A DNA stretch of 47,870 bases, from the NCBI GenBank assembly GCA_016287095.1, contig JAEEVK010000012.1, positions 1 through 47,870 of the forward strand, read 5' to 3'. Positions 1-47,870 of this stretch are shown one piece after another. The translations under genes and the position numbers were made by a program. Below the pieces are notes generated by a model. It did not search any database, had not been told where the DNA came from, and saw only the letters and a program-made list of their open reading frames with translations. The DNA comes from Lachnospiraceae bacterium (lineage in GTDB: Bacteria > Bacillota > Clostridia > Lachnospirales > Lachnospiraceae). How positions within the stretch are numbered: position 1 is the stretch's first letter; each line of letters starts with the position of its first letter.

Positions 1-1
1 A

Positions 2-1804
2 ATCATCGTAGTTAATGCAAAGGCAGGCGTTGAAGTCGGTACTATCAAGGCTTGGGAGATGTGTGAGAAGAAGAAGCTTCCCAGATGTTTCTTTGTAACA
101 GCTATGGATGATCCCAATGCAAACTTTGCAAATGTAGTAGAGCAGCTTACTGAAAACTTTGGTACGAAGATTGCTCCTTTCCATACACCTTTCTTTGAGA
201 ATGAAAAGTTTGTCGGATTCGTTAACGTAGTTAAGATGGGCGGCAGAAAGTTTACTAAGGGCAGCGAGTACACCGAGTGTGAAATCCCGGATTCTGTAAA
301 GGATGACGTTGAGCTTTGCCGTCACGATCTGTTAGAGGCTATTGCTGAGTCAAGCGAAGAGCTTATGGAAAAGTATTTTGCTGAGGAAGAGTTTACTCAG
401 GAAGAGATAGATACAGCATTACATGCTACAGTATTTGATGGCAGTACAGTACCTGTACTTGCAGGTGCAGCTATCAACCAGCAGGGTACCGTAATGCTGC
501 TTAATGCTATCAAGTCATACTTCCCTTCACCTCTTAACCACAAGGTTGTTGGTAAGAATGTCAAGGATGATAGCGAGTTTGCAGCAAACTATGATATCAA
601 CAAGCCTATGACAGCTAAGGTATTTAAGACCATCGTGGATCCTTTCATCGGTAAGTATTCAATGATCAAGGTTTGCTCCGGCGTACTGACCAGTGATGCT
701 ACAATATATAATTCAGATAAGGATACAGAAGAAAAGCTTTCACGTCTTTATGTTCTTCGCGGAAAAGAGACTATCGAAGTTAAGGAGCTTTACCCCGGTG
801 ATATCGGAGCTATCGGTAAGCTTTCAAATACCCAGACAGGTGAAACCCTTTCTACAAAGGCTAATCCCGTTGTATTCCCTAAGGCACAGTACAGTGTTCC
901 TTACGAGTACAAGAAGGTAGACACCAAGAATAAGGGTGATGAGGATAAGTTCGCACAGGCTATGAGTAAGCTCTGTGAAGAGGACAGGACCTTAAAGATG
1001 GTTCTTGACAAGGAAAACCGTCAGACTCTTATCTATGGTATCGGCGGACAGCAGCTTGACATCGTTGTCAGCAAGCTTCAGCAGCGTTATAAGGTAGATG
1101 TAGAGCTTTCAAAGCCCAGAGTACCTTATCGTGAGACCATCAGAAAGAAGGTTGAGAAGCAGGGCAAGTATAAGAAGCAGTCAGGTGGACATGGTCAGTA
1201 CGGTGATGTTCATATGAGATTCGAGCCTTCAGGCGATATGGAGAAGTCATATGAGTTCGCAGAGGAGATCGTAGGCGGCGTAGTACCTAAGAACTTCTTC
1301 CCTGCAGTTGAAAAGGGACTGGCTGAGTCAGTTCTTAAGGGACCTTTGGCCGGATATCCCGTAGTTGGACTTAAGGCTACTCTGTTCTATGGATCTTACC
1401 ATCCTGTAGATTCTTCAGAAATGGCATTCAAGCAGGCTGCACGTCTTGCATTTAAGGCTGCATTCACAGATCCTAAGGAAAATTGTAATCCTTGTTTGCT
1501 CGAGCCCATCGTTTCCATGAAGGTACTGGTACCCGATAAGTTTACCGGTGATATCATGGGCGACCTTAATAAGCGCAGGGGCCGTGTGCTCGGTATGAAC
1601 CCTGTTGCCGGCGGCAAGCAGGAGATCATGGCTGATGTTCCTTTGGCAGAGCTTTATGGATATTCCACAGACCTTCGTTCCATGACCGGTGGTATCGGTG
1701 ATTACTCATACACCATCGACCGTTATGAGCAGGCACCTGCCGATGTACAGGCTAAGGTTGTTGAGGAAGCAGCTAAGTACATGACAGAGGAAGAGGAAGC
1801 CTGA
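2..1804 (+). CDS. Elongation factor G-like translational GTPase, 5' truncated by window
   Basis: The frame is open from base 2, so the gene starts before the window; 600 residues remain, and roughly 90-100 N-terminal residues (P-loop and switch I) are missing. Visible are the end of the GTPase domain, domain II, domain III, the domain IV signature GGHGQYGDVHMRFEP and the C-terminal domain V, ending in an acidic tail (EEEEEA-like). The family promotes ribosomal translocation or related ribosome rescue steps using GTP. The position where EF-G has NKxD reads TAMDD, so the guanine-recognition motif is degenerate. This points to the divergent EF-G paralogue group found in Clostridia rather than canonical FusA. 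It is followed by a terminator and is transcribed separately from the next gene. Family assignment is secure; the exact role is unknown. Confidence 0.9.
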   Translation: MIVVNAKAGVEVGTIKAWEMCEKKKLPRCFFVTAMDDPNANFANVVEQLTENFGTKIAPFHTPFFENEKFVGFVNVVKMGGRKFTKGSEYTECEIPDSVKDDVELCRHDLLEAIAESSEELMEKYFAEEEFTQEEIDTALHATVFDGSTVPVLAGAAINQQGTVMLLNAIKSYFPSPLNHKVVGKNVKDDSEFAANYDINKPMTAKVFKTIVDPFIGKYSMIKVCSGVLTSDATIYNSDKDTEEKLSRLYVLRGKETIEVKELYPGDIGAIGKLSNTQTGETLSTKANPVVFPKAQYSVPYEYKKVDTKNKGDEDKFAQAMSKLCEEDRTLKMVLDKENRQTLIYGIGGQQLDIVVSKLQQRYKVDVELSKPRVPYRETIRKKVEKQGKYKKQSGGHGQYGDVHMRFEPSGDMEKSYEFAEEIVGGVVPKNFFPAVEKGLAESVLKGPLAGYPVVGLKATLFYGSYHPVDSSEMAFKQAARLAFKAAFTDPKENCNPCLLEPIVSMKVLVPDKFTGDIMGDLNKRRGRVLGMNPVAGGKQEIMADVPLAELYGYSTDLRSMTGGIGDYSYTIDRYEQAPADVQAKVVEEAAKYMTEEEEA

Positions 1805-1877
1805 TAGATTTACATATCTTAAGATATAGTTAAATTTCAAGGTTTTACTTGACTTATATACTATAATAATGTATTGT

Positions 1878-1910
1878 ATGCAGGAGGACTAAGGTTCTCC
1901 TGCATTTTTT
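1878..1910 (+). terminator. Rho-independent terminator after EF-G-like gene
   Basis: A 9-bp perfect stem (ATGCAGGAG / CTCCTGCAT) with a 10-nt loop is followed by six T. It lies 74 bases after the stop codon and ends the EF-G-like transcript. Confidence 0.8.
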
Positions 1911-1985
1911 GATCCAGATATGTGAAAATATATAGATTTGCAGCTATTCATTAAATGTACATGACATATGCAGGTGGTACGAGAT

Positions 1986-2522
1986 ATGTTTGAAAGACTG
2001 TATCCAAGTGAGTGGGTGGATTCCACTTACAATATAGATTTTGAAAAATATTATGAAGACGGTTTTCGGGGGATTATATTTGATATAGACAATACCCTGG
2101 TGCCTCACGGTGCAGACGCTGATAAGAGAGCGGTTGAACTGTTCGCAAGATTAAAGGCTATCGGGTATGACATCTGCTTACTCTCAAATAACAAAAAGGC
2201 CCGTGTAAAGAGGTTTAACAAGGATGTTAACGTAAAATACATCTTTATGGCTCAGAAGCCGTATTCCAGAAACTATTATGCCGCAGCCATGAAGATGCAC
2301 ATCTCAGTAAAATCGGTACTCTGCGTAGGTGATCAGCTCTTTACCGATATATACGGTGGAAACCTTGCAGGCATTCACACCATACTGGTGAACCCGATCA
2401 ACCGGCATGAAGAGATACAGATAGTACTGAAGCGTATCTTAGAGAGAGCTGTACTTCATTTTTATAAGAGAAAACTAAAGAAAGAACATAAATCCTGGCC
2501 CGGCAGAATATTTACAGGGTAA
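1986..2522 (+). CDS. yqeG: YqeG-family HAD-IIIA phosphatase
   Basis: 178-residue HAD-superfamily hydrolase. Motif I is FDIDNTLV (DxDxT), motif II is LLSNN, the motif III lysine lies in MAQKPYS and motif IV is VGDQLFTDIYGG, so all catalytic elements are present. YqeG relatives are soluble phosphatases conserved in Firmicutes; mitochondrial and plastid homologues act on phosphatidylglycerophosphate, and that role is a possibility here, not shown. An upstream in-frame ATG at 1968 exists, but AGGTGG at 1972-1977 is correctly spaced (8 nt) for the ATG at 1986, which also begins the usual N-terminus MFERLYPSE. It is followed by a palindromic intergenic element and aroQ, a common order in Clostridia. 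Confidence 0.88.
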   Translation: MFERLYPSEWVDSTYNIDFEKYYEDGFRGIIFDIDNTLVPHGADADKRAVELFARLKAIGYDICLLSNNKKARVKRFNKDVNVKYIFMAQKPYSRNYYAAAMKMHISVKSVLCVGDQLFTDIYGGNLAGIHTILVNPINRHEEIQIVLKRILERAVLHFYKRKLKKEHKSWPGRIFTG

Positions 2523-2530
2523 AACCGGTA

Positions 2531-2584
2531 GTGTAAAGTTTTCGTAGAAAACTTTGCGCTACGTAGGCCGCGGCTTCGCGAAGC
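2531..2584. repeat. Palindrome-rich intergenic element
   Basis: Two palindromes lie in tandem between yqeG and aroQ. AAAGTTTTC / GAAAACTTT (2535-2543 and 2547-2555) is a perfect 9-bp stem with a GTA loop, extended by TAG..G/CGCTA outside. GCTTCGCGAAGC (2573-2584) is a perfect 12-bp palindrome. There is no T-run, so it is not an ordinary terminator. It may be an RNA-processing hairpin or a small dispersed repeat. Confidence 0.6.
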
Positions 2585-2624
2585 GAATTATAAATGCTGT
2601 GGCTCTCAAAAAAGGAGAAAACAC

Positions 2625-3056
2625 ATGAACATTATGATTATAAACGGACCCAACCTCGATATGCTGGGTATGAGACAGCCTGAAATTTACGGAAAAGAAG
2701 ACTACGATGATCTGTGCTACCAGATAGATGAGTGGGCAAATGACTATGACATATCGGTGGATGTCCGCCAGAGCAACTATGAGGGCGAGATAGTAGAGTT
2801 CCTTCATGAGGCATTTGAGGATGATTTTGACGGAGTTATCATCAATCCTGCGGCATATACCCATTACAGCTATGCTATAAGGGATGCACTGCTGATTCTT
2901 AATGTACCGGTGGTTGAGGTACATCTTACAGATATCTCCCAAAGGGATGAATTCAGGCGTCATTCCGTTATCAGTGACATTTGTGCAAAGACGATCATGG
3001 GCAAGGGATTTAAGGGCTATCAGGAGGCTCTCGAATTTTTTTTCAACTTATTGTAA
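2625..3056 (+). CDS. aroQ: Type II 3-dehydroquinate dehydratase
   Basis: 143-residue cytosolic enzyme converting 3-dehydroquinate to 3-dehydroshikimate in the shikimate pathway for aromatic amino acids. It matches the type II (dodecameric) family over its whole length: NGPNLDMLGMR at the start with Arg17, catalytic Tyr22 in PEIYG, QSNYEGEIV, INPAAYTHYSYAIRDAL containing Asn75 and His80, and VEVHLTDIS with His100 followed by Arg111. The start is fixed by AAAAGGAG, nine bases upstream of the ATG. It lies between yqeG and efp, a typical clostridial position, although the efp gene has its own promoter. Nothing is missing or unusual. Confidence 0.96.
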   Translation: MNIMIINGPNLDMLGMRQPEIYGKEDYDDLCYQIDEWANDYDISVDVRQSNYEGEIVEFLHEAFEDDFDGVIINPAAYTHYSYAIRDALLILNVPVVEVHLTDISQRDEFRRHSVISDICAKTIMGKGFKGYQEALEFFFNLL

Positions 3057-3071
3057 AAAATTCTTGCAAAT

Positions 3072-3099
3072 TTGACAATTTTAATATAAACTATATAAG
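3072..3099 (+). promoter_or_regulatory. Putative promoter of efp
   Basis: TTGACA at 3072-3077, a 16-bp spacer and TATAAG at 3094-3099 lie just after aroQ. Transcription would start near 3106, giving a leader of about 40 nt before the efp start. Confidence 0.6.
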
Positions 3100-3146
3100 T
3101 TAGATGAATAATCACACATGACTTTTATTTTGGAGGATGATTTTTT

Positions 3147-3704
3147 ATGATTTCAGCAGGTGATTTTAGAAACGGTTTAACACTTGAAATTGAAGGCGCT
3201 GTTTTCCAGGTTGTTGAGTTCCAGCATGTAAAGCCCGGTAAAGGAGCTGCTTTTGTAAGAACTAAGTTAAAGAACATTATCAACGGTGGTGTTGTTGAGC
3301 GTACCTTCCGTCCTACAGAGAAGTATCCTCAGGCTCATATCGAGAAGAGCGAGATGCAGTACCTTTACGCAGACGGCGATATGTACAACTTCATGAATAC
3401 TGAGAACTATGAGCAGATCGCTCTTACAGCTGAGCAGATCGGTGATGCTCTTAAGTTCGTTAAGGAAAACGACATGGTTAACATGCTTTCATATCAGGGC
3501 AAGGTATTCTCAGTTGAGCCTCCTATGTTTGCAGAGCTTGTTATCACAGATACAGAGCCCGGCTTCAAGGGTGATACCGCTACAGGTGCTACAAAGCCCG
3601 CTATAGTTGAGACAGGTGCTCAGATCCTTGTTCCTCTCTTTGTTGATCGTGGAGATAAGGTTCAGATCGATACCCGTACAGGTGAATATCTTAAGAGAAT
3701 CTAA
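3147..3704 (+). CDS. efp: Elongation factor P
   Basis: 185-residue translation factor that binds between the ribosomal P and E sites and relieves stalling at polyproline stretches. It has the three-domain EF-P length and ends with the OB-fold signature ([16 protein letters not shown]). The modifiable loop reads [10 protein letters not shown] with Lys32 at the tip, the same position as in Bacillus EF-P, whose lysine carries an aminopentanol-type modification rather than the beta-lysine used in enterobacteria; which modification applies here cannot be seen. The start follows a TGGAGGATG ribosome site. It has its own promoter and terminator, so it is probably a single-gene transcript. Confidence 0.97.
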
Positions 3705-3717
3705 TAATTTTCTTAAT

Positions 3718-3751
3718 GCCATTTCCTTTTATGGGAAATGGCAAATTTTTT
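3718..3751 (+). terminator. Rho-independent terminator after efp
   Basis: GCCATTTCC / GGAAATGGC forms a perfect 9-bp stem with a 7-nt loop, followed by AAATTTTTT. It starts 13 bases after the efp stop. Confidence 0.88.
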
Positions 3752-3752
3752 G

Positions 3753-3781
3753 TTTTCAAATTCTTTATAATATGTTATAAT
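3753..3781 (+). promoter_or_regulatory. Putative promoter of asp23-nusB-ispA-dxs
   Basis: An extended -10, TGTTATAAT, ends at 3781, with TTTTCA (3753-3758) 17 bp upstream as a weak -35. It is the only good promoter between the efp terminator and the Asp23 gene. Confidence 0.5.
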
Positions 3782-3848
3782 AGATCATAGGTTATCATCT
3801 AATGTGAAAACCTGCGATCTAAAGTATAATTCTGAAAGGAATGTAACG

Positions 3849-4199
3849 ATGGAAAAGAATCTGGATTTTAAAGGTGATATAAAAATATCTGACAGCGTAG
3901 TTGCCAGTATAGCCGGTCTTGCTGCATCCGAGATAGACGGTGTGGATTCCTTAAGCGGTAATCTTACCAATGAGATCGTAGCCAAGTTCGGTATCAAAAA
4001 CAACTCTAAGGGTGTAAAGCTTGAGATAAATCAGGGAAGTGTTATAGCTGACATCTATGTTAATGTTGTTTACGGCTTCAGTATCCCGGATGTATCCGCA
4101 AAGGTACAGGAAAAGGTTAAACAGGCTATAGAGAGCATGACAGGCCTGACAGTAGTAGGTGTTAATGTACGTGTAGTTGGTATCACAGTTAAAGTATGA
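3849..4199 (+). CDS. Asp23/Gls24 family envelope stress protein
   Basis: 116-residue protein of the Asp23 (DUF322) family. Typical features are ISDSVVASIAGLAASEIDGV near the N-terminus and a final stretch rich in Val (LTVVGVNVRVVGITV). Members are small cytosolic or membrane-anchored proteins linked to cell-envelope stress; no enzymatic activity is known. A GTG at 3804 would extend the frame by 15 residues, but GAAAGGA at 3834-3840 is properly spaced for the ATG at 3849 and the extra residues look unlike the family. It is followed 32 bp later by nusB, a gene order widely conserved in Clostridia, and is probably the first gene of the nusB-ispA-dxs transcript. Confidence 0.92.
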   Translation: MEKNLDFKGDIKISDSVVASIAGLAASEIDGVDSLSGNLTNEIVAKFGIKNNSKGVKLEINQGSVIADIYVNVVYGFSIPDVSAKVQEKVKQAIESMTGLTVVGVNVRVVGITVKV

Positions 4200-4231
4200 T
4201 AAATAATCTTATCTGATTAGGAGTACGGGTG

Positions 4232-4669
4232 ATGACAAGAAGAGCACTGAGAGAACATCTTGTAAGGCTGCTTTATATGAGAGAGTTTCATGAGGCTGAT
4301 GAGCTGGAAGAGCAAAATCAGCTCTATTTTGATGTCATTCTGCCAAATGAAGATGCAGAATGCGAGGAGCGGGACGAGGTTTTAACGAGACTTGCCGCAA
4401 TAGTGGAAAAGTTGCCCGAGATAGATGCTTTGCTTACGGCTAAGCTTCAAAACTGGAACTTCCGTCGTATCGGTCTTACGGAAAAGACTGTCCTCAGGAT
4501 CAGTGCTTTTGAGATACTGTATGATGATGTGCCCGCAAAGGTGGCTATAAATGAGGCAGTTGAGCTTGCTAAGCTTTACGGCGGCGAACAGTCATCCGGA
4601 TTTGTAAACGGAGTACTTGCAAAAATAGTTAAAGGGTTAGAGCCTGACGATGGAAACCAATCTACTTGA
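4232..4669 (+). CDS. nusB: Transcription antitermination factor NusB
   Basis: 145-residue RNA-binding protein that joins NusE (S10) at boxA and supports rRNA antitermination. The N-terminus TRRALREHLVRLLY is the helical RRxARE motif, and the C-terminal half carries DDVPAKVAINEAVELAK and GFVNGVLAKI, both diagnostic. The central loop is somewhat long and acidic. AGGAG at 4219-4223 lies eight bases before ATG 4232; a GTG three bases earlier is less well spaced. The last 20 bases overlap the ispA start in another frame, indicating translational coupling. In many relatives xseA and xseB lie between nusB and ispA; they are absent here. Confidence 0.95.
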   Translation: MTRRALREHLVRLLYMREFHEADELEEQNQLYFDVILPNEDAECEERDEVLTRLAAIVEKLPEIDALLTAKLQNWNFRRIGLTEKTVLRISAFEILYDDVPAKVAINEAVELAKLYGGEQSSGFVNGVLAKIVKGLEPDDGNQST

Positions 4670-5618
4670 ATCAAAGATAAAACATGTAAATGATATCTTG
4701 AAGGAGAAGCTTCCTTCGAGTGATGAATACGGTAAAATATGCGAATCCATGAGCTACAGCGTTCTTAATGGCGGAAAAAGATTAAGAGCCATAATGCTTT
4801 TGGAGAGCTTCAGACTGTTTTCAAATGATACCGATTTAGAAAAGATGCTCGCTGAGCCTTTTGCAGCAGCGATAGAGTTTATACATGCTTATTCGCTTGT
4901 ACATGATGATCTGCCTGCCATGGATAATGATGTTTTAAGACGTGGCAAGCCTACCACTCATGTTGCATTCGGTCATGCAATGGGTGTACTTGCGGGTGAT
5001 GCGCTGCTGAATTATGCATTTGAAACCATAGGCAGTATATGTGATGATCCTCATGTGTTCGAAGGCGGATATGCAGCGAGAGTTATCAAAGCATTCAGGA
5101 CATTTGCCGACAAAGCCGGATACAGCGGTATGATAGGCGGACAGGTCCTTGATACTACCGAAAAGTATTCAGAATCCATGGATATTAAGGGCTTTGATGA
5201 GCTTGACGGGTTTAGAGATAAGATTTCCGATATCGGAAAGTTAAAATACACTCTAAGAGTGAATGAACTTAAGACATCACAGCTTTTTGAGGCAGCTCTT
5301 ATGTCGGGAGCAATACTTGGCGGAGCGGATGAAAGTGAAGTTAAACTCATGGAGGAGGCCGGCAGAGCATTGGGGCTTGCATTCCAGATAGAGGATGATA
5401 TCCTGGATTTGACCTCAAATGCCGAGACTCTCGGTAAGAGTGTAAATATTGACGAGAAAAATGATAAAGAGACGATAGCGCGTACACTTGGGCTTGAGAT
5501 GTCTGAGGAGCTGGTTAAAATGTACACGGCGAAGGCTATAAATGCTGTTTCGGCTCTTGGAAAAGATTCGCAGTTTTTACTTAAATTATTTGAAAGCCTG
5601 ATTTTCAGGAAACTTTAA
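4650..5618 (+). CDS. ispA: Polyprenyl (farnesyl/geranylgeranyl) diphosphate synthase
   Basis: 322-residue trans-prenyltransferase condensing IPP with allylic diphosphates to make FPP or GGPP. The first Asp-rich motif is DDLPAMD (residues 86-92), the second DDILD (249-253), the GGKRLR substrate loop is at 41-46 and KTSQL (208-212) is the conserved Lys-Thr. Between GGQVLD and KTS there are about 19 extra residues compared with E. coli IspA, probably a surface loop. It overlaps nusB by 20 bp and is followed 29 bp later by dxs, so both ends of the MEP-to-prenyl route are co-transcribed. Chain length cannot be told confidently from sequence. Confidence 0.93.
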   Translation: METNLLESKIKHVNDILKEKLPSSDEYGKICESMSYSVLNGGKRLRAIMLLESFRLFSNDTDLEKMLAEPFAAAIEFIHAYSLVHDDLPAMDNDVLRRGKPTTHVAFGHAMGVLAGDALLNYAFETIGSICDDPHVFEGGYAARVIKAFRTFADKAGYSGMIGGQVLDTTEKYSESMDIKGFDELDGFRDKISDIGKLKYTLRVNELKTSQLFEAALMSGAILGGADESEVKLMEEAGRALGLAFQIEDDILDLTSNAETLGKSVNIDEKNDKETIARTLGLEMSEELVKMYTAKAINAVSALGKDSQFLLKLFESLIFRKL

Positions 5619-5647
5619 TTTGCTATTGTTGTGGATGGAGTTATGTC

Positions 5648-7513
5648 ATGAGTCTGCTTGATCTGATAAACGAACCGAATGACATTAAAAATATCCCCGA
5701 GGAACAACTGAAAGATCTTGCAAAGGAGATCAGGAAATTCCTTGTACGCAAGGTGAGCAATACCGGTGGGCATCTGGCATCGAATCTCGGTGCTGTGGAG
5801 CTCACGATGGCGCTTCACCTTTTTTTGACATTCCCGGAAGACAAGCTGATATTTGACGTTGGACACCAGAGTTATACCCACAAGCTGCTCACCGGACGTA
5901 AGGGTGGATTCGACCGCTTGAGACAGTTTGGCGGCATGAGCGGTTTCCCAAATAAAAAGGAGAGTCCCTGTGATCCTATAAATACAGGCCATGCTTCGAC
6001 TTCCATATCCATAGCGGACGGTATGGTGAAGGCCAGGGACCTGAAGGGCGAGGATTACAAGGTAGTAGCGGTTATCGGTGACGGTTCCCTGTCGGGCGGC
6101 ATGGCTTTTGAAGCTCTGAACAATGCAGGCAGGCTTAAGTCAAACCTGATCATCGTGCTTAATGATAATAAGATGTCCATTTCCGAAAATGTGGGCGGCA
6201 TGGCTGCTTATCTCGGAAAACTAAGGACAAACTCAAAATATACCGGACTCAAGATGAATATTGAGGAAAGGCTGAAAAATGTTCCTTATATGGGTGAGGG
6301 CATCGTAAAGAAAATCAAGACTTCGAAGGAGTCTATAAAGAGCCTGTTTGTTCCCGGTATGTTGTTTGAAAATATGGGTATTACCTATATCGGACCCATC
6401 GATGGACACAATATACCCTTGATGTTAAATGCTTTTCAGGCTGCGAGCCAGTCAAAGACTCCTGTTTTGGTTCATGTGATAACCAAGAAGGGAAAGGGCT
6501 ATGCTCCGGCTGAACATGATCCTGCAAGCTTCCATGGCGTTGAGCCTTTTGATACCAGCACCGGTGAGAAAAAGGCTGAAAAGTCCTGCAAGTCATATAC
6601 TGATATCTTCTCTGATACCATAACCGGTATAGGAGAGAGTAATTCAAATGTTGTGGCTATAACTGCTGCTATGGCTGACGGTACCGGGCTTAAGGAATGG
6701 TCCAAGAGATTCCCTGACCGTTTCTTTGATGTCGGCATAGCTGAGGAACATGCGGTGACCTTTGCCGCAGGTATGGCTTCGGGCGGATTGCATCCGGTTG
6801 TTGCTGTATATTCCACATTCCTGCAGAGGTCCTTTGACCAGTTGATACATGATGTGGCTCTTAATTTCCTGCCTGTGACCATCTGTGTGGACAGAGCAGG
6901 TATAGTTGGATGTGACGGTGAGACGCATCAGGGTATCTTTGATGTTTCGTATCTGTCAAGTATACCCGGGTTTGCTGTTATGGCTCCAAAGAATGCTTAC
7001 GAGTTTGCTGACATGCTGGTGTTTGCATGCAGCTATAACGGACCTTCGGCTATCAGATACCCCAGGGCCAAGGCTTTCTATGGATGCAAGACTGATAACC
7101 CTATAGTGCTGGGTAAGGCTGAGGTACTCCATCAAGGCAAAAAAGCGGCTGTGATCGCAGTGGGCAAGATGGTTAAGGTGCTGGACGGGATACTGACGGA
7201 GCTTAGGGACGAGGGCTATGATATCACATTTGTTAATGCGAGATTTATAAATCCTATTGACTTTAAGCTGATCGATCATCTTTGCGATACACATGAGCTT
7301 ATCATTACGGCGGAAGAGAATGTTAAGCGCGGTGGTTTCGGTGAAGCGGTTGCTCTGCATATGCTGGAGAACAGAAAGACCAACAGATTCCTTAATATTT
7401 CGCTTCCTGACAGCTTCCTTCCTCATGGTAATCCAAGGGATATCAGGGACTCTATCGGGTTTGATCCGAAGTCTCTGAAAAATAAAATAAAAAAAAGTAT
7501 TGACGAAATCTAA
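5648..7513 (+). CDS. dxs: 1-deoxy-D-xylulose-5-phosphate synthase
   Basis: 621-residue thiamine-diphosphate enzyme that condenses pyruvate with glyceraldehyde 3-phosphate, the first step of the MEP isoprenoid pathway. The N-terminal domain has FDVGHQSYTHK, NTGHASTSIS and the ThDP/Mg motif GDGSLSGGMAFEALNNAG followed by NDNKMSIS. The middle transketolase domain has FFDVGIAEEHAVTFAAGMA with the catalytic Glu and DRAGIVGCDGETHQG. The C-terminal domain (about 480-621) is complete. Length matches the family. The start follows GGAG in GATGGAGTTATGTC. It is the last gene of the asp23-nusB-ispA run; the rpsU promoter overlaps its last codons. The usual downstream tlyA, nadK, argR and recN are not present. 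Confidence 0.97.
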   Translation: MSLLDLINEPNDIKNIPEEQLKDLAKEIRKFLVRKVSNTGGHLASNLGAVELTMALHLFLTFPEDKLIFDVGHQSYTHKLLTGRKGGFDRLRQFGGMSGFPNKKESPCDPINTGHASTSISIADGMVKARDLKGEDYKVVAVIGDGSLSGGMAFEALNNAGRLKSNLIIVLNDNKMSISENVGGMAAYLGKLRTNSKYTGLKMNIEERLKNVPYMGEGIVKKIKTSKESIKSLFVPGMLFENMGITYIGPIDGHNIPLMLNAFQAASQSKTPVLVHVITKKGKGYAPAEHDPASFHGVEPFDTSTGEKKAEKSCKSYTDIFSDTITGIGESNSNVVAITAAMADGTGLKEWSKRFPDRFFDVGIAEEHAVTFAAGMASGGLHPVVAVYSTFLQRSFDQLIHDVALNFLPVTICVDRAGIVGCDGETHQGIFDVSYLSSIPGFAVMAPKNAYEFADMLVFACSYNGPSAIRYPRAKAFYGCKTDNPIVLGKAEVLHQGKKAAVIAVGKMVKVLDGILTELRDEGYDITFVNARFINPIDFKLIDHLCDTHELIITAEENVKRGGFGEAVALHMLENRKTNRFLNISLPDSFLPHGNPRDIRDSIGFDPKSLKNKIKKSIDEI

Positions 7514-7527
7514 TTTTATGGTATAAT
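7500..7527 (+). promoter_or_regulatory. Strong promoter of rpsU
   Basis: TTGACG (7500-7505), a 16-bp spacer and an extended -10 (TGG followed by TATAAT, 7522-7527). It overlaps the last codons of dxs. The leader to the rpsU ATG is about 70 nt. Confidence 0.78.
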
Positions 7528-7605
7528 GTTTAGCGTGCTATTTAAATTACCCAAACAGTTGATTTGGCACAAGTTCACAACTGGAGGGAGGTTAGGTGTG
7601 AGATT

Positions 7606-7782
7606 ATGTCAAACGTTATCGTAAAAGAAAACGAGTCATTAGACAGCGCTCTTCGCAGATTTAAGCGTAATTGTGCTAAGGCAGGTATCCAGCAGGAAAT
7701 CCGCAAGAGAGAGCATTACGAGAAGCCCAGCGTAAGACGTAAGAAGAAGTCTGAAGCTGCTCGCAAGAGAAAATTTAAATAA
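7606..7782 (+). CDS. rpsU: 30S ribosomal protein S21
   Basis: 58-residue basic protein of the small subunit, located near the anti-Shine-Dalgarno region and involved in initiation. It matches S21 end to end: [18 protein letters not shown] at the start, then [20 protein letters not shown]. The frame is open upstream to 7564, but AGGTG at 7594-7598 is spaced seven bases from ATG 7606, where the family N-terminus begins. It has a dedicated strong promoter and a perfect terminator, so it is a monocistronic unit. In many relatives rpsU is followed by yqeY (GatB-like); here a foldback element follows instead. Confidence 0.96.
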
Positions 7783-7796
7783 GTTTATTTTGGTGA

Positions 7797-7828
7797 CCCT
7801 TGTCATTTTTGACAAGGGTTTTTTTTGT
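7797..7828 (+). terminator. Rho-independent terminator after rpsU
   Basis: CCCTTGTCA / TGACAAGGG is a perfect 9-bp stem with a 4-nt loop, directly followed by about ten T. It begins 14 bases after the stop codon. Confidence 0.95.
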
Positions 7829-7839
7829 TTACTAGTCAC

Positions 7840-8083
7840 GGAGTGAGTATATGGAGGGGCTCCTAAAAACATCATCGCTTTTGCAGGGATATGCTAATGC
7901 TGTAAAATGTATTTTTCGCTGCGGACGCTCGCAATCGTGGCTCCGACTGATGTCGGACCCACTTGGGCTTCGCTCGAAAAACGATTTGGATAATCGTTTT
8001 TCGCCTTGCTCAAAATCATTTGCCGGCAAAGCATATCCGCTGCAACGCTTAGGTTTTTAGGAGCCCCTCCATATGCTCACTCC
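7840..8083. repeat. 244-bp foldback element with nested hairpins
   Basis: This gene-free stretch between rpsU and phoH has long inverted ends. GGAGTGAGTATATGGAGGGG and the following CTCCTAAAAAC on the left match the complement of the right end (8053-8083) with one mismatch over about 31 bases, and similarity continues imperfectly for about 25 more bases. Inside are two further hairpins: CCGAC / GTCGG (7943-7956) and a perfect 12-bp stem CGAAAAACGATT / AATCGTTTTTCG (7975-8003). The ends are themselves palindromic (GGAGGGGCTCC-like). A short ORF inside looks non-coding. It could be a MITE-like non-autonomous element or a large structured RNA. Confidence 0.85.
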
Positions 8084-8165
8084 TGCTTATTGACAAAGTT
8101 ATAATAAAATATACTAAAACTTGTATAGAAAACATTAAAAATTTATAATTAATCGCAATATTTTG

Positions 8166-8193
8166 TTGTATTATTTTTAAAATTGACTATAAT
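8166..8193 (+). promoter_or_regulatory. Putative promoter of phoH
   Basis: TTGTAT (8166-8171), a 16-bp spacer and TATAAT (8188-8193). An alternative using TTGACT (8183) and TATGAT (8208) has a poor 19-bp spacer. The surrounding 150 bases are very AT-rich, so other readings are possible. Confidence 0.4.
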
Positions 8194-8242
8194 TGTATTA
8201 GGGAATTTATGATAAAAATTCAATGTTTTTGTGAGGATTTAA

Positions 8243-9235
8243 ATGGCGATAGTTGAAACGATGATAAATGTGCCTTCAGATAATCTCCAGGAGGTATTCG
8301 GGGCGTTTGATAATTATGTTAAGATTATTGAGAAGAACCTTGGGGTTACGGTTATTGAGCGTGGCAACGAGGTTAAGATCATTGGTGATGAGAGCAGTAC
8401 CAATAAGGCTAAGAGAGTAATAAATGAATTGGTCAGTCTTTCTAAAAAGGGTAGTCCTATCACTGAGCAAAATGTTAATTATTGTCTTTCTCTTGTTTAT
8501 GAGGATAAAGAAAAGGTCCTGGGTGAGATTGATAAGGATCTGATCTGCTTTACCATTCAGGGTAAGCCTATTAAGCCTAAGACTTTAGGTCAGAAGCAGT
8601 ATGTGGATCTCATCAGGGAGAAGATGATCGTGTTTGGCATGGGGCCTGCCGGTACAGGTAAGACTTATCTGGCTATGGCTTGTGCTATAACTGCTTTTAA
8701 AAACAACGATGTGAGTCGTATCATTCTTACTAGACCTGCCATAGAGGCCGGTGAAAAGCTGGGTTTCCTGCCCGGTGACCTTCAGAGTAAGATAGATCCG
8801 TACTTGAGGCCTTTGTATGATGCTCTTTACCAGATAATGGGACCTGACAGTTATCAGAAGAATTCGGAGAAAGGGCTTATAGAGGTTGCGCCTTTGGCAT
8901 ATATGAGAGGCCGTACTCTGGATAATGCTTTTATCATCCTGGATGAGGCTCAGAATACTACTCCTGCTCAGATGAAGATGTTCCTTACACGTATTGGTTT
9001 CGGGTCAAAGGTTATCATTACCGGTGACCAGACTCAGAAGGATCTGCCTGCCGGGCAGACTTCAGGTCTTGATGTAGCTCTTAAGGTGCTTGAGGGCATC
9101 GATGATATCGGTTTTTCATACATGACCAGCAAGGATGTAGTAAGACATCCACTCGTTCAGAAGATTGTTAATGCTTACGAGAAATACGAAAATGCTCAGA
9201 ATAAACGCAAATATCAGGATTCCAAGCGTAAATAA
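8243..9235 (+). CDS. phoH: PhoH-family ATPase
   Basis: 330-residue cytosolic P-loop ATPase related to superfamily 1 helicase cores. Residues 1-100 form the N-terminal KH-like region typical of PhoH/PhoL proteins. Walker A is GPAGTGKT (134-141), Walker B is FIILDEAQ (230-237), with RGRTLDNAF before it and TGDQTQKDLP after it. The family is thought to act on RNA, and its fixed partner is YbeY; that partner is the next gene here. The start ATG has only weak GAGG upstream (GTGAGGATTTAAATG). It follows a long AT-rich region and the foldback element, and probably heads a phoH-ybeY transcript. Confidence 0.95.
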   Translation: MAIVETMINVPSDNLQEVFGAFDNYVKIIEKNLGVTVIERGNEVKIIGDESSTNKAKRVINELVSLSKKGSPITEQNVNYCLSLVYEDKEKVLGEIDKDLICFTIQGKPIKPKTLGQKQYVDLIREKMIVFGMGPAGTGKTYLAMACAITAFKNNDVSRIILTRPAIEAGEKLGFLPGDLQSKIDPYLRPLYDALYQIMGPDSYQKNSEKGLIEVAPLAYMRGRTLDNAFIILDEAQNTTPAQMKMFLTRIGFGSKVIITGDQTQKDLPAGQTSGLDVALKVLEGIDDIGFSYMTSKDVVRHPLVQKIVNAYEKYENAQNKRKYQDSKRK

Positions 9236-9271
9236 GCTTAAATTATTATAAGTCAAAGCCAATTTGAAGCG

Positions 9272-9310
9272 TTGACATAGGTCGATTCAATTTTGCAACA
9301 TGATTGAATC
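9272..9310 (+). promoter_or_regulatory. Inverted repeat with TTGACA upstream of ybeY
   Basis: GATTCAAT (9284-9291) and ATTGAATC (9303-9310) form a perfect 8-bp dyad with an 11-nt centre, just before the ybeY start. TTGACA occurs at 9272-9277, but the -10 that would pair with it is poor (CAACAT). It could be an operator, an RNA hairpin or chance. Confidence 0.4.
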
Positions 9311-9333
9311 ATAAAATATATTGGGGTATCTAT

Positions 9334-9834
9334 ATGAATTTGGTTATTGAAAAAGAAACTGAAGATAGTTTTGATTTTGACTATGAAGAGGCGGCTAAGT
9401 CTATAATTGATAAATGCCTGGACTATCTGGAGTGTCCTTATGAGGTACAGGTGAACCTAACTTTGACGGACAATGCGGGGATTCATGAGATTAATAAGGA
9501 GTATCGGCAGATTGACAGACCTACGGATGTTCTTTCGTTTCCATTGGTTGATTATGTCTCTCCTAATGTATTCCCGGAGGACATAGAAGAGGCTGCTGAG
9601 GATTATTTTGATCTTGATACCGGTGAGCTGATGCTTGGAGATATCATTATCTCGGTTGAAAAGTGCAAGGAGCAGGCGGCTGAATATGGACACAGTGTAT
9701 TGAGGGAATATTCGTTTCTGATCGTTCACAGTATGCTTCACCTTTTCGGTTATGACCATATGGAAGATGACGAGCGCGAGGTCATGGAGCAGAAGCAGAG
9801 AGAGATACTTGACAGCGCGGGCATTTATCGGTAA
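9334..9834 (+). CDS. ybeY: Endoribonuclease YbeY (rRNA maturation factor)
   Basis: 166-residue metal-dependent endoribonuclease needed for 16S rRNA 3'-end maturation and ribosome quality control. The zinc site HSMLHLFGYDH supplies His132, His136 and His142, preceded by LMLGDIIISVEK and by NKEYRQIDRPTDVLSFP, all conserved. A loop of about 15 acidic residues (EDIEEAAEDYFDLDTGE) is slightly expanded. A TTG at 9304 would add ten residues; ATG 9334 begins the family N-terminus (MNLVIEKE) and has GGGG ten bases upstream, a weak ribosome site. It follows phoH, as expected. The usual downstream dgkA, cdd and era are not here. Confidence 0.95.
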   Translation: MNLVIEKETEDSFDFDYEEAAKSIIDKCLDYLECPYEVQVNLTLTDNAGIHEINKEYRQIDRPTDVLSFPLVDYVSPNVFPEDIEEAAEDYFDLDTGELMLGDIIISVEKCKEQAAEYGHSVLREYSFLIVHSMLHLFGYDHMEDDEREVMEQKQREILDSAGIYR

Positions 9835-9923
9835 TTTCTTATGATACTGAATCATCTAAGAAATTATTGCTGTATAGTTGATATAGTATTTAAATCTTAA
9901 TTTTTGAAGAATATTTATTGATT

Positions 9924-9952
9924 TTGTAATTAGTTGAATAAGAGCATATATG
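9924..9952 (+). promoter_or_regulatory. Putative promoter of DUF3048 gene
   Basis: TTGTAA (9924-9929), a 17-bp spacer and TATATG (9947-9952). It lies in an AT-rich 170-bp gap after ybeY, so confidence is limited. Confidence 0.38.
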
Positions 9953-10006
9953 ATTCTTTAGAAATTTAATTAGTATATAGAATAACAAAGAAGGAAAATG
10001 GGGACT

Positions 10007-11551
10007 ATGAAAGAGATTGATGACGAAATCATGAAAGATGAATCTGAGATTGAGAAAGTCGAGTCTAAGGCAGAAGAAAGTACTGAGCTGGTGAAGGCGG
10101 AGTCGACTGAGCTGGCAGAAAGTAAATCTGAGTCGGGTACGGATATTGCGACGGTATCAGAAAAGTCAGCCGATCTGACTTCTACAGGCACTAGTACTGA
10201 GGCTGCTGAACCTTCCAAGAAGAAATTGTTTATCATAATTGGTGCAGTGGCTGCAGCTGTCATTCTGGCTATAGTTTTGATCATAGTTTTGTCGGGTGGC
10301 AAGAAGGAAGAGCCTAAGTCGTCTGATGATCCTGGCACAACGCCTATAGCTACCGAGGCACCTACAGCTACTCCTGTACCTACTGCGACACCTGTGCCCA
10401 CAGCTACTCCTGTACCTACCATGGAGCTCGTGGTTGAAGCTACACCTACTCCTTCAGTAGATGAGATTTTACTTGCTCACGAAGCAGCTGGTGAGATGCA
10501 GAGCTATATCAACGGTAATTGGGTGGCTAAAGAGATCGCTAACCAGAGACCTTACTGTATGATGTTTAACAATATCGCCATAGCCAATCCCCAGAGCGGC
10601 ACCAGTTGTGCGGATATCTTATATGAAGTCCTGGTTGAAGGAAATATTACCAGACTTATGGGCGTGTTTGAGAATCTGACTGATGAGAGTTCATGTAAGG
10701 ACAGGATGGGTTCAGTCAGAAGTGCAAGACATTATTATGCAAGTATTGCTTCTGAATATGATGCGATTTTCATCCATTACGGTGAGACTACATATGCTAC
10801 CAAGAAGATCAAGGCTTTAGGACTCGATCATCTTGAGGGTACCTATGCAGAGGGCAGTACTGTTTACTATAGGGATAAGAATATAAAGGCTCCTCATAAT
10901 GCTTTTGCTACTTTGGAAGGCATTCATAAGGCTATAGAAAATAAGAAATTCAGAACTGATCATAAGGAAGACTTTGTAGCCCAGCATTTTGATTTTGCTT
11001 ATTCTGAAGGTGGATTAAATTCGACAGATAAGGCACTGGGCAAGCCTGATCCTCTGGCTCAGGTTATTGATGCCGGAAATACAGGTAATGTCGCAGAAAC
11101 CGGTAGCTCCGATATTTATGGAGAAGTTACTACTGCATCTGTAGTCAGACTTCCTTTCTCTTCATATGCGCAGCCTTACTTCACATATGATACAGAGACC
11201 AAGCTTTATACCAGATATCAGTTTGGTGGAGAGCATATTGATTACAATACAAAAGAGGCTCTGAAGTTTAACAATATTATCATCCAGATAGTACAGGAGT
11301 CAAACCGTGATAAGAACGGCTATCAGGATATTGAAGGTTATGGAGACAGAGACGGACATCATAATCCCGAGTCAGGTAAAGGTTATTATATCTGTGAGGG
11401 CAACTGCATAGAGATCAAGTGGGAAAAGAATGAAGCTAAGTATGAATGTAATTACTATACTCTTGACGGTGAAAGACTGATCCTTCGTCCCGGTAAGACA
11501 TTCATAGCATTGTTCCCGAACTTCCGTGAGGATAAACTGGAAATCCAGTAA
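10007..11551 (+). CDS. Membrane-anchored DUF3048 (YerB-like) protein
   Basis: 514 residues: an acidic Ser/Glu-rich cytoplasmic tail (1-70), one membrane segment (about 74-96) after KKK, a Thr/Pro spacer with TPVPTA repeats (about 112-150), then an extracytoplasmic DUF3048 region (about 170-510). The DUF3048 signature is clear: NQRPYCMMFNN, GTSCADILYEVLVEG, DRMGSVRSARHYY, DAIFIHYGETTYA and KAPHNAF. Relatives such as Bacillus YerB are lipoproteins of unknown function; this one is anchored by a helix instead of a lipobox. AAGGA at 9991-9995 is too close to the ATG at 9998, so ATG 10007 is preferred. It is followed 26 bp later by a flippase gene, suggesting a wall-related role, which is inference. 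Confidence 0.85.
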   Translation: MKEIDDEIMKDESEIEKVESKAEESTELVKAESTELAESKSESGTDIATVSEKSADLTSTGTSTEAAEPSKKKLFIIIGAVAAAVILAIVLIIVLSGGKKEEPKSSDDPGTTPIATEAPTATPVPTATPVPTATPVPTMELVVEATPTPSVDEILLAHEAAGEMQSYINGNWVAKEIANQRPYCMMFNNIAIANPQSGTSCADILYEVLVEGNITRLMGVFENLTDESSCKDRMGSVRSARHYYASIASEYDAIFIHYGETTYATKKIKALGLDHLEGTYAEGSTVYYRDKNIKAPHNAFATLEGIHKAIENKKFRTDHKEDFVAQHFDFAYSEGGLNSTDKALGKPDPLAQVIDAGNTGNVAETGSSDIYGEVTTASVVRLPFSSYAQPYFTYDTETKLYTRYQFGGEHIDYNTKEALKFNNIIIQIVQESNRDKNGYQDIEGYGDRDGHHNPESGKGYYICEGNCIEIKWEKNEAKYECNYYTLDGERLILRPGKTFIALFPNFREDKLEIQ

Positions 11552-11577
11552 AAATTTTATATAGTAGGAACTTAGAA

Positions 11578-13209
11578 ATGGAAAACAAGAAAAAATCCGG
11601 CTTCCTGATGCAGGGCGGTATACTGGCGGCGGCCGGTTTACTGACCCGATTTATCGGGATGCTGTACAGGATACCTCTTGAAAGGACTGTCGGACGAGAG
11701 GGCATGGGATATTACAGCAATGCTTACGAGATTTATAATATAGCATTGCTTGTTTCCTGTTATAGCGTGCCTGTAGCGGTATCAAAACTTATAGCGGACA
11801 AGGACGGAAAGGGCGAATATCAGAATTCGGCAAGGTATTTCAAATATGCCATGATGCTTTCATCCTGTATCGGCCTGGTGGTTTCGCTGATAGTATTTAT
11901 ATTTGCTGACAAAATAGCAAATGCATTTGAGTATCCTAGCAGTGTTATACCGTTGAGAGTACTGGCTCCTACAATATTTGTATTTTCGTTGATGGGAGTT
12001 ATCAGAGGATTCTTTCAGGGAAAAAGGACCATGGTCCCTACGGCTGTCAGTCAGATAATAGAGCAAATCTTTAACGCCGTAGTCAGCGTAGTGGCAGCAA
12101 CTTACCTTGTTAATGCATTTAAGGATACACAGGAAGCAGCCGCATACGGAGCAGCGGGTGGTACAGCAGGTACTCTGGCAGGTGCTTTCTGTGGATTGGT
12201 GTTCCTGACTATAGTGTTCATTTTATACAGAAAAAACAACAAACAGCTGGTATTAGAGGATGCCACAGGGAAAAGGGATGAGACCAAAACAATACTCAAG
12301 GCTATCATCCTCACTATGCTTCCTATAATCCTCAGCCAGACCATTTATCAGATAAGCGGCATCATCGATTCGTATATGTTTTCAAACATTATGTCAAAGC
12401 AGTGGAACTACGACGAATCGAGCAGAGCGATTTTCTGGGATGCATATTCAAACAGATATAAATGGATGTATAATGTACCTGTAGCGATAGCATCGGCATT
12501 TGGAGTTACGATAGTACCGGCTCTGTCAGTCAGCTACGGAAAAAGAGATTTTGAAGCTATCAAGACTAAGATAGCATCGGCAGTTAAACTGAACATGCTG
12601 ATCGCATTTCCTTCAGCCATGGGTCTCGGATTTTTATCTCAGCCCATACTGATGCTCATGTTTGGACATGCAGAGGATAACTTAGGCCCGCAGCTCCTTT
12701 CATTGGGCTGCATGGCAGTAGTATTTTTTGCACTGTCAACACTGACAAACGGTGTTCTTCAGGGCATAAATATGATGCGTAAGCCTGTTACACACTCACT
12801 GATCGCATTGATCATACATATCATAGCTGTATATGTCGGATTAAATATATTTGAAAATGGTGTACATGTAATGGTTATCTGCAACATGCTATACGGACTT
12901 CTGGTCTGCATCATGAACTGGATATCCATCGGAAAGAGACTCAACTACAAGCAGGAGATTAAAAGAACATTTATTTTGCCTGCTATATGTGCACTTGTAA
13001 TGGGTGTGCTGGCCGACCTTGAGTTTGAAATCATCTACAGCTATACTGCATCATATGCGGTAGCGATATTGCCGGCAGTAGTTACGGCAGTTATCGTCTA
13101 TGTTGTCCTGATCATTATGACAAAGACTGTTACCGAGCAGGAACTACTGGCTATGCCTAAGGGCAGGTCTCTAGTGAAGTTACTGAAGAAGATTCGTGTA
13201 TTAAGATAA
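11578..13209 (+). CDS. MurJ/SpoVB-like lipid-linked oligosaccharide flippase (MOP family)
   Basis: 543-residue polytopic membrane protein with about 14 hydrophobic segments. The start, GFLMQGGILAAAGLLTRFIG, then GMLYRIPLERTVGREGMGYY and VSKLIADK, is characteristic of the polysaccharide-transport/SpoVB-YtgP branch, whose member YtgP can serve as the lipid II flippase in Bacillus. A further conserved block is RGFFQGKRTMVPTAVSQIIEQ. So it likely flips lipid II or another undecaprenyl-linked glycan. TAGGAA at 11565-11570 supports ATG 11578. It lies 26 bp after the DUF3048 gene and 49 bp before a radical SAM gene. Whether it is the main lipid II flippase or one for another polymer cannot be decided from one window. 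Confidence 0.88.
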   Translation: MENKKKSGFLMQGGILAAAGLLTRFIGMLYRIPLERTVGREGMGYYSNAYEIYNIALLVSCYSVPVAVSKLIADKDGKGEYQNSARYFKYAMMLSSCIGLVVSLIVFIFADKIANAFEYPSSVIPLRVLAPTIFVFSLMGVIRGFFQGKRTMVPTAVSQIIEQIFNAVVSVVAATYLVNAFKDTQEAAAYGAAGGTAGTLAGAFCGLVFLTIVFILYRKNNKQLVLEDATGKRDETKTILKAIILTMLPIILSQTIYQISGIIDSYMFSNIMSKQWNYDESSRAIFWDAYSNRYKWMYNVPVAIASAFGVTIVPALSVSYGKRDFEAIKTKIASAVKLNMLIAFPSAMGLGFLSQPILMLMFGHAEDNLGPQLLSLGCMAVVFFALSTLTNGVLQGINMMRKPVTHSLIALIIHIIAVYVGLNIFENGVHVMVICNMLYGLLVCIMNWISIGKRLNYKQEIKRTFILPAICALVMGVLADLEFEIIYSYTASYAVAILPAVVTAVIVYVVLIIMTKTVTEQELLAMPKGRSLVKLLKKIRVLR

Positions 13210-13258
13210 ACATATGTGATATATAAAAAGCAACTTTTTTAGAAGAAGGGTGTAGAAT

Positions 13259-14803
13259 ATGAAGATATTACTTGCATTTCCGGAAACATCCAGATCAAAA
13301 TATGACTTTGCGGGTATTATTGACGATGAGCCTTATGATCTGGAATGCCTTATGGCTTATCTGAAGGGCAGAGGCCATGAAGTGCGTCTTTGGGATGGTC
13401 AGATAAACAAGGATTTCAGGGGTAATGTTAAAGAGTTTTCGCCTGATTTTGTATATTTCTGCGGCAGGACCAGACAGGAAAACTTTATTAAGGAGTACTG
13501 TGCTTTTTGTAAAACATATTCTGAGAGCAAGGGTTATAACCTGTTAAAGGATCTGCTATCAAATTCATTATCCATAAAGAAAAAAATCTTTGGGGAGAAG
13601 GATAAAACCATTACCACGATAGTGGGCGGTATACATGCATCACTTAATCCCGAGAGATTTTTTGAGGACGAAGTGGACTATGTGGTGACCACATATGATC
13701 CTTCAGTGGTTGCGGATATAGTAGAAGGAAAAGATCCCTCTCGGTTAAAGGGTATATGTTATAGAAAAACAATTTCGGATGCAGACGAAAAGCAGTCAGA
13801 ATCAGAGGTAAAGAATGAAGCCAATAAGATAGATGACAGTCTGGACATGAAAGAAATCAAAGAAGACCTGCTGTTCCAGAACAATGATGATAATGTTTCG
13901 GTAAAGGGAGAGTGGAAGAAGAGCCCTGCTGCTCCATTTGATATAAAGAAAATGCCCTGGGCTGACAGGACAAACTTTTATATCAATATGGAAAGGTATT
14001 GCTATCTGGAGCTGCGTCCGTGTGCCATCATCAGGACTGCATTCTGCTGTCCTTACTCATGTGCATTCTGTTACCGCAACAGGTTAAACTGCGGTAAGTA
14101 CAGCGCAAGGGATATCAAGGATGTAGTGGATGAGATAGAGTCCATAGAATGTGAAAATATCTACATCATTGACGATGACTTTTTGGTAGGACCTCAGAGA
14201 CTTCAGAAATTTGTTCAGCTGATAAAAGAAAGAAATATAAAAAAGAAGTTTGTATGCTTCGGTAGAGCTGATTTTATAGTGAAGCATCCTGAAATCATTA
14301 AACTGCTTTCTGAGATCGGATTCTATTATATCCTTACAGGTCTTGAATATATCGAGAATAAGAGACTTTCGGATACCAATAAGCGCAGCGGTGTAAATAC
14401 CAATGGTAATGCCATCCGCATACTCCATGAAAACGGTATTCATATGATGGGTATGTTCATCACGGACCTTGACTTTAAGAAGAAAGATTTTAAGAATCTG
14501 TACAGATGGATAAAGCACTTTAAGTTAAAGCATGTGGCTGTATCTATTTATACACCTGAAATGTGTCTTGAGAATTTCGCAGATTACAAGGACAGACTCA
14601 TAACTACTGATCCGGGTGACTGGGATTACCTGCATGTTGTTGCCGAGCCTACACATATCAGTGTAAAGAAGTACTATTTCTATTATCATATACTTCTGAT
14701 CAAGATTTTCTTAAGGGCAAAGCGTCAGGGTATTTATGATTTTATAGATTACAAGATGTTTATAAAGTCGTTTGTAAAGAATATGTTTAAATTTGGTGGG
14801 TAA
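13259..14803 (+). CDS. Cobalamin-binding radical SAM enzyme
   Basis: 514 residues. The N-terminal region (1-165) resembles the B12-binding fold of BchE/HpnJ-type enzymes (YDLECLMAYLKGRGHEVRLWD, GGIHASLNPERFFEDEVDYVV), though the DxHxxG motif is not seen. A charged, low-complexity linker (about 172-235) follows, then the radical SAM domain with CPYSCAFC giving Cys264, Cys268 and Cys271 for the 4Fe-4S cluster, and IIDDDFLV and FCFGRADF-like strands. Such enzymes often methylate or rearrange unactivated carbons in lipids, antibiotics or cofactors. The substrate here is unknown. The start follows AGAAGGG. It is followed 47 bp later by a small permuted papain-fold gene, probably in the same transcript. 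Confidence 0.85.
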   Translation: MKILLAFPETSRSKYDFAGIIDDEPYDLECLMAYLKGRGHEVRLWDGQINKDFRGNVKEFSPDFVYFCGRTRQENFIKEYCAFCKTYSESKGYNLLKDLLSNSLSIKKKIFGEKDKTITTIVGGIHASLNPERFFEDEVDYVVTTYDPSVVADIVEGKDPSRLKGICYRKTISDADEKQSESEVKNEANKIDDSLDMKEIKEDLLFQNNDDNVSVKGEWKKSPAAPFDIKKMPWADRTNFYINMERYCYLELRPCAIIRTAFCCPYSCAFCYRNRLNCGKYSARDIKDVVDEIESIECENIYIIDDDFLVGPQRLQKFVQLIKERNIKKKFVCFGRADFIVKHPEIIKLLSEIGFYYILTGLEYIENKRLSDTNKRSGVNTNGNAIRILHENGIHMMGMFITDLDFKKKDFKNLYRWIKHFKLKHVAVSIYTPEMCLENFADYKDRLITTDPGDWDYLHVVAEPTHISVKKYYFYYHILLIKIFLRAKRQGIYDFIDYKMFIKSFVKNMFKFGG

Positions 14804-14850
14804 CACATTTTGATGGAACATTGGTTTTGTTATGTAAAAGGGTTAATAAT

Positions 14851-15492
14851 ATGAAACATATTTACATCGTATTAATTGAATCTTATACCGGTTTAGGGAA
14901 AATACTAAAGAAATTTACCGGGTACCGCTATGAGCATATTGCAGTAAGCCTGGATAAGAGCCTTAAAGAGTTTTATTCATTTTCAAGAAGGCAGCACCAT
15001 CATCCCTTTAATGCAGGTTTTATGAAGGAATACAGGGATTACTATGCGTTTGAAGAGTATCAGAAGTTTTATTCAAAGATTTTCTCAATCCCTGTGACAA
15101 ACGAGCAGTATGATGAGATATGCAGGTTTATAGAGAAACTTTCGCAGGATGATGAGCAGATATTTAACCTCTTTGCGATGTTAACTACTCCTATTATACA
15201 TGGCTTTAGAGTTTACAAGGCTCATAACTGTATGGACTTCACGGCCAGGGTTATCGAGATGGCGGGCGTAAATCTGGATAAGCCTTTTTATAAATACGAT
15301 ATCCCGGACATAGAAAAATTGCTCGATGGGTACCCTATGAAAGAGGGATATGTAAAGAGACTGGACTCTGAAGAATACGAAAAATATGTTGAAAAGAGCG
15401 ATATATTTACCGGAGCATTTGAGTTTTTGAGGGCAGTTGTTACGCTGACCAAGAGATGTATTTTCAGAAAACCTGAAGAAGAAACATATTAA
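14851..15492 (+). CDS. Putative circularly permuted NlpC/P60-like (papain-fold) protein
   Basis: 213-residue protein with no signal peptide. HIYIVLIESYTGLGK and YEHIAVSLD give His29, and the motif HNCMDFTARVIEMAGV gives Cys127 in a position like the NCsdF helix of permuted NlpC/P60 (YiiX/LRAT-like) domains, where His precedes Cys. These families include amidases, peptidases and acyltransferases. I cannot assign a substrate. A TTG at 14821 would add ten residues, but AAGGG at 14838-14842 favours ATG 14851. It follows the cobalamin-radical SAM gene and may act on the same product. The active-site reading is inference from two short motifs. Confidence 0.6.
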   Translation: MKHIYIVLIESYTGLGKILKKFTGYRYEHIAVSLDKSLKEFYSFSRRQHHHPFNAGFMKEYRDYYAFEEYQKFYSKIFSIPVTNEQYDEICRFIEKLSQDDEQIFNLFAMLTTPIIHGFRVYKAHNCMDFTARVIEMAGVNLDKPFYKYDIPDIEKLLDGYPMKEGYVKRLDSEEYEKYVEKSDIFTGAFEFLRAVVTLTKRCIFRKPEEETY

Positions 15493-15558
15493 TTATTCTA
15501 ATAAATTATAGGCCTAACTATTTTCGGTTAGAATGATAAATAATAGAGAATAGAAATC

Positions 15559-16824
15559 ATGGATAATTCAAGAACAATTCACGACAAAATAATAATAGGC
15601 GGAGGAGCAGCAGGACTTATGGCTGCTTATTCTGCGTGTAAGATACGTTCGGATGCCGGAGATGTGGCTGATGTCGTGATACTTGAAGGCAAGGAGAATG
15701 TAGGGAAAAAGCTTTCGGCAACCGGTAACGGTAAGTGCAATTTTACGAATATGTACCAGGATAAAAGCTGTTACAGAAGTGATTCTCAGGACAAGGCTTA
15801 TCGTATAATAAACAGTTTCGATAACAAGAAAACAATCAGTTTCTTTTATAATATAGGCATTATGTCAACCGAGAGAAAGGGATATTGCTATCCGATAGGT
15901 GAGCAGGCGAGGACATTTAGGGATGTGCTGAAGGAAAGAGTCATCAGTCTGGGTACAGCTATATTTACTGAAAAGAGGGTGGTTGATATCGATAAGACCG
16001 AAGGCATTTTTACCGTTACATGCTCGGATTCCACCAGTTACTCAGCAAGAAAACTAATCGTCTGTGCAGGCGGAGCTGCAGCACCTGTATTTGGTACCGA
16101 TGGCAGTATTTTTAATATTTTAGAAAAAATGGGCTTTAATATCATAAAACCCAAGCCTGCATTATGCGGACTAAAAACGGACAGTAAATACTTAAAACAA
16201 CTGGACGGAGTGAGACTTAAATGTAAATGCTCGCTGTATTCCGAAAAAGAAGACAATATCATTTATCAGGAAAGCGGAGAGATAATATTCAGCAAAAACG
16301 GTATAAGCGGTATACCGATACTTAACTTAAGCAGATTTGCCATAAATGAGCTAGCTGATGGAAAAAAATGCGGTGTGCTATTAGATTTTTTTCCGGATAT
16401 GGGATTACATAAGTTAAAAGATTATCTCTCGTCAGTCATCATTTCATGCGGTGACGGAGCCATCGGAGTTGTTTTGTCTGCATTGATCAATGACAAACTG
16501 TTAAAGGCGCTGTTTAAGGAGATTGACATTGATTATGATTCATCTGCAAAGGTGTATGATGTTAGGACTATCAGAAATGAAATCAAAAAGCTTTCGGAAA
16601 AGCTTAAATCTTTTAATGTAAATATCACCGGAGATACCGGATTTGAAAATGCCCAGACCACGCAGGGCGGTGTGATATTAAAAGAGATAGACGAGAAAAA
16701 CATGGAAAGCTACAAATATCCCGGGATGTATTTTGCCGGCGAAGTTCTGGATGTGGACGGAATGTGCGGTGGATACAATTTACAATGGGCGTGGACAACC
16801 GGGTATATAGCTGGAAGGAATTGA
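15559..16824 (+). CDS. BaiN/YhiN (HI0933) family flavoprotein
   Basis: 421-residue NAD(P)/FAD-dependent oxidoreductase. The dinucleotide fold is IIGGGAAGLMAAYSACK at the N-terminus, followed by the family marker GKKLSATGNGKCNFTN. Further blocks are GYCYPIGEQARTFRDVL, CAGGAAAPVFGTDGS, and a C-terminal TTQGGV and AGEVLDVDGMCGGYNLQWA closing the FAD site. One characterised member, BaiN, reduces bile acid intermediates, but most are of unknown substrate. The protein is complete. The ribosome site is weak (GAGAATAGAAATC). It stands 66 bp after the papain-fold gene; that gap includes a CTAAC/GTTAG hairpin, so co-transcription is uncertain. Confidence 0.9.
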   Translation: MDNSRTIHDKIIIGGGAAGLMAAYSACKIRSDAGDVADVVILEGKENVGKKLSATGNGKCNFTNMYQDKSCYRSDSQDKAYRIINSFDNKKTISFFYNIGIMSTERKGYCYPIGEQARTFRDVLKERVISLGTAIFTEKRVVDIDKTEGIFTVTCSDSTSYSARKLIVCAGGAAAPVFGTDGSIFNILEKMGFNIIKPKPALCGLKTDSKYLKQLDGVRLKCKCSLYSEKEDNIIYQESGEIIFSKNGISGIPILNLSRFAINELADGKKCGVLLDFFPDMGLHKLKDYLSSVIISCGDGAIGVVLSALINDKLLKALFKEIDIDYDSSAKVYDVRTIRNEIKKLSEKLKSFNVNITGDTGFENAQTTQGGVILKEIDEKNMESYKYPGMYFAGEVLDVDGMCGGYNLQWAWTTGYIAGRN

Positions 16825-16829
16825 GATTT

Positions 16830-16885
16830 GCCATCTTGAGTGATGTCAACACTACGAAGTGGCATTGACAAGACGGGAAGGATCT
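16830..16885. repeat. Divergent, expanded copy of a dispersed TCATCCTGAGCG-type repeat
   Basis: The ends GCCATCTTGAGTG and GAAGGATCTC match the two halves of the 30-bp repeat at 37284-37313. Between them lies a hairpin, TGTCAACACT / AGTG..TTGACA, with a 3-nt bulge. Membership is inferred by eye. Confidence 0.42.
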
Positions 16886-16948
16886 CATGCAATGTATATT
16901 ATTTGCAGTGTTTTGATGAATTTATGTGAGTAAGAATAAAGGAATAGT

Positions 16949-18115
16949 ATGGACCCAATAAATAATAGTCAATATATAAAAGAACAGAAATGTCCAAATT
17001 GTGGCGGTACCGTAAGGTTTGTGCCGGAGAAGGGCAAGGTTGTCTGTGAATTCTGTGATTCAGAATTTGATGTACAGCAACAATCCACAGATAACACAAA
17101 TACATCGAATGCAGCAAATACTTCTAACACTTCAAATTCAGAGTATGTTAATGCAGGTGAAAACTACATATCCGGATTTGATTTCAGAAGATTTTATGAC
17201 GGCGTACCTAAGGATGATGCAAACTGTTTGCCCATATATTATTGTAAGTCCTGCGGAGCAGAAGTAATAGCTGCATCGGAAGAAGCTTCACTTACATGCC
17301 CGTACTGTACAAACAAGATAGTATTGTCAGATAAGGTATCGGGTACCTTGAGACCTAACGGAATCATACCCTTTAAAATCGCAAAAGCAGATCTTAAGAA
17401 ACATCTGGATGATTTTTATAAGGATAAAAAACTTTTACCCAAGAATTTCTTCTCGGAAAGCAAAATGGAACAGGTAACAGGTATTTATGTACCGTTCTGG
17501 CTTTTTAGCGGAGGTGTTGGCGGAAGGTTTAACTATAAATGCACAAAGGTTAGTACGCACATAAGCGGTGATTATCGTATCACTGAGACCGATTACTATG
17601 ATGTATTAAGAGACGGAGGTGTGACATTTACCGATATACCTCTTGATGCCAGTGAGAAGATCAGTGATGAACTTATGGATTCTATCCTTCCTTATAATTT
17701 CTCGGAAGTAATGGATTTTAACTATCAATATCTTGCTGGTTTTGCAGCAGATCGTTTTGATGTTCCAGGAAAATCCTTGCAGACCAGAGCACTGAAAAGG
17801 ATGGAGGATACTACAAAGAATATTGCGGTATCAAAGGTCAGATCAAAATATACCTCAACTACGTTTGTCGGCTGTAATCTGGGAACTTCAAATGTAAATG
17901 TAAGATATATATTGCTGCCGGTTTACATCTTTGACATAAATGTTGGGGATAAGAAATACAGCTTTGCAGTAAACGGACAGACAGGTAAGGTAGTCGGAGA
18001 ACTTCCGATAGATAAAAAGGTTTCAGCGGTATATACACTTAAAAAAGCTGCGATACCTGCGGCCGTGGTTGCCTTATATTATATCCTTTCATATTTTATC
18101 GGATGGAGAGTTTAA
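16949..18115 (+). CDS. Double zinc-ribbon protein with C-terminal membrane anchor
   Basis: 388 residues with two zinc ribbons: CPNCGG plus CEFCDSEF (Cys15, 18, 33, 36), and CKSCGAEV plus CPYCTNK (Cys99, 102, 117, 120). An Asn/Thr/Ser-rich linker (about 46-64) joins them. The body (130-360) contains GVYVPFWLFSGGV-like and FDVPGKSLQTRAL-like conserved stretches seen in clostridial TFIIB-type zinc-ribbon proteins, often mislabelled as helicase PriA. One hydrophobic segment (about 368-385) anchors the C-terminus. Function is unknown. The start follows AAAGGAATAGT. The next gene is a TPM-domain membrane protein; similar neighbours occur in gut Clostridia, suggesting an envelope role. Confidence 0.78.
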   Translation: MDPINNSQYIKEQKCPNCGGTVRFVPEKGKVVCEFCDSEFDVQQQSTDNTNTSNAANTSNTSNSEYVNAGENYISGFDFRRFYDGVPKDDANCLPIYYCKSCGAEVIAASEEASLTCPYCTNKIVLSDKVSGTLRPNGIIPFKIAKADLKKHLDDFYKDKKLLPKNFFSESKMEQVTGIYVPFWLFSGGVGGRFNYKCTKVSTHISGDYRITETDYYDVLRDGGVTFTDIPLDASEKISDELMDSILPYNFSEVMDFNYQYLAGFAADRFDVPGKSLQTRALKRMEDTTKNIAVSKVRSKYTSTTFVGCNLGTSNVNVRYILLPVYIFDINVGDKKYSFAVNGQTGKVVGELPIDKKVSAVYTLKKAAIPAAVVALYYILSYFIGWRV

Positions 18116-18117
18116 GG

Positions 18118-18147
18118 TTAAAGATTCTTCACTTTGTTCAGAATGAC
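18118..18147 (-). repeat. Copy of dispersed 30-bp repeat
   Basis: Read on the minus strand it begins GTCATTCTGAACAAAGTGAA. It matches the 37284-37313 copy at 24 of 30 positions with no gaps. It starts three bases after the zinc-ribbon stop codon. Confidence 0.65.
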
Positions 18148-18210
18148 AAAATATAGTGTTAGTAATTATCACTTACAATACAGAATAATACTTTGGATAA
18201 TTGTGTAGAT

Positions 18211-20124
18211 ATGACAAGATTACATAAAACGCAGATTTTAAACAGATTTACAAAAACATTGATTCTTCTTTTGGTTTCGATGATGTTCATTGTCTCATTC
18301 TCCTATATGCCTGTGTTTTCAGCTGATCAGGAAGAGGCTATAAACGATTATGGTTTGCACATAAGAAACAATTCAAAAACACTGCCCTTCTGGTATCCCG
18401 AAGATACAAGCAATTTTCAGAGTTTTCATGACAGTGATATACCAAGAGTAGTTGATATGGCTGATATCATATCAGAAAAGCAGGAAGAAGAATTAAAACA
18501 AAAGATAGCGGCATACAGCTCTGAGCTTAATAGGGATATAGTTGTTGTAACGGATACATCATCTTACCGGCTTGGACACGAAAAATACTGCTACGACTTT
18601 TATGATTTTAACGGTTATGGAATAGGCAGAAATTTCGAAGGTATATGCCTTTTTGTATGCATGGATCCGAATGAGCGCGGCTGGTGGGTTGGAGCAACCG
18701 GTTTCGAGACAAGAAATATGTATACCGAGACATTGGCTAATCGTCTTGATGACAAACTATATGAATATATGTCAACAGGAGCCTATGGTGAGGGTATACT
18801 TGACTGGGTTGACAATGTTTACAATGCATATCTGAGTTATACTCCGCGTAATCCGGCGAGTCTTCCTGACTGGTTCCCGGATGATGTTGATTTTTTTGAG
18901 AACTTCCACGACGAGGATCGTTCGCGTGTAGTAGACTTTTCCGGTGTGTTGAGTGTCGAAGAGGAAGAAGAATTAAAGAAAAAAATTTCAAAATATAGTG
19001 CCATTACCCAAAAAGATATAGTAGTTGTATTAGATGAGTCTGATTACGAACTTGGAATGGAAAGATATGGCACATGCTTTTTTGAGTTTAATGGATATGG
19101 AATCGGTTCCGGTTATGAAGGTATGTGGCTGTTTATAAATACACGCTTCAACAAGAATGAATACTGTTCCGGCGCATCAGGATATGATACTTCAAATCTA
19201 TTTGATCAATTTAAATATGATTTTAAAGGTGATATCAGCAACGATTTGCTGGTGAATAATTATTTTAAAGCAATAGATACATGGATCGATAGGGTTTATG
19301 CCATGTATGCTAAGGGTTTTCCGCTTGCCCCTGACTGGTATCCTACACTGGCTGAAAAGGATAATTATGCAAGATGGCATAATGCTGATGCACCCAGAGT
19401 ATTTGAATCTTTAGACGGAGATGGAGCATTTACTTCGGAACAGGAAAAAATATTAGAAGAAAAGGCAAAGGCTATATCTGATAAATACGGAGTAGATGTT
19501 GTAATACATACCACTAAGAATAATTGCAGCCTGACCGATGAACGTTATATCGGAGATTTTTACTACTATAACGGATATGGTCTTGGAGAAGATTATAATG
19601 CTATATTATTCTGCATATATGATCAATCAAACAGGATTACTATTGATACCTACGGAAAAATAAAGGATGAGATTTCTGAAGTAAATTATACACGTTTATT
19701 GGAACAGTCACAGGATGCTGAAAATTATTATGATGCAGCCACTGTTTTCCTTGACAATCTTGATCACTGGGAGAGAACAGGCAGAGTTTCAAGGACGGCA
19801 GGACAATGGGGCTTTTGCGCTATAGTTACTGCTGTAGTCGGATTGGTTTTCGGAAGAATATCACTGAAAAAAGCAAAGAAAAGGATGGTTACTGTTCGAA
19901 CAGCCTACGGAGCAGATAATTACATTTCAGGATCATCTGATTTTAATGACGGAACAGACACATTTATAAACAGGACCGTAACGAAGACTAAGATACAAAG
20001 ATATACTTCATCAGGTTCGGGATCATCAAGATCACACTCATCTTCAAGAAGTCATTCTTCTTATCATTCATCATCAAGAGGTTCTTCAGGCAGAAGCCAT
20101 TCCGGCTCCGGCAGAAGGTTCTGA
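18211..20124 (+). CDS. Secreted/membrane protein with three tandem TPM domains
   Basis: 637 residues. A signal-type N-terminus (about 14-38, hydrophobic, ending VFSA) is followed by three TPM (TLP18.3/Psb32/MOLO1) units of about 155-160 residues. Each begins with W-Y/F-P and an Asp/His segment (Trp61, Trp221, Trp376), then PRVVD / SRVVD / PRVFE, a helix, IVVV / IVVV / VVIH and the hallmark FNGYGIG / FNGYGIG / YNGYGLG. A membrane helix follows (about 532-550), then a cytoplasmic tail ending in a Ser/His/Arg-rich stretch of about 40 residues. TPM domains occur in envelope and photosystem-repair proteins; their biochemical role is unclear. The frame opens at TTG 18193, but ATG 18211 gives the better signal peptide. 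No good ribosome site is seen. Confidence 0.85.
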   Translation: MTRLHKTQILNRFTKTLILLLVSMMFIVSFSYMPVFSADQEEAINDYGLHIRNNSKTLPFWYPEDTSNFQSFHDSDIPRVVDMADIISEKQEEELKQKIAAYSSELNRDIVVVTDTSSYRLGHEKYCYDFYDFNGYGIGRNFEGICLFVCMDPNERGWWVGATGFETRNMYTETLANRLDDKLYEYMSTGAYGEGILDWVDNVYNAYLSYTPRNPASLPDWFPDDVDFFENFHDEDRSRVVDFSGVLSVEEEEELKKKISKYSAITQKDIVVVLDESDYELGMERYGTCFFEFNGYGIGSGYEGMWLFINTRFNKNEYCSGASGYDTSNLFDQFKYDFKGDISNDLLVNNYFKAIDTWIDRVYAMYAKGFPLAPDWYPTLAEKDNYARWHNADAPRVFESLDGDGAFTSEQEKILEEKAKAISDKYGVDVVIHTTKNNCSLTDERYIGDFYYYNGYGLGEDYNAILFCIYDQSNRITIDTYGKIKDEISEVNYTRLLEQSQDAENYYDAATVFLDNLDHWERTGRVSRTAGQWGFCAIVTAVVGLVFGRISLKKAKKRMVTVRTAYGADNYISGSSDFNDGTDTFINRTVTKTKIQRYTSSGSGSSRSHSSSRSHSSYHSSSRGSSGRSHSGSGRRF

Positions 20125-20158
20125 AAAAAAGCATTTAGAATAAAAGGGGTAGTATTTC

Positions 20159-22618
20159 ATGAAAAAAGACGGTAGCAGAAAATTGGAAAATACTAAGGTT
20201 TCTTTTCTGTCAAGCATGAGCACTAAGATTGCCCTGCTTATAAGTGCTATAGTATGCATAACTGTTATAGTGCAAGTGATAGTTGCCTCGAACAAGGCAT
20301 CGGATGCCATGCAGGACACTTATCTGAACTATGCGCAGAACCTGGCAGAGGAGGCTGCGTTAGGCGTTGATTTTGCCACAGAGTTCGGCGAGGAGGCGTA
20401 TGGTGGATATGCTAAAAACCTGGCTCAGGAGGCGGCTGTATCCATAAATTTCTCAAGACGTTTCGGAGAATCGGTATATAAGGCTTATGCCCTGAATCTG
20501 GCTGAAGAAGCGGCTAAAAGTGTGAGCTTAGCATCTTCAGATGATGAAGCTCTCTCTGTTGAAACGCTTGATGATCTGTTAAAGAACATTGAAATAAAGG
20601 ATGTAGAAGGCTCTTATGCATATATGGTTTCTCCAACCGGAGAAATGCTCTGGCATCCCAATCCGAGCAAGATCGGACAGCCTGTGGAGAATGCTGCTGT
20701 CAAAGGCATAGTAGAGGAATTAGAGGCAGGTAATGAGGTCGAAAACGGTTCAATATTCTATGAATACAAGGGAGCTATGAAGCTTGCAGGTTATGCGTTC
20801 ACAGCCACCGGGGATATCGTGATAGTTACTGCTGATTATGACCAGTTTATGAAGATAGATTATGATACGTTGCTTGGTAACATTCATATAGACGGAGTTG
20901 ACGGCTCATATGCATATATGGTATCGCCCACGGGGGAAATGCTTTGGCATACGAATACCGAAAAGATAGGGCAGCCTGTTGAAAATGCAGCCGTAAAGGG
21001 CATAGTAGAAGAACTGAAGGCAGGTAAAGAGGTCGAGGACGGCTATGTTATTTACGAATACAGGGGTGCGATAAAGCTTGCGGGATATTCATTTACTGAC
21101 ACCGGAAATATAGTATTAGTAACTGCTGATTATGATAAATTCATCGTCATAGATTATGACAAGCTGATAGGAGGCATAGAGATATCGGGTGTTGAAGGTT
21201 CTTATGCATATATGGTATCACCTGATGGCACGATGCTTTATCATAAGACTGCCGAGAAGATAGGACAGCCTGTAGAAAATGCTGCAGTAAAAGGCATCGT
21301 AGAGAGCCTGAAAGCCGGTAAGACTGTAGAAAACGGCTCCTGTGAGTATGAATATAAGGGAGCATATAAGGTTGCAGGATATGCGTTCACAAAGTCGGGC
21401 AATATAGTCATTGTTACTGCTGACAAGAGCGTTATGATGGCTTCTGTTGAAAATATGCGGTATTCACTGCTTGTATACGGTATAATATGCGTAGTGGTTG
21501 CTATAGTGCTTGTGTCCGTATTCATCATACTTATGATATCTGCACTAAAGAAACTTATTCCTGTGATCAGGAAAACAGCCGATTATGACCTTACAAGCGA
21601 CACAGTATCTGAAAAACTTGAAAAGAGAAGCGATGAGATAGGTCTTATTGCCAGGGCACTCGCTAAGACACGTAATAACTTAAGAAGCATAGTCGGGACT
21701 ATCTCTGCATCAGGAAGAAGTATAGATGGTAATGTGGGCAAATTAAAGGAAACCATAGAAAGAGTAGACCTGATGTGCGAGGAAAACTCAAGTACAACCG
21801 ATCAGCTTGTGGCAGGAATGGAGGAGACTGCTGCAACTACAACATCGATTAATAAGAATGCGGAAAATGTCCGCATGAATGCACATAGCATAGAAGAAAA
21901 GGCAAATGAAGGTACGGATCTTTCAAAGGAGATACTTTCAAGAGCTCACGAGATGGCTGTTGCCACTGAAAAAGCAAGCAGGAAGACCATCGAGATATAT
22001 GAGACTGTAAAGGCAAAGTCAAATGAGGCTCTCAATGCTTCAAAGGCGGTAAGCAGGATAAACGACCTGACCGGAACTATAAACTCTATATCATCACAGA
22101 CAAGTCTGTTGGCACTGAATGCATCCATTGAGGCGGCAAGGGCAGGCGAGGCAGGCAGAGGCTTCTCGGTAGTTGCATCGGAGATCAGCAGTCTCGCAGG
22201 CCAGACTTCGGATGCAGTGAAGAATATTTCAGGTATCGTAAACGAAGTGAACAATGCGGTAAGCCAGATGTCTGAGTGCCTTGCACAGACTACGGAATTT
22301 CTTGAGAAAAATGTACTTAATGATTACCGGGAGTTCGGCAAGGTCAGCGAGCAATACAGAAACGATGCCGACACCTTTGGTGGAAGTATGGATACAATCA
22401 AGGACAGTATAAGGAGTCTTAACGAAGAACTTGAAATAATCGTGAATGCCATAAATGATATTGACTGTACTGTGAACGAAGAAAGCGCCGGCATAAGCAA
22501 AATCGCTGATGAAACAATGAATATCGTAAATGAGACCTCCGGCAGCGCAGGAGAGGTAGAGCAGTGCAAGAGGGTTGTGGCAGACCTGAATGACATTATA
22601 CATAAGTTTAGGCTGTAA
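20159..22618 (+). CDS. Methyl-accepting chemotaxis protein with triplicated sensor
   Basis: 819-residue transmembrane chemoreceptor. TM1 is about 23-43. The extracellular part starts with three exact 26-residue helical repeats ([10 protein letters not shown] at 58, [10 protein letters not shown] at 84, [10 protein letters not shown] at 110), followed by three sensor units of about 98 residues, each with GSYAYMVSP, a [16 protein letters not shown] block and an IVTAD-like end (about 137-426). The folds look Cache-like. TM2 is about 437-461, then a HAMP-like region and the cytoplasmic signalling hairpin with [20 protein letters not shown]. The ligand is unknown. AAAAGGGG precedes the start. It follows the TPM gene by 34 bp. 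No CheW-binding pentapeptide or other chemotaxis gene is seen nearby. Confidence 0.93.
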
Positions 22619-22646
22619 AAGCCATTCGAATCTGGGACGGCTTTTT
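22617..22646 (+). terminator. Probable terminator after chemoreceptor gene
   Basis: AAAAGCC and GGCTTTTT pair across a 15-nt interval that can form a few extra G-U pairs, followed by a T-run. It overlaps the stop codon region of the receptor gene. Confidence 0.6.
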
Positions 22647-22704
22647 CTAAAAGGGTTCAAAATATGAAAAAGTTAGTCAATAATCTTTATAGGGAGATTA
22701 ATAT

Positions 22705-24426
22705 TTGATAAAGATAAATAATATAAAACTTAGTCTGTCTTCAAAAGTAAGATTTGATGGAAAGAACTGGCTAATAGAAAAAGAATTAAATAATGAAATT
22801 ATAAAAAAACTTAGAATTACAACGGATAGATTTATTTCATTTAAGATTTGTAAGCAATCCATAGATGCAAGAAAAAAAGAAGATGTAAAATTAGTACTTG
22901 CAGTGGATGTAGAAATAAAAGATGAAGCAGCTTTATTAAAGAAAAATCGAGATAAAGATATATTTGTAGTTAGTAATATAAAAGAAGAAGATAAAAGTTT
23001 TAAATCAAAAAATAATATAACTATTAATGAATTCAACAGAAAAATTATAATAGTCGGTGCCGGTCCTGCAGGATTATTTTGCGCATTGAAATTAGCGGAA
23101 GCCGGATTAAAACCAATACTTTTAGAACGTGGTGAAGATGTAGATAAGAGAATTAATTCTGTCAATAATTTCTGGCAGGGAAAACCTCTTAATCCTTCTT
23201 CGAATGTACAGTTTGGTGAAGGAGGTGCCGGAACGTTCAGTGATGGCAAGCTCAATACCATGGTGAAAGATATCGATGGCAGGATGAGTGAGGTATATAA
23301 GACTTTTGTACAGTTTGGAGCTGATGAAAGTATATTGTATATCAACAAACCTCACATCGGTACTGATAAGCTGACGGAGATAGTTAAAGGCATACGAAAG
23401 AGAATAATAGAATTAGATGGCGAAGTCAGATTTTCGTCACAGGTTGTTGATATAATTACTGATGAAAAAAATATTAGAAAAGTAAGTGGAGTTGTATTAT
23501 CAAACGGGGAATCGATAGAGTGTGATGATGTTATCCTTGCCCTTGGTCACAGTGCTCGAGATACCTTTGAGATGCTGTCTAAAAAGGGCATAGCTATGGA
23601 GCAGAAACCCTTCGCTATGGGAGTACGTGTACAGCATCCCCGTGAATATATAGACAGTTTGCAATATGGTAGATTTCATGAGTTTTTACCTGCCGCTGAC
23701 TATAAACTGACGTATACTCAGCCGGATGAGAGAAGTGTGTATTCCTTCTGCATGTGTCCCGGTGGGTATGTGGTAAATGCTTCATCCGAAAATGGCAGAC
23801 TCGCTGTAAATGGGATGAGCTATAGCGGCCGTGACAGTGAAGCGTCTAACAGTGCTGTTGTCGTGCAGATTAATACATCTGATTTCCCGGGAGAAGATAT
23901 ACTGGCAGGTATCAGACTCCAGAGAAGGTTGGAGGAGGACGCTTATAAGGTCTCAAATGGGAAAATACCTGTTCAAACCCTGCATGAGTTTTCTAATTTA
24001 TATTCAAGTTCTGATAATATTAAAATATTAAACAAGGAAAATATTACTAGGAATAATACGGATAACATTATATCTTTGTTTGATAAAAATCATTTTGAAA
24101 ATATGACTCCGGTTTGTAAAGGTGAATGGGAGTATGCAGATTTAAATGCTTTTCTTCCGAACTATATGTCAAGTTCAATATTAAAAGCCTTCCCTTATTT
24201 TGGTACTAAGATGAAAGGTTTTGATTCTGGCAATACCTTACTACTTGGACTTGAGAGCAGGACTTCTTCACCGGTAAGGATTATTCGAGGTGAAGATCTG
24301 CAGAGCATAAATTGTAAGGGCCTTTATCCTTGCGGTGAAGGTGCCGGATATGCCGGTGGTATCACAAGTGCAGCCATGGATGGCCTGAAGGTAGCTGAAA
24401 AAATTTTAGAATCAATCAGAGGTTAA
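22705..24426 (+). CDS. COG2509-type FAD-dependent dehydrogenase
   Basis: 573 residues. A family-specific N-terminal domain (1-110, with FISFKICKQSIDARKKEDV) precedes the FAD fold IIIVGAGPAGLFCALKLAEAG and LLERGEDVDKR. The signatures NVQFGEGGAGTFSDGKL, DVILALGHSARDTFEML and, near the end, LYPCGEGAGYAGGITSAAMDG complete the flavin site. Members are uncharacterised oxidoreductases widespread in Firmicutes. Translation appears to start at TTG 22705, since AGGGAG at 22691-22696 is spaced eight bases away and no ATG is in a suitable place. The first 330 bases are noticeably more A-rich than the rest, with many AAA and ATA codons. It is followed by miaB with a one-base gap. Confidence 0.9.
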   Translation: MIKINNIKLSLSSKVRFDGKNWLIEKELNNEIIKKLRITTDRFISFKICKQSIDARKKEDVKLVLAVDVEIKDEAALLKKNRDKDIFVVSNIKEEDKSFKSKNNITINEFNRKIIIVGAGPAGLFCALKLAEAGLKPILLERGEDVDKRINSVNNFWQGKPLNPSSNVQFGEGGAGTFSDGKLNTMVKDIDGRMSEVYKTFVQFGADESILYINKPHIGTDKLTEIVKGIRKRIIELDGEVRFSSQVVDIITDEKNIRKVSGVVLSNGESIECDDVILALGHSARDTFEMLSKKGIAMEQKPFAMGVRVQHPREYIDSLQYGRFHEFLPAADYKLTYTQPDERSVYSFCMCPGGYVVNASSENGRLAVNGMSYSGRDSEASNSAVVVQINTSDFPGEDILAGIRLQRRLEEDAYKVSNGKIPVQTLHEFSNLYSSSDNIKILNKENITRNNTDNIISLFDKNHFENMTPVCKGEWEYADLNAFLPNYMSSSILKAFPYFGTKMKGFDSGNTLLLGLESRTSSPVRIIRGEDLQSINCKGLYPCGEGAGYAGGITSAAMDGLKVAEKILESIRG

Positions 24427-24427
24427 G

Positions 24428-25897
24428 ATGATAGAAGATGTTTATGCAGTTGAAAATATAATACCGGAACACGAGCCTGAGCGTCAGTTCTTTTATATAA
24501 AGAAGATGCAGGAGATTGTATTCGCAAAGGAGCAGGAGTATGGCAGGAAGCTGACTTATCATATTTCCACTTTTGGTTGTCAGATGAATTTCAAGGACTC
24601 TGAGAAACTGGCCGGTGTACTTGAAGAAATCGGATATGTGGAAGTAGATGACGAGAAGGCAGATTTTTGCCTTTATAACACCTGTACTGTCAGAGAAAAC
24701 GCAAACTCGCGTGTTTATGGCCGTTTGGGATATCTCGGAAAACTCAAATCTAAAAGACCTGAGATGATCATAGCAATGTGTGGCTGCATGATGCAGGAAG
24801 AGCATGTGGTCGAGACTATAAAGAAGAGTTACAGATTTGTTGATATCATATTCGGAACACATAACATATATAAGCTGGCGGAGCTGCTGTTTACGTATTT
24901 TGCTGAAAATTCTGAGATAAAAAAGAAACATAAGATGGTGGTTGATATCTTGAAGGGTACCGACCAGATCGTTGAGGAACTGCCAAGTAAACTCAAGGCC
25001 TCATTCAAGGCCGGTATTAACATTATGTTTGGCTGCAACAACTTCTGTACATATTGTATTGTTCCGTATGTCAGAGGCCGTGAGAGGAGCCGTAAGCCTG
25101 AAGATATTATCAATGAGATAAAGGATTTTGTATCAAAGGGCGTGATAGAAGTTATGCTCCTGGGACAGAATGTTAATTCATACGGGAAAAATCTTGAAAA
25201 TCCTATAAGCTTTGCAGAGCTATTGAGAAGAGTTGATGAGATAGAAGGTTTGAAGCGTATCAGATTCATGACATCGCATCCCAAGGATCTGTCCGATGAG
25301 TTGATAGAAGTCATGAAGAATGCTAAAAAGGTATGTCATCATATTCATCTGCCTGTACAGTCGGGTAGCAGCAGGTTGCTGAAAAAGATGAACAGAGTTT
25401 ATTCTAAGGAAGACTATCTGAGACTGATTGATAAAATCAGAGCCGCAATACCTGACATCGCTATCACTACCGACATTATAGTCGGATTCCCCGGGGAGAC
25501 CGAAGAGGACTTTGAAGAGACTTTGGATGTAGTAAGGTATGCAAAATACGCCAGTGCGTTTACATTTATTTATTCAAAGCGAACCGGTACTCCTGCAGCA
25601 TCATTCCCTGATCAGGTAGATGAAGCGACCATCAAGGACAGGTTTGACAGGCTGCTAAAGGAAGTAGGCAAGTATTCGGAAGAATATGCCAAGAGTCTGG
25701 AAGGCCAGGTGATGTCTGTACTTGTCGAAGAAAGAGACAGAGAGGTTGATCCTGAAAAGAATTACTTGACCGGTCGACTGGACAATAACCTGTTGGTTCA
25801 CTTCGAGGGAAGTGATGATCTGATAGGACAGATTATAAATGTGAAGTTATCTGAATGTAAGGGATTTTATTATATTGGGGAGAGGTATATGCTATGA
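24428..25897 (+). CDS. miaB: tRNA-2-methylthio-N6-dimethylallyladenosine synthase
   Basis: 489-residue radical SAM methylthiotransferase that adds the 2-methylthio group to i6A37 of tRNAs. The N-terminal UPF0004 domain has three cluster cysteines in TFGCQMN, YNTCTVREN and MCGCMMQ. The radical SAM site is GCNNFCTYCIVPYVRGRE. A C-terminal TRAM domain (about 425-489) ends FYYIGERYML. An N-terminal extension of about 45 residues before YHISTFGC is usual in Clostridia. The start lies directly after the preceding stop codon, with AGAGG inside that gene's end, and its own end overlaps pdp by four bases (ATGA), so the three genes are translationally linked. Confidence 0.97.
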   Translation: MIEDVYAVENIIPEHEPERQFFYIKKMQEIVFAKEQEYGRKLTYHISTFGCQMNFKDSEKLAGVLEEIGYVEVDDEKADFCLYNTCTVRENANSRVYGRLGYLGKLKSKRPEMIIAMCGCMMQEEHVVETIKKSYRFVDIIFGTHNIYKLAELLFTYFAENSEIKKKHKMVVDILKGTDQIVEELPSKLKASFKAGINIMFGCNNFCTYCIVPYVRGRERSRKPEDIINEIKDFVSKGVIEVMLLGQNVNSYGKNLENPISFAELLRRVDEIEGLKRIRFMTSHPKDLSDELIEVMKNAKKVCHHIHLPVQSGSSRLLKKMNRVYSKEDYLRLIDKIRAAIPDIAITTDIIVGFPGETEEDFEETLDVVRYAKYASAFTFIYSKRTGTPAASFPDQVDEATIKDRFDRLLKEVGKYSEEYAKSLEGQVMSVLVEERDREVDPEKNYLTGRLDNNLLVHFEGSDDLIGQIINVKLSECKGFYYIGERYML

Positions 25898-27219
25898 GAA
25901 TGTATGATTTGATATTAAAAAAGAAATATGGCGGAAAGATGACCAAGGAAGAGATCGACTATATAGTGCAGGGGTATACTAAGGGGGAGATACCCGACTA
26001 TCAGATGTCGGCTTTCCTGATGGCTGTATGTCTTAAAGGCATGGATATGGAGGAGACCACAAACCTTACACTGTCCATGCGTGACTCAGGAGAAACATTG
26101 GACCTTTCAAAGATACATGGTATAAAGGTCGATAAGCACAGCACGGGTGGTGTAGGAGATAAGACATCTCTGTGCCTGAGCGCTATGGTAGCAGCATGCG
26201 GAGTGCCCGTTGCAAAGATGTCCGGCAGAGGACTTGGTCATACAGGCGGTACCATAGATAAACTGGAAAGTATAAAGGGCTTTTCAACATCCATCAGTGG
26301 TGAACAATTCTTTGAAAATGTAAACCGTATAAAACTTGCTATCATGGGACAGACGGCAGACTTGGCTCCGGCGGACAAAAAGATATATGCTCTCCGTGAT
26401 GTAACAGGTACGGTGGATTGCATACCGCTCATCGCCAGCAGTATCATGAGTAAAAAGCTTGCCAGCGGAGCAGATGCCATAGTATTGGATGTAAAGACAG
26501 GCTCCGGAGCATTTATGAAAACTCTGGATGATGCAGTTGCGCTTGCGGACGCTATGGTGAAAATAGGTACTATGGCAGGAAAGCATACATCTGCTGTTAT
26601 CACTAACATGGATCAGCCACTGGGTCTTGCTGTAGGAAACTCACTCGAGGTCATCGAGGCTATAAACCTGCTTAAAGGAAAAGGACCTAAGGACCTGCTA
26701 GAAGACTGTATGGCACTGGGCTGCCTGATGATGATAGGCGGAGGTGCTGCAAAGGATCATGACGAAGCAGAAAAGATGCTCCTGGCAACCATAGATGATG
26801 GCTCAGCATTAAAGAAATTCGCCGAATTCATAGAAGCACAGGGCGGAGATCCTGATTACGTCTATGATAATGACAAGTTTGAAAAGGCTAAGTATGTGGA
26901 GCCGGTACTTGCTCCTAAGAGCGGATATGTAAGTCATATCCAAACTGACGATATTGGCATGTGTTCCCTAATACTCGGAGGCGGTCGTGAAACAAAGGAA
27001 AGTGTCATCGACTTAAGCGTCGGCCTTATATTAAATAAGAAGCTGGGTGACAAAGTAGAGCAGGGCGAACCACTTGCATATATTCATTCCAACGATCAAG
27101 CAAAGACAAAACTCGCCATCGAGAGATTCTTAAACGCATATACTATATCTGACAAATATGATGGTGAAGTGAAGACTATTTTCGCGAAAGTAACCTCGGA
27201 AGGTACAATTTATTATTGA
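25894..27219 (+). CDS. pdp: Pyrimidine-nucleoside phosphorylase
   Basis: 441-residue dimeric enzyme that cleaves uridine, thymidine or deoxyuridine with phosphate in nucleoside salvage. Hallmarks are KKYGGKMTKEEIDYI at the start, VDKHSTGGVGDKTSL (phosphate-binding loop), KMSGRGLGHTGGTIDKLE, and DVKTGSGAFMKT. The C-terminal domain is complete, with ending residues KVTSEGTIYY. Full length and Gram-positive features favour Pdp over the stricter thymidine phosphorylase DeoA. It overlaps miaB by four bases (ATGA) and is probably translated by coupling, with GGGGAGAGG inside miaB as the ribosome site. No deoxyribose-phosphate aldolase or cytidine deaminase is adjacent. Confidence 0.95.
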   Translation: MRMYDLILKKKYGGKMTKEEIDYIVQGYTKGEIPDYQMSAFLMAVCLKGMDMEETTNLTLSMRDSGETLDLSKIHGIKVDKHSTGGVGDKTSLCLSAMVAACGVPVAKMSGRGLGHTGGTIDKLESIKGFSTSISGEQFFENVNRIKLAIMGQTADLAPADKKIYALRDVTGTVDCIPLIASSIMSKKLASGADAIVLDVKTGSGAFMKTLDDAVALADAMVKIGTMAGKHTSAVITNMDQPLGLAVGNSLEVIEAINLLKGKGPKDLLEDCMALGCLMMIGGGAAKDHDEAEKMLLATIDDGSALKKFAEFIEAQGGDPDYVYDNDKFEKAKYVEPVLAPKSGYVSHIQTDDIGMCSLILGGGRETKESVIDLSVGLILNKKLGDKVEQGEPLAYIHSNDQAKTKLAIERFLNAYTISDKYDGEVKTIFAKVTSEGTIYY

Positions 27220-27229
27220 TAAAAAACAC

Positions 27230-27258
27230 TTGATTTATTCCCGGCGATATAGTATGAT
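27230..27258 (+). promoter_or_regulatory. Promoter of DUF1015 gene
   Basis: TTGATT (27230-27235), a 17-bp spacer and TATGAT (27253-27258), located 11 bases after the pdp stop. The leader would be about 40 nt. Confidence 0.68.
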
Positions 27259-27306
27259 ATCTCTGTTTTTGGGATAATAAAGACATAAATTGAATGGAGG
27301 ATCATC

Positions 27307-28542
27307 ATGGCAATCGTAAAACCGTTTAAGTGCTTAAGACCGGCAGCAGATAAGGCAGCATTGGTTGCAGCACTTCCTTATGATGTTTATAGCAGAGCAG
27401 AAGCAACAGAGGCAATTCAGGGAAATGATTACTCATTCCTTCGTATAGACAGAGCAGAGACTTCACTGCCTGAGTATGTAGATACTTATGATCCTCAGGT
27501 TTATAAGCATGCTAAAAAGCTCTTTGAGGCAAGACAGGCAGACGGAACATTCATCTCAGATGAAGAGCCTTGTTATTACATCTATGAGCTTATCATGAAC
27601 GGAAGACATCAGACAGGTATCGCTGCTTGCTGTTCAATAGATGATTATACAAACAATGTTATTAAGAAGCATGAGAATACCGTAGAAGCCAAGGAGTTTG
27701 ACCGTATCAACCACGTTGATACCTTGAGAGCTCATACAGGCCCTATTTTCCTTGCATACAGAAGTAATGAAGTGATCAGTGAAGTAGTTAACAGGGTAAA
27801 GAGAGGAGATACTCTCTATTCCTTCACTTCCGATGACGGTATATCACATAATGTATGGAAAATATCCGATCCTGAGGATATAAAGACTATTCAGGATGCT
27901 TTTGAACAGATCAACAGCATATATATAGCTGACGGACATCACAGATGCGCATCAGCTGTAAAGGCAGGACTTAAGAGAAGAGATCTTAATCCCGAGTATA
28001 CGGGTGAAGAGGAATTTAACTTCTTCCTCTCAGTACTTTTCCCTGAGGATCAGCTTATGATCATGCCTTATAACAGAGTTGTCTGCGATCTTAATGATCT
28101 GACAGAGGAGGAGCTGCTTGAGAGTATCACAGGATTCTTTATTGTTAGACCTATGAACCATTCGTTTACTCCTACCAGAAAATATACATTTGCTATGTTA
28201 CTTGGCGGAAAGTGGTATGAGCTTGAAGCAAAGGATTTCATTAAGAGAGTAACAGATCCGGTAAAGAGCCTGGATGTTTCAATACTTCAGACCTACCTGC
28301 TGGACCCCGTACTTGGTATCAAGGATCCCAGAAAGGACAAGCGTATCGCATTTATCGGCGGTATCAGAGGTATCAAGGAGCTTGAGAGACGCTGCAAGAG
28401 AGATATGAAGATAGCATTTGCTATGTATCCCACATCCATCCAGGAACTGTTCGCAGTAGCTGATGCAGGCCGTCTGATGCCTCCTAAGTCTACATGGTTT
28501 GAGCCCAAGCTCAGATCCGGACTTTTCATCCACAAATTTTAA
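27307..28542 (+). CDS. DUF1015 family protein
   Basis: 411-residue cytosolic protein, complete across the family: VKPFKCLRPA at the start, ALPYDVYSRAEA, FLRIDRAE, IKKHENTVEAKEFDRINH, the central IADGHHRCASAVKAG and, near the end, FAMYPTSIQELFAVADAG and MPPKSTWFEPKLRSGL. DUF1015 proteins are common in Clostridia, often beside serA/serC, but no serine genes are adjacent here and the function is unknown. The His-rich HENT, GHHR motif could form a metal or phosphate site, which is inference. The ribosome site is TGGAGGATC. It has its own promoter, and the following gene has another, so it is probably monocistronic. Confidence 0.93.
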   Translation: MAIVKPFKCLRPAADKAALVAALPYDVYSRAEATEAIQGNDYSFLRIDRAETSLPEYVDTYDPQVYKHAKKLFEARQADGTFISDEEPCYYIYELIMNGRHQTGIAACCSIDDYTNNVIKKHENTVEAKEFDRINHVDTLRAHTGPIFLAYRSNEVISEVVNRVKRGDTLYSFTSDDGISHNVWKISDPEDIKTIQDAFEQINSIYIADGHHRCASAVKAGLKRRDLNPEYTGEEEFNFFLSVLFPEDQLMIMPYNRVVCDLNDLTEEELLESITGFFIVRPMNHSFTPTRKYTFAMLLGGKWYELEAKDFIKRVTDPVKSLDVSILQTYLLDPVLGIKDPRKDKRIAFIGGIRGIKELERRCKRDMKIAFAMYPTSIQELFAVADAGRLMPPKSTWFEPKLRSGLFIHKF

Positions 28543-28550
28543 AGATTTGC

Positions 28551-28579
28551 TTGTGCTTTTACCCGTTTTGTGCTATCAT
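28551..28579 (+). promoter_or_regulatory. Promoter of toastrack-like membrane protein gene
   Basis: TTGTGC (28551-28556), a 17-bp spacer and an extended -10 (TGC then TATCAT, 28574-28579). It begins just after the DUF1015 stop. Confidence 0.6.
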
Positions 28580-28614
28580 ATTTTTGTTAAAATATATCCT
28601 TTTATGGAGGGGTT

Positions 28615-29205
28615 ATGGGGAAAAGCAAAAGAGAGATCAAAAAAGAATTGAAGAAGGAGATGAAGGGTAAGATGAAGACAAAGCTTAAGGTTAAAGTAAA
28701 GAAAAAGATGAAGAAGATTAAGCTGCTCTTTATTATCCTTTCAACTATCGCCGCTGTTATTGCAGTATGCAAGGCAGTTGAGATGCTCCTCGAAAAGAAA
28801 AACAAGAACAGACCTAAGGATTCATCGCTTGAGCAGTTCTTCTCGCTGTTTGCGGTTACTAAGGATCGTTCTTTGGTAAAGAAGATTACCGGCGGAGTGA
28901 TGGTCAGCAACTACTTCAGCAGACAGACACTTGATTTATCAGGTTGTGAGTTTAATGATGGCAGCTTCATCGCTATCAAGAGTGCTGCAGCATATCTCAA
29001 CGTCATCATCCCTGATAATGTAAATGTTAAGTTTGACTGCATCGATTTGTTCACATATGTTAAGCAGGAGTACGATACAGACGAGTTTGATGAGACACGT
29101 CCTACCGTTTACATCGCACTTAAGAGTGCATTCAGCAGCGTGATCATCACCAAGGCTGAGGCTACATATGCAGAGCCCGAAGAGGACTGTGCAGCAGAGG
29201 CTTAA
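28615..29205 (+). CDS. Lysine-rich membrane protein with LiaF-like C-terminal domain
   Basis: 196 residues. The first 40 are extremely Lys-rich (KKELKKEMKGK, KVKVKKKMKK), then a single membrane segment (about 38-57) and a C-terminal domain with alternating hydrophobic residues: TLDLSGCEFNDGSFIAIKSA, AYLNVIIPDNVNVKFD. This is the pattern of a right-handed beta 'toastrack' domain as in LiaF and related adhesin-like sensor proteins, proposed here by inspection only. It ends with an acidic tail. A strong GGAGGGG site lies three bases before the ATG, and a good promoter is upstream. Function is unknown; envelope sensing or anti-regulator activity would fit the fold. Confidence 0.62.
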   Translation: MGKSKREIKKELKKEMKGKMKTKLKVKVKKKMKKIKLLFIILSTIAAVIAVCKAVEMLLEKKNKNRPKDSSLEQFFSLFAVTKDRSLVKKITGGVMVSNYFSRQTLDLSGCEFNDGSFIAIKSAAAYLNVIIPDNVNVKFDCIDLFTYVKQEYDTDEFDETRPTVYIALKSAFSSVIITKAEATYAEPEEDCAAEA

Positions 29206-29264
29206 AGTCAGAGCTTTTTAGTATAGTATATTGATATTCAGACACGAAGGGTATAGTTAAAGAA

Positions 29265-30773
29265 ATGATAAAGGATTTCTATTATAATATTGTTAATGGT
29301 CTCAATGTAAAGGAAAATCTTCTTTCACTTAAAGAGACCCTTAAAACACCTATTAAGGGCAGCCGCGAGAAGGATGCCCTTCTTTCAATATTAAACGGTG
29401 ATTTTTCAGTGCTTACTGAACTGCTAAAAAACGAGGATCCAAAGATCAGAAAGAATACGGCGATTGTCCTCGGGATACTTGAAGCACCTGAGAATCTGGA
29501 TGCTCTGTATGAGGCTTATACTACGGATATAGTTATGTATAACAAGGCCACATATGTTGAAGCGTTAAGGAAAATCGGATACGAAAAGTATAAGGATGAA
29601 CTGAAGGCTCGCTTTGAGGAGCTTAAGAAGATTCCTGTCGATGATGAGAACAGAAAGCATGTAGTCGATGAGATGAAGCAGCTGGTAAAGATATTTGGCA
29701 ACGGAAAGCTCGTATTTGCCGGATTCGGTCTGGAAAATGAGTGCATCTTTACCACTAACCGCAGTCATAAGGAAGTGACCGGAGACCAGATAAAGAAGCT
29801 GCCCCACAAGGATTTCCCTTCAGGCATTATCTTTAAGACAAAGGCCCTGGAGGACGTGATCCATATCAGGACCTATGACGAGCTGCTCTTTGTACCGGAC
29901 GGAGCAAGGACAGTCAGTGCCGATCCAAAGAAGGCCGCAAAGGAGCTGTTTGATGCCGGCATAAAGGAATATATATTCAGGAGAGTCCTGATAAAGGGCG
30001 AAGAGGCTGAGCAGAGTAGCGGATACAGGGTTAATTTCCGTACAGAGCTGCGTTCAAAGGATAAGCAGAAGGCTGCTGATTTTGCAAAGAAGTTTTCTGA
30101 GGAGCTGGAGCTGCTCACTAACTGGGGACTTTCCAATTCGGTATCGAATTATGATGTGGAGATCAGATTTGTCGAGACCTCATCAGACAAGCTCATAGTA
30201 CTGGTTAAGTTCTGTATCTTAAAGGATGACAGATTTACATACCGCAGGGAAACCATAGCAGCCACCATAAAGCCGTACCTCGCAGCTACCTTGATGCAAC
30301 TGGCTAAGCCCTACCTAAAGGGTAACGCTACCGTACTTGATCCGTTCTGCGGAGTAGGCACCATGATAGCAGAGAGAGAGCTTGCGGTTAATGCCAAGAG
30401 GTACTACGGCATAGATATATTCGGAGAGGCTGTAAAGAAAGCCGAGATCAACTTGAAGTCAGCAGGCGTACTCAAGAAAACCGATCTGATCAACAAGGAT
30501 TTCTTTGAGTTTAAGTCGACACATCTTTTTGACGAGATCATTACTGATATGCCTTTTGTTACAGATCAGAAGTCACTTTTTGATATAGAGAAGATCTATG
30601 AGGCATTCTTTGATAAGGCTGATGAGCTGCTCGACAAAAAAGCTGTTATCATAATGTATTCAAGGAATCCGGAGTTTGTTAAAGAATACTCACATTTGAG
30701 TAATTGTACACTCAAAGAGGATTTCGAGATATCTAAGAAGGATAATAGTCATTTGTTTGTTTTAGCAAGGTAA
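29265..30773 (+). CDS. HEAT-repeat/THUMP-like SAM-dependent RNA methyltransferase
   Basis: 502 residues in three parts. Residues 30-145 form helical HEAT-like repeats (EDPKIRKNTAIVLGILEAPE). Residues 185-310 resemble the N-terminal and THUMP region of UPF0020/Trm14 enzymes, with YRVNFRTELRSKD and a helix ending in YDVEIRF. The methyltransferase domain follows, with motif I VLDPFCGVGTMIAE (357-370), acidic YGIDIF at motif II and the catalytic motif TDMPF at 427-431, resembling the D-x-PF type of Trm14/THUMPD rather than DPPY. Together this suggests a tRNA or rRNA guanosine methyltransferase. Substrate is unknown. The HEAT extension is unusual. AAGGG lies 13 bases before the ATG. It is followed by a 58-aa ORF six bases later. 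Confidence 0.78.
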   Translation: MIKDFYYNIVNGLNVKENLLSLKETLKTPIKGSREKDALLSILNGDFSVLTELLKNEDPKIRKNTAIVLGILEAPENLDALYEAYTTDIVMYNKATYVEALRKIGYEKYKDELKARFEELKKIPVDDENRKHVVDEMKQLVKIFGNGKLVFAGFGLENECIFTTNRSHKEVTGDQIKKLPHKDFPSGIIFKTKALEDVIHIRTYDELLFVPDGARTVSADPKKAAKELFDAGIKEYIFRRVLIKGEEAEQSSGYRVNFRTELRSKDKQKAADFAKKFSEELELLTNWGLSNSVSNYDVEIRFVETSSDKLIVLVKFCILKDDRFTYRRETIAATIKPYLAATLMQLAKPYLKGNATVLDPFCGVGTMIAERELAVNAKRYYGIDIFGEAVKKAEINLKSAGVLKKTDLINKDFFEFKSTHLFDEIITDMPFVTDQKSLFDIEKIYEAFFDKADELLDKKAVIIMYSRNPEFVKEYSHLSNCTLKEDFEISKKDNSHLFVLAR

Positions 30774-30779
30774 AATATT

Positions 30780-30956
30780 ATGAAAAAGGCTAAGATAGTA
30801 CTATTAATATCGCTGTTGATTTTTATCGGGCTGCTTTTGTTCTTTATCTTCACGGCATCGCCGGCTGAAGAGGGGACGGAAAAGCCTGTTTCCAAGCTTG
30901 AAGAGTACCAGAAGGGATTGCAGGAAAATCCGACCGGTACACAAGGACTAGATTGA
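30780..30956 (+). CDS. Small membrane peptide upstream of metallophosphoesterase
   Basis: 58-residue ORF. MKKAKIVLLISLL begins a hydrophobic helix (about 5-25, ending FIFTASPA), followed by an acidic and polar tail (EEGTEKPVSKLEEYQKG). It could be a single-pass peptide facing outward or an exported peptide with a cleaved signal. AAGG is spaced nine bases upstream of ATG. Its TGA overlaps the next ATG (TGATG), so it is translationally coupled to the metallophosphoesterase gene, which supports it being a real gene. I do not recognise a family. Confidence 0.65.
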   Translation: MKKAKIVLLISLLIFIGLLLFFIFTASPAEEGTEKPVSKLEEYQKGLQENPTGTQGLD

Positions 30957-31813
30957 TGAAGGTTTTTATAATTGTTTTTTCCAGCATAGTTATCCTGTTC
31001 TTGATCATGGGACTGATAGAGCTCAAGCTGCTCACTGTGACGGAGTATGAGATAAAGTCTCCGGATATCCCTGAGTCGCTGAAAGGCAAAAAGATAGCTG
31101 TCGTCAGTGATCTCCATGAAGTATATCATGGTAAGGATAATGTGCGGCTACTGGAAAAACTGAAAGAAATAAATGCTGAATATATAGTGGTCCCCGGGGA
31201 TGTGATAAATGGCAGGAGCGAAAAGGAGCTGAAGTACGCCGGACATATCTTGCAGGGTCTGAGTACTTTGGGCGGACAGGTAATCTATACATTCGGTAAC
31301 CATGAGGAAAAGCTCGCTGTAAACCTGAAGGACAGGACAGCATATGAAAAGCTCGTTAAGATGTCTAATGAGTACTCGGTGCTGCTGAACGATGCAAGCT
31401 TTTGTCCGGAGCAGGATGATAAGATGTGCTTTGTGGGACTGAACCTGCCATTGTGGTTATATCACGACCATGATCGCACAGGTATGTTGAAGACAAAAGT
31501 CGGAGATATCATGAAAAAGGATTGTGCTGCAGGAAAATATACCATATTAATAGCACATGACCCCGAGCATTTTGATAATTATGCAGATGCAGGCGTGAAT
31601 CTTTGTATCTGCGGACATCTACATGGCGGTATTGTGAGGATGCCATTCCTCGGCGGTATGGTAACTCCCAGACTTCAGATATTTACCAAGAGGTCCAAGG
31701 GTGTTTTTGAAAAAGGTAAGATGAAAATGGTGATCTCAGGCGGAGTAGGGTGGCACGACTTCCCTATAAGGATATTCAACAGGCCGGAGATAGTGGTGAT
31801 AAGATTTGTGTAA
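30956..31813 (+). CDS. Membrane-anchored YkuE-like metallophosphoesterase
   Basis: 285 residues: an N-terminal membrane anchor (about 3-22), then a calcineurin-like phosphoesterase domain facing the outside. Metal ligands are visible in order: VVSDLHE, VPGDVING, FGNHEEK, LIAHDPEH and CGHLHGG. Related YkuE/YpbG-type enzymes are membrane- or wall-located, Zn or Mn dependent, and cleave phosphodiesters or lipid-linked diphosphates; the true substrate is unknown. The frame opens at a TTG one codon earlier, but the ATG at 30956, which overlaps the stop of the small ORF, is the likely start through coupling. The scpAB genes follow 12 bp later, possibly on the same transcript. Confidence 0.88.
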   Translation: MKVFIIVFSSIVILFLIMGLIELKLLTVTEYEIKSPDIPESLKGKKIAVVSDLHEVYHGKDNVRLLEKLKEINAEYIVVPGDVINGRSEKELKYAGHILQGLSTLGGQVIYTFGNHEEKLAVNLKDRTAYEKLVKMSNEYSVLLNDASFCPEQDDKMCFVGLNLPLWLYHDHDRTGMLKTKVGDIMKKDCAAGKYTILIAHDPEHFDNYADAGVNLCICGHLHGGIVRMPFLGGMVTPRLQIFTKRSKGVFEKGKMKMVISGGVGWHDFPIRIFNRPEIVVIRFV

Positions 31814-31825
31814 AGGCTACATATT

Positions 31826-32608
31826 ATGAGTATATCGGTAAAACTCGATGCATTTGAAGGACCGCTCGATCTGCTCCTTCAACTGATAGAAAAAAACAAA
31901 ATAGATATATACGATATCCCGATAGTCGAGATTACCGACCAGTATATGGAGGTAATATCGGGAATGCCTCAGGAGAAGCTGGAGGAAGTCAGCGAATTCC
32001 TGGTAATGGCGGCATATCTGCTGAAACTGAAATCTGCGACATTACTGCCTAAGGTTGAGGTTGATGAAGAGGGTGAGCCCATCGATATCAGGCAGGAGCT
32101 CGTAGAGAGACTGCTCGAGTATAAGATGTTTAAGTATGCATCATATGAGCTGAAGGACAGGCAGTTTGATGCAGAAAAGCTGATGTTTAAGGTGAAGACC
32201 ATCCCGGATGAGGTGATGGATTATAAGGAAGAGATTGATGTCGGCGCACTGCTTGGAGATGTGAGTCTCAACAAGCTGAATACGATATTTAAGGACCTGG
32301 TAAAGAAGCAGGACGACAGGATAGACCCTGTCAGGAGTAAGTTTGGTAAGATTGAAAAGGAAGAGACCAATCTTTACCAGATCATAGAGGACCTGCAGGT
32401 TTACGGTTTGGCTAACAGACATTTCAGCTTCCGTAAGTACATAGAGAGCCGCAAGTCCAAGATGGAGATCATCGTTTCATTCCTGGCTATACTCGAGCTA
32501 ATAAAGATGGGCCGAGTAAATATCCACCAGGACGGAACATTTGAGGACATCATAATCGACTATCTGGCAGATGATATCGTGGAGCTGGACGAGTTTATGT
32601 CGTCGTGA
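31826..32608 (+). CDS. scpA: Segregation and condensation protein A
   Basis: 260-residue kleisin subunit of the bacterial SMC condensin. The N-terminal signature is KLDAFEGPLDLLLQLIEKNK and IYDIPIVEITDQYMEVI, followed by EFLVMAAYLLKLKSATLLP. The C-terminal winged-helix part, which binds the SMC head, ends at LADDIVELDEF. ScpA bridges the two SMC heads and binds a ScpB dimer through its centre, helping chromosome folding and segregation. The ribosome site AAGG is weak. It lies 28 bp before scpB and forms the expected scpAB pair. Length is normal. Confidence 0.96.
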   Translation: MSISVKLDAFEGPLDLLLQLIEKNKIDIYDIPIVEITDQYMEVISGMPQEKLEEVSEFLVMAAYLLKLKSATLLPKVEVDEEGEPIDIRQELVERLLEYKMFKYASYELKDRQFDAEKLMFKVKTIPDEVMDYKEEIDVGALLGDVSLNKLNTIFKDLVKKQDDRIDPVRSKFGKIEKEETNLYQIIEDLQVYGLANRHFSFRKYIESRKSKMEIIVSFLAILELIKMGRVNIHQDGTFEDIIIDYLADDIVELDEFMSS

Positions 32609-32636
32609 TAACAATTTTTTATTTGGAGTAGTAGAA

Positions 32637-33236
32637 ATGGACAACGAAGAAGTAATGAGGCTTGACCAGGATTTAAAGGACCTGCTGGCAAAAGTAGAAG
32701 CAATCCTTTTTACTATGGGTGAAGCGGTTGAGATAAACAGGATAGCAGAAGCTGTAGGGCATGATGAGGATACGGTCAGAAACTGTATCAGAGCCCTGGC
32801 TGACAGATATAAGGATTCAAGCTTTGGTGTACAGATCATAGAGCTGGACGGATCATTTCAGATGTGTACCAAGCCTGAGATGTATGAGACCATCATAAAG
32901 ATAGCCAAGGTACCGAAAAAGCACATACTGACAGATGTGTTACTTGAGACCTTGTCGATCATAGCATACAAGCAGCCTATTACGAAGGCTGATATAGAGA
33001 TCATCAGAGGAGTAAACTCGGATCACTCTGTAAATAAGCTCCTGGAGTACGGCCTGATAGAAGAACTTGGCCGTAAGAACGCTCCCGGTAAGCCCTGCCT
33101 CTTTGGTACATCGGAGGAGTTTTTGAGACATTTCGGTATATCTTCTATAGAGGAACTGCCTACCATCACACCTGAGAAGATGGAGGAGTTCAAGTCTGAG
33201 GCTGAGGACGAGATGCAGTTGAAACTGGATATTTAA
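32637..33236 (+). CDS. scpB: Segregation and condensation protein B
   Basis: 199-residue winged-helix dimer that stabilises ScpA on SMC. Key family stretches are VEAILFTMGEAVEI near the N-terminus, ETLSIIAYKQPITKADIEIIRGV in the middle (second winged helix) and GRKNAPGKPCLFGTSEEFLRHFG at the end. The frame is open upstream to 32571, but GGAG at 32625-32628 is eight bases before ATG 32637, and this avoids overlap with scpA. The gene ends before the strong rplU promoter. No rsuA or D-Ala-D-Ala carboxypeptidase gene follows, unlike in many Firmicutes. Confidence 0.96.
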   Translation: MDNEEVMRLDQDLKDLLAKVEAILFTMGEAVEINRIAEAVGHDEDTVRNCIRALADRYKDSSFGVQIIELDGSFQMCTKPEMYETIIKIAKVPKKHILTDVLLETLSIIAYKQPITKADIEIIRGVNSDHSVNKLLEYGLIEELGRKNAPGKPCLFGTSEEFLRHFGISSIEELPTITPEKMEEFKSEAEDEMQLKLDI

Positions 33237-33254
33237 AAATATTTAAAAAATTCC

Positions 33255-33284
33255 TTGACAAATGATTTGACTTGATGTTATACT
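33255..33284 (+). promoter_or_regulatory. Promoter of rplU-prp-rpmA operon
   Basis: Perfect TTGACA (33255-33260), an 18-bp spacer and an extended -10 (TGT then TATACT, 33279-33284). Confidence 0.8.
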
Positions 33285-33287
33285 ACA

Positions 33288-33356
33288 CAAGTGTGCCGCA
33301 CAGCGAGGGTAAAGTGACATATGTCCCCCACAGCTGGCGAGAAAATATTAGGAGGA
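33288..33356 (+). ncRNA. Probable L21 leader (autoregulatory ribosomal protein leader)
   Basis: The 5' UTR between the promoter and rplU contains a conserved-looking structured stretch, with GCCGCACAGCGAGGG and CCCCCACAGCTGGCGAG facing each other, and the ribosome site AGGAGG at its end. Firmicutes carry a known L21 leader RNA in this position that is thought to bind excess L21. I assign it by position and GC-rich paired motifs only. Confidence 0.55.
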
Positions 33357-33363
33357 TTCAAAA

Positions 33364-33672
33364 ATGTACGCTATTATTGCTACAGGCGGAAAGCAGTACA
33401 AGGTTGCAGAAGGCGACGTTATCAAGGTAGAGAAGCTTGGTGCAGCTGAAGGCGAGACAGTTAGTTTCGACCAGGTACTTGCAGTAAACAATGGCTCACT
33501 CGTTCTTGGAAATCCTACTGTTAAGGGTGCTAAGGTATCAGCTACAGTAGTAGAAGAAGGCAAGAGCAGAAAAGTAGTTGTTTACAAGTATAAGAGAAAG
33601 TCCGGCTATCATAAGAAGAACGGACACAGACAGCTCTTTACAAAAGTTAAGATTGATTCAATCAATGCTTAA
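33364..33672 (+). CDS. rplU: 50S ribosomal protein L21
   Basis: 102-residue large-subunit protein binding 23S rRNA. It matches the family throughout: MYAIIATGGKQYKVAEGDVI at the start, LGNPTVKGAKVSATVVEEG, then VVYKYKRKSGYHKKNGHRQ. The AGGAGG site lies eight bases upstream of the ATG. It heads the conserved rplU-prp-rpmA operon with its own strong promoter and a probable leader RNA. Nothing is unusual. Confidence 0.98.
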   Translation: MYAIIATGGKQYKVAEGDVIKVEKLGAAEGETVSFDQVLAVNNGSLVLGNPTVKGAKVSATVVEEGKSRKVVVYKYKRKSGYHKKNGHRQLFTKVKIDSINA

Positions 33673-33688
33673 TAGAATCCCGGAATAA

Positions 33689-34009
33689 ATGATAAAGATA
33701 TCCTTTTTATATGACGAAAACGGAATATTAGACGGTTTTGATTTCAAAGGACATGCCGGATATGCTTCGGCAGGTAATGATATTATCTGTGCGGCTGTAT
33801 CGGCGCTGGTCTTTACCACTGTTAATTCTGTAGAGGAGTTGACCGATTGTGCCTTTGAGATCGAAGAAGATGAGAAAAAAGGACACATTTATTTCAGATT
33901 AAAGGACGAATCCAAGGACGATGCTTTACTGTTACTGAAAAGTTTAAAGTTAGGTATCGAGCAGATTCAAAAGACTTACGGTAAAAAGTACATCAGAATA
34001 GAAAATTAG
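33689..34009 (+). CDS. prp: Ribosomal-processing cysteine protease Prp
   Basis: 106-residue cysteine protease that removes the N-terminal extension of ribosomal protein L27 in Firmicutes. The catalytic His lies in FKGHAGYA and the catalytic Cys in DIICAAVSALVFTT, the expected order and spacing. It sits between rplU and rpmA, as in other Firmicutes with cleavable L27, and the matching cleavage motif is present in the downstream L27. The ribosome site is weak (GGAATAA). Failure to cleave L27 blocks translation in Staphylococcus, so the gene is probably essential here, which is inference. Confidence 0.95.
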   Translation: MIKISFLYDENGILDGFDFKGHAGYASAGNDIICAAVSALVFTTVNSVEELTDCAFEIEEDEKKGHIYFRLKDESKDDALLLLKSLKLGIEQIQKTYGKKYIRIEN

Positions 34010-34021
34010 GAGGTGTAAGAC

Positions 34022-34306
34022 ATGTTAAAGATGAACCTTCAGTTCTTCGCTCATAAAAAGGGTGTTGGTTCTACCAAGAACGGTAGAGATTCCGAGTCCA
34101 AGAGATTAGGAGCTAAGCGTGCTGACGGACAGTTTGTAAAGGCTGGAAACATCCTTTATAAGCAGCGCGGAACAAGAATTCATCCCGGTGTTAATGTTGG
34201 ACGTGGCGGTGACGATACATTATTTGCACTTGTTGACGGAACATTAAGATTCGAGAGAAAGGGCAGAGATAAAAAGCAGGCAAGCGTTTATCCTGTTGCT
34301 GAATAA
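34022..34306 (+). CDS. rpmA: 50S ribosomal protein L27 with cleavable N-terminal extension
   Basis: 94 residues. The first residues [14 protein letters not shown] contain the Prp site (cleavage after FF), so mature L27 begins [15 protein letters not shown]. Mature N-terminal residues reach the peptidyl transferase centre. The rest, [20 protein letters not shown] and [17 protein letters not shown], is typical. AGGAGGTG lies seven bases before the ATG. A terminator follows, separating it from obg. Confidence 0.98.
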
Positions 34307-34317
34307 TTGGTGATTAA

Positions 34318-34346
34318 GGGCTGTCGCTTAGCGACGGCCTTTTTTT
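34318..34346 (+). terminator. Rho-independent terminator after rpmA
   Basis: GGGCTGTCGC / GCGACGGCC forms a 9-bp stem with one G-U pair and a TTA loop, followed by seven T. It ends 11 bases before obg, so some read-through may feed obg. Confidence 0.88.
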
Positions 34347-34357
34347 AGGAGATTTTT

Positions 34358-35647
34358 ATGTTTGCAGATACAGCTAAAATATATATCAGATCCGGCAAGG
34401 GCGGAGATGGGCATGTCAGCTTTAGGCGCGAGAAATTCGTACCGGACGGTGGTCCGGACGGAGGAGACGGCGGCAGAGGCGGAGATGTCATTTTTGAAGT
34501 GGATAAGGGACTGAATACCCTCAATGATTTCAGATACATCCATAAATTTTGCGCCCAGAACGGCGAGGACGGTAAAAATAAGAGATGCAGCGGTATGAAC
34601 GGGGAGGACCTCATCATAAAGATACCTGAGGGTACCGTGCTCCGTGAGGAGGAGACCGGCAAGATAGTAGCCGATATGTCCCACGATAACCAGAGACAGG
34701 TGATACTTACCGGTGGCCGTGGCGGAAAAGGGAATATGCACTATGCCACATCCACCATGCAGGCTCCGAAATATGCACAGCCGGGACAGGCAGCCAAGGA
34801 GCTGAACCTCATACTGGAGCTTAAGTGCATAGCTGATGTCGGACTGGTAGGATTCCCCAATGTCGGGAAATCCACATTTTTAGCCAGAGTCTCAAATGCG
34901 AGACCTAAGATAGCAAACTATCACTTTACAACACTTAACCCCAACCTGGGAGTAGTGGATATAGACGGTGGCAAGGGCTTTATCATCGCAGACATACCAG
35001 GACTTATAGAGGGAGCCAGCGAAGGAGTGGGCCTTGGACACCAGTTCTTAAAGCATATCGAGAGAACAAAGGTGCTGATCCATATCGTGGATGCCGCTTC
35101 AGTAGAGGGCAGAGATCCGATAGACGATATCGAAAAGATCACTTTGGAGCTTGAAAAATATAACCCTGAACTTTTAAATAAACCTCAGATTATAGCAGCA
35201 AACAAGATGGATGTCCTCTACGGAGAGGAAAAGGACGAGGCTATAATGAATCTCAAAGACCATTTTGAACCTAAAAACATCGAGGTTATGCCTATATCAG
35301 CAGTATCGGGCGAGGGAGTAAAGGAGCTTTTATACCGTACATACGAGCTACTGCAGACTGTGGGAGATGACCCGATAGTATATGAGCCCGACTTCGTATA
35401 CGAAGAAAAGATAGACACCAACCTGCCTTATACCGTAGCATACGATGAGGAAGAAAAGGTTTACCTGGTAGAAGGTCCCAGGATCGAGAGGATGCTTGGA
35501 TATACCAACCTGGATTCTGAAAAGGGCTTTGCATTCTTCCAGAATTTCTTAAAGACCAACGGCATCCTGGATAAGCTCGAGGAGCTGGGCATCCAGGAAG
35601 GCGATACTGTAAGGCTGTACGGATGGGATTTTGATTATTATAGGTAA
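34358..35647 (+). CDS. obg: GTPase Obg (CgtA)
   Basis: 429-residue GTPase for late 50S assembly, also linked to stringent response. The glycine-rich Obg fold (1-158) shows GGDGHVSFRREKFVP and GGDGGRGG. The GTPase domain has G1 GFPNVGKST, G3 DIPGLIEGAS and G4 AANKMDV. A C-terminal OCT domain (about 350-429) ends with GDTVRLYGWDFDYYR. The ribosome site is TAGGAGA at the end of the terminator T-run. It is followed 10 bp later by yhbY, starting a ribosome-assembly transcript. Confidence 0.98.
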   Translation: MFADTAKIYIRSGKGGDGHVSFRREKFVPDGGPDGGDGGRGGDVIFEVDKGLNTLNDFRYIHKFCAQNGEDGKNKRCSGMNGEDLIIKIPEGTVLREEETGKIVADMSHDNQRQVILTGGRGGKGNMHYATSTMQAPKYAQPGQAAKELNLILELKCIADVGLVGFPNVGKSTFLARVSNARPKIANYHFTTLNPNLGVVDIDGGKGFIIADIPGLIEGASEGVGLGHQFLKHIERTKVLIHIVDAASVEGRDPIDDIEKITLELEKYNPELLNKPQIIAANKMDVLYGEEKDEAIMNLKDHFEPKNIEVMPISAVSGEGVKELLYRTYELLQTVGDDPIVYEPDFVYEEKIDTNLPYTVAYDEEEKVYLVEGPRIERMLGYTNLDSEKGFAFFQNFLKTNGILDKLEELGIQEGDTVRLYGWDFDYYR

Positions 35648-35657
35648 AGAGGAAAAC

Positions 35658-35972
35658 ATGACTACAAAACAGAGATCATTTTTAAAGGGTCTGGCTATGA
35701 ACATAGACCCCATATATCAGATAGGAAAGGCAAGCATCACTCCGGAGTTTACAGAGGGTATCGCAGAGGCACTGGAAGCCAGGGAGCTGATAAAGATATC
35801 AGTTCTTAAGAACTGTGCAGATGACCCCAAGGAGCTGGCGCAGATACTGGCTGAGAGGACAGGTTCCCAGGTAGTACAGGTAATCGGAAAGAAGATAGTG
35901 CTCTATAAAGAATCAAAGAAGAATAAGAAGATAGAGTTGCCGAGAGAGAAGAAGAGTAAAGCGGTTGAATAA
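35658..35972 (+). CDS. yhbY: YhbY-family (CRM domain) RNA-binding protein
   Basis: 104-residue protein with a single CRM domain associated with pre-50S ribosomes. It shows the diagnostic pattern KQRSFLKGLAMNIDPIYQIGK, then ARELIKISVLKNC and the GxxG-like loop near TGSQVVQVIGKKIVLYK. A Lys/Glu-rich tail follows. The frame opens at 35631 inside obg, but AGAGGA is correctly spaced before ATG 35658. It lies between obg and nadD, the common clostridial order. Confidence 0.95.
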   Translation: MTTKQRSFLKGLAMNIDPIYQIGKASITPEFTEGIAEALEARELIKISVLKNCADDPKELAQILAERTGSQVVQVIGKKIVLYKESKKNKKIELPREKKSKAVE

Positions 35973-35991
35973 TATAGTCCGAGGTACTTAT

Positions 35992-37245
35992 ATGGAAAGA
36001 ATCGGAGTAATGGGAGGCACCTTTAATCCCATACATTTATCACATATAATGGTCGGCTCGAGAGCCTACGACATGCTGAACCTCGATAAAGTCCTGTTTA
36101 TGCCTTCAAAACAGCCCACATATAAAAATATGGACTGCATAGCGAGCGAAGAGGACAGATGTGCCATGATAGAGAGGGCCATCAAGCCATATCCGTTCTT
36201 TGAACTGTCTGACTATGAGCTGAAAAGAGAGGGCCCGACATACTCGGCAGACACTTTCAGTATGCTGAAGAAGGAGCATCCTGATACAAAGTACTACTTT
36301 ATCATAGGCGGGGATTCGCTGGACTATTTTGAGGACTGGCATTTACCGGATGTGATACTGCAGAACTGCACACTGGTAGTGGCTCCGAGGGCTACGGAAC
36401 TCAAAGAAAAGAAGGAAGCTCGAGAGTTTGCAGAGTGTGACTATGCGGCTACTGCTGACAGGATCAGAAAAAAGTTTACGAGCAAGCAGGTAGACGGCAG
36501 TTTATTTGTACCGGAGATAGTATTTATGTCATCTCCGTTGGTTAGCATCTCATCATCTGACCTCAGAGAGTACCTGGAATGCGGTATATCGGTAAACGGA
36601 CTGGTACCTAAGGAAGTCATAGACTATATAGATGAGAAGGGCTTGTATCAGAACCAGGCATTTACAAAGATAAAGGCCGACATGAAAGCCTTGATGAAGC
36701 CTAAGAGATACAGGCATATACTAAATGTAGCCGAAATGTGCTATAAACTGGCTAAACTACACGGATATGATGCTGTCAAGGCATATACGGCAGGCTTGCT
36801 GCATGACTGCGCCAAGCATCTGGATGATCAACAGATACTTGCAGAATGTGACAAGCTGGGTATCCAATATGACGAGGTAGAAAAGCGTCAGGCATCTAAC
36901 CTCCTCCACTCTAAGGTAGGAGCAGTCTGGGCCGGAGATAAGTATGGTGTAGCAGATGAGGACATCATCAGCGCCATCAGCTATCATACAACCGGTAAGC
37001 CTGATATGAGTACATTGGAAAAGATAGTATACATGAGTGACGTGATAGAGCCCGGCAGGGATATGGTATATACCCCTTCACTCGATGTCATCCGTTCGAT
37101 AGCTACCTATGACTTGGATTTGGCATGTGCACATGTACTAAACAATGTGGTACCGTATCTGCTTAGGACATATAAGGATAATGTATGTATGATGTCGGTG
37201 GAGACATATGAGTACTATAAGAAATATTTAACGGAAGATGTCTGA
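35992..37245 (+). CDS. nadD: NadD-YqeK fusion: nicotinate-nucleotide adenylyltransferase and HD hydrolase
   Basis: 417 residues joining two enzymes that are usually separate neighbouring genes. The first half (1-215) is NadD, which adenylates nicotinate mononucleotide for NAD synthesis: GVMGGTFNPIHLSHIM (HxGH-like ATP site reading HLSH), PSKQPTYK and the SISSSDLRE motif. The second half (225-417) is a YqeK-type HD domain with RHILNVAEM, GLLHDCAKHL, and SYHTTGKPDMS, a symmetrical Ap4A hydrolase in relatives. GAGG at 35980-35983 sits upstream of ATG 35992. It is followed after a repeat by rsfS, as in Firmicutes where yqeK precedes rsfS. Confidence 0.94.
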   Translation: MERIGVMGGTFNPIHLSHIMVGSRAYDMLNLDKVLFMPSKQPTYKNMDCIASEEDRCAMIERAIKPYPFFELSDYELKREGPTYSADTFSMLKKEHPDTKYYFIIGGDSLDYFEDWHLPDVILQNCTLVVAPRATELKEKKEAREFAECDYAATADRIRKKFTSKQVDGSLFVPEIVFMSSPLVSISSSDLREYLECGISVNGLVPKEVIDYIDEKGLYQNQAFTKIKADMKALMKPKRYRHILNVAEMCYKLAKLHGYDAVKAYTAGLLHDCAKHLDDQQILAECDKLGIQYDEVEKRQASNLLHSKVGAVWAGDKYGVADEDIISAISYHTTGKPDMSTLEKIVYMSDVIEPGRDMVYTPSLDVIRSIATYDLDLACAHVLNNVVPYLLRTYKDNVCMMSVETYEYYKKYLTEDV

Positions 37246-37283
37246 TTGTCATCATGGCACAATAGAATATCATAGTATATTCT

Positions 37284-37313
37284 GTCATCCTGAGCGTAGC
37301 GAAGGATCTTTAA
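37284..37313 (+). repeat. Dispersed 30-bp repeat between nadD-yqeK and rsfS
   Basis: Begins GTCATCCTGAGCGTAGCGAA and ends GGATCTTTAA. Copies or relatives are seen at 18118-18147 (minus), 37690-37716 (partial) and 16830-16885 (divergent). When translated it gives the common spurious peptide HPERSEGS. Confidence 0.75.
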
Positions 37314-37336
37314 ATCTTTACAAAAGAGGAAAACAT

Positions 37337-37681
37337 ATGGATAAGAACATAAATATAGAACAGATAGTAGAAACAGCCAAGAAGGCCATGGAAGACAAGA
37401 AGGCTGAGAATGTCAAAGTTATCTACATCGGTGAAATATCGAGCGTAGCAGACTACTTTGTGATATGCAGTGCTTCAAACTCCTCACAGCTGGAGGCTAT
37501 AGTAGATAACGTAAGCGAGGCGCTCGCCAAGCAGTCAGTATACTCCAAAAAGCAAGAGGGTAACCGCAACAGCGGCTGGATACTGATGGACTACGGTGAT
37601 GTAGTCATCCATGTATTCTTAAGAGAAGATAGAGAGTTCTACAACCTCGAGAGGATATGGAGTGATGGAAAATTCATGTAA
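37337..37681 (+). CDS. rsfS: Ribosomal silencing factor RsfS
   Basis: 114-residue protein that binds L14 and blocks subunit joining when nutrients are short. The family blocks are KKAENVKVIYIGEISSVADY, FVICSASNSSQLEAI, GWILMDYGDVVIHVF and FYNLERIW. The frame is open further upstream to 37238, but this region is the HPERSEGS repeat; AGAGGA seven bases before ATG 37337 fixes the start. It is the last gene of the obg-yhbY-nadD/yqeK-rsfS run. Confidence 0.96.
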   Translation: MDKNINIEQIVETAKKAMEDKKAENVKVIYIGEISSVADYFVICSASNSSQLEAIVDNVSEALAKQSVYSKKQEGNRNSGWILMDYGDVVIHVFLREDREFYNLERIWSDGKFM

Positions 37682-37682
37682 T

Positions 37683-37725
37683 AAAATAAGTCATCCTGAG
37701 CGAATCGGGATGACTTGTTTTCATT
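37683..37725. terminator. Bidirectional terminator between rsfS and lexA
   Basis: AAGTCATCC / GGATGACTT (37688-37696, 37708-37716) is a perfect 9-bp stem with an 11-nt loop. It is followed by GTTTTCATTT on the plus strand and by ATTTTAT on the minus strand, so it can end both convergent transcripts. The first arm and loop, GTCATCCTGAGCG, are identical to part of the dispersed repeat at 37284. Confidence 0.75.
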
Positions 37726-37769
37726 TATAGGCTTCATAAACTGACTGATAAGGTGAAAATATTTAAGGT

Positions 37770-38390
37770 TTACTTTATGGAACGGAATAATCCTATAACT
37801 TTCCCCAATATATCACATTTATCAACTATGATAGGATCCATAGTATCATTCTCGGGCTGGAGTCTGTAGTGACCTTTCTCTTTAAAGAAAGTCTTTACAG
37901 TCACAGCATCATCTACCATAGCTACAACCTTTTCACCATTTTCAGCGGTTTTCTGGCTGCGGACCAGGATGAGGTCCTTGTCAAAGATACCGGCATTGAT
38001 CATGCTCTCACCCTTGACTCTCAGCATAAAGGTTTCAAAACCGGAAGGAACAGCCTCAGCAGGGAGAGGGAAGTAGCCCTCGATGTTCTCAACTGCAAGT
38101 ATAGGCATACCGGCGGTAACCTGGCCTAAGATAGGCACACTCACACTGGAGACATTGCTCTCGGGTATAGCAGATCCGTCTATGATCTCGATACAACGGG
38201 ACTTGGCAGGGTCACGGCGAATATAACCGCTCTTTTCAAGTGAACTGAGGTAGCTATGAACAGAAGATGTGGACTTGAGGTTAACAGCCGCACATATCTC
38301 TCTAACCGACGGAGGGAAGCCCCTCTTGGCAATCTGTGACTTTATATAATCGAGGATTTCCTGTTGCTTTTTTGATATAGGCTCGGGCAT
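37770..38390 (-). CDS. lexA: LexA repressor
   Basis: 206-residue SOS repressor with self-cleavage. The N-terminal winged helix has KKQQEILDYIKSQIAKRG, PPSVREICAAVNLKS (recognition helix) and HSYLSSLEKSGYI. The cleavage site is Ala93-Gly94 in QVTAGMP; catalytic Ser129 is in VKGESM and Lys166 in AVTVKTF. Of two ATGs, the one at 38390 has AAAGGATG nine bases upstream, whereas the ATG at 38399 touches the AAAGG. A LexA box overlaps its own -35, so it is autoregulated. It converges on rsfS across a shared terminator. Confidence 0.97.
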   Translation of the reverse strand: MPEPISKKQQEILDYIKSQIAKRGFPPSVREICAAVNLKSTSSVHSYLSSLEKSGYIRRDPAKSRCIEIIDGSAIPESNVSSVSVPILGQVTAGMPILAVENIEGYFPLPAEAVPSGFETFMLRVKGESMINAGIFDKDLILVRSQKTAENGEKVVAMVDDAVTVKTFFKEKGHYRLQPENDTMDPIIVDKCDILGKVIGLFRSIK

Positions 38391-38422
38391 AGTAATCATC
38401 CTTTCTATGTGGTCTTTTGTAC

Positions 38423-38451
38423 ATCATAACATATTCATGAAGATTTGTCAA
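38423..38451 (-). promoter_or_regulatory. lexA promoter
   Basis: On the minus strand TTGACA (38451-38446), a 17-bp spacer and TATGAT (38428-38423) give a near-consensus promoter, with a leader of about 26 nt before the lexA ATG. Confidence 0.82.
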
Positions 38452-38462
38452 ACAAATGTTTG
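38449..38462. promoter_or_regulatory. LexA operator (SOS box)
   Basis: CAAACAAATGTTTG differs at one arm base from the Firmicutes consensus CGAAC-N4-GTTYG (with G to A at position 2) and overlaps the lexA -35. A possible half-site, CGAACATTTTTCTG, lies at 38471-38484. Confidence 0.78.
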
Positions 38463-38485
38463 CTAAAAATCGAACATTTTTCTGA

Positions 38486-39211
38486 TTAGGACTTTGGTGA
38501 TACCTTCTTGACCTCCCAGTATTCATGTACTGCATGAAACAGCCTGTCTCGTACCCCTTTGTCTTCTTTTTCCATGCTTTTAATCAGGTTTTTTACGTAT
38601 TCCCGTTTAGTATACCCGTCAGCAGGGCAGGGATTCTTTTCAACAGGGAGATTATAGAGGTTTTTAAAGCCCACGACATCGCATTCATCCACATATAGCA
38701 GGGGCCTGATCAGAGTTATGTCCATCCTGTCGAGGTAAGTGACCGGGGCATAGCAGTAGTAGTGACCCTCATATATCAGGGACATCAGAGAGGTCTCGAT
38801 AGCGTCATCCTTGTGATGGGCATATGCCTCCTTGTTACAGCCGAGTTCCTTAGCCTTGTCATTAAAGGCTCCCTTACGCATCTTGGCACAGAGAGAACAA
38901 GGATTATCCTCCTTGCGGATGTCAAAAACCACCTGCTTTATCTCAGTGTTCACTACAGTATAGTGCACACCCAGCTCCTCACAAAGAGCACTGATCCTCG
39001 AGGTGTCGAATTCCTCAAAGCCAATATTTATCGTGATAGCTTCTATATCAAAATGCTTGGGATAAAAGCGTCTGAGTCCGTTAAGTGCATATAGGAGAGT
39101 CAGACTGTCCTTGCCACCGGAGATACCGATGGCTATCCGGTCGCCTTCCTCTATCATATTGTATTCGTCAACAGCCTTCCTGGTCAGGCTGAGGAGTCTT
39201 TTTAACTGCAT
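38486..39211 (-). CDS. ttcA: TtcA-family tRNA 2-thiocytidine synthetase
   Basis: 241-residue PP-loop ATPase of the TtcA/TtuA group, which thiolates C32 of tRNA using a 4Fe-4S cluster. The PP-loop is ISGGKDSLTLLYA (Ser31-Ser36). The cluster cysteines are CSLC (105, 108) and a third in KNPCPADG. HHKDDAIETSLMSLIYEG is the other conserved block. The frame is open 36 residues upstream, but AAGGTAGGA ten bases before the ATG at 39211 and a consensus promoter downstream of that extension fix the start. It ends 23 bases before the LexA box region, and lexA has its own promoter. Confidence 0.88.
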   Translation of the reverse strand: MQLKRLLSLTRKAVDEYNMIEEGDRIAIGISGGKDSLTLLYALNGLRRFYPKHFDIEAITINIGFEEFDTSRISALCEELGVHYTVVNTEIKQVVFDIRKEDNPCSLCAKMRKGAFNDKAKELGCNKEAYAHHKDDAIETSLMSLIYEGHYYCYAPVTYLDRMDITLIRPLLYVDECDVVGFKNLYNLPVEKNPCPADGYTKREYVKNLIKSMEKEDKGVRDRLFHAVHEYWEVKKVSPKS

Positions 39212-39253
39212 ATATAGTTGTCCTACCTTGTTTCTAATGTTCTCTGGTAGAAA

Positions 39254-39282
39254 ATGATATATCGAAAGAGTGTAAATGTCAA
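39254..39282 (-). promoter_or_regulatory. ttcA promoter
   Basis: On the minus strand TTGACA (39282-39277), a 17-bp spacer and TATCAT (39259-39254). The leader is about 37 nt. Confidence 0.8.
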
Positions 39283-39322
39283 TGAAAACAAAGAAAAAAT
39301 CGTAAATTACACTAACCATTTA

Positions 39323-39353
39323 CCCCAGAATTATCTCGATTCTGGGGCTTTTT
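39323..39353 (+). terminator. Orphan plus-strand terminator upstream of ttcA
   Basis: CCCCAGAAT / ATTCTGGGG is a perfect 9-bp stem with a 7-nt loop, followed by CTTTTT. No plus-strand gene lies directly before it, since ttcA and lexA are on the minus strand. It may end an unannotated RNA or insulate the next operon. Confidence 0.7.
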
Positions 39354-39396
39354 ACATATATTTAGTATTTTTTTAGTAAAAAGTGCAAAAAATTTA

Positions 39397-39425
39397 TTGA
39401 ATTGTGTAATAAAAAAGAGTAAAAT
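39397..39425 (+). promoter_or_regulatory. Putative promoter of nucleotidyltransferase module
   Basis: TTGAAT (39397-39402), a 17-bp spacer and TAAAAT (39420-39425). A second TATAAT at 39432 lacks a matching -35. Confidence 0.45.
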
Positions 39426-39500
39426 TGTCGATATAATATATAGTAGCATAGGGATAATATGTGCTGAAAGCAGAACATCAGTTTGGAGGGAGATGGCAGG

Positions 39501-39821
39501 ATGACTGAAATCTATTATGAAGATCAGACCGGCTGGTCTAACAAAGATTACCTTTATCTGCACAGATGCCTTCACAGATTGTTCTTTTACTACAAAAAGT
39601 ACCATGAAGTCATATCCTCTATGGATATAAGCAGGATGTCAAAAGAGACCAAGGTACTGATATACTGTATCATAAAGTACTATCGAAACGACTTTATGTT
39701 CCGGGAGTATAGAAATCTCGAAGATATAGAAAAATCAGAACCATTAAAGGAAAAGCTGGTACTTGAAGATCGTGTAAAGCAGCCGGATGATATCTATAAG
39801 ATGATGAATGTAGTCTACTAA
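39501..39821 (+). CDS. Hypothetical protein, partner of nucleotidyltransferase-like gene
   Basis: 106-residue soluble protein without a recognised domain. It is helical in appearance, with many Tyr and charged residues (LHRCLHRLFFYYKKYHEV, IIKYYRNDFMFREYR) and an acidic-basic C-terminus. GGAGG lies 11 bases before ATG 39501; the open frame begins earlier at TTG 39483. It has a likely promoter of its own and is followed 12 bp later by the nucleotidyltransferase-like gene, so the two form a small operon. This arrangement resembles toxin-antitoxin or abortive-infection pairs, where one partner is a nucleotidyltransferase. That reading is inference. Confidence 0.6.
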   Translation: MTEIYYEDQTGWSNKDYLYLHRCLHRLFFYYKKYHEVISSMDISRMSKETKVLIYCIIKYYRNDFMFREYRNLEDIEKSEPLKEKLVLEDRVKQPDDIYKMMNVVY

Positions 39822-39833
39822 AGAGAGGTACTG

Positions 39834-40391
39834 ATGCTAAAAGAAAAAGGTCTGCCTGCTTTTGAAGAAGCGCTAAAGATGCTGGACAAGAAACTTGAAA
39901 GCATCGGAGAGCATATAGTCATACATGCTATCGGCGGATTTGTCATGTTGTACTATGGAATAGACGATCATGGCTACACCATAGACATAGATACACTAAC
40001 TCCAAGATATGATGATTTTGTTATAGAAGTCATAGCAGAAGTAGGAAAAGAGCTTGGGCTGGAAAAGGATTGGCTGAATAACGACTGTGCTACACTTCCT
40101 GGCTTTTTGAAAGAGCTTGATGCTAACATCAAATGGGAAAAAGCCAAGTATAGTTTAAATAATATAGAGTTATATGTAGCAGATTATATCGGGATGATAA
40201 GAGTCAAAGCAAAGGCAGTACATGATGGTGGTTTAGTTCCAAGAAAAACAGATACTACAGATATGCTGCTACTTCTTAAAACAAACAACATAAACAATAT
40301 TGAAGAACTTGATAATGAAAAACGGGTAAACTTTATAAAGAATAAATACAATAGAGCATATAAGTTATTAGAAAAAATGCATGATTGGTGA
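39834..40391 (+). CDS. Nucleotidyltransferase-like protein (DUF6036/AbiEii-like)
   Basis: 185 residues. The N-terminal half has the minimal nucleotidyltransferase pattern HAIGGFVMLYYG followed by YTIDIDTLTPRYDDF, i.e. GG and DxD separated by about 20 residues, as in DUF6036 and AbiEii-type proteins. After that come ELYVADYIGMIRVKAKA and a helical C-terminus rich in Asn and Lys. The Arg that normally precedes T-x-D-I-D in this group is replaced by HGY. Members may be toxins of type IV systems or adenylate tRNA. GAGAGG precedes ATG. It follows a 106-aa gene and precedes the pilus operon by 99 bp. Confidence 0.6.
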   Translation: MLKEKGLPAFEEALKMLDKKLESIGEHIVIHAIGGFVMLYYGIDDHGYTIDIDTLTPRYDDFVIEVIAEVGKELGLEKDWLNNDCATLPGFLKELDANIKWEKAKYSLNNIELYVADYIGMIRVKAKAVHDGGLVPRKTDTTDMLLLLKTNNINNIEELDNEKRVNFIKNKYNRAYKLLEKMHDW

Positions 40392-40418
40392 TAGCGGTAG
40401 GAATAAAGATTTAGATGT

Positions 40419-40471
40419 TATCCTTAGTAAGGTTGATACTGCTTTGTAGTATCAATAGAACACAAAGGATA
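40419..40471 (+). ncRNA. Structured leader upstream of pilin operon
   Basis: TTGATACT / AGTATCAA (40433-40440, 40448-40455) is a perfect 8-bp stem with a 7-nt loop, enclosed by TATCCTT / AAGGATA (40419-40425, 40465-40471). There is no T-run. It lies 20 bases before the first pilin start and close to its ribosome site AAAGGTGG. It could regulate translation or mark an RNA cleavage site. Confidence 0.5.
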
Positions 40472-40490
40472 TTAAAGGTGGTGAGCCAGA

Positions 40491-41096
40491 GTGAAGATGA
40501 CAGGATTAAGACAATCGAATAAGGGATTCACGCTGGTGGAACTGGTTGTAGTTATGACTTTAGTTTCTGTACTGGCTGCAGTTACAACTATGAGTTTGAT
40601 TAAATGGCAAAGATATTCAAAATATCAAACTCAACAAGAAAATGCTGAAATATTATATATGGCAGCGAGAAATAAGATTGCTCAGCTAAGAGCCGACAAT
40701 GCTCTTACGGAATTTATTGATCGTTATTATCCTGAAAATAATTTGAAAAACCATATATATAAGAATAATAGTGATAAATCTAAAGTAATATATTATGCTT
40801 ATTGCTGGGATACTGATTATGCATCATATAAGAATAATATGGATTTTTCATCAGGCGCAAATAAAAGTGGGAAAGCATTTATATTTGAGTTAGTTGATGA
40901 ATATATTCGTGATGCTAAAATTCTAAAAAACCATATATGTATCATGTTTAACAAAAATGGTGATATCTATGCTATATATATTAGTGATAGTTGTAAATTG
41001 GGCAAGGATAGCAAACTTATAGCAGACAGTATTAAACCTGAAAAATTATACGATAATTGTGTTGGAGCATATCTATCAGAACAAGCCAGTAAATAA
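40491..41096 (+). CDS. Type IV pilus-like pseudopilin
   Basis: 201 residues. A class III prepilin leader SNKG precedes the cleaved N-terminus FTLVELVVVMTLVSVLAAV, with Glu at +5 as in true pilins. The remaining globular part is rich in Asn, Lys and Tyr with two Cys (one in YCWDTD, one in SDSCK, plus others), and has no clear fold match. The start is GTG 40491 with AGGTGG nine bases upstream; an ATG six bases later is also possible. It is the first gene of an operon of pilins and assembly proteins. It could be the major or a minor pilin. Confidence 0.85.
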   Translation: MKMTGLRQSNKGFTLVELVVVMTLVSVLAAVTTMSLIKWQRYSKYQTQQENAEILYMAARNKIAQLRADNALTEFIDRYYPENNLKNHIYKNNSDKSKVIYYAYCWDTDYASYKNNMDFSSGANKSGKAFIFELVDEYIRDAKILKNHICIMFNKNGDIYAIYISDSCKLGKDSKLIADSIKPEKLYDNCVGAYLSEQASK

Positions 41097-41155
41097 CGCT
41101 AAAAATAACTTTAATGATATTTGATATAGATGTGTCAAGGGGGGCTACTATTTAT

Positions 41156-42673
41156 ATGATTATGGATAAAAATAGATCATATAATATGGATAATAAAGGC
41201 TCGGCAATCATTACCGGACTGGTAGTAAGTGCGATATTGATGGTGCTATGCCTTTCTTTGGTTTTAGTAGCCTATTCTTTGGTAATCTCTACGGCAAAAA
41301 ACACTTCAAATCCTGCAAATAGAGAAACTCTTTTTTCTGTGGCTGAAGCTATGGAACATGAAATATTGGATTTTAAAGTTGATGTTAATGAATTATCAGT
41401 TGTAGACGGGAAATTATGTAGTACAGATCCAAATACAAATACTGAATTAAATAATAGACAAATATGGGTATACATATATAATGAACTGTTTAAAGGTTTT
41501 ACATTTATTGAAGGATCTACAACTCAAGTTAAAATTGAATCAGCAAATCCTGTACAATCAGGCGCTTGGTTATATTACAAAGCTAATGCTGGGAAAAATA
41601 GTGATCATTCAGATTTAGCTAAGTGCTCAAAATATTTTCAGATATCATCTCCGGGAAATTCAAAAATATTTGTTCAGTTTTACTGGGAACTACCAGATAA
41701 TTGGTCGGGAGATATAGACAAGAAAACTGGTACTGTTTTAAATGCCATCTATAAAATGTATAATAACAATGGAGAACTTTTAGTACGTACAGATCGAAAG
41801 TATATATTGAAATATGATAAACAAAATAGTATTGATAGTTCGACAGATGGAAATTTAAATGGACATCAGGAAAATCATGAATATTATAATGGTGGAGAGA
41901 CGTACACAATTCCATCTAACAATGGCATAGATATAGTTTTTGAATGCACTGGTGCAAATTATTCAGAACGTGACAACTCAATGGGGTATTGGGGAAATAT
42001 AATTATAACTAATAACTCAGGAAAGAAAATTGATAACTGGGGGATATATATTTATTCAGATGATGATTTGTCTTTACGAGGCAATATATCTCCAGAAAAA
42101 AAATCTGAGGGAATATATAAAATATCACATGATAGTAGTGGAAAATATTTTTCGCCACTTAATGATGGTGATAGCCTTCCTATTAGTGTTGGCGCTAATA
42201 ATGTTGAGTTAGTTAATTTGCCTAAAGTTGTTTTTTATGAACTACAAAAATCAGAAATTGTTTCTGATATATTTTCTTTAACTCCTGCTTATGGATATAA
42301 TAATGAAAATTCATATAATTACAATATAAAAATAAATAATAATAGCAAAATTCCTCTTGAAGATTGGTATATTGTTTTTGATTTTGATAGAAATATTACA
42401 TGGAATAATACTGGCGGTAATATGGAACGTACAGGTAATACATATACTATTTATCATGGAAATGGTGGTCATACTATACCCGCTTATGACTTTATACAAT
42501 TCACGTTTGGTGGAGATGGAGATAATACTTCTGCTGTACCTACAAATATAAAACTTTACGCAGTTTATGATGATGGAACTAACGGCTCTACGGAGTCCTT
42601 AATATGGAAATGGAATAGACTTGGATTTGAAAACATTGAAACTGTGTCAACGCAGACAGGAGGTGCTGGTTAA
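41156..42673 (+). CDS. Large pilin-like protein with two CBM2-like carbohydrate-binding modules
   Basis: 505 residues. An N-terminal NKGSAIITGLVVS and a long hydrophobic helix (about 15-45) resemble a PilX/GspK-type minor pilin without Glu5. Residues 50-235 form a globular part. Then come two modules of about 100 residues: module 1 (about 258-360), with YWGNIIITNNSGKKIDNWGI, and module 2 (about 370-472), with YNIKINNNSKIPLEDWYIVF, a middle Trp-Asn (ITWNN), RTGNTYTI, and IPAYDFIQFTFGG. These strands follow the CBM2 pattern (N-x-G, x-x-W, WN, G-x-x-Y, P-G-x-x-x-x-FGF). CBM2 binds cellulose or xylan through surface Trp. The start ATG 41156 follows AAGGGGGG. It is AT-rich, and its role as an adhesin is inference. 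Confidence 0.72.
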   Translation: MIMDKNRSYNMDNKGSAIITGLVVSAILMVLCLSLVLVAYSLVISTAKNTSNPANRETLFSVAEAMEHEILDFKVDVNELSVVDGKLCSTDPNTNTELNNRQIWVYIYNELFKGFTFIEGSTTQVKIESANPVQSGAWLYYKANAGKNSDHSDLAKCSKYFQISSPGNSKIFVQFYWELPDNWSGDIDKKTGTVLNAIYKMYNNNGELLVRTDRKYILKYDKQNSIDSSTDGNLNGHQENHEYYNGGETYTIPSNNGIDIVFECTGANYSERDNSMGYWGNIIITNNSGKKIDNWGIYIYSDDDLSLRGNISPEKKSEGIYKISHDSSGKYFSPLNDGDSLPISVGANNVELVNLPKVVFYELQKSEIVSDIFSLTPAYGYNNENSYNYNIKINNNSKIPLEDWYIVFDFDRNITWNNTGGNMERTGNTYTIYHGNGGHTIPAYDFIQFTFGGDGDNTSAVPTNIKLYAVYDDGTNGSTESLIWKWNRLGFENIETVSTQTGGAG

Positions 42674-42674
42674 T

Positions 42675-43097
42675 TTGAATAATAGAGGCACTACACTTGT
42701 AGAAATTACCATTGGATTTCTTATGTTGGCAATTATTATGACATCTTTCATTAAAATAATCAAGTTATCAACAGAGATGACAGAAGATGCTGTGAAAACA
42801 AAAGATAAAAATTTGCTTTTTGAAGAAAAATATTACGCTGGATATAATTATATAGTGGATTTTAATGGTAGTTCAAATTATGCATTTAGAGAAGATAGTA
42901 ACTCAATATTGCCGATGACTATAGAATTGAAACCATTAAAAAGCGACAAGTTTTTTGTGAATGGGGCTATCAATAATAACAATAATGAAATTGGAGAAGC
43001 GATAGTCTTGTCAAATACAAAACTTAAGATTATTGAAAACTATCGAGATATGGAAATAGCGAGAAAATCAATATTTAGGTATGTATACAATAAATAA
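42675..43097 (+). CDS. Type IV pilus-like pseudopilin
   Basis: 140 residues starting at TTG 42675, which follows a perfect AGGAGGTG by nine bases. The prepilin leader is MNNRG, then TTLVEITIGFLMLAIIMTSF with Glu at +5. The short globular region has an Asn run (NNNNNE) and no recognised domain. It begins one base after the stop of the CBM-carrying gene, so the two are translationally coupled. An upstream frame extension to 42621 overlaps that gene and lacks a ribosome site, so it was not used. It is probably a minor pilin that joins the priming or tip complex. Confidence 0.82.
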   Translation: MNNRGTTLVEITIGFLMLAIIMTSFIKIIKLSTEMTEDAVKTKDKNLLFEEKYYAGYNYIVDFNGSSNYAFREDSNSILPMTIELKPLKSDKFFVNGAINNNNNEIGEAIVLSNTKLKIIENYRDMEIARKSIFRYVYNK

Positions 43098-43132
43098 ATT
43101 TTTGAGTAAAAGATCTCAGAAGGGAGGATATC

Positions 43133-43861
43133 ATGAAAAGTGTCAGAATGGACAATAAAGGTATGACGCTACTTGAATTAATGATATGCTTTGTCCTTTT
43201 GGGCTTTTTACTTCTTGCGGGTTCTCAAGTAATTATATCTACAACTCAAGTATACTATTATACAAAAGCAACAGATTATGGAATGCAGGCCTCTCAATTA
43301 ATAGCTACTGAAATTAGAGGTGATTTAACAGAAGCTATTATGAAGAAACTTGTATTAAGTCCAAATTTAACAGGTATAGATACACAAAAATGTATAGATA
43401 TAGGAACTGCAGGAGATTCCATTAGTTTTATTATATTTAATGAGGTGAACGGTGTTCTTCAAGATGATGGCATACAGGTTTCATACCATCTTACAGATGA
43501 AATATCAGATACAAATACTTCTGGTGGAAAAGTGTTAGTAAGAGACGCATTTCAGGCGTATGATAAAGTTTCTGCAGATCATGCATCAGTTTCAAAAACG
43601 GCTTTACCTCAGGTAAAATATGATACTAATTATATTGGTATGAACTACAAAGTAAAAAGTATTTCATTTTCACTTTATAAGCCCGGAGATTCTTCTGCTG
43701 ATACATCCATGGAGTCTCTTAGAAGCGGAGATTATCCAGTTATAGAAATGACAATCATAGTGAATAATCCTCAATATGGAGATTATGAATGTAAGGAATA
43801 TATACCGCTATATAATTATTATGGTCTATCAGATCAAAATATTAAGAAATTGATTGGATAA
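43133..43861 (+). CDS. Type IV pilus-like pseudopilin
   Basis: 242 residues. The leader MDNKG precedes MTLLELMICFVLLGFLLLAG with Glu at +5; the first residue after cleavage is Met instead of Phe, as seen in some minor pilins. The C-terminal part resembles PilW-type minor pilins in length, with strands such as VIEMTIIVNN and NYYGLSDQ, but I cannot assign it more closely. AGGGAGGATATC precedes ATG. It lies in the pilin cluster between a short pilin and a small bitopic protein. Confidence 0.82.
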   Translation: MKSVRMDNKGMTLLELMICFVLLGFLLLAGSQVIISTTQVYYYTKATDYGMQASQLIATEIRGDLTEAIMKKLVLSPNLTGIDTQKCIDIGTAGDSISFIIFNEVNGVLQDDGIQVSYHLTDEISDTNTSGGKVLVRDAFQAYDKVSADHASVSKTALPQVKYDTNYIGMNYKVKSISFSLYKPGDSSADTSMESLRSGDYPVIEMTIIVNNPQYGDYECKEYIPLYNYYGLSDQNIKKLIG

Positions 43862-43888
43862 AGGCCTATAATTTGAAAGGAGCCATTG

Positions 43889-44341
43889 ATGAAGGAATCA
43901 GATAACATATCGCTGCAAAGAGATATACGTCGCGCGGTTTTTAGACGTATCGCAATTTATGTTGTAGTTATTCTGGCTCTGGTTATATTTGCTACATTTG
44001 TTTTTCACCAGTTTAAAATCTATTCTAATGCAAGATTAAAACTTCGAGAGGCTAAAAATATTAAAATGAGCCTAGAAATGGTCAATACAGAATATTACGC
44101 ATTAGGCCTTTCAATTTTTGATGAAACTGAAAAAGGGAATATTCGAAAAGGAGCATATGCTTATGTAGAAAGAATACAGGGAGATTTGGAAGGAACATTT
44201 AAACTTACAGGTTATGATAGTTCTAAACGAATTATTACTGGATTAGAATATGAAACAGATGAATATATAGTTAGATATACTAAAAATGATGAAAATGGTG
44301 AATGGAAGGTTTGTTTGATTAAGGAACTACTTACATATTGA
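43889..44341 (+). CDS. Small bitopic membrane protein in pilus operon
   Basis: 150 residues. A basic N-terminus (QRDIRRAVFRRIAIY) precedes one membrane segment (about 24-43), then an amphipathic helix and a small C-terminal globular part with a beta pattern (YDSSKRIITGLEYETDEYIV). There is no prepilin motif. AAAGGAG at 43876-43882 supports ATG 43889 over the TTG one codon before. Its place between pilins and PilC suggests an inner-membrane accessory such as a PilN/PilO-like or PilP-like part, but no family was recognised. Confidence 0.65.
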   Translation: MKESDNISLQRDIRRAVFRRIAIYVVVILALVIFATFVFHQFKIYSNARLKLREAKNIKMSLEMVNTEYYALGLSIFDETEKGNIRKGAYAYVERIQGDLEGTFKLTGYDSSKRIITGLEYETDEYIVRYTKNDENGEWKVCLIKELLTY

Positions 44342-44357
44342 AGCGAGGATATAAACT

Positions 44358-45560
44358 TTGACTACATATAAATATATAGCTAGAAATGATAAAGGTAAAA
44401 AAATAACAGGAAAGCTTCAAGCTAATGATGATATTGACTTGCAGGCTCGATTAAAAAACGAAAATATATATTTGGAATCAGCAGAGGAAGTTGTTAAGAA
44501 ATCCATGGGTAAAAAAATCCGTGCTGACAGAGTAGCTGATTTCGCCAGAAACCTTGGGAAATTGATAGGTGCCGGAGTATCGTTGGTAAGAGCTCTTAGA
44601 ATTATTTGTGATGATGAAACACTTAGGCAAAAAGAGCGAAATCTATATGAAAATGTTTTAAAACAGGTTAGAACTGGTATAAGTTTATCTGAAGCAATGA
44701 CTATGCAAGGTATGGCATTTCCTTCAATGATGATAAATATGTTTAAGAGTGCTGAAGCATCTGGAACACTTGAAGCAACAGCAAATCAGATGGCTGAATA
44801 TTATGCAAAAGAATATAAATTATATAAGAAGATAAAGAGTTCTATGACATACCCCAAAATACTTGGCGTACTAATGGTAGTTGTATTAGCCATTATTATG
44901 GGATATGTAGTGCCACAATTTGAAGATCTGTTCGCACAGATGGAATCACTTCCTGCTACCACCGAGATTCTTTTAGGGTTAAGTAACTTTATAGCTAATA
45001 AGTGGTATCTAATTATATTATTTGGGGTTATTGGATTTATTCTTTTCAAGTTACTATTTTCGGTGCCCTCAATAAAATATTTAAAGGATAAGATGAAAAT
45101 AAAGTTCCCTAAGCTTGGAAAACTTCAAAAAATTATATATACGGCAAGATTTTCAAGAACATTAGCAAGTCTTTATAATGCAGGTCTTCCGATTATTTCG
45201 TGTATTACGATAGCGAGAGACACAATTGGTAATAGATATCTTGAAGCACAGTTTGATACCGTAATAAAAGATATACAAGCTGGTCAAAATCTTAGTGACG
45301 CATTAGCAAAGGTTGATGGTTTTGTTAAGAAACTTGTATCATCGGTAGTAGTTGGAGAAGAAACTGGTACATTAGATGACATGCTTAACTCAGCAGCAGA
45401 CCAATTGGAATATGATTCTGAAATGGCTGTACAGAGTATGGTTTCAATGTTAGAACCCTTGATTATTGTGGTATTGGCATTTACAGTCGGTTTTATTATA
45501 ATATCAGTTATACAACCTATTTATGGTTCATATGATGCTATCGCAAATTCTACAAAATAA
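44358..45560 (+). CDS. pilC: Type IV pilus inner membrane platform protein PilC (GspF family)
   Basis: 400-residue polytopic protein with two T2SSF repeats (about 60-185 and 265-388) and three main hydrophobic segments. The start MTTYKYIARNDKGKKITGKL is typical. Each repeat has its signature: ADFARNLGKLIGAGVSLVRAL and FSRTLASLYNAGLPII, and each ends with an EASGTLE / GEETGTLDD motif and a Tyr-rich helix. PilC organises pilin insertion above the PilB motor. The start is TTG with GAGG nine bases upstream. It follows the small bitopic gene by 16 bp. Confidence 0.95.
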   Translation: MTTYKYIARNDKGKKITGKLQANDDIDLQARLKNENIYLESAEEVVKKSMGKKIRADRVADFARNLGKLIGAGVSLVRALRIICDDETLRQKERNLYENVLKQVRTGISLSEAMTMQGMAFPSMMINMFKSAEASGTLEATANQMAEYYAKEYKLYKKIKSSMTYPKILGVLMVVVLAIIMGYVVPQFEDLFAQMESLPATTEILLGLSNFIANKWYLIILFGVIGFILFKLLFSVPSIKYLKDKMKIKFPKLGKLQKIIYTARFSRTLASLYNAGLPIISCITIARDTIGNRYLEAQFDTVIKDIQAGQNLSDALAKVDGFVKKLVSSVVVGEETGTLDDMLNSAADQLEYDSEMAVQSMVSMLEPLIIVVLAFTVGFIIISVIQPIYGSYDAIANSTK

Positions 45561-45581
45561 CAAACGAAATGGAGAATCTGT

Positions 45582-47051
45582 ATGAGTACAGTCATATATT
45601 TATCCAATCAGCAAATACATATAGTAGATGGTAAACGTGGTAAAACAGCCACTGTCAATAAGTTTTATTCATATCCTGCACCACAAGGTACCATTATTAA
45701 TGGTATTATTATGGATTCGGAAACATTTGGTGCTTTTTTGAAGGAAAAATGGGCCGAGAATAAACTACCTGTTAAGGATGTTAATTTAGTAGTAAATAGT
45801 ACGAAGTTTGTTGGACAGAATATGGAAATACCCAAGATGTCGGATGATAAGACGCTTGAGTATATAAGAAGGGGCTTTTCTAATATTGATCGTTCAGAAG
45901 AAAAGTTATATGGTTTTGTTCGTTTAGATGCTTCAGCTAAAAAGATGCATCGTCTGTATGCAGAAAGTGTATCACCTGATTTTTTAAAAGATTATATCAA
46001 TTTCTTTGAAGGAATAGGTATTAAACTTAAGGGTATTTACTCCGGTGAGGGCAGTTTGATTAGCTTGCTTAATAACACTTTGGCTAAGACGAATAAAACC
46101 TTCTTGGTTATGATATCCGACAGCATGACCTTAACTACTGTTTTGTATGTTAATAAGGTCTTTACTTATTATAATTCTGCTCGTTGTTTCCATGAACCGG
46201 GATCCGAAGATTATGCCCAGGATTTGACTAGATCTGCAAGTCAGATTCGTCAGTTTATGCAGGCAAATCAGTTAGAGGCTGAACTGGAAACAATATATCT
46301 CGCCGGAGTAGAAGATAGAGATCTTTCATTCTACAAAACCATTATGGCCGAGTATGGTGTTCAGACTAAGATAGATATATTTACTGATAATAGGAATATA
46401 AAAGGTTCAGATGGTATACATGCCCAAAAATATATATATGCTGCGAGCGGGTTGTTTGAGTCAGGCATTGGTTCAAATTATATAATAAGGTACCAGAGTA
46501 AGAAGGAAGAAAAGAAAAATGGTTCAAATGCAAAGTACTTTATAATTCTGGCTATAACGCTTATAGTTATGATTATGGTATTTGTTATCGCACTCTTAAA
46601 TAAAAAGAAAAAAGAATCTGAACTCGAAGAAATAGAGAGTTATAATAATAGTGCAACTATTCAGATGCAGGTATCTGAATATGACGAACTTACAGCTAGA
46701 AACAGTTTTCTTATAGGACAATACCTCTCGATAGCTTATATAAATGAAAATTTAGATACTTATCCTTGGGCTACAAGTAGTGTTCAATCGCATATATTCA
46801 AGTTGGCGAATGGTTATGCGACTGTAACTCTTACTAGTTGTAATTCTGATACCGGTACTACGAATATGGATGTTATGGCATCGAATGTTCAAACAATTAA
46901 CGAGTTTATTACTATACTTAAGGGTCAAAAGATTTTTCATGATGTTAAATATAGTGGTTACAGTTATTCTGCTGAGGACCAATACCATGTAAATGTGTCA
47001 TGTACATTAGAGGAAGCTGTTGGTAGAGAAGGAGAAGCAGATGAAAATTGA
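45582..47051 (+). CDS. pilM: PilM-PilN fusion protein
   Basis: 489 residues. The N-terminal 300 residues have the actin-like PilM pattern, including a strand start MSTVIYLSNQQIHIVDG, the IPKMSDDKTLEYIRRGF block, and LVMISDSMTLTTVLYV. A single membrane segment (about 319-339) follows, then a coiled-coil and an extracytoplasmic PilN-like domain. In most systems PilM is cytosolic and binds the short N-terminal peptide of a separate PilN; here the two appear joined in one chain. GGAG precedes ATG at 45582. It overlaps PilO by 11 bases. The PilN half is assigned by topology rather than by motif. Confidence 0.78.
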   Translation: MSTVIYLSNQQIHIVDGKRGKTATVNKFYSYPAPQGTIINGIIMDSETFGAFLKEKWAENKLPVKDVNLVVNSTKFVGQNMEIPKMSDDKTLEYIRRGFSNIDRSEEKLYGFVRLDASAKKMHRLYAESVSPDFLKDYINFFEGIGIKLKGIYSGEGSLISLLNNTLAKTNKTFLVMISDSMTLTTVLYVNKVFTYYNSARCFHEPGSEDYAQDLTRSASQIRQFMQANQLEAELETIYLAGVEDRDLSFYKTIMAEYGVQTKIDIFTDNRNIKGSDGIHAQKYIYAASGLFESGIGSNYIIRYQSKKEEKKNGSNAKYFIILAITLIVMIMVFVIALLNKKKKESELEEIESYNNSATIQMQVSEYDELTARNSFLIGQYLSIAYINENLDTYPWATSSVQSHIFKLANGYATVTLTSCNSDTGTTNMDVMASNVQTINEFITILKGQKIFHDVKYSGYSYSAEDQYHVNVSCTLEEAVGREGEADEN

Positions 47052-47790
47052 ATTAACAGAACGAGATAAAAAATTGCTCACTTTTATGGGCGTATTTGTG
47101 TTAGTAGCACTTATTGGGTATTATGGAGTGTTACCCCAAATAAAAAAGGCTAATGAACTACAAGATGATATTGAAGAACAGGAAAGCCTTCAAATGATTT
47201 ACGAATCAAAAGTAGCCCAACTTTTTTTAGTTGAAGAAAACAACAAAGTATTAGAAGGGTTAATTGAAGGAGCTAAGGAAAACTATTATCCAATGATGGA
47301 TAGTGATGAGATTGATAATCTTGTTACTAATACTGTTATTGAAAAATATAATTTAATATCTTACGATTTAATTATTGGAGAGAGGTCTCTTGCAGGACTT
47401 CAGCCATATATTTATTCCAAGAAAGCTTTAACTGGTGAAAGTGATGCTCAAGAAAGAGCTATGCAAGCTGCAGCTCCTATAATTGGGGAAGACGGAATAC
47501 TTCTTTTTGCAGATATAGATATATCTGGATCATTTTCTTCGGAAGAATATGAGGACGATGCTTTAGCGACAGGAGTATATATGGTGCCTCTTCAAATGCG
47601 TCTTTCTGGTGAAATGCAAAACATCTATAAATTTCTTGATGATTTAGCATTATCTGAAAAGAAAATAAGACTGGTTAATTACTATTTAAATACTGAAGAA
47701 ACAGTTATTAATCATGATGATGGTACGGAAGAAATAATTGTGACGGATTCTTTGAATGTGGCTTTTGAATTGTATATGTGTGCGGATTAA
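47041..47790 (+). CDS. pilO: PilO-like pilus assembly protein
   Basis: 249 residues: a short cytoplasmic N-terminus, one membrane segment (about 13-31), then a coiled-coil (KKANELQDDIEEQES) and an alpha-beta outer domain with LRLS-like strands and a periplasm-side ferredoxin-like pattern, as in PilO. It would dimerise with the PilN half of the preceding protein to form the alignment complex. AGGAGAAGCAG lies before ATG 47041, inside the end of the pilMN gene, and gives an 11-base overlap. The frame could extend upstream to 47020, but this start fits better. Confidence 0.8.
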   Translation: MKIELTERDKKLLTFMGVFVLVALIGYYGVLPQIKKANELQDDIEEQESLQMIYESKVAQLFLVEENNKVLEGLIEGAKENYYPMMDSDEIDNLVTNTVIEKYNLISYDLIIGERSLAGLQPYIYSKKALTGESDAQERAMQAAAPIIGEDGILLFADIDISGSFSSEEYEDDALATGVYMVPLQMRLSGEMQNIYKFLDDLALSEKKIRLVNYYLNTEETVINHDDGTEEIIVTDSLNVAFELYMCAD

Positions 47791-47813
47791 TATATTATCA
47801 TAGGACTAAAAAT

Positions 47814-47870
47814 ATGGAACCGAGAAAATTTCAAAATATAAGAATTGGTGATGTACTTCAGGAATTGGGA
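47814..47870 (+). CDS. pilB: PilB/GspE assembly ATPase, 3' truncated by window end
   Basis: Only 19 codons are visible. The residues KFQNIRIGDVLQELG match the start of the GspE/PilB N-terminal domain, where RIGDVLxxxG is the conserved opening. AGGAC lies eight bases before ATG 47814. The position after PilO supports the assembly ATPase. The gene continues beyond the window, so its catalytic motifs cannot be checked. Confidence 0.7.
   Translation, partial: MEPRKFQNIRIGDVLQELG

Follow-up and report, generated by a model that had tools for sequence, protein, structure and literature searches.

The stretch of DNA analysed here (47,870 nucleotides, hereafter the window) carries a type IV pilus operon, whose genes, with the parts of pilin2 described below, lie on its forward strand. 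The second pilin-type gene of this operon, pilin2 (41156..42673), was delimited by open reading frame, family and alignment evidence and encodes a predicted cap-type modular minor pilin of 505 amino acids. It follows the gene of minor pilin 1 (40491..41096; GFTLVE, N_methyl 32.8 bits), and a likely ribosome-binding site, AAGGGGGG (41137..41144), was recognized by eye 11 bases ahead of the ATG at 41156. Downstream of pilin2 are encoded minor pilin 3 (42675..43097; GTTLVE, TTG start), which is without Pfam match and was queried from 42672, one codon longer than this start implies, and minor pilin 4 (43133..43861; GMTLLE, N_methyl 26.9 bits). They are followed by a membrane protein with, by eye, a single span (43886..44341), which occupies the same position in relatives and for which no family scored over its cut-off, and by the GspF/PilC platform protein (44358..45560; T2SSF 170.8 bits). 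The last two products are weakly PilM-like (45582..47051; TIGR01175 22.3 bits, cut-off 133) and weakly PilO/GspM-like (47020..47790; T2SSM 20.3 bits, below the cut-off of 27.8).

Pilus machinery in the genome and the genus

The contig ends at 47870, short of the position that the PilB ATPase gene takes in relatives. This gene lies downstream in all seven related loci L015-L021 (truncated by the contig end in L018), and beyond it those relatives whose loci are long enough encode a GFTLVE major-type pilin and more pilins. The seven loci belong to Lachnospiraceae MAGs, four of them from the rumen or omasum of water buffalo, goat or sheep and the remaining three with the isolate codes RUI091, Tb.RUG.456 and Tb.RUG.194; the genus of the window likewise has members from buffalo, goat and sheep foregut. 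With platform protein and pilins in the window and the PilB ATPase in L015-L021, the locus is a type IV pilus operon. A PilB ATPase was not found in the assembled genome to which the window belongs, which is 85% complete. Among 24 genomes of the genus, many of them incomplete, an identical set of nine encodes the pilin2 base and a close GspF (at least 66% identity).

The window's own genome also encodes a PilT-type retraction ATPase (438 bits, cut-off 319.1). The retractile attachment proposed in the initial annotation thus has a candidate motor, but PilT is not peculiar to pilin2-bearing genomes: it scores over the cut-off in 16 of the 24 genus genomes, eight of which belong to the 15 without pilin2. 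In G012 it is present in two pieces only, and in G009 and G016 a PilT of equal score is encoded on the contig of pilin2, at a distance of ~40 and ~44 kb. The only A24 peptidase match in the own genome is a 143-aa frame on a contig shared with a TadA-like ATPase, and no longer A24 peptidase was found in three of the nine genomes with a pilin2 base (G000, G001, G012). A second pilus-type locus, with a GspF only 28-30% identical, occurs in seven genomes (G006, G007, G009, G013, G016, G018, G022) near PilB-type and PilT-type ATPases; in most of them the same contig also encodes an A24 peptidase, in a frame of 276-322 aa.

Upstream, the operon has two neighbourhoods. In G022 (L006) a relative of the open reading frame at 39483-39821 likewise precedes the operon, and a BlaI-like gene, recognized by eye, stands there instead in L015, L016, L018, L019, L021 and on contig C59 of G006. 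Between this frame and the operon, a 185-aa frame (39834-40391) without Pfam or NCBIfam match looks nucleotidyltransferase-like by eye (AIGGF...DID). Farther upstream, 29265-30773 encodes a UPF0020/RMKL methyltransferase whose N-terminal part is HEAT-like at a score slightly below cut-off.

The base of pilin2, its modules and the proposed exchange of cargo

Pilin2 begins with a leader (residues 1-15; 41156..41200) that ends in MDNKG at a predicted prepilin cleavage site, placed by eye; G15 is invariant in alignment A1. It is followed by a helix that is hydrophobic, then amphipathic (residues 16-71; 41201..41368; AF2 helices 14-49 and 53-71), and by a globular pilin-like body (residues 72-225; 41369..41830) with AF2 strands at 159-163, 170-178, 194-202 and 208-225, which are matched in the model of a cargo-free homolog. 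After the modules comes a conserved closing strand (residues 479-495; 42590..42640), whose K485 and W486 do not vary among the 24 rows of A1; in the wider alignment A6, L021 has Phe instead of the closing Trp, and P0025 stops before that position. The cargo-free homolog is a natural relative of 291 aa (L016:6878-7753) that has a Gly/Ser linker in the place of the cargo and no Pfam match. Its model contains a helix at 13-71 and final strands at 207-226 and 277-290, and in the window model strands 208-225 and 479-495 flank the modules. These matching strand pairs in two models of modest confidence (pLDDT 65.4 and 69.4) suggest that the cargo occupies the loop between the two strands of the last beta hairpin.

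Pfam detected no N_methyl (GFxxxE) signature in pilin2, and no NCBIfam family scored over its cut-off. Against the PDB, a profile of the base returned one unrelated match only (E 0.62). Fold searches with the cargo-free model yielded no convincing match, with no pilin entry among the best 50 listed each, and neither GspK nor PilX appeared among the listed profile or fold-search matches of the base. Since the fold searches were not convincing, the pilin identity rests on the leader, the helix and the operon: the glycine ahead of the long hydrophobic helix is clear, and helix plus strands recur in both models. Pilin2 thus appears pilin-like by operon and anatomy, with family membership not borne by its sequence. 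Residue 5 of the mature protein is Thr in all 52 database relatives and Met in L021. Pilins 1, 3 and 4 in contrast have Glu5 in six out of six loci (window, L015, L016, L018, L019, L021; two rows missed by the pattern script were scored by eye), and a pilin devoid of Glu5 alongside Glu5-bearing minor pilins is a trait of K-type tip pilins. The pilus tip location put forward in the initial annotation is plausible for such a cap-type protein, as a prediction.

That annotation had assigned to the pilus operon a pilin-like protein that bears two CBM2-like modules, a description borne out by operon, Pfam and AF2 model. Module 1 (residues 249-352; 41900..42211) is CBM2-like in the AF2 model and alone has no CBM_2 match, so the Pfam search supported the assignment for one module only: module 2 (residues 366-471; 42251..42568) exceeds the curated cut-off of CBM2 (PF00553; 26.6 bits versus 24), and its predicted structure has the beta-sandwich of this fold.

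In Cex CBM2a, cellulose is bound by three tryptophans, W17, W54 and W72. At these strip positions a MAFFT alignment places N/G/Y in module 1 and N/W/G in module 2, and hhalign sets the W of module 2 opposite a gap, which leaves this module with no strip aromatic; the placing is uncertain at ~20% identity, and the two programs differ on this one residue. The window modules thus have none or one of the three surface aromatics, and the aromatic binding face expected in the initial annotation is largely absent. Ordinary CBM2 controls from the own genome and three others have an aromatic residue at all three positions in six of seven cases, and W/W/Y is present in the three control modules of the own genome, which belong to a GH5 cellulase and to a vWA protein. 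Among 46 pilin modules (23 proteins including the window's; P0001 was left out as near-identical to it), all three aromatics are present in one, at least two in 17 and none in nine, and the core Trp is present in 45. Judged from these sequences, the pilin modules have kept the CBM2 fold and mostly lost its classical aromatic strip. P0007 and P0008 score like enzyme CBM2s (55.2 and 58.5 bits over two CBM2 stretches; the own GH5 enzyme reaches 53.4 over one), and because of this and the mostly lost strip the relatives may differ in what their modules bind. For the window copy, the default expectation from the initial annotation, that the classical face binds cellulose or xylan, was rejected because the strip is mostly gone. 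The genome itself is that of a fibre degrader, with three GH9 matches, seven GH10 stretches in six frames and the GH5 cellulase with CBM2. Possible fibre adhesins, judging by their domains, are encoded elsewhere in the genus: the surface-type proteins of L023 (G000:C74) and L013 (G006:C32) combine a vWA domain and TSP3-type repeats (the TSP3 score of L013 is under the cut-off) with two CBM_2 modules in which the aromatic strip is preserved.

The cargo varies widely between relatives. Two CBM2-like modules are found in G000, G012 (= P0007), G022 (reads as P0008) and G006, which is near P0003 and cut by the contig; G001 has one module without Pfam match and G007 a Gly/Ser linker. G009 and G013 carry InlB-type B-repeats, with four scored stretches each, and the cargo of G016 has no Pfam family over cut-off. 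Six proteins from the database (1487-1706 aa), including that of G009, also combine the same pilin base with B-repeats; this long B-repeat set comprises P0047-P0052, plus L015 3142-8016, and 12 repeats were scored in P0048. No Pfam family exceeded its cut-off in the other-cargo proteins P0035, P0036, P0037, P0040, P0041, P0044 and P0046, of which P0037 has InlB-like LYAHW ends by eye. The relative searches were bounded by length and shared words, and these cargo types are therefore not frequency estimates for nature. Since InlB-type repeats, a single module or a linker take the same place in relatives, CBM2 does not appear to be the point of the locus.

Base and cargo identities were compared for 55 proteins in 1378 pairs, after removal of P0001 and of L015 and L018, which are duplicate copies, and with pairs skipped in which the cargo is shorter than 60 residues. 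Of the 27 pairs with at least 90% base identity, 18 have cargo less than 60% identical, nine of them less than 30%, and each of the eight base clusters holds a pair of high base and low cargo identity. In P0006 and P0023, for example, the bases are 98% and the cargo 26% identical; the reverse occurs in P0002 and P0022 (base 79%, cargo 93%). This pattern fits the expectation for cargo exchange between strains. Operon, modules and a constant base with closing strand around variable cargo are directly established, as is the pairing of near-identical bases with very different cargo. In the G006 MAG two contigs break inside the pilin2 gene and have different alleles, which fits strain variation, yet shows how assembly misleads. 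Other alleles are situated on long contigs (P0015 in five, the longest of 344 kb; P0004 on one of 251 kb). A shufflon was rejected as unsupported: pilin2 has a single match in its own genome (85% complete), and 40400-43200 contains no strong repeats, the longest being 28 nt at 71%.

Proposed function and alternative explanations

On balance, and by a narrow judgement, we regard pilin2 as a predicted tip-capping modular minor pilin that presents exchangeable adhesin cargo. Its helix would pack in the pilus as the K subunit of an H-I-J-K minor pilin set and, because Glu5 is missing, no pilin would be stacked above it. The cargo, emerging outward from the loop within the last beta hairpin, would grip a surface or another cell, whereupon PilT would retract the pilus and pull the cell in. 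The ligand of the window's modules might be a glycan or protein different from crystalline cellulose, contacted by another face than the classical aromatic strip, and recombination of cargo between the conserved ends could let strains switch target. Given the GH5, GH9 and GH10 enzymes of the own genome, plant surfaces are a reasonable candidate for this target, and the InlB-type cargo of relatives suggests that other cells or matrices are also targeted. More tentatively, with somewhat less than an even chance of being right in full, rumen Lachnospiraceae could possess a plug-in pilus tip, in which a constant cap pilin takes CBM2-like pairs, a single module, InlB-type chains or nothing into its last beta hairpin. 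The cassettes would be swapped by allelic recombination, which would change the retractile grip, and the CBM2 fold would no longer simply bind cellulose but provide a scaffold diversified for recognition.

The cargo could instead be a spacer or shield, diversified to evade pilus-tropic phages or antagonists and not to bind a target. The loss of most of the binding strip with the core Trp kept in 45 of 46 modules, the very different cargo on near-identical bases and the existence of a linker-only version would all suit such a role; a recurrent carbohydrate-binding-type fold and InlB-type repeats are, however, suited to surface contact, and we consider a spacer or shield rather unlikely, if the most serious competitor. 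It appears improbable that the modules are working CBM2s that bind cellulose or xylan and make the pilus a fibre-binding one. The fold and Pfam score of module 2, a plant-fibre genome, the scores of P0007 and P0008 (55.2 and 58.5 bits), the two or more aromatics in 17 of 46 modules and the link between type IV pili and cellulose adhesion in Ruminococcus reported in the accessible text of PMC3672088 speak in its favor. It is contradicted by the strips of the window copy (N/G/Y and N/W/G by MAFFT, nothing left in module 2 by hhalign), which differ from the W/W/Y of the own-genome controls in the GH5 cellulase and vWA protein, and by the non-CBM cargo of relatives.

Two further explanations concern the filament and the data rather than the ligand. 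Mosaics of base and cargo would also arise as chimeras of metagenome assembly, and every named genome record is indeed a MAG, several proteins are known from one short contig, and differing alleles break within the gene on two G006 contigs. The long-contig alleles (P0015 on five contigs of up to 344 kb, P0004 on 251 kb) and the recurrence of the pattern in eight of eight base clusters make this very unlikely. Least credible, by a hair, is a secretion pseudopilus with pilin2 as GspK-like export tip: the GspF match and the weak GspM-type match are compatible with it, but PilT is present, and relatives with sufficient locus reach encode major-type and further pilins after the PilB ATPase.

Little is known of how uncultured fibre bacteria of the rumen select a surface and hold on to it. 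If the tip-capping adhesin reading is true, a constant tip with exchangeable cargo would constitute a strain-level attachment code in the rumen, and modular pilins would extend to members without Glu5 that signature-based surveys would likely miss. A CBM2 annotation on a surface protein need not imply that it binds cellulose. Each piece of cargo is small enough to be tested singly.

Comparison with known adhesive and tip pilins

Modular pilins that carry a lectin or vWA module are well known, and the accessible text of their survey lists 264 architectures, for which IPR012902 was required, and names PF13385, PF13620 and PA14, not CBM2, as carbohydrate-binding cargo (PMC8179133). Compared with modular pilins as defined by Raynaud et al., pilin2 has the extra domain, lacks the N-terminal signature of the survey and has a base that is probably a pilin's; since IPR012902 was required at the N-terminus and pilin2 has no N_methyl match, the survey would likely miss it. 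The initial annotation took a minor pilin with fused CBM2-like modules to be undescribed. That holds in part: pilins with grafted carbohydrate-binding modules are already known from the available portions of PMC8179133 and PMC9934059, which limits the apparent novelty to the use of CBM2-type cargo, the place it seems to take and its exchange. Among the literature matches listed, with subscription papers outside the scope, there was neither a pilin that bears CBM2 nor an exchange of cargo in pilins of this kind, and neither occurs in the available portions of PMC8179133, PMC9934059, PMC9045228, PMC3672088, PMC3244431, PMC4834066, PMC4300822, PMC5865380, PMC4704652 and PMC3079729.

Several known systems share single traits with pilin2, as far as the accessible parts of the papers describe them. 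In Ruminococcus, type IV pilins of rumen Firmicutes are likewise linked to fibre, but Pil3 is a 14-kDa pilin for which the text available mentions no CBM, whereas pilin2 has CBM2-like modules (PMC3672088). The CBM2s of enzymes that act on fibre or chitin (Cex CBM2a, EngD 3ndy, ChiA74 6bt9) have the beta-sandwich and core Trp in common with the pilin2 modules, which are carried on a pilin-like base and have mostly lost the strip. The PilV shufflon of IncI plasmids resembles pilin2 in that a constant minor pilin base carries an exchangeable adhesive part that sets specificity; its 3' end, however, is switched by a recombinase acting on cassettes, whereas in pilin2 both ends are conserved and the own genome has one copy (PMC9045228).

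K subunits, which lack Glu5 and cap the filament in an H-I-J-K tip set, resemble pilin2 in these respects (PMC9934059). GspK and ComZ have a bulky domain inserted in the beta sheet (PMC8179133), as seems to be the case in pilin2, with which they showed no sequence or fold match; they carry an alpha-domain or beta-solenoid instead of CBM2-like or InlB-type cargo. Similar in design are the modular pilins PilB and PilC of a monoderm, in which, as in pilin2, a small pilin part bears a grafted binding module and is modelled at the tip; adhesion was demonstrated for PilB and glycan binding for PilC. These two have Glu5 and C-terminal modules, whereas pilin2 lacks Glu5, places its CBM2-like pair ahead of a conserved closing strand and differs in cargo between near-identical bases. 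Pilin2 would thus extend the modular pilins by a cap-type member, whose CBM2-like cargo, shut in by a conserved closing strand, would be exchanged between strains.
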